This document shows positions 1 through 64,000 of a DNA stretch of 64,000 nucleotides, piece by piece. A program made the translations under genes and the position numbers. Position 1 is the first letter of the stretch; each line of letters starts with the position of its first letter. The DNA is from [Leptolyngbya] sp. PCC 7376. GTDB taxonomy: Bacteria > Cyanobacteriota > Cyanobacteriia > Cyanobacteriales > MRBY01. Below the pieces are notes generated by a model, which was given only the letters and a program-made list of their open reading frames with translations, ran no database searches and was not told where the DNA came from. The stretch spans positions 4,944,036 to 5,008,035 of the forward strand of contig NC_019683.1 of assembly GCF_000316605.1 (NCBI RefSeq), written 5' to 3'.

Positions 1-557
1 GTCGATCCAAACCTTAAAGGATTTTGATACAGGAAATGATATTTAAATGCTTCTGTCACAAAGCCTTCAGACTCTAACATTGGAGATTTTTCAATCACCT
101 GCTGCTCATCGTTCAGACGATTAAACCGACAAGAAATAAGTTCGATATCAGGAGCCTCTTTAATCGCTGCCGTAAACTCAAAAAATGCTGATTTAAAAAG
201 TTGATTATCAGTCTGAGAAATATAAATCCATTCCCCGTTCGCCACACGCACTGCTTCGTTCAATGCCCCATTAAAGCTTGAGGCATCATCGCCCTGAATC
301 GCAGTAAGAAAAGAAAAACGATAGGGTGAGCTCTCAATCTCTTCGTAATAACAGTCTAAAAGCTTTTCCCATTGGCTTTTTAGATATTCACTAGCATCCA
401 TTTCAGGCAAGACTAAAATAACTTCTGTAAGTTGATGATGACCTTGCATCAAAAGACTTTTTAGCCAGGTTTCTGACGCAGACCAGGACGATCTAAATGG
501 TGCAATAATCGAAAATTCAATTTGTTTATCCGCCACAAAACAATGGGGATTTAACAT
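1..557 (-). CDS. Glycosyltransferase family 2-like protein, N-terminal part
   Basis: An open frame starts at ATG 557 on the minus strand and leaves the window at its left edge after about 185 codons. The N-terminus reads like a GT-A nucleotide-sugar transferase: a beta strand (FSIIAPFRSS) near residues 14-23, a second strand (VILVLPEM) near 50, and GDDASSFNGALNEAV followed by GEWIYISQTDN, which matches the GT2 pattern in which a glycine- and asparagine-rich loop precedes the strand carrying the DxD-like site. Acceptor and donor cannot be told. The C-terminal half is outside the window, so the family call is moderate. Confidence 0.6.
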   Translation of the reverse strand, partial: MLNPHCFVADKQIEFSIIAPFRSSWSASETWLKSLLMQGHHQLTEVILVLPEMDASEYLKSQWEKLLDCYYEEIESSPYRFSFLTAIQGDDASSFNGALNEAVRVANGEWIYISQTDNQLFKSAFFEFTAAIKEAPDIELISCRFNRLNDEQQVIEKSPMLESEGFVTEAFKYHFLYQNPLRFGS

Positions 558-598
558 CTTTCAGTTTGAAGAGAGGAGCCCTTTTATTTACAAAATCA

Positions 599-1174
599 TT
601 ACTGTCTCTTCAGGAAAAGCTGTGTGAAATAATAGACACCTTCTTCATTTTTTACGACGCCAATGCCCGTCAGATGATAGTCACCAATAATATTTTCGTG
701 GTGTCCCGGACTGTCAATCCAGCCTTCCACAGCTGTAGTCGCCAAGTCTTCATAGCCTTGTAAGAGGGCCAGATTTTCACCGACACTTGCATACTTGAGG
801 GCTTTCTTTTCTAGGTTTTCAGCACGTTGATCAAAACCATCATGGGAAAATTCAGCTGCGCCAGACGCCATTTTGCCGCTGAATTTACGAGACTCATCAA
901 TAATCCGATAGTCCAATTCGAGAGGGCTTAAACCGCGGCTCTGACGATAAGTATTAATTTGTGCGTGAATCTCGGTTTCAATCTGCGCTGTAGAGGGATG
1001 ACGAAGTTTCTGGGTTGATGGAGCTGATGATTGTGAAACCGCAGTCTGTGGCGCAGTAATGGGTGAAGTCGGCTGTTGAGTTTGAGGAGCATTTTCTGTC
1101 CGGTTTAGTACGACACGACTCCCAAAGTAGAAAAGTAAAGGGATGATGAGTCGTACAATCCAAGGCTGTCTCAT
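599..1174 (-). CDS. Secreted or membrane-anchored CAP (SCP/PR-1) domain protein
   Basis: A 191-residue protein with a hydrophobic N-terminal segment (residues 6-23, signal peptide or anchor), a Gln/Thr/Pro/Ser-rich linker (about 28-60) and a CAP domain (about 65-191). Visible CAP features are SRKFSGKMA, FSHDGF with H111, GENLALL with E133, and SPGHHENI with H158/H159, which match the family's conserved His/Glu cavity. Bacterial CAP proteins are extracytoplasmic and mostly of unknown function. The gene lies 41 bp downstream of the GT2 start and faces the same way. The family call is firm, the role unknown. Confidence 0.8.
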   Translation of the reverse strand: MRQPWIVRLIIPLLFYFGSRVVLNRTENAPQTQQPTSPITAPQTAVSQSSAPSTQKLRHPSTAQIETEIHAQINTYRQSRGLSPLELDYRIIDESRKFSGKMASGAAEFSHDGFDQRAENLEKKALKYASVGENLALLQGYEDLATTAVEGWIDSPGHHENIIGDYHLTGIGVVKNEEGVYYFTQLFLKRQ

Positions 1175-1256
1175 TATTTAGTTACCAAACAATTTTTATT
1201 GTGAGTCTTAATCAAAGCATCCTTCTTTCTATTGTAAAAATCCGGATCTGGAATGA

Positions 1257-1742
1257 CTATTTGTCGGCGATCGCCACAGGTTCTTCTTGAAATTGTTGCT
1301 CATCATTTAGCCGCCAGCTAAGGGTTTGAGAGACTTGCTGTGCTGTAACAGACATAATCAAGTAAGAATACATTTGCCATGCAATTTGGCGATCATATTC
1401 GGAGGGAATAGCGGGATGATCAGGGTGGGAATGGTAAATGCCAATGATCTCTAAATTTTCATTTCGAGCGTATTTTTGAGCACGGAGAATCTCAATCGGG
1501 GCGATCGCAAATCGATTTAAACGAGAAGGCTTGGAGTTTGTGTTGGATAAATTAGTTCTTGTTTTTGAGGATTCCGACATCAAAAAATCAGCAGTCCAAC
1601 TATTTTCGGTTCGCCATAGTTGAACTACTTGCACAACGTCCTCTATTCGCTGGCCAAGCATTAGTCCACAGCATTCTTCTGGGTAACATTCATGGGCATG
1701 AAGATGAAGCTGTTCTAAATGCTCTGGCTGCAATTTGAGCAT
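1257..1742 (-). CDS. JAMM/MPN (M67) family metallopeptidase
   Basis: A 161-residue single-domain protein with the full JAMM zinc signature: Glu in PEECCGLMLG (E23), the HSHP pair H104/H106, and Asp in PSEYD (D117). Prokaryotic stand-alone JAMM proteins cleave isopeptide-like or C-terminal peptide bonds, often next to a ubiquitin-like sulfur carrier; no such carrier gene is visible here. It sits 12 bp downstream of the secreted protein at 1755-2330, so the two are probably co-transcribed. All zinc ligands are present, so an active enzyme is expected; the substrate is unknown. Confidence 0.85.
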   Translation of the reverse strand: MLKLQPEHLEQLHLHAHECYPEECCGLMLGQRIEDVVQVVQLWRTENSWTADFLMSESSKTRTNLSNTNSKPSRLNRFAIAPIEILRAQKYARNENLEIIGIYHSHPDHPAIPSEYDRQIAWQMYSYLIMSVTAQQVSQTLSWRLNDEQQFQEEPVAIADK

Positions 1743-1754
1743 TAAAAAGCTCCT

Positions 1755-2330
1755 TTAGGGACGGAAAATCGAGTCTGAGTTTGCCATAGATAGCGCCATA
1801 TAGAGCATATTTTGGCGTTCACGCTGGGGAAAACTCAAAGTATGAATCATATTATCTTGAGACCACATTACCGTCGCAAAAGCACTGGCACTTTGGGGTT
1901 GATCACTGTCGATCACATACCCTAAGACCCCATCCTTGAGAGTAATACGAATGCCTTGATTCTTGTGGCGCGCCAATTCGGACTGGGCTGGAGAGCTATT
2001 CTTATTTTCTGTGATAAAGCTGCCAAGAAGACAAGGATTATTACTGGCTTGACAGGAATGTAAACTAAGGGTGAGACGGCTGGGGTTCTGGCTTACAAAA
2101 ACCCGTACAGTAAAGTTATCAATCTCTTGTTGCTCAGTCGCGCTCAACAAAATTTTGTCGGGCAAGCGCAACGATAAACCTACGGGAATTTGCTCGCGAA
2201 TCGTTTGTTTATAGGGTTCAAAGACTGATTCTGCTTGTGCCGGTTTGAAGGGTAATGCGGTGGCGATCGCCAAGACCGAGAGAATCGAGCAACGCTTAAA
2301 GAATTTAGACCAATACATCATGCCAGTCAT
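1755..2330 (-). CDS. Hypothetical exported protein
   Basis: A 191-residue protein with a typical signal peptide: basic start (SKFFKR), hydrophobic core (SILSVLAIATALPF) and a likely AQA cleavage site near residue 33. The mature part has several predicted beta strands and two cysteines in SCQASNNPC that could form a disulfide. I do not recognise the family. The true start may be one of the Met codons at residues 1, 4 or 5; all leave the signal intact. It probably acts in the periplasm or thylakoid lumen. Confidence 0.6.
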   Translation of the reverse strand: MTGMMYWSKFFKRCSILSVLAIATALPFKPAQAESVFEPYKQTIREQIPVGLSLRLPDKILLSATEQQEIDNFTVRVFVSQNPSRLTLSLHSCQASNNPCLLGSFITENKNSSPAQSELARHKNQGIRITLKDGVLGYVIDSDQPQSASAFATVMWSQDNMIHTLSFPQRERQNMLYMALSMANSDSIFRP

Positions 2331-2454
2331 AGGGGAGCAAATTGTTTGGCCTTATAGTACCCAAATTCCCTCCCTAAAGTTAGAGAGAGAATTACTTATT
2401 TGTGAGGGTTTTCTAAATTTTTAGGTCTTTTCTGAAGAAGTCTTAAACCTTTTC

Positions 2455-3570
2455 CTAAAATCCCATCGCTTTCGCAACGGCTTCAATATTCGCAGGAATT
2501 CCAGTTTGACCTTTACTCAAACTGTGGGCGATCGCCGAATCTGGATCTTTGAGACCATTACCCGTTAGGACGCAAACAACCTTAGCGCCATCAGGTACGC
2601 GATCCTTCACTTTTAATAGACCTGCCACAGAAGCGGCACTCGCAGGTTCACAGAAAATCCCTTCATTGCCTCCAAGCTTTCGGTAAGCCTCAACAATGTC
2701 TTCATCTGTAACCGCGTTAAACTCGCCTTGACTCGCTGCCCGAACGCCTTGGGCTTTGTCCCAGTTTACTGGATTACCAATGCGGATTGCTGTTGCAAAT
2801 GTCTCAGGATTTTTGACGGGACCGCCTTGAATAAACGGTGCAGCTCCAGCCGCTTGGAAACCCATCATCTTCGGGAGTTTTGTTGTCTTATTCAGTTCAT
2901 GATATTCACAGAAACCCATCCAATAAGCTGTAATGTTACCCGCATTACCAACGGGGATACAGAGCCAATCAGGTGCATCACCAAGATTATCAACCACTTC
3001 AAAAGCAGCGGTCTTCTGACCTTGCAAGCGATAGGGATTAACTGAATTTACAAGGGTGACAGGATAACTTTCAGACATCTGCTGAACAATACTGAGCGCA
3101 TCATCAAAGTTCCCTTCGATGGCAATTACTTCAGCACCATAAAGCAAGGCTTGGGCTAATTTACCAAGCGCAACATAACCATCAGGAATCAAAACAAAGG
3201 CGCGTAATCCCGCACGACGAGCATAAGCAGCCGCAGCCGCAGATGTATTTCCAGTACTTGCACAAATTACCGCTTTCGCCCCAGCTTCCTTGGCTTTGGT
3301 GATCGCCATAGTCATGCCGCGATCTTTGAAACTACCAGTGGGGTTTAGGCCGTCGTATTTTGCATAAACTTGTACGTCACGACCAATTTCAGCAGCAATA
3401 CTCGGAATTGGAATGAGGGGAGTGTTGCCTTCGAGGAGGGTAACGACCGGGGTGCTCTCTGTAACGGGGAGATATTGTCGATATGCTTCGATCAAACCAG
3501 GCCATTGAGCGGCAGGCTGGGTTGGAAATACTTGGTTGCTCAAATCTAATGCGGGAGTACTCAGAACCAC
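2455..3570 (-). CDS. thrC: Threonine synthase
   Basis: A 371-residue fold-type II PLP enzyme that converts O-phospho-L-homoserine to threonine, the last step of threonine synthesis in the cytoplasm. The PLP lysine is K82 in GLNPTGSFKDRGM. The phosphate-binding loop PVGNAGNITAYW is near residues 206-217, and LTGNGLKDPD lies near the C-terminus. Length and motifs fit the bacterial ThrC class that lacks the plant N-terminal extension. It stands alone, about 120 bp from the gene on either side. Confidence 0.95.
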   Translation of the reverse strand: MVLSTPALDLSNQVFPTQPAAQWPGLIEAYRQYLPVTESTPVVTLLEGNTPLIPIPSIAAEIGRDVQVYAKYDGLNPTGSFKDRGMTMAITKAKEAGAKAVICASTGNTSAAAAAYARRAGLRAFVLIPDGYVALGKLAQALLYGAEVIAIEGNFDDALSIVQQMSESYPVTLVNSVNPYRLQGQKTAAFEVVDNLGDAPDWLCIPVGNAGNITAYWMGFCEYHELNKTTKLPKMMGFQAAGAAPFIQGGPVKNPETFATAIRIGNPVNWDKAQGVRAASQGEFNAVTDEDIVEAYRKLGGNEGIFCEPASAASVAGLLKVKDRVPDGAKVVCVLTGNGLKDPDSAIAHSLSKGQTGIPANIEAVAKAMGF

Positions 3571-3690
3571 AATTTTATTCTTAAAGTGTATTCAATCAGA
3601 CGAAATCTTCCTAAAGGTTAACAGCAAGGGGTTAGTTGCGGCTAGTGAAATGGCGATCGCCTGATATTTATTTATTTTTTGAGGATAGGA

Positions 3691-5331
3691 CTACATTTGC
3701 AATTTTGCGCTAACAGTCACGCCGAATTCTTCTTCAAAAATTTCTTTTTTATATTGCAAATTCCATAACTCCAACTCACAAGAATCATCGTTATGGGACG
3801 GAATCAAGTTCAGGGTTAAATGTTTAGCTTTGGCATCATAGGAACAATTCACATGGGCGATCGCCCCGATTTGCCGACGGTCTAGGGCAACAGCCAAACG
3901 CATAATGGCACTCAGCTCACAAACCATTTGCCGCTCTGACTTACTTGTCAGATTTTGATAACTGTGATGTTTCTTTTTTGGTTTGCTCTTGCGGTGATAG
4001 CGGGCAAAATTCGCCACAATCTCTAGCTGCGTTTCATTGAAGCCAAGCAGTTCAGCATTCCGAATTAAATAGTAGGAATGTTTATGGTGGGCAGAGTGAC
4101 TAATATACAAACCGCAATTATGCAAAATTGCTGCTGCCCAGAGCATTTCCCGAACTTCTGTATCCCACTTATGCAAAACTCCCTGCAACTGATCAAAAAT
4201 TTCTAATGAAAATTTTGCTGTCCGTTTACAACAGTCCAAATTAACTCGATATTTTTTGGCGATCGCCATGACACTCCGTTCCCGAATCGAGCTTTGGTAA
4301 GACAGACGGCTTTCAATAAACCCATGGGATAACATCCAATCAACAATTACCCCTTCCCGCAGTGCCCGTTCACAGAGCATTATTTCCGACATTCCCAGCA
4401 AATCCATCGCTTCTCGGAGGATGATCGCCCCTGCGAGAATAATTTCAGCTCGCTTATCCGCCAAACCCGGCAAATTCGACCGCTCACGATAGTTAAGCTC
4501 TCGCATTTGCTTGATTAACTGATCTAAACCCTTCAACGAAAACTTATAGCCATGAATTGGATTCGGTGTCGATCCGAGCTTCGCCATCGCGTGCATTTCT
4601 GCCAGAGTTTCGATGGTGCCTGATGTACCAATCATTTTCACCACTTCACTCGGCTGAAGGTGCTCCCTCAACTCCTCAATAGGACGCTCTAACATCCCTC
4701 GAATATAAGCACTGAGGGTTATAAATTCTCGATCTGAAATTGGATCAGTTGACACAAAATCTTGAGTTAAACGAACAGCCCCCACTTTCGTACTACTGAG
4801 AAACCGTGCTTCATGAGTTTCAACCAAACTAATCTCTGTTGACCCACCCCCAATATCAATCAGTAAACGGGGCTGACGATTAAAATCAACAGCAGATAAA
4901 ACGCCAAGATAAATACGGCGAGCTTCTTCCTGACCTGAAATCAAATCCACTTTGAGCTGTAATTCTGTTTCAATGTGCTGCAAAAACTCTCGTCCATTAG
5001 GGGCTTCACGCATTGCGCTCGTGGCAACGGCAACTAAAGAATCTGCCTGAAAACTTTTCGCGAGAGTTTGGCAACGATGGAGTGCTTTTAATGATCGCTC
5101 CATTGCTTCATTCGTTAAATATCCGGTTTGGCGATCGCGGTGACCGAGACGCACCATATCTTTTTCGCGAGCAATGATTGTAAAAGCAGGCAAACTAGGC
5201 TGAATTTTGACAATCACCATATGAATCGAGTTAGTCCCGATATCAATCGCGGCCAACGTACAATCTTCCGCCTCCGTAAAATTCGCAAACTGCTTCGAAT
5301 TCGTTTGAAGTTGATAAGTGGAAGTCGTCAT
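3691..5331 (-). CDS. ppx: Ppx/GppA-type exopolyphosphatase
   Basis: A 546-residue protein with an N-terminal ASKHA phosphatase part (AAIDIGTNSIHMVIV near 28, LLIDIGGGSTEISL near 157) that removes terminal phosphates from polyphosphate or the 5' phosphate of pppGpp, and a C-terminal HD-like helical domain (about 330-540, containing AAILHNCGLYISHSAHHKHS). The two-domain length matches cyanobacterial Ppx. Sequence alone does not separate Ppx from GppA activity. It is divergent from ubiA; the 77-bp gap between their starts must hold both promoters. Confidence 0.88.
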   Translation of the reverse strand: MTTSTYQLQTNSKQFANFTEAEDCTLAAIDIGTNSIHMVIVKIQPSLPAFTIIAREKDMVRLGHRDRQTGYLTNEAMERSLKALHRCQTLAKSFQADSLVAVATSAMREAPNGREFLQHIETELQLKVDLISGQEEARRIYLGVLSAVDFNRQPRLLIDIGGGSTEISLVETHEARFLSSTKVGAVRLTQDFVSTDPISDREFITLSAYIRGMLERPIEELREHLQPSEVVKMIGTSGTIETLAEMHAMAKLGSTPNPIHGYKFSLKGLDQLIKQMRELNYRERSNLPGLADKRAEIILAGAIILREAMDLLGMSEIMLCERALREGVIVDWMLSHGFIESRLSYQSSIRERSVMAIAKKYRVNLDCCKRTAKFSLEIFDQLQGVLHKWDTEVREMLWAAAILHNCGLYISHSAHHKHSYYLIRNAELLGFNETQLEIVANFARYHRKSKPKKKHHSYQNLTSKSERQMVCELSAIMRLAVALDRRQIGAIAHVNCSYDAKAKHLTLNLIPSHNDDSCELELWNLQYKKEIFEEEFGVTVSAKLQM

Positions 5332-5408
5332 AGGTTGTTCGGCGTTAGTTTGCTAATCTCTATTATTAGGGATTACCCTATATTTTCATTGATCCTCTGC
5401 AAAGTTTT

Positions 5409-6299
5409 ATGGCGACAGAACCAACATGGCAAAAAATTATTCGTCTCCTACGGTGGGATAAACCCGCAGGTCGTCTAATCCTCATTATTCCAGCCTTATG
5501 GGCCGTTTTTCTAGCGGCAGAGGCTCAGCCCGATCCATTGTTGGTCCTCGTGATTATTTTGGGCGCCATCACCACAAGTGCAGCAGGTTGCGTGATTAAT
5601 GACTTATGGGATCGAGATATTGATCCCAAGGTCGAACGGACAAAGGTACGTCCCCTCGCATCCAAAGCTTTAACGGTAAAAGTTGGTATTGCCACAGCCT
5701 TCGTTTCATTATTCTGTGCAGCAGGATTAGCTTTCTACTTCAATCCTTGGACAAACCCTCTAAGTTTTTGGCTCTGCGTCGGTGCTGTCCCTGTTATTGT
5801 TTGTTACCCTCTTGCTAAAAGAGTGTTCCCTGTCCCTCAGCTAGTGTTAGCGATCGCCTGGGGCTTTGCCGTTCTTATCAGTTGGAGTGCTGTCACGAAA
5901 AATCTGAGTACACCAACATGGCTGTTATGGGGAGCAACAGTCCTTTGGACATTGGGTTTCGACACAATTTATGCTTTATCAGATCGTGAAGATGATCTCA
6001 AAATTGGCATTAATTCTAGTGCCATCTTTTTTGGGAAATTCGCCCCAGAAGCTGTCGGTTTATTTTATGTGGGCACGGCAACCTGTTTGGCAATACTCGG
6101 TCAAACCCTTGCATTAAATTTATCCATTTATGGCATCACATGGGCGATCTCCGTGGGATTGTGGTTTTACCAATATTGGCAATTACGCCGCAGCAATTTA
6201 CCTCGTTTCAAATACGGCAAAATGTTTGCGCAAAACGTCACCATTGGGTTCATTTTGCTAATCGGTATGATCCTAGGATCTCTGTTTACAGCACCTTAA
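5409..6299 (+). CDS. ubiA: 4-hydroxybenzoate polyprenyltransferase (UbiA family)
   Basis: A 296-residue integral membrane prenyltransferase. The first Asp-rich motif NDLWDRDID (residues 64-72) and the second, YALSDREDD (near 188-196), bind Mg-prenyl diphosphate; about eight to nine hydrophobic helices are visible. In cyanobacteria the UbiA homologue prenylates 4-hydroxybenzoate in plastoquinone synthesis, which is the likely role here. Start ATG 5409 gives a standard N-terminus (MATEPTWQKIIRLLRWDKP). The 3' end overlaps the convergent GAF-PAS gene by 14 bp. Confidence 0.9.
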   Translation: MATEPTWQKIIRLLRWDKPAGRLILIIPALWAVFLAAEAQPDPLLVLVIILGAITTSAAGCVINDLWDRDIDPKVERTKVRPLASKALTVKVGIATAFVSLFCAAGLAFYFNPWTNPLSFWLCVGAVPVIVCYPLAKRVFPVPQLVLAIAWGFAVLISWSAVTKNLSTPTWLLWGATVLWTLGFDTIYALSDREDDLKIGINSSAIFFGKFAPEAVGLFYVGTATCLAILGQTLALNLSIYGITWAISVGLWFYQYWQLRRSNLPRFKYGKMFAQNVTIGFILLIGMILGSLFTAP

Positions 6300-7218
6300 T
6301 ACGAGCGGCGATCGCGACATTCCCAAATAATTTCGCCCGATAACCATAAAACTCTACTTTTAGTGATTGTCCTTCTTTTGAGAGACCTCGAAACGTTACC
6401 AATAATTGTGATTGTTTCCCTTCAAAACATTCCGCCATCTTTTTCGCAAAAGCTTCTTGATGAGTATCCGCAACGAGATCAAAAAATGAGTTAATCTCAA
6501 CTAGTTCATGGGATTCATAATTAAACAGCTCAGCTAGACGGGGATCCGCAGAGATTAGCTTGCCATCTTCAGATAAAACGAACTGACTAATCGACTTAAA
6601 TTCGTCAGTTTCCTCTCTATCAGGTTTTTGTTCTGGAATCTCTTGAGCTGGCCGAATCTGCACTCGCAACAAATCCAAAACCATCCCTAATTTTGTTGCA
6701 CATAATTCAATTAATTTAGCTTTCTCTTGATTGAAAAAGCCAATTTCTGAATGCATCAATGTGGCGATCGCAAGTAAATGAGACCCTCGCATAATCGGAA
6801 AACATAAAATCGATTTAGCATCATAGGGTTGATAGGGCAATTCCAACCATCTATCATCCGCTGCAGTATCTTCTATGACACCAATCTCCCTCTGGCGATA
6901 TACCCATCCAGCCAAACCATTTTCCAGAACTTGACCAACCACCGTTTCCTTTTGCTCACGGATCGCAATTCCGCGCGCCAAAATACTTTCAGCGACATAA
7001 CCTTGCTCATCCAACCAAAATAAGCTGCTTTCTTCCGCAAAAGTCAACTTAGCTAAGCCTTCTAATGTCTGACGTAATATTGAACGCAATAATAATTTTC
7101 CTGACGATCTTGTCACCATCGACAAAAAAGTTACCATCAAGCCATCCTGTAATTCACAAGCCTGCTGCAATCTCTCAAAATAGAGAGAATCAGCCGGAAT
7201 ATTAGACTCTAGATTCAT
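6286..7218 (-). CDS. GAF-PAS sensor protein without an output domain
   Basis: A 310-residue cytoplasmic protein. Residues about 30-185 form a GAF domain (AEESSLFWLDEQG, VLENGLAGWVYRQRE, SILCFPIMRGSHLLAI). Residues about 205-310 form a PAS domain (FVLSEDGKLISADPRLAELFNYE). No kinase, GGDEF or HTH output is present, so it probably passes its signal to a partner. There is no conserved Cys in the GAF chromophore position, so a phytochrome-type bilin pocket is unlikely. It ends inside the last codons of ubiA. Confidence 0.75.
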   Translation of the reverse strand: MNLESNIPADSLYFERLQQACELQDGLMVTFLSMVTRSSGKLLLRSILRQTLEGLAKLTFAEESSLFWLDEQGYVAESILARGIAIREQKETVVGQVLENGLAGWVYRQREIGVIEDTAADDRWLELPYQPYDAKSILCFPIMRGSHLLAIATLMHSEIGFFNQEKAKLIELCATKLGMVLDLLRVQIRPAQEIPEQKPDREETDEFKSISQFVLSEDGKLISADPRLAELFNYESHELVEINSFFDLVADTHQEAFAKKMAECFEGKQSQLLVTFRGLSKEGQSLKVEFYGYRAKLFGNVAIAARIKVL

Positions 7219-7303
7219 TAATTAGGACAGCTCAAAACACTACAAATTGATTATACGTTTCCCAAGAAAATTAGTCTTTGCTCAATCGACATTCAAAAAC
7301 AAA

Positions 7304-7335
7304 TAAGCTCCCTATCAAAGCTGATAGAGAGCCTA
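7304..7335 (-). terminator. Rho-independent terminator of the rRNA operon
   Basis: On the minus strand a stem pairs AGGCTCTCTATCA with TGATAGGGAGCTT around a short loop, followed by TTATTTGTTTTT (plus 7293-7304). It lies 35 bp beyond the 3' end of the 5S gene and is the only strong terminator downstream of the operon. Confidence 0.8.
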
Positions 7336-7369
7336 ATTAGATATATTCAGTTTTATATAAAGAAGAGAA

Positions 7370-7488
7370 GCTTGGCATTGAGCTATTTTCCCGATGGGCT
7401 ACCCCAGAGGTATCGTCGCCGCAATAGCGTTTCACAGCCGAGTTCGGGATGGGATCGGAGTGGTTCCACTATGCTAGAAACACCAAGC
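7370..7488 (-). rRNA. rrf: 5S ribosomal RNA
   Basis: 119 nt on the minus strand. The termini GCTTGGTGTTT and ATGCCAAGC pair to form helix I, and the internal CCCATCCCGAACTCGGCTGTGAAA is the universal 5S loop B/C core. It is the last gene of the operon, about 80 bp after the 23S gene. Confidence 0.95.
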
Positions 7489-7570
7489 AGTGGTGTGTAT
7501 TCACACCCTCAAGACTGCACAAAGAATTAGATATGTATCGATTACGTTAGATGTCTGATTTGATTGATTT

Positions 7571-10391
<2,821 letters not shown>

Positions 10392-10583
10392 TTCTCATTC
10401 AATCGAGGTCAGACTCTTGGCTATTATTTCGGATTGTTTTAATACTTTCCTACCTAGCTATTGTATTCGACTATCTTTTATTCTTTTGTGCAGTTTTCAA
10501 GGTGCTTTGCTGAAATCTCTTTCAGCATTCAACAATGTCCATCAGACAGTGCAGATGCTAATTTGATATCAATTTCGTGGTCT
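10392..10583 (-). other. Internal transcribed spacer between tRNA-Ala and 23S
   Basis: A 192-bp AT-rich spacer within the rRNA transcript. It should contain the 5' strand of the 23S processing stalk. I see no gene in it. Confidence 0.7.
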
Positions 10584-10659
10584 TGGTGGAGGTAAGCGGA
10601 CTCGAACCGCTGACATCCTGCTTGCAAAGCAGGCGCTCTACCAACTGAGCTATACCCCC
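10584..10659 (-). tRNA. trnA: tRNA-Ala (TGC)
   Basis: A 76-nt cloverleaf: acceptor GGGGGTA pairs with TACCTCC, anticodon TGC sits in CTGCTTTGCAAGCAG, and the T-arm is AGCGGTTCGAGTCCGCT. The 3' CCA is encoded, unlike in the adjacent tRNA-Ile. It lies in the 16S-23S spacer as the second tRNA. Confidence 0.97.
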
Positions 10660-10710
10660 ATTTGTTTATCAACTGTTTCCAAGTAACACTCAAAAACTTG
10701 ATTTGATAAG

Positions 10711-10784
<74 letters not shown>

Positions 10785-10906
10785 ATTTCCACGAACCTAT
10801 AATTTGAAAATGACTTCCGTTATTCCCCCTCGCACGACCTTCGAGATGACCTTACTCGTTCTTAATTGCTTTTTGCTTTCGGAATCGAATAGGTTAGGTC
10901 TCCCTA

Positions 10907-12393
<1,487 letters not shown>

Positions 12394-12624
12394 TAGATTC
12401 TTTACTCACTCCATAAAGAAGCTTTCTTTCCTCCTAATAAGAGATGTTTTTATAAAGGCTCTCTTTTATCCTTTAACTAAGTCCTACGGCATAAATTTTT
12501 CAATCTTACCGTTTCACTTGTTATAATCTTGTTAAAACAAGGGGGCGGATAGTCACTTTCAAATTATTCTTTTGTCTCGGTTCGGGGCGTCGGTTCAGTG
12601 CGTCTCTCTCAACCGCGCTTAACT

Positions 12625-12653
12625 ATATTAACCACACTACCCGGCAATGTCAA
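12625..12653 (-). promoter_or_regulatory. Consensus sigma70-type promoter of the rRNA operon
   Basis: On the minus strand a perfect -35 TTGACA (plus 12648-12653) is separated by exactly 17 bp from a -10 TAATAT (plus 12625-12630). Transcription should start near 12618, giving a leader of about 225 nt before 16S. The rest of the 12394-12861 gap holds no gene. Confidence 0.8.
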
Positions 12654-12800
12654 CTCCTTTTCAAGAAAATATTTTGACATTCCTGGATTACAAGGCTGGA
12701 ATACAGCCACAGTAAAGGGTTGCTGGGGACAAAAATTTCTCGGATTCGCAGCAAAAGACTCCTGAAATCTAAGATTAACCAAAATATCCTTTATTCCAAT

Positions 12801-12838
12801 AAAGCCCTCCTACTCTGATAGACAATAGGGGGGCTTTT
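12801..12838. terminator. Stem-loop terminator between the rRNA promoter and the IS cluster
   Basis: AAAGCCCTCCTA pairs with TAGGGGGGCTTTT around a 13-nt loop. It has T-rich tails on both sides (TTTTAA on plus, TTTATT on minus). No intact gene ends here now. Read on the minus strand it may have served a gene later displaced by the insertion sequences, or it may insulate the rRNA promoter. Confidence 0.65.
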
Positions 12839-12874
12839 AAGTCGGTTGGTATTTAGCTATAGGGGTCAAAAGAG

Positions 12875-13003
12875 TTAAGACGTAGCATCACGAAGAGTCA
12901 TCTCCATTGCCTCTCTGAGAGATTGACGATATTTGAGTTGCTTTCTGATACGAGTTTTCAACCAAGACCAGCACTGTTTAAATCTGGTGAATAAGGAGGT
13001 AAA
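12875..13003 (-). pseudogene. IS630 transposase, C-terminal remnant
   Basis: Minus-strand coding matches the IS630 DDE tail: LPPYSPDLN then QCWSWLKTRIRKQLKYRQS and LRDATS before the stop. Compared with the related copy at 16182-16403, ten bases are missing after PDLN, between two AACAG repeats, which shifts the frame. The 5' part is cut off by the IS982 end near 13004. Confidence 0.8.
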
Positions 13004-13576
13004 TAACATGAGTTCAGGATAAGGAATAAAGGTTCTAATCAAGCTGAAGAGAAGGTTTCTTGGGCTGATGACAGTAGGCGATGAGACTGCACAGCAAGTT
13101 GACATAAAAATTGCCAGGACTGCGATGGCGGGAATGCTCAATCTGAGAAATATTCTTCAGTTGGTCAATGACTGTCTCAATTAAAGCTCGCTTACGAGCC
13201 AGCACTTTGTCACGCCAAAGCATCAGGTGATTCTTCATATTGCGACGAGGCTTAGCTAGAAGCCTCTCATCATATTCTTCTTGTAAATACTGTGCCAGAG
13301 GTTGAGAGACGTAACCTTTATCAGCAAAGACTTTTCCCGATAACTCTTTCAAAAGCTCCACTACCGGCTTTCTATCATTGGTGTTGCCAGACGTGATTTT
13401 AACATTGAGTAATTCGCCATGGTCATTGATAACCAGATGTAGTTTGAAACCAAAGAACCAACCCACAGAGGTTTTACCTCGAGCGGCATGACCTTCAAAA
13501 ACGCGATGTGGAGAGATGCGGCGATTGTGACAAACCTTGATACTGGTGGCATCAATGAAACTAATACCTGTGCATT
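13004..13576 (-). pseudogene. IS982-family transposase, C-terminal half (copy 1)
   Basis: Coding runs from about 13575 to the stop at 13035 on the minus strand. Family landmarks are TGISFIDATSIKVCHNRRIS, GWFFGFKLHLVIN, KVFADKGYVS, LLAKPRRNMK and RKRALIETVIDQLKNI, the DDE core of IS982. The N-terminal half is missing; the sequence upstream of GQCTGI is the end of the IS5-type fragment. The 3' terminus near 13004 (TAACATGAGTTC) matches the end of copy 2 (TAACGTGAGTTC). Confidence 0.85.
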
Positions 13577-13981
13577 GACCTCTTGCAAAAGGGGTGAGAG
13601 TAGGTAAAAAAAGAGGAAAGTAACAGAGCCATAGTGATAAAAATGCCAACTTACGAACAGCTCCAACATTTATCTCCAGAACAATTCAGGAGAGCCTGTG
13701 GAGTTAAACTTCAGACCTTCAATCGTCTGGTAGAGGTCCTAGCAGAAGCTAAAGCAAAGCAAAAACCCGGTCGTCCCAGTGTTTTATCCCTGGAAAATCA
13801 GTTACTCCTCATCTTGGAATATCTGAGGGAATATCGCACTTATTTTCCTATCGCTCAATCATGGGGCATTCATGAATCAACAGTTTGTCGCATGGTGCAA
13901 AAAACAGAGAATACACTCATCAAAGAAACCGATTGCCACTTACCCGGCATGAAACGGCTCCATGGTTCAGAAGAGTTATAG
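13577..13981 (+). pseudogene. IS5-type transposase, N-terminal part (copy A)
   Basis: An ATG at 13643 opens a protein starting MPTYEQLQHLSPEQFRRACG, with a helix-turn-helix region (AQSWGIHESTVCRMVQ) as in the first part of IS5-family transposases. It is truncated at LPGMKRLHGSEEL; the DDE half is absent. The outer end starts at GACCTCTTGCAAAAGGGG (13577), shared with copy B at 15922. The inner end is cut by the IS630 inserted at the TA at 13977-13978. Confidence 0.75.
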
Positions 13982-14922
13982 CAGGCAAGGAGTGGGTTAA
14001 GACAGAATAGGATAGAAGCAATAAACATAGATGCCATGCCTGCTCCCCATAGTCTTGATTTACGCCTAAAAGCTGTTGCCGCCTTCGATAAAGGTGAACG
14101 AAAAAGTGATATCTGTCGCTTCTTTGGTATTAGCCGAAATACGCTAGACCTGTGGCTGAAACGACGAGAGAAAATCGGTTCAGTCGCTCCGAAGACAGAT
14201 TACCGTCGAGGCCCTCAACCGAAGATTAATGATCTAGATGCTTTCGTGCTTTTGCAGAGGAATATGGGCATCTAACCCAGAAGGAAATGGCGGAGAAATG
14301 GCCAGAGTCTATTAGTGATGCATCCAGACGTGAAGCTCTACGGAAAATTGAATTTACTCGAAAAAAAGACCTATCGATATCAAGAGAGAGATAAAGAATT
14401 AGAAAAAGCATTTGTGGCACAACTGAAGCAGTATGGCCAAGAACGACTCGTATATATCGATGAAAGTGGATTTGATAATACCTTAGATTATGGGTATGGC
14501 TACTGCCATAAGTCAGAGAGGTTTATCGCAGAGAAGTTAGGTCATCGTACAGAACGAGTTAGCGTGATTGGAGGATGGCGAGAGGGAGAGCAGATAGCAC
14601 CGATGGTATTTGAGGGCTATGCCAACAGCGCCTTAGTTTGCCAATGGGTAGAGGATTGCTTAGTGCCAGAGTTGATTCCGGGTCAAATTATTATTCTGGA
14701 TAATGCCAGTGTTCATCCAAAGGAAAGAATACAAACATTGGTGGCGAAGGCAGGATGTGAAGTGATATTTTTGCCACCCTACTCACCACACCTGAACAAG
14801 ATAGAGAAGTTTTGGGGAGGTTAAAGAAGGAGGTAAGTAAGCTCATCAAGAAGACTGAGGATTTGTTCGATGCCATCAGAATAGCCTTCTGTTCTATGTC
14901 CTAACCTTCTCCTTCGCTGCTA
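13979..14922 (+). mobile_element. IS630-family insertion sequence with both ends intact
   Basis: The 944-bp element starts TATAGCAGGCAAGGAG and ends, as reverse complement, TATAGCAGCGAAGGAG; the match continues with few mismatches for about 30 bp. It is flanked by TA on both sides (13977-13978 and 14923-14924), the target duplication of IS630/Tc1 elements. Removing it rejoins the IS5-type fragment, whose end (GTTATCT) then matches copy B. Confidence 0.85.
14036..14904 (+). pseudogene. IS630 transposase with three frameshifts
   Basis: ATG 14036 starts MPAPHSLDLRLKAVAAF with an HTH (DICRFFGISRNTLDLWLKR). After NDLDAF near 14245 the frame breaks (one base short) and continues as FAEEYGHLTQKEMAEKW and IEFTRKK. 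It breaks again in an A7 run near 14361-14367, returning to the first frame: YIDESGFDNT, IILDNASVHP, LPPYSPHLNKIEKFWG. A third break in GGGGAGG near 14815-14821 separates the tail RLKKEVSKLIKKTEDLF. All DDE landmarks are present, so this is a whole transposase disabled by small indels. Confidence 0.85.
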
Positions 14923-14927
14923 TATCT

Positions 14928-15518
14928 GCGACGATGCTTCGGACAATGCACTGGTATTAGCTTCATTGATGCCACCAGCATCAAGGTTTGCCATAATCGC
15001 CGTATCTCTCAACACCGTGTTTTTGAAGGTTGCGCGGCAAGGGGCAAGACTTCGGTGGGATGGTTCTTCGGCTTCAAACTACACCTGGTCATCAATGAGC
15101 GAGGAGAATTACTCAACGTCCAAGTGACGCTCGGAAATACCGATGACCGCCAACCTGTAGTGGAGTTATGGCAAGACTTATGGGGTAAAGTCTTTGCCGA
15201 TAAAGGCTATGTCTCACAATCTTTAGCCCAGCATCTTCAAGAGGAACATGAGGTGACCCTAATGGCTAAACCTCGTCGAAATATGAAGCATCATTTGATG
15301 GTTTATCAAGATAAACTTTTTGCTCGTAAGCGGGCTTTGATTGAGACAGTTATTGACCAACTGAAGAACATCTCACAGATTGAACATTCCCGACATCGCA
15401 GTCCCACAAACTTTTGTGTGAACTTGCTGTGTGGGCTGATTGCTTACTGCCATCAACCCAAAAAACCTTCTTTACAGCTTGATTAGACCTATCATTCCTT
15501 ATCCAGAACTCACGTTAG
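14928..15518 (+). pseudogene. IS982-family transposase, C-terminal half (copy 2)
   Basis: Coding resumes at CTGISFIDATS (about 14955) and runs to the stop at 15486 on the plus strand, closely matching copy 1 in sequence but in opposite orientation. Landmarks are KVCHNRRISQHRVFEGC, GWFFGFKLHLVINERG, KVFADKGYVSQ and RKRALIETVIDQLKNIS. As in copy 1 the N-terminal half is absent, cut near the same point (GQCTGI). Confidence 0.85.
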
Positions 15519-15922
15519 AGATAACTCTTCTGAACCATGGAGCTGTTTTATGCCGGGTCAGTGGCAATCGGTTTCTTTGATGAGTGTGTTCTCTGTTTTT
15601 TGCACCATGCGACAAACTGTTGATTCATGAATGCCCCATGATTGAGCGATAGGAAAATAAGTGCGATATTCCCTCGGATATTCCAAGGTGAGGAGTAACT
15701 GATTTTCCAGGGATAAAACACTGGGACGACCGGGTTTTTGCTTTGCTTTAGCTTCTGCTAGGACCTCTACCAGACGATTGAAAGTCTGAAGTTTAACTCC
15801 ACAGGCTCTCCTGAATTGTTCTGGAGATAAATGTTGGAGCTGTTCGTAAGTTGGCATTTTTATCGCTATGGCTCTGATACTTTCCTCTTTTTTACCTACT
15901 CTCACCCCTTTTGCAAGAGGTC
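15519..15922 (-). pseudogene. IS5-type transposase, N-terminal part (copy B, inverted)
   Basis: A near-identical inverted copy of 13577-13981: the same MPTYEQLQHLSPEQF start (15863 region, minus strand), with a few changes such as LTLEYPREY for LILEYLREY. It has the same outer end (GACCTCTTGCAAAA, plus 15909-15922) and is cut at the same inner point (GAAGAGTTAT). The shared truncation means this fragment was duplicated after losing its DDE half. Confidence 0.75.
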
Positions 15923-16403
15923 AAACCTAAAACCAGAACAAATTATGTATTGCGATGAGTCAGGAATGGATAGACGAGATCGTCACTACGATTTGGCTAT
16001 AGCTGAAGGTGAACGGCTCTATGGCCTCAAATCAGGCAATCGTCGTGGCAGAGTCAATATGATTGTGGCATGGAGTCAAGGCAAACAGTTTGCACCTTTT
16101 CCTGTGGAAGGCTCTTGCAATCGCAATGTTTTCGAGGTGTGGTGAGAAAACTGTCTCCTACCGGAATTAAAACCTCATCAGGTGTTGATTTTGGATAATG
16201 CCACTTTCCACAAAGGAGGAAGGATTGCAGCAATCTTGGCAAAGGAACAATGTGAAGTGTGGTATCTGCCTCCCTCTTCACCAGATTTAAACAGAAGTGA
16301 ACAGTGCTGGTCTTTGTTGAAAAGTCGTATCCGAAAACAACTCAAATATAGTCTCTCTCTCAGAGAGGCAATAGATACGGCTCTTTATGCCAACGCATCA
16401 TAA
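15923..16403 (+). pseudogene. IS630 transposase, DDE half with an in-frame stop
   Basis: From the IS5 end onward the frame reads LKPEQIMYCDESGMDRRD, NRRGRVNMIVAWSQGK, then VFEVW and a TGA at 16143. The same frame continues ENCLLPELKPHQVLILDNAT, YLPPSSPDLNRSEQCW and LREAIDTALYANAS to the stop at 16401. The DDE residues are recognisable (YCDES, LDNAT, the Glu in NRSEQ). The N-terminal half is missing. The right end falls near TA 16420-16421. Confidence 0.85.
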
Positions 16404-16541
16404 TCCTTTTGTCCACTGCTATACAAAAGCACGAAAAGCTTCAAGGTAATGTATTTTCGGTTGAGGACCACAACAATAAAGCGTTTTTATATCGCATTTT
16501 CTTAAAACACAGCATCTCAACAAAATATGATTTAACTCTAG

Positions 16542-17303
16542 GGCGTTGGTGAATTGAGGTATGAATCTATGAGGGTCGAGGGATAGGAACATCCCAGAAC
16601 TTGAGATAGTGAATCAGCAATCGAATCGAATGCTCTAACATTTCCACAGACTTTGAATAACATAAGGTCTTTCGATGGAGTCGAGCGAGATAATGCCGCA
16701 ATCGAGTGTTCTCTCCTTCGACTCGAGTCATATAGGTCTTACTGACAATCTGGTCCCCATCGGGTACAAAGATGGGATAAACTTTCCAGCCATCTGTGAC
16801 GTAAAAGAAGCATCTCCAGAGACTAACGATTGCCCATAGTGGCTTGAATGTCTCTGCACTTCTGTCACCAATAGTCCAAGCAAGAATACCTGGTTGAAAG
16901 TGGTCTACTGCTGTCCAGAGCCAGACCTTGTTTTTTTAGCACCGACGAATGTTTGAAGTTCATCGAGTTCCCCGACCTGAGGCATCTCTTCCGGTTCATA
17001 AGCATCAGGCAGCAATGCACCGACTTGTTTGACCCAAGTGATGACGGTAGTGTGGTGCACTCCTTTCACCCGTTCAATGGCTCGAAAGCCCATACCGTTG
17101 ACATACATTTTGAGGCATTCACGTTTGAAGGCATTTGAGTAGCCGAGCTGACTATAGTGGTCGATAAACTGACGACCGCAATCTACACAGATGTGATTCT
17201 GTTTGCCTTTTTTCTTTTCCATTCTTACGGATATGAGTAGATTGGCATTCTGGACATTCCATTGAGTCAACAACCTCCATTCATACCTCTATTCTGCAAC
17301 GCC
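16542..17303 (-). mobile_element. IS1-family insertion sequence with 8-bp target duplication
   Basis: A 762-bp element. Left end GGCGTTGGTGAATTGAGG and right end (reverse complement) GGCGTTGCAGAATAGAGG form inverted repeats that continue as TATGAAT. It is flanked by AACTCTAG at 16534-16541 and again at 17304-17311, the 8-bp duplication size known for IS1. Length and ends fit a whole, fairly recent IS1-type insertion into the spacer upstream of the 17339-17749 gene. Confidence 0.92.
16567..17262 (-). pseudogene. IS1-family transposase with two cancelling frameshifts
   Basis: From ATG 17262 the protein begins MECPECQSTHIRKNG, the IS1 zinc finger. One base is extra in the A-run near 17211-17216, and the next part (GKQNHICVDCGRQFIDHY ... 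GVHHTTVITWVKQVG ... GELDELQTFVGAKK) is read in another frame. An A-run near 16931-16937, one base short of the form that would encode KKNKVWLW, returns the frame: VWLWTAVDHFQPGILAW, FYVTDGWKVYP, TYMTRVEGENTRLRHYLARL, to the stop at 16567. The total length is a multiple of three (231 codons plus stop). Transcriptional or ribosomal slippage on the A-runs could still make some protein; homopolymer sequencing error is also possible. Confidence 0.8.
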
Positions 17304-17338
17304 AACTCTAGTTATGGGGACAAATCTTCTTAGAAAAA

Positions 17339-17749
17339 TCAGCAATCCTGGTTAGCAAGTTTCTTTTCCAGCTCTTCTAATTGTTCGCGACGGGTCTCTA
17401 TTTCAAGTTGACGACGGGTTAAGTCTTGGCTTTGAGAGGTAATCTCCTGCCGCCATGTTTCTATTTTTGCCTGCTCCTTAAGGAGAAAATCAGGAGTGAT
17501 CACTCCTTTTGCAAAATGTTGTTTCACAACGTCTAATAACCAATCTGTGGCGTTATGGATACTAATAATCTTGTTTTCTTCGCTTAATTTCACAATGACT
17601 AGCATCCCAACAGCAAAGGAGCCGAGTTCAAAGCTAATTTCTAGACGATCGCCAAGTTCCCAGCTACCATCCTCTTGTTCATGGGCGAGGATGAGTAACT
17701 GTTGATGACCTGTTAAGGGGTTGATTTGAACTTGGGCGAGGTGACGCAT
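17339..17749 (-). CDS. Conserved hypothetical protein with C-terminal coiled coil
   Basis: A 136-residue protein not recognised by family. The first 90 residues look like a small beta-rich domain (QINPLTGHQQLLILAHE, GSWELGDRLEISF). Residues about 92-132 form a charged coiled coil rich in Glu, Arg and Gln. It starts 17 bp after the valS stop, on the same strand, so it is likely translated from the valS transcript. No membrane segment. Confidence 0.65.
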   Translation of the reverse strand: MRHLAQVQINPLTGHQQLLILAHEQEDGSWELGDRLEISFELGSFAVGMLVIVKLSEENKIISIHNATDWLLDVVKQHFAKGVITPDFLLKEQAKIETWRQEITSQSQDLTRRQLEIETRREQLEELEKKLANQDC

Positions 17750-17766
17750 CGCAAATTAAGAGTTGG

Positions 17767-20508
17767 TTACTGTAAGCGTTGTAGCCGTTCCCGTAGAATA
17801 GTTTGTTGGGCTTCAGCTTCAGCTAGGGCATCTTTCGCGCCTTGAATAACGGCTTCGGGAGCTTTATTAACAAACCCAGGATTATTCAAGCGACCGTTTA
17901 AAGAAGAAATTTCTTTCTCTACTTTACTTAAATTCTTCTCTAGTTTTGCACAAAGAGCCGGAACATCTACTAAACCTTCTAAAGGAATTAACACTTGTAT
18001 TGTTCCCACAACACCAGCGATCGCCTGCTTTAGATCAGAATTAACAGTTTTAGTTAGGGTAAGCTCATCAACTTTTGCTGATTTATAGATGTAGGCTTCG
18101 CCCTGTTCTAGAGTCGTCAGCTCAGTCTCAGACTCGCTTTGCAAAATCACATTGACGGTTGCACTGGGTTTGATACCAGCTTCTGCCCGGAGATTTCTAA
18201 TCACGCGAATTGCTTCAATCAACAAGCTGAATTTAGTTTCTAAAGATTCATCAACTAAATTTCCATTCTCGGCGGGGAAAAGCTGAGTTGCCAAAAACGT
18301 CTTGCTTTCAGTTTGAGTTAAAGTCTGCCAAATTTCCTCGGTAATGTGGGGCATAAAAGGATGAAGCAGCTTGAGAATATTTTCTAATACCCATGCGAGA
18401 ATTTGCTGAGCGACCTTACGAGAAGGAGCATCTTTTTCTTCTTTGGCATACAAACGCGGCTTAGCTAGTTCGATATACCAATCGCAAAAATCACCCCAAA
18501 TAAATTCATAAAGAGATTTTGCGGATTCGCCGAGGGCATAATTTTCAAGGTTACGACGAGTTTCAGCGATAACCTGATGCAGCCGGGATAAAATCCAGAG
18601 ATCACTCAATTCCAGATCAGCTTCAGCGGGGCGACCCAAAGCCTCGGGGGTTTGACCTTCAAGGTTCATCATCACGAAGCGGGAAGCATTCCAAATCTTA
18701 TTCGCAAAGTTTCGAGAAGCTTCAACAGATTGAGATTCGTCAGTTTTGCGGTCGTACTGAAGGCTAATATCTTGGCCAGCACCAGCAACTTCACGGATCA
18801 AGGTATAACGCAGCGCATCAGTGCCATAGCGATCGCACATCAACAGTGGGTCAATACCATTATTAGACGACTTCGACATTTTCTTGCCATTTTCGTCACG
18901 AACCAAACCGTGAATATAAACGTCTTTAAATGGAATTTTGCCAGTGAAATGGCTGGACATCATGGTCATGCGAGCGACCCAGAAGAAAATAATGTCAAAG
19001 CCTGTAACCAACACACTGTTCGGAAAATATTTTTGGTAATCAGCTGCATTTTCATCCGGCCAACCTAAAGTTGAAAACGGCCAGAGTCCAGAGGAGAACC
19101 ATGTATCAAGTACATCGGGGTCCTGTTCTAGCTGACAATCTTCACCATATTCGGCGATCGCCTTTTGCTTTGCTTCAGCCTCATCATGGGCCACAACAAA
19201 AGGTGTACCGTCTTGAATTTCGTCATTGGTTTCACTAACGACGTACCAAGCTGGAATTTGATGTCCCCACCACAACTGACGGGAAATACACCAATCATTT
19301 AACTTAACGAGCCAATCCCGATAAACTTTTCGCCAGCGCTCTGGAACATAATTTGGCTGATTATCTTCATCGAGAAATGTCAAAGTCTTTTTGGAAAGTG
19401 GGTCGATTTTGACAAACCATTGAGTCGAAAGTAGAGGCTCCACAGGGACTTTACCGCGATCACTATGGGGAACTGCATGACGATAATCCTCAGTTTTGAT
19501 GAGCACACCATCTTCCTTTAGCTTTGCGACTAAATTCTTGCGGGCTTCAAAACGATCTTGACCAGCAAACATCCCTGCATTTTCGTTTAGGGTGCCATCG
19601 CGATTCATGATGTTGATGAATGGCAAATCGTGGCGCTTACCCATTTCAAAATCGTTGGGGTCATGAGCAGGCGTAACTTTGACACAACCTGTTCCAAACT
19701 CAAGATCTACTAGTTCATCCGCAAAAATTGGAATTTCACGACCAACAATCGGCAAAGTTAAGGTTTTACCAATGAGGTGTTGATAGCGTTCATCATTAGG
19801 ATTTACCGCAACACCTGTATCACCCAACATTGTTTCAGGACGAGTTGTTGCAACTTCTACAAAACCACTGCCATCGGTCAAAGGATAACGGAAATGCCAG
19901 AGATGACCGTCAACTTCTTTGCTTTCTACTTCAAGATCAGAAACGGCAGATTGGGAAGCAGGACACCAGTTAACCAAATAATTACCGCGATAAATTAAGC
20001 CTTCTTCGTAGAGGGTAATAAAGGCTTTTTTGACGGCTTCGGATAAATTCTCGTCGAGGGTAAAACTTTCTCGTGACCAATCTGCGGACAAACCCATGCG
20101 TTTCAGTTGATTGACGATGGTGCCACCAGATTCTTCCCGCCATGCCCAAGCCCGTTCTAAGAATTTCTCACGACCCAAACCATAACGAGTTTTTCCTTCT
20201 GCTTTAAGCTGTTTCTCCACAATCGTTTGAACGGCGATACTCGCGTGGTCGGTTCCTGGTAGGCAAAGAACATTCTCTCCTTTCATCCGGTGGTAACGCA
20301 CCACTGTATCAATGAGGGAAGTATTAAAAGCATGGCCCATGTGGAGTTTGCCAGTGACGTTTGGCGGCGGAATCACGATACAAAATGAATCGCCATCTTT
20401 GCTCGGATCTGCCTGAAACACTTGCTGCTCAAGCCAAGTCTGTTGCCACTTACTTTCCGTATTGTGGGGATCATACTGACTGGGGAGATTGGGTGTTTCG
20501 TTCGTCAT
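17767..20508 (-). CDS. valS: Valyl-tRNA synthetase
   Basis: A 913-residue class I synthetase that charges tRNA-Val and edits Thr-tRNA. The HIGH-type signature is [13 protein letters not shown] (HMGH at 56-59) and the KMSKS loop is near residue 541. The editing CP1 domain holds [18 protein letters not shown] (near 221). The anticodon-binding helical domain is followed by a C-terminal coiled-coil arm (about 845-913) typical of ValRS. Start ATG 20508 gives the expected N-terminus. A 229-bp gap separates it from the divergent gene at 20738. Confidence 0.97.
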
Positions 20509-20737
20509 CGGTTAGGGTCTAAATTATTCTGAAATTACAATTTTAAAGCTATTCAAAGCAATTTGAGCGTTTGATTTTGGTACAGTCTCGATTTTGAGAC
20601 TGATTAGGTGATTTAGGGGCGATCGCCGAATTCTTTTTCGCCAACAGGAAACATTCTAGAGTGGAGAACTTTCTAGATAAGTAGTAGGCTTCTGGGCTAA
20701 ATGTGCTACAAGAAGAAAGCTTTGTAAATTTGGTGGT

Positions 20738-21385
20738 ATGAACAAAAATTATCTGTTGTACATCGGCGTATTTCTTGCAGGAGCTGTAATTACTCCTCTG
20801 TACCTCAGCTTGTTCAATGATAACGATGGCGACCCTGCGGAAGCAGCTAGCGAAGAGTTGCTCTTTGAGGAGACGGAGACCACTACTGCGACAGATTCAG
20901 GCTCCCGCTCCAATCAAGTTTTTGTTCCCATGGACAGCCAAGAGGTGATTGAAAACGACTATGCCATTAGTCCAGAAGTAAGAATTCCCACTTCTTTGCC
21001 GCAATATGCCGCAAATCAGCCAAGCATTCCCGGCTACCCAAATTACGGCGCGATTCCTCCAGTCGCTCTAAGCTTTCCAGAGCAGAAGAGTACTCTAAAA
21101 ACATCGCCACAAAAATCCTCAGCATCAGAAGATCAGGCGATCGCCCCTAAGATCAATACTTCTGCGCCAATCCTCGGCAATTTCACGAAAGATCTCTCTG
21201 ACAATATTTTTATTCCCCCAAACACTCGGCCTGATCCAAACGCCCAAGCACCAGAACCTTTCGAAACCGAGGCGATCGCCCCAAATTCTGTTGATCTCAA
21301 TAACTTTCTAGAGAACGACACCAGTTCAGATAATTGCAAGCCCACCAATACCAACAACCCTTTCCGGCCAAACACCTGTAGTTAA
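20738..21385 (+). CDS. Hypothetical membrane-anchored, low-complexity protein
   Basis: A 215-residue protein with one N-terminal hydrophobic segment (residues 5-25, LLYIGVFLAGAVITPLYLS) and a long Pro/Asn/Ser/Glu-rich tail without clear secondary structure. The tail contains two HIP1-derived AIAP stretches (from GCGATCGCCCC), which suggests weak constraint. Family and function unknown. A strong terminator follows 18 bp after the stop. Confidence 0.6.
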   Translation: MNKNYLLYIGVFLAGAVITPLYLSLFNDNDGDPAEAASEELLFEETETTTATDSGSRSNQVFVPMDSQEVIENDYAISPEVRIPTSLPQYAANQPSIPGYPNYGAIPPVALSFPEQKSTLKTSPQKSSASEDQAIAPKINTSAPILGNFTKDLSDNIFIPPNTRPDPNAQAPEPFETEAIAPNSVDLNNFLENDTSSDNCKPTNTNNPFRPNTCS

Positions 21386-21402
21386 GTTTTTCCAATATCA
21401 AT

Positions 21403-21452
21403 AAAAGCTCCTTAAGCATCACAAAGTAGATGCCAAGGAGCTTTTTCTTTTT
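21403..21452 (+). terminator. Rho-independent terminator
   Basis: AAGCTCCTT-AA-GCATC pairs with GATGC-C-AAGGAGCTT around ACAAAGTA, followed by TTTCTTTTT. It ends the transcript of the 20738-21385 gene. Confidence 0.85.
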
Positions 21453-21544
21453 GCTATGGTTTCAAATTTATCAATAAAAAAGAGAGCAAGACTTGCTTAC
21501 CCTCTCAAAAATTACTTAGTTGAATATTTATCTATATCAACTTA

Positions 21545-21676
21545 GAGGATGTCTGAAAAGGGTCTGACCGTAACTTTGGTCAAAATGAGTTGCACGTAAA
21601 AATAAGCACTTCAGGCGATCAACCTGGTGGAATTTACGCAGCCTTTATCGAACATAAAGACTTTTCAGACAACCTC
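21545..21676. mobile_element. MITE-like element placed at the tkt stop codon
   Basis: A 132-bp non-coding element. Its ends are GAGGATGTCTGAAAAGG (plus, 21545 on) and GAGGTTGTCTGAAAAGT (reverse complement from 21676): 15 of 17 bases are the same. TTA flanks it on both sides (21542-21544 and 21677-21679), a TNA-type duplication as made by some IS5-group elements. It has no open frame of its own. The right-hand TTA is the complement of the tkt stop codon TAA. Confidence 0.75.
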
Positions 21677-23683
21677 TTAGCCAAGAACTTTCTTTGCAGT
21701 TGCGAGAACATTTTCAACAGTGAAACCGTATTCCTTCATGATGATGCCGCCGGGAGCAGAAGCACCGAACGTGTCAACACCAACAACAGCACCTTCAAAG
21801 CCAACGTACTTGTACCAGCTCATGGTGCAACCAGCTTCTACAGCAACACGCTTGGAAACGGAAGCAGGAAGTACAGACTCTTGGTAAGCTGCATCTTGCT
21901 CTTCAAAGCGATCTACACAAGGCATGGACACAACACGGACATTCTTGCCTTCGGAACGGAGGGCAGTAGCAGTCTCAACACAGAGTTGAACTTCGCTACC
22001 AGTACCGATGAGAATGATGTCAGGAGTGCCTTCACTATCAGAAAGAATGTAACCCCCCTTCTCAGCTTTCTCAATAGAGCTGCCTTCGAGGTTAGGTAGG
22101 TTTTGGCGAGTAAGAGCAAGTAGAGTAGGAGTCTTCTTACTTTCCACAGCAACCTTGTATGCACCGGATGTCTCGTTTACATCAGCGGGACGATACACAT
22201 AGAGGTTAGGAATTGCACGAAGAGATGCAACCTGCTCAATAGGCTGGTGTGTAGGACCATCTTCACCGAGAGCAATGGAATCGTGGGTCATAACCCAGAT
22301 AACGCGAGTCTCAGAGAGTGCAGACAAACGGATGGAGTTCCGCATGTAGTCACTGAAGATAAGGAATGTTGCACCGTAAGGAATGAGGTTAGTGCCGTGG
22401 AGGGCGATCGCATTACAAATCGCACCCATTGCATGTTCCCGTACACCGAAGTGAACGTTACGGTTTTCGTAAGCGCCTTTTTGGAAATCGCCAGAAACTT
22501 TAATTTCAGTCAAGTTGGAGTGAGTCAAGTCAGCGGAACCACCAACTAACTCATCCAATACAGGGGCGATCGCATTAAGAGTTGCTTGGGAGTGCTTACG
22601 AGTCGCAAGACCAGCAACATCAGGAGTTGCAGTGGGGAGACAATCAGCCCAGTTAGCGGGAAGTTCACCGGAGAGGAGACGCTCAAGCTCAGCAGCTTTG
22701 TCAGCATACTTAGTCTTGTAGGTCGCCATGGTTTGGTTCCATTCAGCTTCAGCACTTGCACCGCGATCAACAGCCTTACGGAAATGGCTTAGAGCATCTT
22801 CGGGAACTTCAAAAGGACCATAGTTCCAGTCGAGTTCCTTTCGAGTCAATTCAATTTCAGATTCACCAAGTGCCGCACCATGAACGCCAGCAGTATTGCC
22901 TTTGTTAGGAGAGCCATAACCAATAATGGTGGTGACTTTAATCATTGTGGGCTTGTCAGTGACAGCCTTTGCTTCCTCAATCGCTTTGGCGATCGCATCA
23001 GTGTCAGTGTTGCCATCTTCTACATGAAGAACGTGCCAACCATAAGCTTCAAAACGAGCACTTACATCTTCAGTGAAAGCAACATCAGTAGAACCATCAA
23101 TGGAAATGTGGTTGTCATCATAAAGTGCGATGAGTTTACCCAAACCCCAGTGACCAGCAATAGAAGCTGCTTCACCAGAAATACCTTCCATGTTGCAACC
23201 GTCACCCATGATCACATAGGTGTAATGGTCGAATAGTGTTGCATCGGGCTTGTTAAAACGAGCAGCCAAATGTGCCTCAGCAAGGGCAAGACCGACGCCA
23301 TTAGCGATACCTTGGCCTAGAGGGCCAGTGGTAACTTCAACACCAGGAGTCACAAAGTTCTCAGGGTGACCAGGCGTCTTAGACTTCCACTGACGGAATT
23401 CTTTAAGGTCATCAAGAGAAACACTGTCAAAACCAGCCAAGTACATCAAAGCGTACTGAAGCATGGAACCATGACCAGCAGACAGTACAAAGCGATCACG
23501 GTTAACCCAATTGGGATTTTTTGGGTTAAAACGCATGAACTTGTCCCAAAGCGTATAAGCCATGGGAGCAGCGCCCATCGGTAAGCCGGGGTGACCGGAC
23601 TTTGCCTTTTCGACGCCATCAATCGCTAGAAAACGAATTGCGTTAATACAAAGTTGGTCGATAGATTGGGTAGCAACTGTCAT
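21677..23683 (-). CDS. tkt: Transketolase
   Basis: A 668-residue thiamine diphosphate enzyme that moves two-carbon units in the Calvin cycle and pentose phosphate pathway. The ThDP/Mg motif begins [16 protein letters not shown] (near 157) and continues to [10 protein letters not shown]. The catalytic pyrimidine-side region is [13 protein letters not shown] (near 408), followed by [12 protein letters not shown] near the C-terminus. Full length. Its stop codon is formed by the target duplication of the MITE-like element. Confidence 0.97.
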
Positions 23684-23842
23684 AGTGCGAAGTATTTCTG
23701 ACTGTAAACGACAAGTGGGAAAAAACGATAAGAGCTACTAATACATCTAGTATTGCGATGGGCTCTCCCAAAAAATTACACCCATCATCCCACTGTTGGG
23801 ATCGATGGGCAAGAATGATTTCTGTCAAATCGATAACATTTG

Positions 23843-25096
23843 CTATGGCTTATATTTTTTAAAGGCCAATGTCACGTTATGACCACCAAAGCCAAAGGAA
23901 TTTGATAGGGCAACCTCAACTTTGTGCTCACGGCTTTCGTTTGCAACATAGTCTAAGTCACAACCTTCCTGCGGATTTTCGAGGTTAATCGTGGGGGGGA
24001 CACGGTCATTGGCGATCGCCATTGCAGTAGCAACAGCTTCAATACCACCGGAACCACCAAGCAAGTGACCTGTCATCGATTTGGTTGAACTAACAAGAAT
24101 CTTATAAGCCTGATCGCCTAAAGCCTTTTTAATTGCCTTAGTTTCAGTAATGTCATTAGCGGGTGTGCTTGTACCGTGGGCATTGACATAGCTCACTTCA
24201 TTCGGTGCAAGGTCAGCATCTTTAAGCGCCAATTCAATCGCGCGAGTTGCCCCTGAACCTTCAGGAGTTGGAGCAGTCATATGGTAAGCATCGCAAGTCA
24301 TACCATAACCAACAATCTCGCCATAAATTTTTGCGCCACGGGCAAGGGCATGGTCAAGTTCTTCCAGAATTAAGATTCCGGCACCTTCACCCATCACAAA
24401 CCCATCACGATCTTTGTCAAAAGGTCGGCAGGCATGCTTAGGGTCGTCATTACGACGAGACAAGGCACGAGCAGAGGCAAAACCCGCATAACTCAAAGGT
24501 GTAATAGCAGCTTCTGTACCACCAGAAATCATAGCTTTGGCATAGCCACGCTGTACTAGACGAAAAGCTTCACCGACGGCATTGGAGCCAGCGGCACAAG
24601 CGGTGACGGTACAACTGTTAGGACCTTGAGCACCTGTATGAATTGCAGTCAAACCAGCGGCCATATTACCGATCATCATCGGAATCATAAAGGGGCTACA
24701 ACGACTTGGCCCTTTATTGAGATAAATAGTTTGTTGATCTTCTAATACTTTCAGGCCACCAACGCCTGTGCCAATCATCACACCAACATCAGGCGCATTA
24801 CTTTCATCAATAACGAGGCCAGCATCAGTCAATGCCTGTTTGCTAGCTGCCACAGCAAATTGAGAAAAGCGGTCCATCCGCTTGGCTTCTTTCTTGGAAA
24901 TAAATTCGAAGGGATCGAAGCCTTTAACCTCTCCGCCGATGCGACAGGCATGCTCAGATGCGTCAAAAGCTGTAATCAGATCAATACCGTTGCGACCAGC
25001 CATTAGACCGTCCCAATATTCCTCAAGGGTATTGCCGATGGGTGTAATCGCACCCAAACCGGTGATCACAACGCGATGCAGAGATGAGTTTGCCAT
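23843..25096 (-). CDS. fabF: 3-oxoacyl-ACP synthase II
   Basis: A 417-residue thiolase-fold condensing enzyme that extends acyl-ACP with malonyl-ACP in fatty acid synthesis. The Cys-His-His triad is visible: Cys in TVTACAAGSNA (near 168), His in VNAHGTSTPANDITE (near 308), His in STKSMTGHLLGGSGG (near 345). It follows acpP with a 171-bp gap, the usual acpP-fabF order. The 23684-23842 spacer before tkt holds no gene. Confidence 0.97.
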   Translation of the reverse strand: MANSSLHRVVITGLGAITPIGNTLEEYWDGLMAGRNGIDLITAFDASEHACRIGGEVKGFDPFEFISKKEAKRMDRFSQFAVAASKQALTDAGLVIDESNAPDVGVMIGTGVGGLKVLEDQQTIYLNKGPSRCSPFMIPMMIGNMAAGLTAIHTGAQGPNSCTVTACAAGSNAVGEAFRLVQRGYAKAMISGGTEAAITPLSYAGFASARALSRRNDDPKHACRPFDKDRDGFVMGEGAGILILEELDHALARGAKIYGEIVGYGMTCDAYHMTAPTPEGSGATRAIELALKDADLAPNEVSYVNAHGTSTPANDITETKAIKKALGDQAYKILVSSTKSMTGHLLGGSGGIEAVATAMAIANDRVPPTINLENPQEGCDLDYVANESREHKVEVALSNSFGFGGHNVTLAFKKYKP

Positions 25097-25267
25097 AATA
25101 AAGTTTAAATCTATTTGCAGTGGTGAAGGGAGACGGCTTAGCAGTCTATGGGGTCAGAAGAAGTCAAAGATGCCACTTCAAACAACAAATCTAGCAAGAA
25201 AGCTGCGATTACTTATTAGAAAGTCGCAGCTCCACAACTAGAATTACAGAAATGTTCTAAAACTGAA

Positions 25268-25510
25268 TTAGCTAGCTTTTTTAGAGTCAATAATTGTCAC
25301 TGCTTCACCGACAGTCGTGATTTTCTCAGCAATATCATCGGGAATGTCAATATCAAACTCTTCTTCGAACGCCATAATGAGTTCTACTGTGTCAAGGGAG
25401 TCTGCTTCCAAATCGGTAATAAAGTTAGCCTCAGCGGTTACTGCGGCTTCATCGACATCTAATTGCTCGACGATAATACCTTTGATTTTGTCAAAAATTT
25501 CTTGGTTCAT
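25268..25510 (-). CDS. acpP: Acyl carrier protein
   Basis: An 80-residue acidic protein. Ser38 in the motif ADSLDTVEL receives 4'-phosphopantetheine. Four-helix ACP pattern, standard length. It supplies FabF, encoded just downstream. Confidence 0.98.
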
Positions 25511-25696
25511 TGAACTGTTGATTCCTAAAATTTGTCTAAGCGCAATTGTGCTTTAAAGAGTAAGCGCTCATCAATTTAGCATTTCGTCGTGCTAGCTAAA
25601 AACAGACTTACTAAATTAACATAAACTTCAATTATTGTATCGGATGGTGGTTCCCTTACTAAAGGCGATCGCCGAAAAATATTTTTGAAAGGATGA

Positions 25697-25726
25697 TTGT
25701 CAGGAATGAAGGGGAATAGATACACT
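25697..25726 (+). promoter_or_regulatory. Candidate gatA promoter
   Basis: TTGTCA (25697-25702) and TACACT (25721-25726) are separated by 18 bp, 36 bp upstream of the gatA start. A fair sigma70-type match; no other candidate stood out in the 251-bp acpP-gatA gap. Confidence 0.4.
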
Positions 25727-25761
25727 GGTTTCGGTATTAAGAACGAGAGAAGCAACCGATA

Positions 25762-27219
25762 ATGTCAGCCATCCGCGCACTACATCAACAATTAATGTCC
25801 AAGGAGCGTTCTGCTGTCGAAATTTTGACAGAAACTTTTGAGCGTATTAAAGCGGTAGAGCCGGATGTAAAAGCTTTTTTGACCCTCACTGAGGAGCAGG
25901 CGATCGCCCAAGCCAAAGCAGTCGATGCCAAGATCGCAGCAGGTGAAGAGATTGGGTTATTAGAAGGCATTCCCATCGCCATTAAAGACAATCTCTGTAC
26001 CAAAGGTATTCAGACTACTTGTGGATCGCGTATTTTAGAAGGATTTATTCCAGCTTATGAATCCACTGTCACCCAGAAATTACGTGAAGCAGGCGCGATC
26101 ATGGTGGGGAAAACAAACCTCGATGAGTTTGCAATGGGAAGTTCCACCGAAAATTCTGGTTATCAGGTGACGGGTAATCCTTGGGACACAACCCGTGTAC
26201 CGGGGGGCTCATCAGGTGGTTCAGCAGCAGCAGTGGCGGCGGATGAAGCGCCAATTTCCTTAGGCTCTGACACAGGTGGTTCAATTCGCCAGCCAGCTTC
26301 TCTTTGTGGTGTTGTCGGGATGAAACCCACTTATGGACTGGTCTCCAGATTTGGGTTAGTAGCCTATGCTTCCTCCCTTGATCAGATTGGCCCATTCGCG
26401 AAAACAGTTGAAGATGCCGCAATTTTATTAGAGGCGATCGCCGGATATGACTCGAAGGATTCCACTAGCCTCAAAGTTGAGATTCCTGAGTACAGCAAAC
26501 TCTTAAAACCCAGCCTAAGCTCCAAGCCCAAACTCAAAATTGGTGTTATCCAGGAAACCTTTGGTGAAGGATTAAGTGACGAAGTTGAAACAACCGTTAG
26601 ACAAGCTATTGATCAACTTCAAGAACTAGGTGCAGAAATTGAAGTCGTTTCTTGTCCTCGTTTCCGTGATGGCTTAGCGGCTTACTACATCATTGCGCCT
26701 TCGGAAGCATCTGCGAATTTAGCGCGATACGACGCAGTGAAATACGGGGCTCGTGATCCTGAGGCAAATAACCTTATGGACATGTACACTCAGACGAGAG
26801 CAAGCCGTTTTGGAGCCGAGGTCAAACGCCGAATCATGTTAGGAACATACACCCTATCAGCTGGCTACTATGATGCGTATTACCTCAAAGCCCAGAAAGT
26901 CCGCACTCTGATCAAAGAAGATTTTGATGCAGCTTTCGCAAAAGTCGATCTACTCATCTGTCCGACCTCACCGACAACCGCATTTAAAGCTGGTGAAAAA
27001 ACAGATGATCCTCTCAGCATGTACCTCTCCGACTTGATGACAATTCCGGTAAATTTAGCAGGCCTGCCCGCTATGAGTATCCCTTGTGGCTTTGACAAAC
27101 AAGGATTACCCATTGGCATGCAATTAATCGGTAATGTCTTAAAAGAAGATTTACTCTTCCAAGTTGCCCATGCCTACGAACAATCCACTGAGTGGCACAA
27201 AAAGGGCGCAACTCTCTAA
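25762..27219 (+). CDS. gatA: Glutamyl-tRNA(Gln) amidotransferase subunit A
   Basis: A 485-residue amidase-signature enzyme that releases ammonia from glutamine for conversion of Glu-tRNA(Gln) to Gln-tRNA(Gln) in the GatCAB complex. The Ser-cisSer-Lys triad maps to K75 (PIAIKDNLC), S150 ([10 protein letters not shown]) and S174 ([12 protein letters not shown]). Length as usual. gatB and gatC are not in the window, which is common in cyanobacteria. Confidence 0.97.
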
Positions 27220-27252
27220 ATCTCAATCCAAAGCAAAAACTAAATAAAGCAA

Positions 27253-27284
27253 AAAGCAGATGATCTTAGATCATCTGCTTTCTT
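27253..27284 (+). terminator. Terminator after gatA
   Basis: AAAGCAGATGATC pairs with GATCATCTGCTTT around TTA, then TCTTA. It lies 34 bp after the gatA stop. Confidence 0.8.
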
Positions 27285-27307
27285 ATAGCTAAATTTATTG
27301 GATAGCA

Positions 27308-27329
27308 GGAGTAGGCGATCGCCTACTCC
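27308..27329. repeat. 22-bp perfect palindrome built on a HIP1 core
   Basis: GGAGTAGGCGA and TCGCCTACTCC are exact complements with the HIP1 octamer at the centre. It lies 12 bp beyond the rplL stop and could act as the rplL stem-loop terminator, though no strong U-tract follows. Confidence 0.6.
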
Positions 27330-27340
27330 AAACCAAACAA

Positions 27341-27730
27341 TTACTTAACGCTAGCCTTAGCACCAGCTTCTTCAAGCTTAGCCTTGATTTCTTCAGCATC
27401 TTCCTTGCCAGTTGCTTCCTTGATTGCCTTAGGAGCAGCCTCAACAAGACCCTTAGCTTCCTTAAGACCAAGACCTGTAACACCACGGACAACCTTAAGA
27501 ACTGCAATCTTCTTAGCAGCAGGAACTTCTTCAAGAATGACATCAAATTCAGTCTTCTCTTCTTCAGGTTCAGCAGCAGCACCGGCACCAGGAGCAGCCA
27601 TTACCATGCCACCAACAGGCGCAGCAGCACTAACACCAAAAGTGTCTTCGATTTGCTTAACAAGATCAGCAGCCTCTAAAAGAGTTAAAGACTTCAACTT
27701 ATCCAAAATTTCATCAGTAACTGCAGACAT
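27341..27730 (-). CDS. rplL: 50S ribosomal protein L7/L12
   Basis: 129 residues. The N-terminal dimerisation domain (to about 35) is followed by an Ala/Gly-rich hinge ([17 protein letters not shown]) and the C-terminal factor-binding domain ([17 protein letters not shown]). Multiple L12 dimers on L10 recruit EF-Tu and EF-G to the ribosome. Last gene of its cluster. Confidence 0.98.
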
Positions 27731-27825
27731 TAGGATATCTCCTTAAAAAATAGAAATTTACTTGTAAAACTACTTGATTAAAACTGCACAGGCATATCTT
27801 CAGCACAGCGCAATCAATCCAGCGG

Positions 27826-28353
27826 TTACGCCGCTTCTTTTTCGGAAACAGCTTGCAATGCTCTTGCCAAAGAACCAGGAACCTCGTTGATTCCGATAGC
27901 AATCTTGGCAGTAACAGCGTTGAGTGCACCAGCAATCTGACCGTAAAGTTGATCCTTTGTTGGTAGATCACCAAGCGCTTCAATCTGAGCACTATCTAAA
28001 GCCTGACCTTCCATTACGCCGCCACGAAGTTCAGTTTTCTTCGTTGCTTTGCGGAATTCTTTATAGGCTTTAACAGCGGAAGCGACATCTTCACCTGCAA
28101 TCAAAAATGCAGTTGTGTCCTTGAGAAAAGACTGCATAGGCTGCCAGTTCTCATCGCCTTCAACAGCTTTGTGCATCAAAGTGTTTTTAGCAATTTTGCA
28201 CGACGCACCGACAGGGCGAAGACGGTTACGAAGATCTGTGATTTCAGCAACGGTCAAACCTTTGTAGTCAATCACAAAGATCAAATGTGCATCTTTCACT
28301 AGCTCTTTAATTTCTGTAACCAGAACTTGCTTTTCTGCTAGCGATTTTCCCAT
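27826..28353 (-). CDS. rplJ: 50S ribosomal protein L10
   Basis: 175 residues: N-terminal rRNA-binding domain (VTEIKELVKDAHLIFVIDYK) and a C-terminal helix that carries the L12 dimers. In bacteria the L10-L12 complex binds its own mRNA leader; that leader is visible upstream. The ribosome binding site AAAGGAGGTG is strong, 6 bp before the ATG. Confidence 0.97.
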   Translation of the reverse strand: MGKSLAEKQVLVTEIKELVKDAHLIFVIDYKGLTVAEITDLRNRLRPVGASCKIAKNTLMHKAVEGDENWQPMQSFLKDTTAFLIAGEDVASAVKAYKEFRKATKKTELRGGVMEGQALDSAQIEALGDLPTKDQLYGQIAGALNAVTAKIAIGINEVPGSLARALQAVSEKEAA

Positions 28354-28401
28354 TACATTTTCACCTCCTTTTATCGGGAAAGGTTAATAGGGGGGTAGCG
28401 A

Positions 28402-28436
28402 TAAAAATAGACCCTGACATAGATACGCCAAGGTCT
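28402..28436 (-). terminator. Attenuator hairpin ahead of rplJ
   Basis: On the minus strand AGACCTTG pairs with CAGGGTCT (one G-U pair) around a 12-nt loop and is followed by ATTTTTATC. It sits between the L10 leader core and the rplJ start, where it can set the level of rplJ-rplL read-through. Confidence 0.75.
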
Positions 28437-28483
28437 CGCTCAATTCTCCAAATCAAATTTGGAAAAACTTGTTTTATGTAGCG

Positions 28484-28545
28484 ATGTACCTCGGCAGGAT
28501 ATTAAGTAAAAATGATTTACACCTGCTGTCTTTGGTAGCAATACA
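28484..28545 (-). ncRNA. L10 leader (ribosomal protein autoregulatory element)
   Basis: The minus strand reads CAAAGACAGCAGGTG, then after 21 nt CCTGCCGAGGTACATC. The AGCAGG and CCTGCC segments pair and the flanking GACAG/CGAGGT signature is that of the bacterial L10 leader, whose kink-turn binds L10-(L12)4. It occupies the 242-bp rplA-rplJ gap. Confidence 0.8.
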
Positions 28546-28595
28546 AAAAATATTTAATTTAGAAATGCATCAATCCAAAATAATCGGATTAAACA

Positions 28596-29303
28596 CTACT
28601 CTTCAAGTACAAGGTCACGGAGTGAATTGATATCAACTTCAATGGAAGGACCCATCGAAGCAGAAACATAAACACTGCGCCAGTAGCGACCCTTTGCACC
28701 AGAAGGACGATTACGATCAATCGTTTCCTGAAGAGTTTTCAAGTTTACCAGAAGATCTTCCGCAGAGAAAGAAGATTTTCCAAATAGAACATGAACGATA
28801 CCAGCTCGATCTGCACGAAACTCTTGCTTACCAGCTTTGAATTCAGTGATCGCAGCAGCCACATCAGTGGTTACCGTGCCGCCTTTAGGAGAAGGCATCA
28901 AACCACGGGGACCAAGCTGACGACCAAGGCGAGCCACTTTCGGCATCATGTCAGGCGTCGCAATTAGAACCTCAAAGTCCATCATACCTTTCTGGATATC
29001 TTCGATCAGTTCTTCAGAACCAACCAAATCAGCACCAGACTCCTGAGCGACCTTGACCTGTTCACCACTGGTAATTACAGCAACACGAACAGATTGACCT
29101 GTACCTTTAGGGAAACCAACAGTTGTTCGGATTTGTTGGTCTGTGTACTTAGGATCAATGCCTAAGCGGATGTGAGCTTCAGCAGTTTCATCAAACTTTG
29201 CTGTAGCAGTTTCCTTCAATAATTGAAGCGCTTCAAGGGGTTCATATACTCGATCTTGAACCTTATCTTGAGCCTCACGAAAACGTCGAGACAGTTTTGC
29301 CAT
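28596..29303 (-). CDS. rplA: 50S ribosomal protein L1
   Basis: 235 residues from ATG 29303 ([15 protein letters not shown]), the conserved start; the frame is open 16 codons further upstream but that part resembles spacer. L1 forms the mobile stalk that helps E-site tRNA leave. Family motifs: [36 protein letters not shown]. It also binds its own mRNA in other bacteria. Confidence 0.97.
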
Positions 29304-29405
29304 AAACACTCCTTGGGTACAAACGAGACACACGCCTCTCCCCAATAACAAAATAATTTCTGAATTAAAATTCTACACAGGTTGAAAACAAAAAAGTTTT
29401 CACCT

Positions 29406-29831
29406 TTAGTCAGCTAAAGTGACGCCCATATTACGAGCAGTACCTTCAACGATATTCATAGCGGCCTCAATGTCATTAGCATTAAGGTCAGGCATCTTAA
29501 TTTCTGCAATTTCCTTAAGTTGAGCACGAGTAATGCTACCAACCTTATCTTTATTAGGCTGACCAGAACCCTTCTCAACACCAGCAGCCTTACGAATTAA
29601 GACAGAAGCGGGTGGGGTCTTAAGAATAAAAGTGAAACTACGGTCTTCATAAACCGAAATCTCTACCGGAATAACCATGCCAGCCTTGTCAGAGGTCTTA
29701 GCATTGTATTCCTTACAGAATGCCATGATGTTGACACCATGTTGACCCAATGCAGGACCAACAGGAGGTGCAGGGTTAGCCTTACCAGCGGGCAAAGCCA
29801 ACTTAATTAATGTAACTACTTTTTTTGCCAT
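29406..29831 (-). CDS. rplK: 50S ribosomal protein L11
   Basis: 141 residues. The Pro-rich N-terminal domain ([17 protein letters not shown]) and C-terminal rRNA-binding domain ([16 protein letters not shown]) form the GTPase-associated centre with L10. Only 2 bp separate it from nusG, so the two are translationally linked. Confidence 0.98.
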
Positions 29832-29833
29832 CT

Positions 29834-30442
29834 CTAGCCCTGTTTTTCTACTTGATTAAATTCGAGTTCTACTGGAGTATCTCGACCAAAAATTGACAAG
29901 AGAGCCTTTAACTTGCTGCGTTCAGGACTAACCTCAACAACTTCGCCTTCAAAATCCTTAAATGGACCAGACAAAACCATAATTTTGTCTCCCACCGCCA
30001 TATCAATTTTGACAGTCGGTTCAGCGACTTGAGCACGCTTAAAGATACGCTCTACTTCAGCTCGACTAAGGGGAACTGGCTTCACATGACCTCTTCCACG
30101 GCCAGTACTGCGCTTCTGCTCAGCACCGACAAAATTAATCACATGAGGCGTGTTTTTCACCACTTGCCAAGCTTCGTCATCAAGAGCCATTTGGATTAAA
30201 ACATAGCCAGGAAAAACTTTTTCTTCACTATGTTGGCGGCTACCATCCTTACGAATTTTCACAGTTGGAGTCTGAGGAATCTGCACCTGTAAGATACGAT
30301 CCGCGACATCCAAAGTATGCACCCGCTGTTCGAGATTAGCTTTCACCCTTTTCTCGCATCCGGAGGCAACTTGTACTGCGTACCATCGTGGCTTGATACC
30401 AGCCTGTACCTCTTGCTGTTCTTCTGAATGTTGTTCCATCAC
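29834..30442 (-). CDS. nusG: Transcription elongation/antitermination factor NusG
   Basis: 202 residues: NGN domain ([20 protein letters not shown], about 19-130) that binds the RNA polymerase clamp, and a C-terminal KOW domain ([20 protein letters not shown], about 150-200) that contacts S10 or Rho. The N-terminal 18 residues are a Glu/Gln-rich extension. Two adjacent ATG codons (30442, 30439) make the start uncertain by one residue. Confidence 0.97.
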
Positions 30443-30461
30443 AAATAAGTTTTAGGAGTCT

Positions 30462-30689
30462 CTAAAATACTCTGCCGGAAATCCAAATGAACAGATTGTC
30501 AACAACATAGACAATAGTTGCGACAAGGATCACCATCAAAATGACGGCGGCTGATTCGCTAAACAATTGCTGACGAGACGGCCAAACAACTTTGCTAAGT
30601 TCTTTCTTCGTTTCATTCGCATATTGAACGACGTCTAAGCCGTCGGACTTCTGCTCTTCAGCATCAACCGCTTTTTTAGTTTTTGCCAC
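30462..30689 (-). CDS. secE: Preprotein translocase subunit SecE
   Basis: 75 residues. An amphipathic helix with the SecE motif ELSKVVWPSRQQL (near 31-43) is followed by one transmembrane helix (about 47-68). The single-span form is that of cyanobacteria and plastids. It clamps SecY, encoded at 41937-43253. It starts the secE-nusG-rplK unit, 19 bp before nusG. Confidence 0.96.
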   Translation of the reverse strand: MAKTKKAVDAEEQKSDGLDVVQYANETKKELSKVVWPSRQQLFSESAAVILMVILVATIVYVVDNLFIWISGRVF

Positions 30690-30751
30690 AGTTTAGAAAC
30701 TCCTCCCCAGAGCATCAATGTTTTATCACTAAATTTTAGTCTAATTCTAAA

Positions 30752-30824
30752 CGCGCCCTGGAGGACTTGAACCCCCGACATCAGGTTTTGGAGACCTGCG
30801 TTCTACCAACTGAACTAAGGACGC
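30752..30824 (-). tRNA. trnW: tRNA-Trp (CCA anticodon)
   Basis: A 73-nt cloverleaf: acceptor GCGTCCT pairs with AGGGCGC, discriminator G, anticodon CCA within CAGGTCTCCAAAACCTG, T-arm GGGGGTTCAAGTCCTCC. The 3' CCA is not encoded. It lies between rplS and secE, a position conserved in cyanobacteria. Confidence 0.97.
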
Positions 30825-30891
30825 TAGATGATTTTCATCAAATAAGCCTTAGCAAGTATAGCATGTTTTCCTTTAAGCAACAAGACTAAAC

Positions 30892-31254
30892 CTAGATTGA
30901 GCGGTCAAAACGTTGCTTAATACGGGTCGCTTTACCAACGCGATCACGAAGATAATAGAGCTTAGCTCTACGCACTTTACCGCGACGCATCACTTTAATA
31001 TTGTCAACAAGGGGAGAGTGAAGTAAGAAGACTCTTTCTACGCCAACTCCTTGAAAAATTTTGCGGACAGTGATGGTTTCATTAATGCCACCATTGCGCA
31101 TAGCAATAACGGTGCCTTCGTAAGGCTGAACCCGTTCTTTATTGCCTTCTTTGATTTTGACTCCGACACGAACTGTATCGCCAACGTAGATAGTTGGCAA
31201 ATCACCTTTGAGGTGTTCAGATTCGATGGAGTTTATGATTGCTTCAGCGTTCAT
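30892..31254 (-). CDS. rplS: 50S ribosomal protein L19
   Basis: 120 residues. Motifs [32 protein letters not shown] and [13 protein letters not shown] are diagnostic. L19 sits at the subunit interface and contributes to bridge B8. It is the first gene of the cluster that runs through tRNA-Trp to rplL. Confidence 0.97.
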
Positions 31255-31358
31255 GGCTTTCCAAAAAACTCACGATTTATCAGTATATGGACAAATTCTT
31301 TTTAAGTCAAAAGAATGGTGGGACAAAAACTCGTCTAATCATGACAAATTGCCCACAG

Positions 31359-31387
31359 AAAAAGTGAGCCATGAAGACTCACTTTTT
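31359..31387 (-). terminator. Terminator after the porin gene
   Basis: AAAAAGTGAG pairs with CTCACTTTTT around a 9-nt loop, about 50 bp after the porin stop. Symmetric, so it may act from both sides. Confidence 0.8.
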
Positions 31388-31436
31388 AAGATTTGAATTC
31401 GTCAATCAAGTTATATATCTCAAATAAGATTTGAAT

Positions 31437-33032
31437 TTAGAACTTGAAAGTTGTACGAACTGCACCAACCCAGATAGTGTCATTGCTATCGTTATGGTTG
31501 GGGTTGAAGACTGCATATGCACCAGGAGTAATGGTGATATTTTTATTAAGCTTGTAACGATACTGAAGTTCAGCAATGTAAGAAGTATCAGAATCATCAC
31601 CGATCATATTGTCGTTGCTAGTCACTTTGGGAGGCTGACCGAACATAAGTCCAAGGACATTACCTGTGCCACCGACATCTTTCAGAGCCAGTTGAGCTGC
31701 CCAGGTCCAGATGTCAGCGTCTTCATCTGCAGATTCGTTGCTTGCATCTGTATAACCTACCCAACCAGAAAGATTGAACTTCTCAGAAACAGCCCAGCTA
31801 CTGGAGATACCAAAGTTATTAGAGCTTATAGGAGAACCACCAAAGAGGTTTGTCGCTCTACCATCCGTAGTAGATCCTGACAAGTCATCACTATCACCAC
31901 GATCATAGCCATTGACATAAGTGAAGGCGATATCCAAGCTATCACTAGGAGAAACGGCTAACTGAGCACCGAGGCTATATTCACCGTTGAACAAACCTCT
32001 TGCCTGAGAAGGGTTGGAAGCTTGACTGTCGCTAGCAATGTAAGCAGCAGAGAACTTCACTTTATCGCTGAACTTGTAGTTAAAGCCAGCACCAGCACCG
32101 GAAGAACGACGCAAAGTAGCGGGATTACGACGAGCAAAACGAGATAAAGCACCAGTACCACTACTTGAGAAATAGGGGTTATTGATGTCAAAAATATTGT
32201 GGATACCTAGACCAACAGCACTAACATAACCACGACCTTTCTGGCCTAGGGGAAAATAATAGTACAAATCATCAACTTCAATGCTATTACCAGTACTTGC
32301 ATCATGGCCAAGACGAGTACTATCAGTGCCAGTGATGTCGTCTCTGAGAGTACCACTACCTCCGAAGTTACCTGCTTGGAGACGAGTGCGTAAGCGGTCT
32401 TTACCATCTTCGCGGAAGCTAGTATCAAGATTTAGACGAACACGATTGTTGAAAGTAACTTGAGAGTCAAGGTCGCCGCCACCAGCTCGGTTTTCACCAA
32501 AGGCATTTGCAACGGTGAATATTGCTTCACCCTTTAGTTTAGTTGTAGTGGAGAACTGATTGTCCTCGAGGAACTCAACACGGCCTTCGATGTCATCTAC
32601 GCGAGCACCAAGGGTTGCTAGTTCAGCTTCAAATTCTTGAACGAGAGCGCGGAGACGAGTGATGTCTGCTGCGTCAGGAGTATCGCCACCTACGATAAGA
32701 CGCTCAATTTGTTGCATACAAGCGTTTAGACCTGCTGCGAACTCATAACGGCTGAGGGGACGGTTGCCGCGGAAAGTGCCGTCAGGATAACCAACGATAC
32801 AGTTGTATTTCTCAACGAGGTTACGTAGTGCGTCAAATGCCCAGTCAGAGGGCGCAACGTCACGCAGTTGGAAAACGCTGTTAACTTGCGCAAAAGAACT
32901 TGTGTCGTTGTACTGGCTAATTTGGTCAAGAACAACTTTGCTATCTTCGGCAATCGCCGCACTGGAGAGGGCAACAGTTGCACCAAGGGCAACGGATGCA
33001 CCACCGAGAAGAGTTCTCATTTTTTTAGACAT
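31437..33032 (-). CDS. SLH-domain carbohydrate porin (OprB/SomA type)
   Basis: 531 residues from ATG 33032, chosen because it places a signal peptide (MSKKMRTLLGGASVALGA, cleavage after AIA near 28) at the N-terminus; the frame is open 25 codons upstream. An SLH domain (RDVAPSDWAFDALRNLVEKY ... DGTFRGNRPLSRYEFAAGLN, about 50-115) anchors to the wall-linked polysaccharide. A coiled coil (about 125-160, ALVQEFEAELATLGARVDDI) leads to a beta barrel that ends in Phe (TTFKF). This is the major cyanobacterial outer-membrane channel class. Confidence 0.93.
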   Translation of the reverse strand: MSKKMRTLLGGASVALGATVALSSAAIAEDSKVVLDQISQYNDTSSFAQVNSVFQLRDVAPSDWAFDALRNLVEKYNCIVGYPDGTFRGNRPLSRYEFAAGLNACMQQIERLIVGGDTPDAADITRLRALVQEFEAELATLGARVDDIEGRVEFLEDNQFSTTTKLKGEAIFTVANAFGENRAGGGDLDSQVTFNNRVRLNLDTSFREDGKDRLRTRLQAGNFGGSGTLRDDITGTDSTRLGHDASTGNSIEVDDLYYYFPLGQKGRGYVSAVGLGIHNIFDINNPYFSSSGTGALSRFARRNPATLRRSSGAGAGFNYKFSDKVKFSAAYIASDSQASNPSQARGLFNGEYSLGAQLAVSPSDSLDIAFTYVNGYDRGDSDDLSGSTTDGRATNLFGGSPISSNNFGISSSWAVSEKFNLSGWVGYTDASNESADEDADIWTWAAQLALKDVGGTGNVLGLMFGQPPKVTSNDNMIGDDSDTSYIAELQYRYKLNKNITITPGAYAVFNPNHNDSNDTIWVGAVRTTFKF

Positions 33033-33342
33033 TGTCAAATCAAGCCTCACACCTGAAATTTTTCTTTGGAATATATTTCGAATCAAGGCAGCATGGTATG
33101 CAGCCAAAACTAATGCAATAGATTAGCAATAGGAGCTTATGCTCGAATTAGATTATATATATCCTTCTGACAAAAGCACAATGTCCAGATGTCAGTAGTT
33201 TTTAATACATAATCTCTATAAATCTAATGCATTTTCAGCAAAAACTTAATGCTTTCTCAGTAAACCCGAAAATTATTAACGGGTCTTTGATGATGGATTA
33301 ATAGCAGGTTAATTTTCAGCGAATAGTTTTTGTGGAGTAATA

Positions 33343-34704
33343 ATGAAAAATTATTCAAATCTTTTAGCAAGACGCCGTCAGTTAGCGGCAAGTTTACATC
33401 TACCTGTATTGCTATTTGCAGGCGATCGCCTCAGTCGTAATTTTCGAGCGAATAAATATCCTTTTCGGGCTAGTAGCCATTTTCTCTATTTTGCGGGTGC
33501 GCCTTTAGCGGGAGCAGTGTTATTTCTAGACGGCGATCGCCAAATTATATTTTTTGATCTTCCAACATCCGATGATGCGTTATGGCACGGTGAGTTTATG
33601 GGAGTCGAAGCACTACAGTCAAAATTCGCTGTCGATGAAATTTTACCGAAATCGGCGTTAAGCAAATATGTTCAAGGAGCAGCAACGATTCCACTCACTG
33701 ATCCCTTTCAAAGACTAGAGCAATCTCAGGCTTTAAAACGACCTTTAACAGCTCCGAATCAGCTTTCTGGTGGCGATCGCCAACTCGCAGAAGCCATTAT
33801 CAATTTACGATTACAACATGATGATGGGGCGATCGCCGAAATAAAAAAAGCCATTAACGTTTCTATCGAAGCCCATCAACGTGGCATGAAAACGGCTCAA
33901 AAAATGCAGACAGAAACTTCTGTAAGGGCAGCAATCGAAGGTCACTTTCTCGAAGAACAAATGCCCTGCGCCTATCACAGTATTGTTTCGACAGCAGGCG
34001 AGGTTTTACATAATGAATCATCACCCAATGACCTAAAAGCAGGCGACTTATTACTAGTTGACGCTGGAGCGGAGACCTCTTGCGGTTGGGCTTCTGATTT
34101 AACCCGCACTTATCCTATCAGCGGCAAATTTTCTCCCACTCAACGCGATATTTACAAGATTGTTTTAGAGGCTCATGATCAGGCGATCACCGCCCTCAAA
34201 CCCACTGCCGAATTTCGTGATATCCATCGACTCGCCACAAAAATAATCACCGAGGGACTACTCGACCTCGGCATTCTTCAGGGGAAACTTGATGACCTCA
34301 TTACCGAAAATATCACCGCCACCTTCTTTCCCCATGGCCTTGGTCACTTGCTGGGTTTGGACGTTCACGATATGGAAGATTTAGGCGATTTGGCAGGCTA
34401 TGCTCCCAACCGCCAACGCAGCGAACAATTCGGCGAGTGCTTTCTCCGTCTTAATCGCCCTCTTCGAGAAAATATGGTGGTCACTATCGAACCTGGCTTC
34501 TACCAAGTTCCAGCTATTCTGGGCGATCGCCGTACCCAAAAACCCTTTAAATCAATGATTAACTGGGAAAAACTAGAACAATTTCAAGATGTGCGCGGCA
34601 TTCGGATTGAAGATGATATTCAGATTACTGCCAATGGAGCCATCAACCTCAGCCAAGCACTGATTACCAGCGTCGATGATTTAGAGAACTTTATGAACCC
34701 TTAA
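33343..34704 (+). CDS. pepP: Xaa-Pro aminopeptidase (M24B)
   Basis: 453 residues: N-terminal AMP-N domain (FRASSHFLYFAGAPLAGAV) and C-terminal pita-bread metallopeptidase. Metal ligands are visible: the two Asp in LLVDAGAETSCGWASDLTRT, His in HGLGHLLGLDVHD, Glu in VTIEPGFY and Glu in GIRIEDD. It removes N-terminal residues next to proline. Codon region rich in HIP1. The 310-bp gap upstream holds the divergent porin and pepP promoters; no gene seen. Confidence 0.92.
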   Translation: MKNYSNLLARRRQLAASLHLPVLLFAGDRLSRNFRANKYPFRASSHFLYFAGAPLAGAVLFLDGDRQIIFFDLPTSDDALWHGEFMGVEALQSKFAVDEILPKSALSKYVQGAATIPLTDPFQRLEQSQALKRPLTAPNQLSGGDRQLAEAIINLRLQHDDGAIAEIKKAINVSIEAHQRGMKTAQKMQTETSVRAAIEGHFLEEQMPCAYHSIVSTAGEVLHNESSPNDLKAGDLLLVDAGAETSCGWASDLTRTYPISGKFSPTQRDIYKIVLEAHDQAITALKPTAEFRDIHRLATKIITEGLLDLGILQGKLDDLITENITATFFPHGLGHLLGLDVHDMEDLGDLAGYAPNRQRSEQFGECFLRLNRPLRENMVVTIEPGFYQVPAILGDRRTQKPFKSMINWEKLEQFQDVRGIRIEDDIQITANGAINLSQALITSVDDLENFMNP

Positions 34705-34826
34705 CTTGAATTAAGAAATCTCGCGAAATCCGTTTCCCCGAACTTTTCCCGTTAGATTGAGAATCAGATAAATACAGCAGTCGCAAAGATTTCAGAGCTG
34801 TTTACAAGATTTTTTGGGAGAAAATA

Positions 34827-35171
34827 ATGATTCAAGAATTTAACAACTGCCTCAAACATAAAATTGCCTATGTGGCGATCGGTGAATTTAAACCTGGGCG
34901 CTTTTCGCAAGCCCAAGGACTCTACGAAAAAGCAGTTTCAACATACGACACAGGTTTTAAAGGCGCATTCCTATTGCAAAAAATGGGCACAAATTCAGAT
35001 CAAGGCATTGCCATGATCCTCTGGGAAAACATCGAGGATATGGAAAAAAACCAAACTGAAGACGGCAAAAAAATAATGGAGGAAATGAACCAACTGTTCG
35101 CATCTCCCCCAGAAACTGATTTCTATGAAGTATGTAGCGAGATCAAACCCGCCCAGCCAGCTCTTGCCTAA
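34827..35171 (+). CDS. Small protein of the dimeric alpha/beta-barrel type
   Basis: 114 residues. The pattern beta ([13 protein letters not shown]), helix ([13 protein letters not shown]), beta ([12 protein letters not shown]), beta ([13 protein letters not shown]), helix, beta (DFYEVCSEI) resembles antibiotic-biosynthesis-monooxygenase folds, but I see no catalytic signature. Function unknown. Its stop overlaps the convergent prfA end by 4 bp. Confidence 0.65.
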
Positions 35172-36286
35172 GCTGTCGCTAAGCCACCCGTCGCAGAATC
35201 ATCGGATGCCAATTGCTCTAACTGAGCCTGTTGATCTTGAGTAATACAAGCCTGAATCATGCCCTCGATCTCCCCCTCTAGAGCCGTCGCCAAACCAAAA
35301 TTTTGGCCTAGACGATGATCTGTGACGCGATTATCTTTGTAGTTGTAAGTACGAATTTTCTCTGAACGTGAACCTGTACCAACCTGAGATTTTCGCATTG
35401 AGCTAACTTCATCTCGCTGTTTCTGAAGCTCCATTTCGTAGAGTTTTGCCCGTAAGATTTGCATCGCTCGCTCACGGTTTTGTAGCTGCGATCGCTCTTC
35501 AGTACAAAAAATACGGATCCCAGTCGGTTTGTGCATCAAATCAACCGCTGTTTCCACCTTGTTCACATTCTGACCACCAGCACCACCAGAACGAGCTGTG
35601 GTCATTTCAATATCCTTGGCGTCAATCTTTACTTCTACATCATCCACTTCCGGCATAATCGCCACAGTTGCCGTTGAAGTGTGAACTCGTCCGCCGCCTT
35701 CAGTGACAGGAACCCTTTGCACGCGATGCACACCAGCCTCGTACTTGAGCTTACTGTAAACACTTTCTCCTTGAACTTCGAGAATGACAGCTTTAATCCC
35801 TCCCATATCAGCGGTTGACTCACTGAGGAGCTTTAAACGCCAACCCTGTCCTTCAGAATAACGGGAGTACATTCTCAGCAAATCTCCTGCCCAAATACCA
35901 GCTTCATCGCCACCTGTACCAGCGCGAATTTCCAACATGATATTTTTTTCATCATTAGGATCTTTGGGCAACAAAAGAATTTTTAATTTTTCCTCTAGCT
36001 CCTCAATTTGAGCATCAAGATCAGCAACTTCCATTGCTGCCATCTCTTTCATTTCAGGGTCGCCAGCAGACTCTTTCAAAATTTCTTGGGCACCTTCGAG
36101 TTCTTCTTGAGTATTTTTCCAAGCTTCATATGTATTGACGGTCTCCTCTAAGGATGCGCGAATTTTTGCGACTCGTTGCAATTCGCTAGGATTTGTGGCG
36201 ATATCAGGATCAGCTAAGCGACGAGTCATTTCCTGAAACGTTTGTTCTACAGATTTCAGTTTGTCCAGTAAATAAGCTTCAGCCAT
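35168..36286 (-). CDS. prfA: Peptide chain release factor 1
   Basis: 372 residues. The GGQ motif ([13 protein letters not shown], near 236-238) triggers peptidyl-tRNA hydrolysis. The tripeptide anticodon is [12 protein letters not shown]-adjacent as in RF1, rather than the RF2 type, so UAA/UAG recognition is expected. It lies after rpmE but beyond a strong terminator, so it probably has its own promoter. Confidence 0.96.
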
Positions 36287-36332
36287 GATTCCAAATCTTT
36301 ACGAATGAATACGAATAAACGACATATGTCCT

Positions 36333-36369
36333 AAAAAACAATTAACCCAGCAGGGATCTGCCGGGTTAA
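36333..36369 (-). terminator. Terminator of the ribosomal supercluster after rpmE
   Basis: On the minus strand TTAACCCGGCAG pairs with CTGCTGGGTTAA around ATCC, followed by TTGTTTTTTAG. It lies 19 bp after the rpmE stop and before prfA. Confidence 0.88.
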
Positions 36370-36387
36370 TCATGTTCAAACAAGAGG

Positions 36388-36618
36388 TTACTCTTTGTCG
36401 TCGGAAGAGTTGCTCAACATACCGTACTTACGGAGGAAGCGGTCTACACGACCTTCGGTATCAATAATCTTTTGAGTACCAGTGTAGAAAGGGTGGTTAC
36501 CAGACCAGATTTCAACGTTGATTTCAGGTTGGGTCGAGCCAATAGTCATTACAACTTCACCGTTGCAGATAACCTTGGCTTCTGGATACCATTCGGGATG
36601 AATATCAGCTTTAGGCAT
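36388..36618 (-). CDS. rpmE: 50S ribosomal protein L31, zinc-free type
   Basis: 76 residues. L31 bridges the subunits at B1b. The C+ form has four zinc Cys; here only C18 remains, and the second pair reads IWSGNHPFYTG, with Trp38 and Asn41 where the zinc form has Cys. Sequence otherwise matches the long L31 class. Last gene before the supercluster terminator. Confidence 0.95.
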   Translation of the reverse strand: MPKADIHPEWYPEAKVICNGEVVMTIGSTQPEINVEIWSGNHPFYTGTQKIIDTEGRVDRFLRKYGMLSNSSDDKE

Positions 36619-36700
36619 AGGACTAAATTATATATTTTGTGCAAATTTAAAGGTCTTAAACTAGCCAGAGGCGATCGCCCTTAACCAGTAAAAAGAAAAA

Positions 36701-37111
36701 TTAACGCTTGGAGAACTGAGGTGCTTTCCGTGCTTTGTGAAGACCGTACTTCTTACGTTCCTTACAACGGGGGTCACGAGTTAAATAACCTTCAGTTTTA
36801 AGAGGTTGACGATTATCAGGATCGAGCTCACAGAGAGCACGAGCGACACCGAGCTTAACAGCATCAGCTTGACCAGTTAAACCACCACCATGGGCATTAA
36901 CAAAAATGTCATACTCGCCTTCAAGACCTAAAGTTTCTAAAGGTGACTTAAGGACAGCAAGATAACCAGCAATACGGTTGAAGTAGTCTTCACCGGTGCG
37001 ACCATTGACAGTCACGTTGCCAGAACCAGGAATTAAACGGACACGAGCAATGGAAGCCTTACGACGACCAGTACCCCAATAAACTGCACGATCTTGAGTA
37101 TCAGTAGACAT
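36701..37111 (-). CDS. rpsI: 30S ribosomal protein S9
   Basis: 136 residues. Its extended C-terminal tail ([17 protein letters not shown]) ends in the conserved Lys-Arg that reaches the P-site t[17 protein letters not shown] at the start is diagnostic. Two base pairs from rplM, the universal rplM-rpsI pair. Confidence 0.98.
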
Positions 37112-37113
37112 TT

Positions 37114-37569
37114 TTACTTAGAGCCTCCGGGAGTAGTGTTAATAGTCATAACTTCAGGTTGTTGCGCTTCATGGGGATGAGCCGCACCAGCATAAACCTT
37201 TAGCTTCGTGAACAAACGACGACCAAGGGCATTTTTTGGAAGCATACCTTTGACGGCCTTCTCAATGATGCGCTCAGGAATACGCTCTTGCAATTGATTG
37301 AAAGTCTCAACCTTCATTCCACCAGGACGACCGGAGTGACGACGATAAAGCTTTTGCTCAGGCTTACGGCCAGTTACAACAACTTTTTCTGCATTGATCA
37401 CGACGACAAAATCGCCGGTGTCCATGTGAGGTGTGTACTCAGGCTTATTTTTGCCACGTAGCGTTTTGGCAATTTCAGTTGCTAAGCGGCCGAGACGTTG
37501 GTCAGCAGCATCGACAACGTACCATTTCTGGTCAAGGTTATCTTGTTTTGGTAAAGGGGTTTTAATCAT
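37114..37569 (-). CDS. rplM: 50S ribosomal protein L13
   Basis: 151 residues. Motifs [39 protein letters not shown] and [13 protein letters not shown] identify L13, an early assembly protein on 23S domain II. Confidence 0.98.
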
Positions 37570-37605
37570 AGGATTTTGCTTTTAATAGCACAAATAATAA
37601 CTCTA

Positions 37606-38430
37606 CTAATGGCTTAATAGAAAGGTGGGCTGGGTATCAAACCAGAGATGGGCTGGGAATAATGCTTTGGGATAACCTACTCGCAATAAACACAATCCTT
37701 TCGCCGGAGCGGAATATTTAACAAGGTCTCGTCTCTCAGTACTCCAAATCATCTTAAAGTCTTCGAGTGATCGCTTGCCTTGTCCAACATCTACCAACAG
37801 TCCAACTAAAAGACGAACCATCCCATACAGAAAGCCATTAGCTTGAATTTCAATATGAATAAAGGAGCCTCTACGAGAACATTCTGCCGCCTGCACTTCG
37901 ACCCATGAATGGGTACGTTGAGAACCAGAACGGTGGAATGCAGCAAGATGATGCCGACCCATCAATGGAGTCATTGCCTCCTGTATCAAGGTTTCATCGA
38001 GAGGAGCCTGGTAATAATGCCAAGCCAATGGTTGGACAAAAAGGTTTGGGGCAGGGTGAGTATAAAGTGTGTAACGGTAGCGCCGCCAAAGGGCTGAGAA
38101 CTGGGAGTGCCAATCGGTTTCAACTTCAGTCGAAGCTCGAATCACAATGTCATCGGGAAGACGATCATTGAGAATTTTGGCCCATTTATGTCCTGGTATT
38201 GGACTCTCACAGTCAAAGTGGGCAAATTGACCTGCGGCATGAACACCGCTATCAGTCCGCCCAGCACCATGTATTTTCGTGGTACAACTAAGAACTCCAG
38301 TTAAGGTGTCTTCGATAACTCCTTGTACTGTGCGTCCTTGTTTTTGTTTCTGCCAACCATAAAAGTTTGTCCCAAGGTATTGCACAACCATGGCAACACG
38401 CTTTCGATGATTAGACAGTTCGACAGACAT
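37606..38430 (-). CDS. truA: tRNA pseudouridine(38-40) synthase
   Basis: 274 residues. The catalytic aspartate is D60 in HGAGRTDSGVHAAGQ. Other motifs are YLGTNFYGWQKQ and FLYGMVRLLVG near the C-terminus. TruA modifies the anticodon arm of many tRNAs. It sits between rplQ (20 bp) and rplM (36 bp) within the ribosomal transcript, as in other cyanobacteria. Confidence 0.95.
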   Translation of the reverse strand: MSVELSNHRKRVAMVVQYLGTNFYGWQKQKQGRTVQGVIEDTLTGVLSCTTKIHGAGRTDSGVHAAGQFAHFDCESPIPGHKWAKILNDRLPDDIVIRASTEVETDWHSQFSALWRRYRYTLYTHPAPNLFVQPLAWHYYQAPLDETLIQEAMTPLMGRHHLAAFHRSGSQRTHSWVEVQAAECSRRGSFIHIEIQANGFLYGMVRLLVGLLVDVGQGKRSLEDFKMIWSTERRDLVKYSAPAKGLCLLRVGYPKALFPAHLWFDTQPTFLLSH

Positions 38431-38450
38431 TGGCGATCGCCTATGACACT

Positions 38451-38801
38451 CTAAACTAACTCGATGATCGCCATTTCAGCGTTATCACCACGGCGGCGGA
38501 CAGTCCGCACAACACGACTATAACCACCTTGGCGATCAGCATAACGATCTTTCGCTTGCTCAAACAAAGCATGAACAAGTTGCTTGTCATACATGTAACC
38601 AAGCGCACGACGACGAGCAGCAAGAGAACCATCCTTCGCTAAAGTGACCATACGATCAACTTCGGAGCGAACAGCTTTAGCGCGAGCCTTAGTCGTTTTC
38701 ACTTGACCATGACGAATGAGCTGAGTCGTCAAAGCACGCAAAAGTGCCTTTCTCTGATCAGCAGGCTTTCCAAGTTGCGGAACGCGGCGACCATGTCTCA
38801 T
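38451..38801 (-). CDS. rplQ: 50S ribosomal protein L17
   Basis: 116 residues. [20 protein letters not shown] is the conserved N-terminus, and [20 protein letters not shown] the C-terminal signature. L17 lies at the tunnel exit side. The RBS AGGAGGACAAAG-like stretch precedes the ATG. Confidence 0.98.
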
Positions 38802-38849
38802 TTCTTTGTCCTCCTTAAAATTAATAAACTAAAAAACCAAACAGATTAT

Positions 38850-39791
38850 CTATTTAGCAGCTTTCTCTTCTGGCAAAGTAATTCCAAGACGAGTCTTCAA
38901 AGCATCAATCACTTCTTCAGCAGACTTTTGTCCGAAGTTTTTGATTTCTAACAAGTCTTCTTGACTGTAGTCCAAAAGATCAGCAACCGAGTTGATTTGA
39001 GCACGTTTCAAGCAATTGTAAGCACGAACAGACAATTGAAGCTCTTCAATCGGGATTTGACTAGTTGGATCTTCATCCTCTTGATAATCATCTTGAATTG
39101 CTTCAAGCGTTAGATCTTTAAGAGGGTTAAAGAGTTCAACAGCAATTGAAGCAGCTTGAGACAAGGCTTCTTCGGGCTTAATACCACCGTTAGTCCAAAT
39201 CTCTAACGTCAATCGATCTTTAACGACATCATTATCAGAATGAATGCTATCAACACTGTAATTAACCTTGGTTACAGGCATAAAAACGGCATCGATTTGC
39301 AGAAAATCAAGCGCGCCAGTCTCGTCTTTACCACGTTGAACAGCACGATAACTCTTGCCTTTCTCGATGCGAAACTCCATTTCAAGCTTGGCGCCATCAG
39401 CAAGAGTTGCGATGTATTGATTCGGGTCGACCACTTCAACTTCAGAAGGCAAATCAAACTGGGCAGCAGTAACTTGACCAGGACCAGTCGCAACAAGACG
39501 ACCAATCTGAGGTTGAGGAGTGAAGCTCTTTAGAACAATCTCTTTCATATTGAGAATGATTTCTAAAGCATCCTCACGTACACCAGGAATCGTTGCAAAT
39601 TCATGGTTAACACCACCAATACGCAGGGCGGTAACCGCTGCCCCCTCTAAGTTAGATAGCAAAATGCGTCTTAGGGAATTCCCTAAAGTAATGCCTTGGC
39701 CACGATCTAGAGGCTCAAAAACAAACTTACTATACTGACTTTGGTTTTTATGCGTTTTATTTTCAACGCATTCAATTTGAAACTGTGCCAC
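38850..39791 (-). CDS. rpoA: RNA polymerase subunit alpha
   Basis: 313 residues. The N-terminal domain (about 1-230; RGQGITLGNSLRRILLSNLE) dimerises and nucleates the core enzyme. The C-terminal domain (about 245-313; LQLSVRAYNCLKRAQINSVA) binds UP elements and activators and contains the helix-hairpin-helix LLEIKNFGQKSAEEV. Confidence 0.98.
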   Translation of the reverse strand: MAQFQIECVENKTHKNQSQYSKFVFEPLDRGQGITLGNSLRRILLSNLEGAAVTALRIGGVNHEFATIPGVREDALEIILNMKEIVLKSFTPQPQIGRLVATGPGQVTAAQFDLPSEVEVVDPNQYIATLADGAKLEMEFRIEKGKSYRAVQRGKDETGALDFLQIDAVFMPVTKVNYSVDSIHSDNDVVKDRLTLEIWTNGGIKPEEALSQAASIAVELFNPLKDLTLEAIQDDYQEDEDPTSQIPIEELQLSVRAYNCLKRAQINSVADLLDYSQEDLLEIKNFGQKSAEEVIDALKTRLGITLPEEKAAK

Positions 39792-39884
39792 TCTCTCTTC
39801 AATCTCCCTTAATTAAGTGACCGAAATCCTCAAATCAATGAACAATTCGGTTTTACATGCTCCAAGACCACAATTTAAGTGAGT

Positions 39885-40274
39885 CTATACTCTCCGGCGC
39901 TTGGGTGGGCGACAACCATTATGGGGAATTGGAGTAACATCACGGATTAGAGTAATTTCCAAACCAGCTGCCTGAAGTGCTCTGATCGCAGTTTCACGAC
40001 CAGCACCAGGACCACTAACCATCACCTCGATCTGACGCATACCTTGATCGATTGCTCTTCTTGCTGCATTATCTGCTGCAGTCTGTGCCGCGAAAGGGGT
40101 ACCTTTTTTAGCACCTTTAAATCCACTTGCACCAGCAGAAGACCAAGAAACAGCGTCACCTTTTGTGTCGCTGATCGTCACAATTGTGTTGTTGAAAGTT
40201 GACTGAATGTGCGCGACACCATTAGGAATATTCTTCTTTACCTTTTTAGCGCCACCTTTTTTTTGCCTTGCCAT
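39885..40274 (-). CDS. rpsK: 30S ribosomal protein S11
   Basis: 129 residues. Motifs [40 protein letters not shown] and [11 protein letters not shown] are the S11 signature. It lies on the platform near the 3' end of 16S rRNA and shapes the mRNA exit channel. Lys-rich N-terminus. Confidence 0.98.
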
Positions 40275-40358
40275 AATTTTTCTAAATCATTCAAAAGTTA
40301 CGAACATTTTTTATGCCAGGCCAACGGTAAGGTTAGCCATAGGCAATGCTGCCAATAT

Positions 40359-40736
40359 CTAACGTGGAGCTTTCTTCTTACCGGCAACCGTCACACGGCG
40401 ACCACGACGAGTACGAGCATTGGTACGTGTACGCTGACCGCGAACAGGTAAGCCTTGGCGATGGCGACGGCCTCTGTATGTGCCAATATCAGCTAAACGC
40501 TTAATATTCATCGATTCAAAGCGTCTTAGATCACCTTCAATTTGATAATTGTCAGTAATATAAGCACGCAATTTCATCGCGTCTTCATCGGAAAGATCGC
40601 GAACTCTGGTGTCTGGGTTTACACCAGTCTTAGCAATAACTTCTTGTGCTTTAGATAAACCAATGCCATAGACATAAGTCAGAGCAACTTCAACGCGTTT
40701 ATCACGGGGCAAATCAACACCGGCTATTCGTGCCAC
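40359..40736 (-). CDS. rpsM: 30S ribosomal protein S13
   Basis: 125 residues from a GTG start at 40736 (GTG GCA CGT, protein [20 protein letters not shown]), preceded by AGGAGA 6 bp upstream. No ATG fits the conserved N-terminus: the nearest in-frame alternatives would add unrelated residues. The basic C-terminus ([17 protein letters not shown]) contacts P-site tRNA. Confidence 0.95.
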
Positions 40737-40806
40737 GATTCTTTCTCCTAGATTATGATGGTGATAATTTAGTAAATAAAAATAAATATAGATATTAAAT
40801 GAAGCT

Positions 40807-40920
40807 CTAGCCTTGACGCTGCTTATGCTTCGGGTTCTCACAAATAACCATTACACGCCCACGTCGGCGTATAACACGGCATTTGTCACACATTTTTTTA
40901 ACGGATGCTCGAACTTTCAT
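40807..40920 (-). CDS. rpmJ: 50S ribosomal protein L36
   Basis: 37 residues ([20 protein letters not shown] and on to KHKQRQG). The zinc set C11, C14, C27 and H32 is intact, unlike in L31. It was found by reading the 150-bp stretch between rpsM and infA. Confidence 0.97.
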
Positions 40921-41070
40921 AGTTTATTTGCTTTGATACAGCAATTTAAGTCATTAAAATGATGGTGCCTTTCGACAGTCATCTAAAAAAACGCCACAAG
41001 TGTTCAATCTTATCAAGATTAAGTCAATATGGCTATCATTCAGCTATCGCTAAATAAATAATGCCAATAT

Positions 41071-41295
41071 CTATTTTTTCCGGAGTCGATAAGTGATTCT
41101 TCCTTTGGTTAAGTCGTAAGGGGTTAGTTCAACTTTCACGCGATCGCCAGGAAGAATTTTGATATAGTTCCGGCGAATTTTGCCTGAAATGTGAGCCAAA
41201 ACATTAAAGCCATTGTCCAAGTCCACTCGGAACATAGCATTGGGCAAGGACTCAGTCACAGTCCCTTCCATTTCGATCAAGTCTTGTTTAGACAA
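41071..41295 (-). CDS. infA: Translation initiation factor IF-1
   Basis: 74 residues, one OB fold ([40 protein letters not shown]). It occupies the A site during initiation. Sequence is of the normal bacterial type. A 150-bp gap separates it from rpmJ, in which I see no other feature. Confidence 0.97.
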
Positions 41296-41325
41296 AACAA
41301 ATAAAGCTCCTCATAACGAATAATT

Positions 41326-41877
41326 CTAAACAGAAATACAGGATTTCAAATTCTTAGTCACATCTTCCATTTGCTGACTGCCATCAACACTAACCAGAGC
41401 TCCCTGCTGCTTATAAAACTCAATTACAGGAGCAGTTTGTTCACGGTAAACATCCAAACGACGACTGATCGTGGATTCATTATCATCCTTACGACCTCGG
41501 CCTAACAATCGCTGAACGAGTACAGCGTCAGGAACTTCAAGGTTGAGGGCATGATCACAATTTTGATTCAACTCAGCCAACAGTTTTTCGAGGAACTCTG
41601 CCTGGGACACATTCCGCGGAAAACCATCTAAAATCCAGCCTTGCTGTGTATCGGATTCTTGTAACCTTGCTCGTATTAAATCAAGAATAAGAGCATCAGG
41701 AACTAGTTCCCCTCGATCCACAAACGCCTGAGCTTGCTTCCCTAAATCAGTTTCTTTGGCGATCGCCGCCCGAAGAATTTCCCCTGTAGAAATATGAGGA
41801 ATTGAGTAAGACTCAGCAAGGAGTTTGGCTTGAGTGCCTTTCCCAGCTCCGGGAGGACCAAGAAAAATAAGTTTCAT
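41326..41877 (-). CDS. adk: Adenylate kinase
   Basis: 183 residues. Interconverts 2 ADP with ATP and AMP. P-loop GPPGAGKGTQ (7-16), AMP motif SIPHISTGEILR and DGFPRNVSQAEFL. This is the short-lid class, lacking the zinc-type lid insert, which explains the length. It follows secY by 59 bp, the usual secY-adk-infA order. Confidence 0.96.
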   Translation of the reverse strand: MKLIFLGPPGAGKGTQAKLLAESYSIPHISTGEILRAAIAKETDLGKQAQAFVDRGELVPDALILDLIRARLQESDTQQGWILDGFPRNVSQAEFLEKLLAELNQNCDHALNLEVPDAVLVQRLLGRGRKDDNESTISRRLDVYREQTAPVIEFYKQQGALVSVDGSQQMEDVTKNLKSCISV

Positions 41878-41936
41878 CCCTCTACCTATAAAAGAATTAA
41901 TTATCCTGACGAAATTTGACCAGGTTTATTACAGAC

Positions 41937-43253
41937 TTACTGTTTCACCATGCCTTCATAGCGTTGGGAAATCACATAAGTCTGAATTTGCTTCGCCGTA
42001 TCAATTGCCACACCTACAAGAATCAACAGTGATGTCGCACCGAAACCCTGCAAAGTTGTAACACCAGTAGCACCTTCAACAAAAGTAGGAACCGTTGCCA
42101 CCAAGCCGAGGAAAATAGCCCCTAACAAAGTCAAACGATTAATTACTTTCTCGAGATACTCACTAGTAGCACGCCCTGGTCGGATACCAGGAATACTTGA
42201 CCCCATCTTCTTCAGATTTTGCGACATATCAACCGGATTAACGATTAATGAAGCATAGAAATAACTAAAGAAAAGAATCAGCGTTAAATAAACGATGACG
42301 TAAGGGATTCTCCCTGGCTGAAGAAAATTAGTAACACCAACCAAGATGTTGCTTAAAGTGCCTTCCCCCGAAGCTAAACCAACTAAGGAAGAGGGCAAAA
42401 CCAACACAGCAGAAGCGAAAATGATCGGCATCACGCCACCTTGATTTAGACGCAGTGGCAAATAACTAGTGCGTTCCCGATATAACTTACGACCAACTTG
42501 ACGTCTCGCAGAAACGATCGGAATACGGCGGGTACCTTCCTGAACGAAGACAATGCCAATAATCATCACTAGAAAAACCAGTAACAAAAGAATGACTTTA
42601 GCAATTACAGCTCGTCCGCCAGCTTGGGCAAATTCAATCGTATTGCCAAGAGTACGTGGTAATACAGCCACGATATTGACGAAAATCAATAAAGAAGCAC
42701 CATTACCTAGACCCTTCTCTGTAATGAGTTCAGAGATCCACATGACAAATACTGAACCAGCAGTAAGCGCCAAAGTTGTTTCAAGAACAAAAGTGAATCC
42801 TGGATCCACAGCATAGGGACGAAGAATTTGTAGCGTAATACCAAAACTCTGTAAGGCAGCCCAACCGACAGTAACGTAGCGAATGATCTGAGAAATCTTG
42901 CGACGTCCAGCTTCGCCATCATTCTTCTGCATATCTTCCAAAGCAGGAATTGCGGCAGTCATCAATTGCATGATGATTGAGGCGTTAATGTAGGGCAAAA
43001 TTCCTAGGGCAAAAATACCAACAGCGGATAAACCACCACCAGCAAATACATCTAAGAATCCTAAGAAAGGAGAGTTTTGAATACCAGCACTTAGTGCCGT
43101 TCTATCAATTCCGGGAATAGGGATAAAAACACCCAGACGAACAAGGACAAGTAATCCAAGGGTTACAAGCAGTCGACCTCTCAGGCCTGCTGCTTGTGCC
43201 ATTTGCATAAAAGTTTCTTGTGCTGTCGGTGTTTTTTCGCGACTGACAACCAT
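41937..43253 (-). CDS. secY: Protein translocase subunit SecY
   Basis: 438 residues with ten membrane helices. The N-terminal plug region (GVFIPIPGIDRTALS) and the C-terminal VNPVDMSQNLKKMGSSIPGI, IRPGRATSEYLEKV loop that contacts SecA or the ribosome are clear. In cyanobacteria one SecY serves both plasma and thylakoid membranes. The partner SecE is at 30462-30689. Confidence 0.97.
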   Translation of the reverse strand: MVVSREKTPTAQETFMQMAQAAGLRGRLLVTLGLLVLVRLGVFIPIPGIDRTALSAGIQNSPFLGFLDVFAGGGLSAVGIFALGILPYINASIIMQLMTAAIPALEDMQKNDGEAGRRKISQIIRYVTVGWAALQSFGITLQILRPYAVDPGFTFVLETTLALTAGSVFVMWISELITEKGLGNGASLLIFVNIVAVLPRTLGNTIEFAQAGGRAVIAKVILLLLVFLVMIIGIVFVQEGTRRIPIVSARRQVGRKLYRERTSYLPLRLNQGGVMPIIFASAVLVLPSSLVGLASGEGTLSNILVGVTNFLQPGRIPYVIVYLTLILFFSYFYASLIVNPVDMSQNLKKMGSSIPGIRPGRATSEYLEKVINRLTLLGAIFLGLVATVPTFVEGATGVTTLQGFGATSLLILVGVAIDTAKQIQTYVISQRYEGMVKQ

Positions 43254-43337
43254 AATTAAATTCTCTGTGACGATTAAGAGAGATGGGCAATTTCTAAAAA
43301 AGTTTTGATTTCTCTTTCAGATGTTAACTTAATCTAT

Positions 43338-43796
43338 CTACCCTTTGGATTTGCCAAGAACTTCGCAGGTACCGCCTGCAGCCTCGATTTTGCTCTGGGC
43401 GCTTTTGCTAAATCCAGCAGCTTTAACAGTCAAAGGTACAGTGACTTCACCTTCTCCAAGCACTCTTAAGGGACCATCATTACTAGTAACAATGCCTTTT
43501 TCCATAAGAGAACTTAGAGTAACTTCAGTTTTAGCTGCCAGGTCAGCTAACTGGGTTAAATTCACGATTGTGAAATTTTTAGGATTGACAATCGTAAAGT
43601 GCTTTAGTTTAGGCACACGGCGATATAAAGGCATTTGGCCACCTTCAAAGCCAGCTTTGGTACCAGTACCAGAACGGGATTTTTGACCCCGCATACCAAA
43701 ACCACAGCTCGCGCCTTGTCCTGCGGCAATACCTCGGCCAACGCGACGACGGCGTCTTTTTGAGCCAGCTTTGGGAGAAATATCGGATAATTTCAT
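43338..43796 (-). CDS. rplO: 50S ribosomal protein L15
   Basis: 152 residues. The Gly/Arg-rich N-terminus ([32 protein letters not shown]) threads through 23S rRNA. It directly follows rpsE; the L30 gene that lies between them in E. coli is absent, as known for cyanobacteria. Confidence 0.97.
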
Positions 43797-43843
43797 TGTT
43801 TTATTGGGTTTAGTTATTGTTATGTCCGCAATTAAAACAGGGT

Positions 43844-44365
43844 TTAAGCGTAGATCCGTTCAATGGAAACACCACGCTCTTGGGCAACAGAGGAGAAGCT
43901 CCGGAGGTTCCCAAGGGCATCGATAGTGGCGCGAGCATTGTTTAACGGACTCTTGGAGCCAAGCTGTTTTGCAAGAATGTTCTTTACACCAGCGAGTTCA
44001 AGTACAGTTCGGACTGCACCACCAGCAATTACACCTGTACCAGGGGCAGCGGGGCGCATCATAACTTTTGCACCACCAGCAATGCCATTAACGCGGTGAG
44101 TCACTGTATTGGTTTTAGTGAGGGGCACATCAACGACATGCTTTTTAGCATCGGCTACGCCCTTACGAACTGCGCCAATGACATCACCAGCTTTACCAAC
44201 GCCAACGCCAACTTTGCCTGTTTCGTTACCAATCACAACGATGGCGCGGAAACTCAGTTTTTTACCACCTTTGACAACTTTGCTGACTCGGCGAATCTGG
44301 ATGACTCGTTCCTGCCAATTCGAATCTTTGTCTTTATTTTTTGATGATTTACGGCGCTTTGCCAT
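43844..44365 (-). CDS. rpsE: 30S ribosomal protein S5
   Basis: 173 residues. The dsRBD-like N-terminal half ([40 protein letters not shown]) and the S5 C-terminal half ([19 protein letters not shown]) are complete. It acts at the mRNA entry site and in decoding fidelity. Confidence 0.98.
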
Positions 44366-44395
44366 TGTTTTTTCCCTATGTGCGTCAACAACAGT

Positions 44396-44758
44396 TTAGA
44401 AGTCTAGTCCAGCTTCTCGGGCAGCTTCTGCTAAAGCTTTTACTCGGCCATGGTAGAGGTTTCCGCCACGGTCAAAAACAACTTTAGTGATTCCTTTTTC
44501 GAGGGCACGTTTAGCGATCAGACTACCGACAGCGGAAGAAGCCGCAGTATTACCGCCTGATGCTAATTCTGCACGCAAATCCTTGTCTAAGGTGGATGCA
44601 GCAGCTAGGGTATGTTGTTTGTCGTCGTCAATGACTTGGGCATAAATATGCTTGTGGGAACGGAATATCGCCAAACGGGGGCGATCGCCAGAACCTTCGA
44701 CGCGACGACGAATCCGGTAATGACGACGTTGTGTAAGTTGTTTGCGAGTTGCTTTCAT
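44396..44758 (-). CDS. rplR: 50S ribosomal protein L18
   Basis: 120 residues. The Arg-rich start ([18 protein letters not shown]) binds 5S rRNA and the core ([40 protein letters not shown]) is the L18 fold. With L5 it forms the 5S RNP. Five bp from rplF. Confidence 0.98.
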
Positions 44759-44763
44759 CTTTA

Positions 44764-45303
44764 CTACTTGCCTGCCTTACCTGCTTTACGTCTAACATAC
44801 TCACCTTGGTAGCGAATACCTTTACCTTTGTAGGGCTCAGGAGGACGAACTGCGCGAACCTTCGCAGCAGTATTACCGACCACTTCTTTATCGATACCAG
44901 AGATAATTACTTGAGTATTTTTTTCACCCATCGCAGCAGTAATCCCTTCTGGCATTACCATTTCTACGGGCTTACTATACCCAACGTTCAGAATTAAGGT
45001 GTTTCCCTTAACCTGTGCTCGATAACCAACGCCAATAATCTCAAGGCTCTTGCTATATCCATTGGATACGCCTTCAACCATATTTGCGACTAAAGTGCGG
45101 CAAAGACCGTGACGCTCACGAGCTGCACGACTTGAATCAACAGGACTAATAACAACAGTATTATCCTCTTGAGCAATCGTTACTTTTTCGGGCAGAGTCC
45201 GCTCTAGACTTCCCTTCGGCCCTTTTACAGATACGGACAAACCATTAACTGCAACAGTGACCTTGTCAGGAATCGGAACGGGTTGTTTACCAATACGAGA
45301 CAT
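44764..45303 (-). CDS. rplF: 50S ribosomal protein L6
   Basis: 179 residues, two tandem alpha/beta repeats. [20 protein letters not shown] at the start and [20 protein letters not shown] near the end are diagnostic. L6 supports the sarcin-ricin loop region. Confidence 0.98.
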
Positions 45304-45336
45304 TCTTTTTCTCCTGAATATCAGTTTCAGTCACGT

Positions 45337-45738
45337 TTACCAGACGTAACAGAGAATCTCACCACCGATTCCTTCTTTACGAGCTTGGCGATCAGTCATC
45401 ACGCCTTTCGAAGTGGAAATAATCGCAATGCCAATTCCACCTAAAACTCTAGGTAAATCTTTGTGGTTACTGTATACGCGTAAACCGGGTTTGCTAACGC
45501 GTTGCAGCTTCTGAATAATGGGCTTGCGGTTGCGGCCCTTATACTTCAAAGAAATGACGAGGTATTTACGTACACCTTCGCCGGTTTCTGTGTAGCTCTC
45601 AATGAAGCCCTCATCTTTCAAGACTGCAGCAATGCTACGGGTCATGCGGGTGACAGGGACTTTGGTGTTTTCATGCTGTACCATGCACGCATTACGGATG
45701 CGCGTCAGCATATCGGAAATGGTATCGTTCGCCGCCAT
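45337..45738 (-). CDS. rpsH: 30S ribosomal protein S8
   Basis: 133 residues. [20 protein letters not shown] opens the N-terminal RNA-binding domain, and [20 protein letters not shown] closes the C-terminal one. Primary 16S binder of the central domain and, in E. coli, the spc operon repressor. No rpsN lies between it and rplE. Confidence 0.98.
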
Positions 45739-45763
45739 TATTACCTTTAATCTCTCCTAGGAT

Positions 45764-46309
45764 TTAGCTTTCGCGGAAGGGCATGCCCATCGCTTTCAAC
45801 AACGCGCGACCTTCTTCATCGGTCTTTGCGGTGGTGATGATGGAGATATCCATACCTCGAATTTGATCAATGGAATCGTAGTCAATTTCAGGGAAAATCA
45901 GTTGCTCACGAATTCCTAGGCTGTAGTTTCCACGGCCATCGAAACTCTTAGGGCTAATGCCACGGAAGTCACGAATACGAGGAAGTGCCAAACTGACAAG
46001 ACGATCTAGAAATGCATACATTTTCTCGGAGCGCAGCGTCACCATCACGCCAACAGGCATGCCTTGGCGAATTTTAAAGCCGGCGATCGCCTTTTTAGCG
46101 CGGGTGATCACAGGTCTTTGACCTGTAATTGTTGCCAATTCCGCACGGGAAGACTCCATTGCTTTCGCATTAGAAGCAGCTTCTCCGAGACCACGGTTCA
46201 CTGAGATTTTAATAACCTTAGGAACTTCGTGAATGTTTTTATAACCAAACTGTTCCGTTAGTTTAGGAACAATGGTGTCTTGATAGAGGGTTTTTAGTCG
46301 TTGAGACAT
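45764..46309 (-). CDS. rplE: 50S ribosomal protein L5
   Basis: 181 residues. [39 protein letters not shown] and [17 protein letters not shown] are L5 signatures. It binds 5S rRNA and forms bridge B1b with S13. An 80-bp gap separates it from rplX. Confidence 0.98.
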
Positions 46310-46389
46310 AGAGCTTAATTTAAACCTCCCTGGGCTTGGTCAGGGAACAATAGAATTAATCGAATATTTCAAAAAAATATTGTCTAAAT

Positions 46390-46740
46390 CTAGTCGATAA
46401 CTTCGCCAGTCTTTTTCAAAACGCGAACTTTACGACCGTCATCAGTGATTTGGTAACCCACGCGACTGGCAACTTTTTCCTTATCGGAATAGTGCATCAC
46501 ATTGGAGCTATGAATCGGAGCTTCAAAGGTTTGAATCTGACCAGATTCTCCTTCTTGCTGGGGCTTCACATGCTTAGTACGGATATTGACATCCTTAACG
46601 ATTACCTTGCTGGACTTGGGTAAGGTTTGGAGCACTTCGCCAACTTTACCTTTGTCACGACCGGAAATCACTTGAACGGTATCACCTTTTTTAACGTGCA
46701 TTTTGTGGCGCGTTGGGGTGGAACTTTTACGTCCTGCCAT
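46390..46740 (-). CDS. rplX: 50S ribosomal protein L24
   Basis: 116 residues. KOW motif [20 protein letters not shown] near residue 18, then [20 protein letters not shown]. One of the two assembly initiators on 23S domain I. Its ATG follows the rplN stop directly. Confidence 0.98.
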
Positions 46741-47109
46741 TTAGATAACCTCCGGTGCGAGGGAAACAATTTTAGTGAAGTTTTTATCCCGCAATTCGCG
46801 GGCAACGGGACCAAAAACACGAGTACCTTTGGGGTTGCCTTCAGCGTTGATAATTACAGCAGCGTTGTCATCGAAACGAATACTCATGCCACTTACACGA
46901 CGTAAGGGCTGACGAGTACGAACGATCACGGCGCGTACGATATCAGACTTTTTGACACCCATATTTGGGATTGCCTCTTTCACAACAGCGATAATTTGAT
47001 CGCCGATGCCACCGTAGCGACAATTCCCTGTACTCAGAACCCGTAAACACATAAGCTTACGAGCACCGCTGTTATCGGCAACATTTAGATAGGTTTGTTG
47101 TTGAATCAC
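46741..47109 (-). CDS. rplN: 50S ribosomal protein L14
   Basis: 122 residues. [20 protein letters not shown] and [20 protein letters not shown] identify L14, an interface protein of bridges B5 and B8 and the docking site of the silencing factor RsfS. Confidence 0.98.
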
Positions 47110-47145
47110 GGCTTTGCAGTAAGGGTTAGATAGAAAGGTTAATTA

Positions 47146-47382
47146 CTATTTGAGAATCTCGGCGATCGCCCAGCGTTTAGTTTTGCTAGTGGGAGGCGTC
47201 TCGCGAATACGGACGCGATCACCGACCTTGCATTGATTCTCTTCATCGTGGGCCTTAAAACGCTTTGTTTTAACCACGATTTTTTTGTATTTGGGGTGAG
47301 GAGAACGGTTCTCTACAGCAACAACGACAGTTTTGTCCATCTTGTCACTGACAACCAATCCCACTCTTTCTTTAGTAGCCAT
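47146..47382 (-). CDS. rpsQ: 30S ribosomal protein S17
   Basis: 78 residues, OB fold. [40 protein letters not shown] and [11 protein letters not shown] are the S17 pattern. Binds the 5' domain of 16S rRNA. Confidence 0.97.
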
Positions 47383-47402
47383 ACAGGGTATTTCTCCGAC
47401 AG

Positions 47403-47609
47403 TTACTGAGCTTGGAGTTGACGTTGACGTTCAACGGTCATTAGCTGCGCCAAACGATGGCGGGCATGCTTAAACTCATGAGTTTTTTCCAAACGACCCG
47501 TTGCTTGTTGCAGACGCAAATCGAATAACTGCTTTTTCACAGCCACAATCTCATCCGCTAGCGCTTGATCGTCGAGTTTACGAGCATCTTCAATCTTGGG
47601 TAAAGCCAT
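47403..47609 (-). CDS. rpmC: 50S ribosomal protein L29
   Basis: 68 residues forming a helical hairpin ([40 protein letters not shown]). It lies beside L23 at the tunnel exit, the docking site for trigger factor and SRP. Confidence 0.97.
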
Positions 47610-47612
47610 AAT

Positions 47613-48032
47613 TTAGATGTACTCCACATTACGAGTGACGAACTTAGTTTTAATCGGAAGCTTTTGAGCAGCAAGGCGCATTGCCTCACGTGCAATTTCT
47701 TCCTCTACACCATTCATCTCAAACATGATGCGACCAGGCTTGACAACAGCAACCCAAAACTCAGGGTTACCCTTACCAGAACCCATACGAGTTTCAGCAG
47801 GACGCATAGTAATTGGCTTGTCTGGGAAGATCCGAATCCAAATCTTACCGCCACGTTTGATGTAACGAGTCATCGCACGACGAGCGGCTTCAATTTGACG
47901 AGCGGTAATCCAACTGGGTTCAATCGCTTGGAGGGCAAAATCACCAAATTGAACTGTATTACCACGCTGCGCCATCCCCCGCATACGGCCGCGATGCTGC
48001 TTCCGGAATTTTGTACGTTTTGGACTTAGCAT
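47613..48032 (-). CDS. rplP: 50S ribosomal protein L16
   Basis: 139 residues. [20 protein letters not shown] at the start and [20 protein letters not shown] in the middle, the loop that approaches the A/P-site tRNA elbow. Three bp from rpmC. Confidence 0.98.
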
Positions 48033-48103
48033 TATTTCCTAGTGAAATAGATAGTAAATAGCAGAAACGGAATATCGATAATTACTTATCGACAAAAACG
48101 AAA

Positions 48104-48826
48104 CTACTGCTCGCTACGGTCTTCAAACTGTTGACGACGAGCTTTACGACGGGGCATTGGCGCGGCATTTGCAGGAGGAATATCTTCCTGTCCAGGAATA
48201 ATTTCACCCTTAAAGATCCAGACCTTAATGCCAAGAATGCCGTAGATGGTTTGAGCAGTCTTATAGGAATAGTCGATATCAGCTCTGAGTGTATGCAGAG
48301 GAACACGACCTTCACGAACCCACTCAGTACGAGCGATTTCAGCACCATTCAAGCGACCACTCACTTGAATTTTGATGCCTTGAACTTCAGCTCTTTGTGC
48401 TCTTTGGATTGCTTGACGAACAACGCGACGGAAAGAAACACGACGTTCTAGCTGTTGAACGATGTACTCAGCAATGAGAGCAGCATCTGCATCAACGCGA
48501 GCGACTTCAACGACGTTGATCCGAATTTGACGTTGGTCACCCAAGGCTTGTTGAAGGCCTGTGCGAAGCGCCTCAATACCGGAACCACCACGACCCACAA
48601 CAACACCAGGACGGGCAGTGTGAATTTCGAGATCAACTTGATCTGCTTTACGCTCGATCAGCACTTTAGAAATGCCAGCATTGTTGAGATTTGCATCAAC
48701 GTACTGACGAATTTTGTAGTCTTCTTGGAGAAGTTCAGGGTACTGCTTGGAGTCAGCATACCAACGAGATAAGTGCTCCTTTGTAATTCCTAAACGAAAA
48801 CCAACTGGATGAATTTTTTGTCCCAC
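48104..48826 (-). CDS. rpsC: 30S ribosomal protein S3
   Basis: 240 residues. N-terminal KH domain ([20 protein letters not shown], carrying the GxxG-like loop VGRGGSGI) and a C-terminal domain ([20 protein letters not shown]). Acts at the mRNA entry tunnel with S4 and S5. The tail is Arg/Gln-rich. Confidence 0.98.
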
Positions 48827-48871
48827 GGCTTATTCCTTTGCGATAGTGACGATTCGTTAAACGGTATATAT

Positions 48872-49231
48872 CTACTCAGTGGCTCCGGGAGCAACTGCAA
48901 CAGTAATGTGACAAGTAGGCTTCCGAATTTGGAAAGCGCGACCTTGGGCACGGGGACGATACCGCTTAAGTACTGGACCAGCATCGGCAAAAGCAGTGCT
49001 CACGATGAGGCTGGCAGGATCCAAACCTTCATTGTGTTCAGCATTAGCTACAGCGGAACGCAAAACCTTCAAGATAGGCTCGCAAGACCGGTAGGGCATA
49101 AATTCAAGGATGATTAAGGCTTCACGGTAGCTACGACCACGAATCTGATCCAACACCCGTCGTACTTTACGGGGAGACATCCGGATATAGCGGGCGATCG
49201 CCTTAACTTCGTTTGTAGTATCGATAGACAT
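48872..49231 (-). CDS. rplV: 50S ribosomal protein L22
   Basis: 119 residues. [20 protein letters not shown] is the conserved core start; the beta-hairpin [20 protein letters not shown] lines the exit tunnel constriction where macrolide resistance changes occur. Confidence 0.98.
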
Positions 49232-49247
49232 AATTTGTTATTAACCC

Positions 49248-49526
49248 TTATCGACGTGCTTTCTTGTCACTTCTTGCATGGCCTTTGAAAGTCCGAGTTG
49301 GCGCAAATTCCCCCAACTTGTGACCCACCATCTGCTCAGAAATAAAGACAGGTACATGCTGACGACCGTTATGAACAGCAATCGTATGACCTACCATCTG
49401 AGGCAGAATTGTCGAAGCCCGAGACCAAGTTTTAATGACCTGCTTATCACCAGCAGCATTAAGCTTGTCAATCTTTTTTAAGAGACTATCCGCAATAAAC
49501 GGACCTTTTTTTAATGAACGACCCAT
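49248..49526 (-). CDS. rpsS: 30S ribosomal protein S19
   Basis: 92 residues. [40 protein letters not shown] and [20 protein letters not shown] are diagnostic. Head protein that pairs with S13. Confidence 0.98.
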
Positions 49527-49560
49527 AACTTTTTAATCGAGTGTGATGAACAAAAAGGGA

Positions 49561-50388
49561 TTAACGACGACGACGTACGATCAAAGAGCTACTTTGCTTC
49601 TTCTTCTTACGAGTCTTCTTACCGAGTGCAGGCTTACCCCAAGGAGTTACAGGACCACTACGACCGATGGGCGCCCGACCCTCACCACCACCATGGGGGT
49701 GATCAACAGGGTTCATCACACTACCGCGGACTTGGGGACGACGGCCAAGATGACGAGTACGACCCGCTTTACCTAGCTTTAGGTTACGAGCTTCAGCATT
49801 ACCGACCTTACCGATCGTTGCATAACACTCTTTTCTAACCATGCGCACTTCCTTAGAAGGCAGCTTGATAGTGACGTAGTCACCTTCTTTCGCAACGAGC
49901 TGAGCAAAACCACCAGCAGTACGAACCATTTGTCCGCCACGGCCAGCATAAAGCTCAATGTTGTGAATCTCAGTACCAAGAGGAATCTTGTAAAGCGGTA
50001 AAGCGTTGCCAATTTCAAAAGCAGCGCTTTCACCAGCCATGATTTTGTCGCCAACACCGAGACCAGCAGGCTGGAGAATATAACGCTTCTCACCATCCTC
50101 ATATTGCACTAATGCAATACGAGCATTACGGTTCGGGTCATATTCGATCGCAACAACATCCGCGAACATGTCACGCTTGTCACGACGGAAGTCGATCATG
50201 CGATACAAACGCTTATGACCACCACCACGGTGACGACAAGTAATCACACCACGGTTATTGCGACCTTTTTTACGGTGCTTGTACTTAGTAAGTGATTTTT
50301 CTGGTTTGGATTTTGTAATATCCGAAAAGTCGGAGACAGTGGCCTGACGAGTTCCCGGAGTATATGGTCTAAATGAACGAATACCCAT
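49561..50388 (-). CDS. rplB: 50S ribosomal protein L2
   Basis: 275 residues. [20 protein letters not shown] opens, and [20 protein letters not shown] holds the conserved His near the peptidyl-transferase centre. The basic tail ([19 protein letters not shown]) is plastid-like. Confidence 0.98.
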
Positions 50389-50410
50389 GATTTATTCAAG
50401 TAAATGACGA

Positions 50411-50716
50411 CTATACTTCAGGGAACAAAGTGATTGTGTCCCCTTCTGCCAAAGTAACGACAGCACGCTTATATTGGGGTTTAAAACCCATGAAGCGACC
50501 GACACGACGCTTTTTGCGAGGTAGACGGGCTGTGTTGATTTTGACAACTTTGACTTCAAACAAGTCTTCGATTGCAGCTTTAATATCTGTTTTTGTTGCG
50601 GTTAAGACAACGTCAAACACATACTTATTTTCCTCAAGCTGAATTGTTGCTTTCTCGCTCACAATTGGCTTCAGAATTAAATCTGCAAGATCGCGGGTCT
50701 GAACGCGACTAGTCAT
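50411..50716 (-). CDS. rplW: 50S ribosomal protein L23
   Basis: 101 residues. [20 protein letters not shown] and [20 protein letters not shown] identify it. Tunnel-exit docking protein. Its start overlaps the end of rplD by 8 bp. Confidence 0.97.
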
Positions 50717-51341
50717 TGTAAACCTCCTGAATCTTGGCTAATGCTTCGGATGTCACAACAATTTTGTTGGCATTGAGGATATCGAACACGTTTAAACCAT
50801 TTGCAGGAATGAGCTTCAATGAAGCAACATTACGAGCAGACAGGTGAACATTTTCGGCAAGCTCATCCATGATTAGCAGAACCTTTTGGTCAGACTCAAC
50901 GCCCCAACGATTCATCGCAGCGAGTAAATCTTTGGTTTTGGGAGCTGTGAGCTGAGCGGCAAAGCTTTCGACCACAATAAGGTCTTCAGCACGGCTTTGG
51001 AATGCAGTTCTTAGAGCTAAACGACGCTCTTTGCGATTCATTTTGAGGTTGTATTCTTTAGGCTTAGGGCCGAAGATTACACCACCACCACGCCATAGAG
51101 GTGATCGCGAAGAACCAGCTCTAGCACGGCCAGTACCTTTTTGACGCCAAGGCTTACGACCACCACCGCGAACTTCAGAACGCGTTTTGGAGGAGGATGT
51201 TCCCTGACGAGCATTGTTTAATTGACGCACAAGGGCACGGTGCACAATGTGCGATGCATTTTCTTCTTTGGCGACTTTTAGATCGAGATCAGCTTTACCG
51301 ACCTCGTCTCCTTGCCAATTTTTTACGGTGCAGTTAACCAT
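50709..51341 (-). CDS. rplD: 50S ribosomal protein L4
   Basis: 210 residues. The tunnel loop [20 protein letters not shown] (near 60-80) and [20 protein letters not shown] are clear. In E. coli L4 represses its own operon; whether it does so here is unknown. Frame overlap with rplW suggests coupled translation. Confidence 0.98.
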
Positions 51342-51468
51342 AGTGATGAAGTATCGGATTATCGGTTATCTGGTGCTCAAGATTATGAAATCTGAGCTGT
51401 ATTACATATTTAGATTGAATAAATAGTTAAAGATAGTCGGCTACAAATATTGAGCCAAAATCATTAAT

Positions 51469-52110
51469 TTATTTCTGACCTACGATATTGCTAGGTGCAA
51501 TACTCAATAGGTTGCCAGCTTTACCCGGGACAGCGCCTTTGATGAGTAAGAGATTACGCTCTCCATCAACGCGAACAACTTCGAGTTTACGAACAGTAAT
51601 TTTCGTACCGCCATAACGACCAGCCATTCGCTTACCAGGATAGACACGACCAGGAGTCGTACCAGCACCAGTAGAACCAGGCTGACGATGGTTCTTAGAA
51701 CCATGAGTCATAGGGCCTCGCTTAAAGTTGTGACGCTTTTGGTAACCAGCAAAACCACGTCCAATCGTATTACCAGAAACATCAACAGTTTGACCTGCTT
51801 CAAAGATGTCAGCGGTGATGGATTGTCCGAGCTCATAGGAAGATACGTCATCAAGACGATATTCCTTAAGGTGACGCAACGGTGTTGCACCAGCTTTGCT
51901 GAGGTGTCCTAGTTCGGGCTTAGATAAAGCCTTTTCTTTTACGTCGCCATAACCAATTTGTACAGAAGCATAGCCGTCTGTATCAGAAGTTTTGACTTGG
52001 GTAACAGTACAAGGACCAGCTTGAACAACAGTTACAGGGATTGCTGCCCCTGTTTCCTGATCAAAGATCTGGGTCATACCGAGTTTAGTGCCGAGGATAC
52101 CGAGTGACAC
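51469..52110 (-). CDS. rplC: 50S ribosomal protein L3
   Basis: 213 residues. [20 protein letters not shown] is the N-terminus, and [20 protein letters not shown] the loop reaching the peptidyl-transferase centre. First gene of the supercluster; rpsJ is not in front of it, so S10 must be encoded elsewhere (in cyanobacteria usually next to tufA). A 127-bp gap follows before rplD. Confidence 0.98.
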
Positions 52111-52512
52111 GGAACAAAGACCTCTTATCTACTAATAGACAACATTAAAAATCGAGCAGAAATAATATGAACCGCTCCGCAAGGAAGTTGTGGTTCTTGT
52201 CTTCTACTCTTGTGAGTATTCAGAGTGTTTTGATTCTCTGAAAGACTTTAGGGATGCAGGTATCTCGTGGATACAAACTTCGCCCAAGACTTAAAAACAA
52301 AATTTGCTTTCAGTATCTTGATACGACTGCAAACGTTTGGTTAACTGCGGAAAACCCGAACTACTAGCAAGTGCTTAGGGTTACCGTAAACCTCGGTGAC
52401 GGACTCGAACATACTTAATGCTTTTCCAGACTCTGTAGCAAATGAACTCTCAGTAATCCGAAAGTATGCTCAGTGCTATGCAAAGAAAATGTATATTTAG
52501 TCACAAGCAGCG
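52111..52512 (-). promoter_or_regulatory. Long untranslated leader upstream of rplC
   Basis: About 400 nt with no gene between the proposed promoter and rplC. It holds a hairpin at about 52379-52400 (GTTACCG pairing with CGGTGAC) and several AT-rich stretches. Long leaders before S10-type operons often bind a ribosomal protein; I do not recognise a known leader family here. Confidence 0.4.
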
Positions 52513-52541
52513 ATTATAGACTATCCATCGGTGAGATGCAA
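52513..52541 (-). promoter_or_regulatory. Candidate promoter of the ribosomal supercluster
   Basis: On the minus strand -35 TTGCAT (plus 52536-52541) and a perfect -10 TATAAT (plus 52513-52518) are 17 bp apart. Transcription would start near 52506. Confidence 0.5.
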
Positions 52542-52667
52542 GCTCAAGTTTCAAATAGCCTCGATGGTTGCAGAGTATGGCGATCGCCATTTGGGAATAG
52601 CATAAGGTGTTACGATTGCCACAGAACAGAGAAAAGTGATTATACATAAAAGGGAAAGAACGCAATA

Positions 52668-54812
52668 ATGCAAGAGTTCACGAAGTCGATATCTTTCGAT
52701 GGGCGAGAGATTCGATTAACAACAGGCTTATTAGCGCCTCAGGCTGGCGGCTCCGTCCTTATCGAATCAGGGGAAACCGCCGTTTTAGTAAGTGCAACAA
52801 CAGCGCCAGGTAGAGAAGGCATTGATTTCTTACCGCTGCTGGTGGACTACGAAGAGAGATTATATGCAGCAGGTCGTATCCCCGGTGGATTTCTCAGACG
52901 AGAAGGTCGTCCCCCAGAACGGGCAACATTGACATCTCGTTTGATTGACCGTCCAATGCGTCCTTTATTTCCCCAGTGGATCCGGGATGACATCCAGATT
53001 GTAGCCACAACGATGTCTATGGATGAGGATGTTCCCCCAGATGTTTTGGCCGTCACAGGAGCATCTGTCGCAACATTACTCGCAGGCTTACCCTTCTACG
53101 GGCCAATGGCTGCTGTGCGAGTCGGTTTAGTTGGTGATGATTTCATCCTCAATCCGACCTACCGTGAGATCCTTAGCGGTGACCTTGACCTCATTGTGGC
53201 AGGAACGCCAGAAGGGGTAATCATGGTTGAAGCAGGGGCAAATCAATTGCCTGAGCAAGACATGATTGAGGCAATCGATTTTGCTTATGAAGCCATTCAA
53301 GAACTGATCGATAGTCAACTTGAATTGATTAAAGAACTTGGCATCGAAATTGTTAAGGCTGAATCACCAGCAAAAGAAGAAGATTTAGAGTCTTTCATTG
53401 CAAAGCAAGCATCAGCAAAAATCAAAAAGATTTTAAGTCAGTTTGATCTCGATAAGAGTGGTCGTGATGCTGCATTAGATGAGATCAAAGCGAACGACAT
53501 TGTCGCAGCGATTGAAGCAATGCCGGAAGATAATGAGCTGCGTGTAAAGACTGCTGAGAATAAAAAGCTCGTTGGCAATACATTCAAAGCATTAACGAAA
53601 AAGTTGATGCGAGCACAGATCGTTGAGGATGGTGTACGAGTCGATGGTCGCAAACTCGATCAAGTTCGCCCTATTTCCTGTAAAACTGAGGTTTTACCTC
53701 GTGCCGTGCATGGCAGTGGTCTGTTTAATCGTGGTTTAACTCAAGTTCTTTCCATCGTCACCTTGGGGACACCGGGTGATGCCCAGGATATGGATGACCT
53801 CCATCCCTCTGATGAGAAGCGTTATCTCCACCACTACAACTTCCCTCCTTATTCTGTTGGTGAAACTCGTCCTATGCGATCGCCAGGTCGTCGGGAGATT
53901 GGTCACGGTGCTTTAGCGGAACGTGCCTTAATTCCTGTATTACCAGCAAAAGATGAATTCCCCTATGTGATTCGTGTGGTTTCGGAAGTCTTATCTTCCA
54001 ATGGTTCCACATCAATGGGTTCTGTTTGTGGTTCGACGCTATCGCTTATGGATGCAGGGGTTCCGATTGCCAAGCCCGTTAGTGGTGCTGCAATGGGTCT
54101 CATTAAAGAAGGCGATGAAGTTCGAATTCTTACTGACATCCAAGGTATCGAAGATTTCCTTGGCGACATGGACTTCAAAGTGGCGGGTACTGCCGATGGT
54201 ATTACTGCGCTGCAAATGGACATGAAAATCACAGGCCTAGCGGTTGATGTGATTGCAGAAGCCATCAACAAAGCACTCCCTGCTCGCTTGCATATTTTGG
54301 AGAAGATGACTGACGTTATCGACAAGCCTAAAGAGCTTTCTCCTTCTGCACCTCGTCTACTTACCATCAAGATCGATCCTGACCTCATCGGCATGGTTAT
54401 TGGACCAGGCGGTAAGACAATTAAGAGTATTACTGAGCAGACCCGCGCCAAGGTTGATATCGCTGACGACGGTACAGTGACCATCGCGTCTTCTGAGTCA
54501 GAAAATGCAGAAAATGCCAAGAAGATGATTGTCAATATGACTCGTAAATTGGGTGAGGGCGACGTCTTCTTCGGTAAGGTGACGCGCATCATTCAAATCG
54601 GTGCATTTGTCGAAATCCTCCCTGGCAAAGAAGGAATGATCCACATTTCGCAACTCGCAGAAGGTCGTGTCGGCAAAGTGGAAGATGAAGTCGCCGTAGG
54701 TGATGAAGTGGTCGTTAAAGTCCGCGAAATCGACAATAAAGGTCGTATTAATCTCACTCGTCTCGGCATTCACCCTGACGAAGCTGCTGCTGCTCGCGAA
54801 GAAGCACAGTAA
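52668..54812 (+). CDS. pnp: Polyribonucleotide nucleotidyltransferase
   Basis: 714 residues. Two RNase PH domains (first about 1-230 with [20 protein letters not shown]; second about 310-540 with [18 protein letters not shown]-like core), a KH domain ([20 protein letters not shown], near 570) and an S1 domain ([20 protein letters not shown], near 630). Phosphorolytic 3'-5' RNA decay and tail synthesis. It is divergent from rplC. A 557-bp gap separates the two. Confidence 0.97.
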
Positions 54813-54862
54813 AGAGATTTTTCAGAAAAAACTTAAGTCATTAAGTCTAGTTTGATGGTAAC

Positions 54863-54895
54863 AATCCTCCAAGTTCTGGGGGATTTTTCTTTTGT
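54863..54895 (+). terminator. Terminator after pnp
   Basis: AATCCTCC pairs with GGGGGATT around a 7-nt loop, followed by TTTCTTTTG, about 50 bp after the pnp stop. Confidence 0.8.
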
Positions 54896-54960
54896 TTAGA
54901 TCGCTGTATTAACGGGTTATGATGTGGCTTGGCGATCGCACAAGGACAAGGTTCAACATT

Positions 54961-56184
54961 GTGGACTACGATCTAGTCATCATTGGGGCAACACAGACAG
55001 GATTAGTTTTAGCGAAGAAGGCGATCGCCCAAAGATTGCGAGTGGCATTAGTACAACAGGTTGCCCAGCCATTACAAGATATTCAGTTACGAGCTTTAGA
55101 AAGAATTGTATTGGGCTGTGCTGCCCATTCGAGTGGGGAGAAGTTGAGACAGGAAATAAGCAAGGCGATCGCTTCTACAGATTTTTATGAGCCTCTCGTT
55201 AAGCTGATGGACAAAGGTGTCGATGTCATTCCGGAAGTGGGAAAATTCCAGATAGAATCCAACCCTATCTTTGTCACTGAAACTCGCACTTTAAAGAGCA
55301 AGAATTATGCGATCACCACGAGTACAGTTTGGGAAAAATCAGATGATCCCAAAATGTTGACACTGCCTGATTTTCTGAAACCGGAAACTTGGCAGAGTTT
55401 AAATCAAACGATTATTTTTAAAGGGATTACACCAGAATTAATGACATTAGCTTACGGTCTATCTCAGCAAGGCAAAAAAATTCAATTATTACTTGGTGCT
55501 CAATTCTTTGGCACAGAAGACCAACAGCTAACCCATCGTCTCCAAACATTTCTCGAAGTCGCAGGAATTGAAGTCTATCGAAATACTTCAATTACAGAGC
55601 AAGCAGAATTCCTCCAGCAGGAAAATGCCTATATTATTGATAGTGATCTCCTGCAAGGAAAAATCAACTCACTAAATCTATCGCCAAAGCATTTTCGGAC
55701 TCAAAAGTCGTACTTAAAGGTCAACCACAAGCTTCAAACATCAACACTAAATATTTACGGTTGCGGGTCAATTTTGGGAGGTTATGATTTACCGGAGTTG
55801 GCGATCGCCGAAGCAGATTTTTTAATACAGTCTTTAATCCACAAGAAACGACCAATTTCACCCTATCCTTTAACGCCCTACCGTCTGTTTGAACCTTATC
55901 CATTTGACCATGTGGGTTACCAAGGAAAGTATTTACCGCCTGATGCCATCACTCAAGAAAAAACTTTCTTTTTGGACTATGTTGATCAACTTCGTTTTCC
56001 GATGGATTTAACGATTAAGCTATGGCTCACAGTTGATCAAAAAATGCTTGGGGCAACAGTGCTCGGCGATCACTCTGGAAAGTTAATTTATGCTTGCCGA
56101 GATTTAATTAAAACAAAGCAACCCTTTCAGTCATGGGACAATCTCCTAGAATATGCGGGGATAGCGGCGGAGATTTGCTGGTAA
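54961..56184 (+). CDS. FAD-dependent oxidoreductase-like protein without redox disulfide
   Basis: 407 residues from GTG 54961, which puts the first strand (MDYDLVIIGATQTGLVLAKK) at the N-terminus as in the pyridine-nucleotide disulfide oxidoreductase fold; an upstream ATG at 54919 would add 14 residues encoded across a HIP1 site. The nucleotide loop is GATQTG, not GxGxxG. The CxxxxC redox pair is absent. A C-terminal dimerisation-like domain (LTVDQKMLGATVLGDHSGKL) remains. Probably a non-enzymatic or altered homologue. It overlaps tmk by one base (TAATG). Confidence 0.7.
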   Translation: MDYDLVIIGATQTGLVLAKKAIAQRLRVALVQQVAQPLQDIQLRALERIVLGCAAHSSGEKLRQEISKAIASTDFYEPLVKLMDKGVDVIPEVGKFQIESNPIFVTETRTLKSKNYAITTSTVWEKSDDPKMLTLPDFLKPETWQSLNQTIIFKGITPELMTLAYGLSQQGKKIQLLLGAQFFGTEDQQLTHRLQTFLEVAGIEVYRNTSITEQAEFLQQENAYIIDSDLLQGKINSLNLSPKHFRTQKSYLKVNHKLQTSTLNIYGCGSILGGYDLPELAIAEADFLIQSLIHKKRPISPYPLTPYRLFEPYPFDHVGYQGKYLPPDAITQEKTFFLDYVDQLRFPMDLTIKLWLTVDQKMLGATVLGDHSGKLIYACRDLIKTKQPFQSWDNLLEYAGIAAEICW

Positions 56185-56819
56185 TGGATGCAAAATTTAT
56201 TGTTTTTGAAGGGATTGATGGCTCGGGCAGTTCCACTCAAGCAGAGCTTTTATACCAACACTTTCAGGCAGAAAATATCGCGGCGGTGCTCAGTCCAGAA
56301 CCTTCCAACGGCATGATTGGCAATATGGTGCGGGAAGCGTTACGCAAACGTATTCGTTTCACGGAAGACCCAGCACAATTTAATCGTCAGATGGCCTATC
56401 TCTTCGCAGGCGATCGCCACGACCATTTGTATAACGAAATTGATGGCGTGATGAAACGGCTTAAGGCTGACACTCAGGTCATTACAACGCGCTATTATTT
56501 TTCTTCCCTTGCCTATAACGCCAATAGCCCAGAAGAATATGAGTTTATTTATCGACTCAATCAAGATTTTCCCAATCCCGATATGGTCTTTTATTTTGAC
56601 CTGCCCGTCGAAGTTGCTTTAGAAAGAGTGAATCGGCGATCGCACCAAGAAATTTACGAAACCCAGACGAAATTAACCCAAGTCCGCAATAACTACGAAC
56701 AGGTTTTTTCTGATTATCAAGGGAATTGGCTGAAACTCGATGCCACCCAACCTCCAAAAAAAATTCACCAAACTATTTTGCAAACCCTTACTCAGACGTT
56801 TGAATCTGGTCAGGACTAG
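56184..56819 (+). CDS. tmk: Thymidylate kinase-like protein with altered P-loop
   Basis: 211 residues from ATG 56184. The fold is dTMP kinase: FEGIDGSGSSTQ (8-19), LSPEPSNGMIGNMVREAL, MAYLFAGDRHDH, LPVEVALERVNRR. The Walker A lysine is replaced by Ser16, and the DR(Y/H) Asp is Thr in VITTRYYFSSLAYN. The main dTMP kinase may be elsewhere. It shares TAATG with the preceding gene and ends 32 bp inside the convergent exbD. Confidence 0.78.
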   Translation: MDAKFIVFEGIDGSGSSTQAELLYQHFQAENIAAVLSPEPSNGMIGNMVREALRKRIRFTEDPAQFNRQMAYLFAGDRHDHLYNEIDGVMKRLKADTQVITTRYYFSSLAYNANSPEEYEFIYRLNQDFPNPDMVFYFDLPVEVALERVNRRSHQEIYETQTKLTQVRNNYEQVFSDYQGNWLKLDATQPPKKIHQTILQTLTQTFESGQD

Positions 56820-57495
56820 GCGGCTCGCCAAATCCATCGATGGGTTGCAACTCTAGCTCAAAACCATCCGGCGGCGGTAATGCTTGATCACTTTGCAGCG
56901 GTTCAAATTGAAAATCATTAGAGGGTTGAAAAGTAGGAACCCGTGGAATTGTTGGGTTTACAGGGGTCACACCAGGATTTTGATTTTCATCGAAAAAGCT
57001 ATCAAGATTTTGTGTCCCACTCTGGGAACCAGACACTGTCCCTAATGCCACCCGCGTCCCGCCAATCTCTTTGAGCCAGTCGAGCACTTGCATCACTTCT
57101 TGATAAGAACGGGTTTCAGATGCATTTAAAATCACTAAACCCTGGGGATTACGCTCTAGATAGTCTTCTAAAATTTGAGTGAACTGCGTTTGGGTTTGAA
57201 TGAGCTGTTTCTCGACATAAATTTGGCCAAAGTCAGTCAAACTGACGATCACCATGTTTGGCATCTGTACCGTGCCACTGTCTGCGGAGGGCAAGTCAAG
57301 GTTAATTGCCTGCTGTCGAGAAAGATTGACCGCTGCCAAAATAAAGAAGGTTAAGACGCAGAAAATCACATCGATAAGCGGAATAATTTCGATGCGTAAA
57401 TCTTGAGTTGATTCTTCTTGCCACAGTTTGAAAGGGCGTAATCCCAGGGTATTTAGCTTCGGATTCGCACTCGGACGATCACTACCGTTACTCAT
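56788..57495 (-). CDS. exbD: ExbD/TolR-family proton-channel subunit
   Basis: 235 residues. One membrane helix near 36-56 carries the proton-relay Asp ([17 protein letters not shown]). The periplasmic domain ([27 protein letters not shown]) is followed by a long Pro/Asn/Gln-rich tail (about 150-235), longer than in typical ExbD. Works with ExbB, upstream by an 8-bp overlap. Confidence 0.9.
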
Positions 57496-58222
57496 GGTTT
57501 TCTTCTCCCGAGGCTACTGGGGCGATCGCCGTCGCATTATCATCATCTGTATTTTCTGTGACAGGTTCAGCATCTGGGGAAACGGTGGGCATCGGTAGAC
57601 CTTCCACAAAATTTTGCCGATAAAGCACTTCTAGTTCACTGCCAGCCTGACGGAATAACCGCACCTGATTACTCGATAGTGATTGGAATAACCGATAAAA
57701 CGCCAAACTCACAATAGCCACCACCAGACCAGAAGCCGTTGAGATAAGTGATTCACCGATACCAAGGGTAACCCCGGCTGTAGAATCTGTCCCAAGGTCA
57801 CTCAGCTGAATCGAACCGAGGGAATTAATTAGACCTAAGACAGTACCAAGCAAACCCAGCAAAGGTGATAACGCAATCACCGCCTCGAGTAATTTTTCAC
57901 CACGACGCATTGAGGCTAATTCTTCATCCGCAGCAGCTTCAAGGGCTAGGTGAAAAATCTCTGGGTCAGTACATTCTTGTCTAAGGGGAGCATAAAGAAA
58001 ACGACCGAGGGGATGGCCTTGGCAAGTGCGGGCAATTTCACTTACTGCCTGCCATTGATAATGGGCTGCATCCAAAATTTTGTCCTGAACACGCTGACTT
58101 TTTTGGATCACTTTCCACCAAAACCATAGCCGCTCAATAATCGTGCTGAGGGCCATGATCGAGAGCAGAATTAATGGCCACATGGCGAGGCCACCTCGAT
58201 TGATCATCTCAAAAAAATTCAC
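57488..58222 (-). CDS. exbB: ExbB/TolQ/MotA-family proton-channel subunit
   Basis: 244 residues with three membrane segments (about 12-32, 115-138, 155-180). [20 protein letters not shown] and [20 protein letters not shown] are the MotA/TolQ/ExbB signature. The pair energises outer-membrane uptake or envelope work by proton flow. No tonB or tolA gene is in the window. Confidence 0.92.
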
Positions 58223-58319
58223 GCCGTTACTTTACTCCAATCACACATAAGCTCTGTCTAATTTTATGTTGTTTTTTGCGCCATATCATTTTGTCGATGG
58301 AGATGGTGCATAAACATCT

Positions 58320-59378
58320 CTAGGGGATGAGTTTTTCGCTAAAAATTGTCAGGCGATCGCGCCCCTGTTTTTTCGAGGCATAGAGCGCTCGATCACAGTC
58401 ACTGATAAAGTCACCAATATGTTTTACTGAGGTCGGAATTGTGGAGTGAATACCGAGGCTCAAGCTAATTGTATTTTTCACCTTCGACTCAACATGTTCA
58501 ATGGCTAGCGCTCGAATCTGCTCCATAATGCGTTCAGCCACAACCTTTGCCTCCGCTAAACCTGCATTAGGCAAGATCACAGCGATTTCTTCACCACCGT
58601 AGCGAGCAGGTAAATCCCGGGCAAGAACCACACTTTTTTTCACTGCTTGGGCAACAGCAAATAGGCAGTGATCGCCCATTTGATGACCATAGTGATCGTT
58701 ATAGAGTTTGAAATAGTCAATATCGCCAAGGATTAAACTCAGAGGCTGTTTTTCCTTACGGCATTTCTCCCAGGATTGATCTAAATATTCATCAAAACGA
58801 CGACGATTCGGAATTTGTGTCAACGCATCCACAATGGCCATTTCGCCGAGTTTTTGGTTCGCAACGGTCAGTTCTTGGTTAGATCTTTCAAGATTATTGC
58901 GTAGCCGTGCAGATTCGAGTAAGGCTAGTTCTAAATCGACAATGGCTTGTTTGAGGGCATGGTTTTTTGATTCAAGATTCACACGTAAATCTTGAAGCTG
59001 AAGCTGGGAATTTACTCGGGCAAGGACTTCATTTTCATCGAAGGGCTTGGGAATATAATCAACGGCTCCGACAGAAAAAGCTTTAACTTTATCGACAATT
59101 TCGCTGAGAGCACTGATAAAGATTACGGGGATGGGTGCTGTTGCTTCGTCCGCCTTGAGACATTGGCAAACTTCATAGCCATTCATTTTAGGCATCTGAA
59201 TATCCAGCAAAATCAGATCAGGCGGTTGTTCTGCAATGGATTTCAGCGCCATTTCACCACTAATCGCTTTTCTCACTTTGTAATTTTGTCGCGTCAATAA
59301 GTCTGATAAAAGGCGGAGGTTATCAGGGGTATCGTCAACAATAAGGATAGATGCTTTGTGATGGCTCATTAGTTCCAT
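58320..59378 (-). CDS. Response regulator with GGDEF (diguanylate cyclase) output
   Basis: 352 residues. REC domain (1-125) with phosphoacceptor D59 in DLILLDIQMPKMNGYEV, a helical coiled linker (about 135-180), and a GGDEF domain (about 185-345; LGDIDYFKLYNDHYGHQMGD, ARYGGEEIAVILPNAG). The active-site loop reads GGEEI. The RxxD inhibitory site is missing (LARD). Makes c-di-GMP when phosphorylated, by family. ATG 59369 is an alternative start. Confidence 0.93.
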   Translation of the reverse strand: MELMSHHKASILIVDDTPDNLRLLSDLLTRQNYKVRKAISGEMALKSIAEQPPDLILLDIQMPKMNGYEVCQCLKADEATAPIPVIFISALSEIVDKVKAFSVGAVDYIPKPFDENEVLARVNSQLQLQDLRVNLESKNHALKQAIVDLELALLESARLRNNLERSNQELTVANQKLGEMAIVDALTQIPNRRRFDEYLDQSWEKCRKEKQPLSLILGDIDYFKLYNDHYGHQMGDHCLFAVAQAVKKSVVLARDLPARYGGEEIAVILPNAGLAEAKVVAERIMEQIRALAIEHVESKVKNTISLSLGIHSTIPTSVKHIGDFISDCDRALYASKKQGRDRLTIFSEKLIP

Positions 59379-59592
59379 ATAAGTTGGCGGGTTCGTTCTG
59401 GCCTAGTTTCATCAGGCCCAAAAGGGAAGAATTGTTTTAGCTTATGATCTATTCTTACGGATCCATAGCGTTCTTTCGATATCTTTTAAGTTAGGTTGAG
59501 TTTCAATGACATTTTTGGCAAGGTTTCGACAATTGGCGATCGCCTTGTTTCAAAGACTAAGATTTTAGCGAAATCGCATAGAAAAAGAAGTT

Positions 59593-60141
59593 ATGGCAAT
59601 ACTGGGCAGGGAAACGGAGCGATTGAAACTACGGTTATGGGAACCGGAGCGGGATGCGATCGCCGCCCATGAGATTTATGGTGACCCGGAAGTGATGCAA
59701 TTTATCCGAGCGCCAGAGCAAAACCTCGCTAGCACTGCTAAAAAGCTTTTAGCTTATCGGGAGATGACCTTACAGACCCAGCAGAAAACTGGCATCTGGG
59801 CAGTGGTTGAAAAAACGACGAATACTCCCATCGGCTCTATTTTGTTGGTTGAGCTACCGGATAATCATGGCGATCGCCGCACAGGAGATTTCGAAATTGG
59901 CTGGCATTTTCGGAAAGCGAGCTGGGGCAAAGGGTTTGCATTTGAGGCGGCAACTCATCTGCTGAATTATGGCTTGCGAGAATTGAAATTGCCGATTATT
60001 TATGCAGTACTTCGAGAAGGAAATTGGCGATCGCAAAGACTTGCAGAACGGCTACACATGGAAGCCCTCGGAAAAACAGATAAGTATTACAACACAACAT
60101 TACTGTTATTTGGCTACCAATCTAATGTCCCGAAAATCTAG
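59593..60141 (+). CDS. GNAT-family N-acetyltransferase (RimJ/RimL-like)
   Basis: 182 residues. TERLKLRLWEPERDAIAAHE at the start and the acetyl-CoA motif ASWGKGFAFEAATHLLNYGL (near 116-135) place it in the RimJ/RimL group. Substrate (protein N-terminus or small molecule) unknown. It precedes the gene-free stretch before the TIR gene. Confidence 0.85.
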   Translation: MAILGRETERLKLRLWEPERDAIAAHEIYGDPEVMQFIRAPEQNLASTAKKLLAYREMTLQTQQKTGIWAVVEKTTNTPIGSILLVELPDNHGDRRTGDFEIGWHFRKASWGKGFAFEAATHLLNYGLRELKLPIIYAVLREGNWRSQRLAERLHMEALGKTDKYYNTTLLLFGYQSNVPKI

Positions 60142-60598
60142 ATCGCAATAATCATTTCGAGACTGGGGAAATCTGGATAGAGAGACAAGAAAAAAGCTCA
60201 AGTATAAAGATATTGCTGACAGTAGAAATCCAAACATCTACGGCTTAAGCAAGCACTTTTCACACTTTTGAATACTTATTTCACTAGTAGTCAAGTGTAC
60301 CGAAACCAGACAAATCAGCTAATACTGAGAGACAGCGGTTACGAGACAGTTCTTTCTACATCAGAAAGAACTCAATATAGAGAGGTTAAGTTTACTGCAT
60401 TTACATTACGTTAGCCACACACCATCATAATTAACGATCGCTTTCACTCAAATCAGCCTGTGTAAATCAAAACTGGATCAATGTCAATGATCAAGATCAA
60501 AAGCCTCATCCAATAATCAATTAAACTTAGCAATACTATTAGCAATCTACTGGATATATTGCAGACAAATTTGTGTTGCAGCTAAAAAATCAAACACT
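60142..60598. other. Gene-free AT-rich stretch
   Basis: About 460 bp without an open frame of note, RNA gene or repeat that I can recognise; few HIP1 sites. It separates the housekeeping genes from the TIR gene and ends with the TIR promoter candidate. Confidence 0.6.
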
Positions 60599-60604
60599 TA
60601 TAAT
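60576..60604 (+). promoter_or_regulatory. Candidate promoter of the multi-TIR gene
   Basis: TTGCAG (60576-60581) and a perfect TATAAT (60599-60604) with a 17-bp spacer, 39 bp before the start codon. The -35 is weak (three of six). Confidence 0.5.
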
Positions 60605-60643
60605 TCCGATAGTTTATTCTTCTTAGCTATCTTCAGATAAACT

Positions 60644-63600
60644 ATGTCAAAAAATGCTTCTCCATCGACAACAACGCCCTTTAAAAATGCGTTTATCTGC
60701 TATGGACGAGCGGACAGCCTAGAGTTCACAAAATGGCTAAATGACCAACTTGTCGCCCAAGGCTATGACATTTGGTTTGATTTTAAAAATATTCCCCAAG
60801 GTGTCGATTACCAAAAGCAAATTAATGCTGGTATCGAAAATGCTGACAATTTTATTTTTGTAATTGCTCCCCACGCCACAAATTCGCCCTATTGTCGTAA
60901 AGAGGTGGAGTTGGCGATCGCCCTAAACAAACGCCTCATCCCAATCATGCACGTGGAAGAAATTTCGCGGGAAACTTGGCAAGGACGCAACCCGAATGAC
61001 ACAGATGAACAATGGGAAGCTTACAAAGCAGAGGGACTGCATTCTTGTTTTACGAATCTGCACCCTGAACTCGGCAAAATCAATTGGAATCAAGTCAGCT
61101 TTAAAGAAGATGAAAGTGATTACGGACAATCCCTTCAGGCACTCATCGATATCTTAGAGCGACAAAGCAATTATGTCCGACAACATACTGAGTTTCTGCA
61201 TGCTGCTTTAGTTTGGAAAAAACAACAAAAACAGTCCCAATTTCTCTTAAGTGAAGAGCAGACACTGCGAGGACAACATTGGTTGCAGACGAAATTTCAT
61301 CATGAACAATCCCCTTGCCAGCCTACCGATCTGCACGGCGAATTTATCACAGAGAGTTTGAAGCAGTTGCCGAATGGCATGCCGCAAATCTTCTTTATCT
61401 ACATTCCAGAGAACTCCGATAGGATGGCGCTACTACGGCAGCAACTATGGCGAGAAGGGTACAGCGTTTGGACAGAAGAAGCTGATATTCAGCTGGGGAA
61501 AGACTTTGACACTGAGGTGCTGCGTGGTATTGAGGGGTCAGATAGCCTCATTTATTTAGCCTCTGCCCAATGCATAGAGTCCGCTGAGCAGCAAGCGCAA
61601 ATACAATATGCTCAAAAACTCAACAAGCGGATTATTCCTGTCAAGCTAGAGGCGATCGCCCCTAACAATATTCCAAACAATCAACAGCAACTCGCCTGGC
61701 TTGACTTCACAGGTACCGAAGCCGCAACTAAGCAATTAGTCATTTCCCAGATTCTTAAAGCCATAAAGGAAGACGCAGGTTATTACGAACAGCACCGCCA
61801 AATTCTCGTCAAAGCCCTCAGTTGGGATCGTCAGAAACGTCCGAAGTCGCTTTTGCTACAAGGACAAGACTTCACTTTGGCAGAGCAGTGGCTTGCACTA
61901 AGTGCAACAGAACAGGACTCTCGTGCGACAGATCTACAACAGATCTACATCAATACCAGTAAAGCAATGAACCAATTTTTTGATGTGTTCATTTCTTACG
62001 GCCGGGCAGATAGTAAAAGCTTTGCAACAATGCTCCATGATTGCCTTGTCGAACAGGGTTTTAATGTTTGGTTTGATCAAAACGATATTCCCCTCGGTGT
62101 TGACTTTCAGGAGCAGATTAAGGCAGGCATTGAAAAAGCTCACAATTTCATCTTTATCATTGCGCCCCACTCCATCAATTCTCCCTACTGCAACAAAGAA
62201 ATCGACCTTGCTCTCAACCTCAACAAACGCATTATTCCCATCATGCATGTCGAGGAAATTAGCAAAGAAACATGGCAACAACGTAACCCTTACAAAACAG
62301 AAGAATCTGACTGGGAAGCAGCTCAGGAAAGGGGAGAACATTCCAGTTTTAATAATATGAACCCAGAGATCGGCAAAATCAATTGGGTTTATTGCCGCGA
62401 ACAGGATGATTTTGACGACTCATTTGAAAGGTTAATGAAACTATGTCGTCAGCACGAAGATTACGTCAAACAACATACCGAAATTTTGGCAAAGGCTCTG
62501 TCATGGCAAAGCCATCAACAGCAATCCCAATATTTACTTGTGGGAGAAGACCGGATTGCTGCCGAAGGTTGGCTTTTGACTCGTTTTACTGATACCCAAG
62601 CACCTTGTTTTCCTACAGATTTACATTGTGAATACGTCACTAAAAGTATCAGAAACGCAAATAATTTAATGACCCAGGTCTTCCTCTCTTATGCGGATGA
62701 AGACAATGAAATGGAGGCTAAAATTCGTCGTAGTTTGATGCGCGAAGGCTACACTATTTGGAGTAGCCAACGGGATATTGAGGCAGGAGTAGACTTCGCC
62801 GAAGCCATTAAACATGGCCTTGAAGCCACAGATACGATTGTCTATCTACTATCACCACATTCATTAGGATCCGAATTTTGCCAACGGGAAATTGCTTATG
62901 CCCAATCTCTAAATAAACGCATTATTCCGCTGAGCATTGCCCCTATAGACGAGACTGACCTCTCACCAACAATTAGAGCAATTCAATATATCGACTTATC
63001 CTGCCTTGATGAAAATGAAGAGGCCTATCGGAAAGGTATAAATGTATTGTTGAAGCTGCTTACCCAAGACAAAATCTACTATGAGCAGCATAAAACCATT
63101 TTGGTACGAGCATTGAAATGGCAGGCTCAACAAAAAAATACAAGTATTCTTTTGCGAGGGCATAATCTCAGAGAAGCAGACACATGGCTTAAAATCGCAG
63201 CCAAACGCTCGGAATATCCAGCGACAGCCCTTCACCAAGAATTCATTCAGACGAGCCTAGATCAACCAGAGGATGTCGCCCTCGATGTTTTTGTTTCTTA
63301 TTCTCGTGCTGACTCAGACTTTGTGCGCCAACTCAATGATGCGCTACAGGTTCAGGAGAAAACGACTTGGTTCGACCAAGAAAGTATCGCCTCAGGTAGT
63401 GACTTTCAGCAAGAGATTTTCCATGGCATAGAAAGCTGCGATAACTTCTTGTTCGTGATTTCGCCCAACTCTGTCAACTCTGATTATTGCGGCGGAGAAG
63501 TGGAGCATGCAGCCAAGCTCAATAAGCGAATTGTGACTGTATTACATCGCTCGGTTAACCCGGCATCACTCCATCCGGAATTAGCAAAAATTCAGTGGAT

Positions 63601-64000
63601 TGACTTTCACAATAACGATGGTGATTTTTATGCCAATTTTAGCGAGTTGATACGAACTCTAGATACGGATCGTGAGCATGTCAGAAACCACACGCAATGG
63701 TCCCAAAGGGCTTTGGCCTGGCGACAGAAAGATAATGAGGATCTATTACTTAGGGGAAGCGAACTGGCGATCGCCCAAAACTGGCTAGACAAAGCTAGCC
63801 GAACAAAAATCATTCCCCTCACAACAGCGTTACAAAGGGAATTCATTGAGGCAAGCCATGCCCTAGAAACTCGTATAGAAGTGGAGAAAACCAAAGCCGA
63901 AATCGATGTTTTAAACTCTCTGTCGCAAACACGACGCATTGTAAATGATCAATTAGGAGCCTTACTTGTCAGTGTGAAGGCGGGAAAGCTATTGAGCGAA
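60644..64000 (+). CDS. Five-TIR-domain protein, open at the window edge
   Basis: ATG 60644 opens a frame without stop for 1119 codons to the window end. Five TIR domains begin near residues 15, 247, 446, 677 and 880 (NAFICYGRADS, QIFFIYIPENS, FDVFISYGRADS, QVFLSYADEDN, LDVFVSYSRADS). The Glu of the SPYCxxE-type motif is E87, E519, E749 and E952; in TIR2 it is Q319. BB-loop equivalents (NIPQGVDY, DIQLGKDF, DIPLGVDF, DIEAGVDF, SIASGSDF) are all present. Each TIR is followed by a helical module (QH, then A-L-W, LL, then AExWL-like) of about 85 residues. TIR domains of this kind hydrolyse NAD+ or make cyclic ADP-ribose variants in bacterial defence. The end (VLNSLSQTRRI, VSVKAGKLLSE) resembles the entry to WD40 repeats in cyanobacterial TIR proteins. 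Native gene: HIP1 sites occur within it. Confidence 0.93.
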   Translation, partial: MSKNASPSTTTPFKNAFICYGRADSLEFTKWLNDQLVAQGYDIWFDFKNIPQGVDYQKQINAGIENADNFIFVIAPHATNSPYCRKEVELAIALNKRLIPIMHVEEISRETWQGRNPNDTDEQWEAYKAEGLHSCFTNLHPELGKINWNQVSFKEDESDYGQSLQALIDILERQSNYVRQHTEFLHAALVWKKQQKQSQFLLSEEQTLRGQHWLQTKFHHEQSPCQPTDLHGEFITESLKQLPNGMPQIFFIYIPENSDRMALLRQQLWREGYSVWTEEADIQLGKDFDTEVLRGIEGSDSLIYLASAQCIESAEQQAQIQYAQKLNKRIIPVKLEAIAPNNIPNNQQQLAWLDFTGTEAATKQLVISQILKAIKEDAGYYEQHRQILVKALSWDRQKRPKSLLLQGQDFTLAEQWLALSATEQDSRATDLQQIYINTSKAMNQFFDVFISYGRADSKSFATMLHDCLVEQGFNVWFDQNDIPLGVDFQEQIKAGIEKAHNFIFIIAPHSINSPYCNKEIDLALNLNKRIIPIMHVEEISKETWQQRNPYKTEESDWEAAQERGEHSSFNNMNPEIGKINWVYCREQDDFDDSFERLMKLCRQHEDYVKQHTEILAKALSWQSHQQQSQYLLVGEDRIAAEGWLLTRFTDTQAPCFPTDLHCEYVTKSIRNANNLMTQVFLSYADEDNEMEAKIRRSLMREGYTIWSSQRDIEAGVDFAEAIKHGLEATDTIVYLLSPHSLGSEFCQREIAYAQSLNKRIIPLSIAPIDETDLSPTIRAIQYIDLSCLDENEEAYRKGINVLLKLLTQDKIYYEQHKTILVRALKWQAQQKNTSILLRGHNLREADTWLKIAAKRSEYPATALHQEFIQTSLDQPEDVALDVFVSYSRADSDFVRQLNDALQVQEKTTWFDQESIASGSDFQQEIFHGIESCDNFLFVISPNSVNSDYCGGEVEHAAKLNKRIVTVLHRSVNPASLHPELAKIQWIDFHNNDGDFYANFSELIRTLDTDREHVRNHTQWSQRALAWRQKDNEDLLLRGSELAIAQNWLDKASRTKIIPLTTALQREFIEASHALETRIEVEKTKAEIDVLNSLSQTRRIVNDQLGALLVSVKAGKLLSE

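Follow-up and report, generated by a model that had tools for sequence, protein, structure and literature searches.

A probable IS5-family MITE inserted at the stop codon of the transketolase gene in [Leptolyngbya] sp. PCC 7376

We analyzed a stretch of 64,000 nucleotides from [Leptolyngbya] sp. PCC 7376, referred to below as the window, in which the transketolase gene tkt is directly followed by a short sequence with inverted ends (Table 1). A preliminary description of this DNA, made by reading the letters only, had proposed that a 132-bp element with inverted ends is flanked by TTA on both sides, and that the inner TTA encodes the TAA stop of tkt. The coordinates given there (21542-21679) proved exact to the base with both TTA copies included, the element itself covering 21545-21676 with ends of 16 bp, and the minus-strand ORF of tkt does end at 21677. 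Transketolase was also said to be left intact, and indeed its ORF of 668 aa is unbroken and retains its Pfam domains. The two inverted ends of the tkt copy differ by one mismatch and their likeness drops immediately inward; one of the copies found elsewhere in the genome (L009) presents 16-bp inverted ends without any mismatch. At 132 bp, the tkt copy contains no transposase gene and has stop codons in all six frames.

Table 1. Features of the tkt 3' region, with positions counted from the first base of the window.
Feature	Position	Strand	Remarks
MITE (favored reading)	21545..21676	- (as on tkt mRNA strand)	132 bp; 16-bp inverted ends, TTA duplication, at least 41 genome matches
Terminal inverted repeat GAGGATGTCTGAAAAG	21545..21560	+	With the 3 bases that follow, identical to the 897-bp IS over its first 19 bases
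Terminal inverted repeat GAGGTTGTCTGAAAAG	21661..21676	-	One mismatch relative to the other end
Outer target-site duplication TTA	21542..21544	.	TNA duplications identical on both sides in 30/34 complete copies
Inner target-site duplication, TAA stop of tkt	21677..21679	-	ORF 21677..23683, minus strand
tkt, transketolase	21677..23683	-	668 aa, intact ORF; three transketolase domains in Pfam
Native tkt terminator-like hairpin, then T run	21480..21506	-	Aligns with the sequence downstream of tkt in 5 congeners

One part of the preliminary description has to be revised. It stated that the insertion replaced the 3' untranslated region of tkt, but this region was lengthened by 135 nt rather than replaced, since the original terminator hairpin is still present downstream of the insert (21506-21480), 135 nt farther from the stop codon than it would be without the insertion. 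The gene kept its stop because the element duplicates the three bases at its landing site. The tkt stop and the old terminator are thereby separated by 135 additional nt with a strong predicted hairpin fold. A motif scanner reported neither a terminator-like site inside the insert nor a sigma-70-like promoter over 21300-21800. On the plus strand, at approximately 21403-21453, we also noted an inverted repeat (AAAGCTCCTT...AAGGAGCTTT) with a T run after it, located between tkt and a convergent ORF of 215 aa. Judged by eye, this repeat would be the terminator of the convergent ORF; it is absent from the list of the scanner.

Other copies, which the preliminary description had suggested searching for, are numerous in the host genome, which is a single contig of 5,125,950 bases. 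A DNA search in which 40 of 65 first-look candidates were scored yielded at least 41 matches to the element, itself included, a number far above chance, and 26 of these were near full length with 93-100% identity. We inspected 37 loci (30 from the first genome search and seven fetched afterwards) and found a complete element in 34 of them: 33 are 132 bp long and one is 131 bp long, and the elements at the remaining three loci (L027, L028, and L030) are incomplete. The other four of the 41 matches consist of a 61-bp fragment located beside the copy of locus L065 and of three 22-bp matches that coincide with the ends of IS copies retrieved by the IS search described below. In 30 of the 34 complete copies, the same 3 bp occur on either side of the element (TAA/TAA in 19, TTA/TTA in nine, and TCA/TCA in two), and the flanks are unequal in the other four (TAA/TTA in three and AAA/TTA in one). 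A search for the end pattern that tolerated at most two mismatches recovered 65 sites in forward and 60 in reverse orientation, versus six and seven for the reversed control pattern. Within the main family of 26 copies, 15 of the 325 pairs are identical and the greatest difference amounts to nine of 132 bases; the identical pairs point to a recent amplification. Two diverged subfamilies were recognized by eye, one comprising L029, L061, and L062 and the other comprising L063 to L067. By gene context, 19 of the 34 copies are located between tandem genes, five between convergent genes, five between divergent genes, and five in an unclear setting, these being raw counts taken without a null expectation. 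An ORF of 26 aa that ends at the copy of locus L013 was dropped as a gene based on its negative codon score.

The same genome contains a full IS with the ends of the MITE, as had also been suggested for verification: an IS5-family element of 897 bp, represented by two copies that present no differences and that are both flanked by TTA on each side. This IS carries two overlapping ORFs whose frames are consistent with a -1 shift. The first ORF (114 aa as searched) matches the IS5 family transposase model NF033580 with 102.1 bits, below the cut-off of 110 bits, and Pfam DUF4096 (PF13340); the second ORF, the only one above this cut-off, reaches 110.6 bits and matches Pfam DDE_Tnp_1 (PF01609). 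One end of the MITE is shared with the left end of the IS over the first 19 bases of the latter, and a related IS, 78% identical to the 897-bp IS, presents TGTCTGAAAAGTCT at one of its ends, like the other end of the MITE. In total, the host genome contains 27 matches to the 897-bp IS, all but two of which are partial or diverged. The same TTA or TAA was found on both sides of nine IS copies (L031, L032, L034, L036, L037, L038, L041, L042, and L081), and the copy of locus L033 has unequal flanks (TTA/TAA). Beyond approximately 19 bases at an end, no evident similarity was seen by eye between the interior of the MITE and the IS. Because the interiors are dissimilar past these end bases, the MITE is not a simple internal deletion of any of the ISs that were compared.

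These properties of the host IS resemble those of the IS1031 group of the IS5 family. In a description of this group, which includes ISLrh, its members are reported to prefer TNA targets, to generate 3-bp duplications of the TNA type, and to possess short inverted ends and a length of about 860-900 bp with two partly overlapping ORFs, which in some members are joined by a -1 frameshift (PMC12016507). The MITE differs from this group in having no transposase and in having an interior unlike that of the host IS. As a separate observation, one locus (L043, G000:C1:989300-996800) presents a nest of ISs arranged as a large inverted repeat that has IS fragments with MITE-type ends at each outer border and encloses several further transposase-like ORFs.

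We then compared the tkt site, filled in the host, with the corresponding site of five congeners. All five possess a single TAA followed directly by other sequence, which is the empty site that the preliminary description had proposed to look for in relatives. The contrary outcome that it had named, in which the element would have no further copies and relatives would carry its sequence, was also looked for and did not occur. In each of the five congeners, a hairpin followed by a T run was seen by eye within about 80 bases after tkt, and this hairpin can be aligned to the terminator-like one downstream of tkt in the window. Because the nearest congener is only 85% identical over the end of tkt, the bases beside the stop codon have diverged and the empty site is clear in outline. 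Matches to the element itself cover at most 40 of 138 bases each in these genomes: congener G003 carries three short matches that resemble end fragments, congener G004 carries one, and the other three carry none. The family-level search covered the same six genomes as the genus search. Since G003 and G004 carry short end matches, the host genome is not the only one in the genus with distant relatives of the element. At locus L058 of G004, from locus position 1500, an element of approximately 133 bp can be discerned by eye; it is bordered by CTA on each side, and one of its ends is a perfect GAGGATGTCTGAAAAG, whereas the opposite inverted end is decayed. The element of L058 may be one of these distant relatives.

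The dispersed copies, their duplications, the IS with matching ends, and the empty sites of the congeners are all observed, and we regard the tkt insert as a non-autonomous MITE of the IS5 family, IS1031-like group, with a probability of about 0.96. From sequence, we infer that the 897-bp IS or a sibling of it probably supplies the transposase of the MITE. By this account, a transposase expressed from a co-resident IS5-family element would recognize the GAGGWTGTCTGAAAAG ends of the MITE, would cut out or copy the element, and would insert it at a 3-bp TNA target that is duplicated in the process. The target would have been the TAA stop of tkt, with one TAA returned to the gene and the other left beyond the element. 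The insert is in this respect an ordinary cyanobacterial MITE of the IS5 family, with about three dozen copies in this genome, and it provides an example of a MITE family found alongside an IS with matching ends.

Two other readings of the locus were weighed against this one. A conserved hairpin or terminator of the tkt 3' end, rather than a mobile element, might be suspected from the strong folding of the sequence: with both TTA copies, the element folds at -48.9 kcal/mol, compared to a mean of -26.3 kcal/mol for shuffled sequences (z = -6.5). Such folding is, however, expected from the inverted ends. The dozens of dispersed copies with target duplications and the lack of the sequence at the tkt 3' end in all five congeners argue against a conserved hairpin, and the search of Rfam over 21300-22000 returned four weak matches (E up to 1), none of them near the gathering score. 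We therefore rejected this reading, whose probability is close to nil. It might also be proposed that the MITE prefers stop codons, as a safe-site strategy that spares the genes of its host. Indeed, the stop codons TAA and TGA fit the TNA target in either orientation, and two of the 34 copies coincide exactly with the stop of an ORF judged credible: the tkt copy and that of locus L016 (G000:C1:1816368-1819501), whose TAA duplication is the stop codon of an ORF of 270 aa resembling TPR repeats. However, stop codons represent 4.6% of the weighted TNA sites that are either non-coding or stops, such that about 1.6 of 34 copies are expected there and the probability of observing two or more is 0.46; this null was built from the window alone, with genes called by a crude codon-usage script trained on 15 ORFs of the window, and with TCA and TGA sites given an arbitrary weight of 0.1. 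Without weights, stops account for 35 of 1233 sites, i.e., about one expected in 34. Moreover, at least one copy interrupts an ORF rather than sparing it: at locus L064 (G000:C1:2458487-2461624), a copy at 1504-1635 of the minus strand breaks a long ORF whose translation resembles a series of TPR repeats and, after them, a CHAT-like region. A preference for stop codons is thus very improbable, and landing on a stop is what chance predicts once insertions inside genes are selected against. The coincidence at tkt is real but not special, its frequency being close to chance. The tkt case is a clean illustration that a TNA-targeting transposon can insert at a stop codon without altering the encoded protein. 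At L064, the sole gene-internal copy that was read for this purpose, we considered a read-through of the insertion; the added 135 bp (132 + 3) are a multiple of three and the frame resumes, but the insert carries stops and this candidate was discarded.

The tkt copy presents one oddity relative to the other members of its subgroup. Compared to the identical copies L002, L003, and L006, it carries four private substitutions (T34G, G38A, C84T, and A99C), versus zero to two in each of the nine other copies of the subgroup, these three included. Together, the four changes are predicted to contribute -7.4 kcal/mol on the tkt mRNA strand, where each of them alone lowers the energy by 0.2 to 2.0 kcal/mol, and they tighten three local hairpins (-1.0, -6.2, and -0.8 kcal/mol without the changes; -7.4, -6.6, and -6.3 kcal/mol, respectively, with them). 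When the same base changes were placed at random in the core, two of 6000 placements reached -7.4 kcal/mol (a fraction of 0.0003, based on minimum free energies and on core positions only). These predicted folds fit either a correction of quasi-palindromes by template switching or selection acting on the RNA.

Selection would imply a domestication of the tkt copy, which would now serve as a 3' RNA hairpin, with the stabilizing substitutions kept for the stability or processing of the mRNA. The number of private substitutions and the rarity of such placements speak for this possibility, which we nevertheless consider unlikely. The tightening concerns a single copy and was spotted post hoc, and the same placement test yields a fraction of 0.03 on the opposite strand, on which G38A alone raises the predicted energy. 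In addition, the T84 and A38 states are also found in the outgroup subfamilies and may have been retained rather than newly acquired; the other two changes (T34G and A99C) alone correspond to a fraction of 0.02 of 825 placements, and to 0.0007 of 1500 placements when G38A is added. Changes that stabilize one strand occur in other copies too, such as C63T, which contributes -3.7 kcal/mol in each of six copies, and one change in L008 (-3.9 kcal/mol). Alternatively, the tightened hairpins might be a neutral footprint of quasi-palindrome correction, in which template switching during replication, perhaps favored by transcription, renders imperfect repeats more complementary. From our reading of the predicted folds, each of the four changes raises the complementarity of the imperfect internal inverted-repeat arms, and two of them, located four bases apart in one arm, could result from a single templated event. 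Quasi-palindrome correction is an established mechanism in E. coli (PMC7202029); in yeast, it has been associated with high levels of transcription (PMC3820800), and it has also been put forward as an origin of RNA stems (PMC8794818). However, no such trend was seen in the other copies and the polarity of two of the changes is uncertain. Correction by template switching appears to be the simplest account of the changes in the tkt copy, and we hold the neutral footprint as plausible but tentative. A combination of the two processes, in which the tkt copy is now part of the tkt mRNA, template switches perfected its hairpins, and the structured 3' region was kept for transcript stability or processing, would be quite improbable. 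If template switching did shape the tkt copy, this copy may be a natural record of quasi-palindrome correction in a repeat that follows a housekeeping gene. The general picture is altered neither by this record nor by the landing on a stop codon.

Several described systems resemble the tkt MITE. Nezha, a MITE of Anabaena/Nostoc reportedly named by Zhou and colleagues in 2008, is similar to it in being small and non-coding, with inverted ends and a recent amplification in a cyanobacterium. Another parallel is offered by MITEAba12 of Acinetobacter, whose IS belongs to another subgroup of IS5. MITEAba12 measures 113 bp and its mobility is attributed to a co-resident IS whose ends match; one of its copies has fused with a gene at the 3' end. 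Unlike the tkt MITE, it generates 9-bp duplications, and its gene-fused copy creates a premature stop instead of preserving one (PMC6382973).

Finally, we extended the search to a collection of genomes from 84,980 species, from which the host genome was possibly left out, using exact paired ends (no mismatches) separated by a single length range of 117-147 bp. Of the 13 stretches recovered, 12 belong to the MAG Limnothrix sp. CACIAM 69d (L068-L075 and L077-L080) and one to an Oscillatoriales MAG. The same scan of viral contigs returned no exact match of paired ends 117-147 bp apart. The 13 stretches are 130-131 bp long, and 11 of them are flanked by matching TNA duplications. Their agreement in length with the tkt MITE to within 2 bp, over a searched range of 117-147 bp, may hint at a constraint that transposition imposes on length. 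The Limnothrix MITE shares identical 16-bp ends and a similar length with the tkt MITE; it differs in its interior, as none of its 12 copies has an 8-base interior word in common with the tkt copy, which was the reference of this comparison. Two such interior words are shared between the tkt copy and the stretch of the Oscillatoriales MAG.
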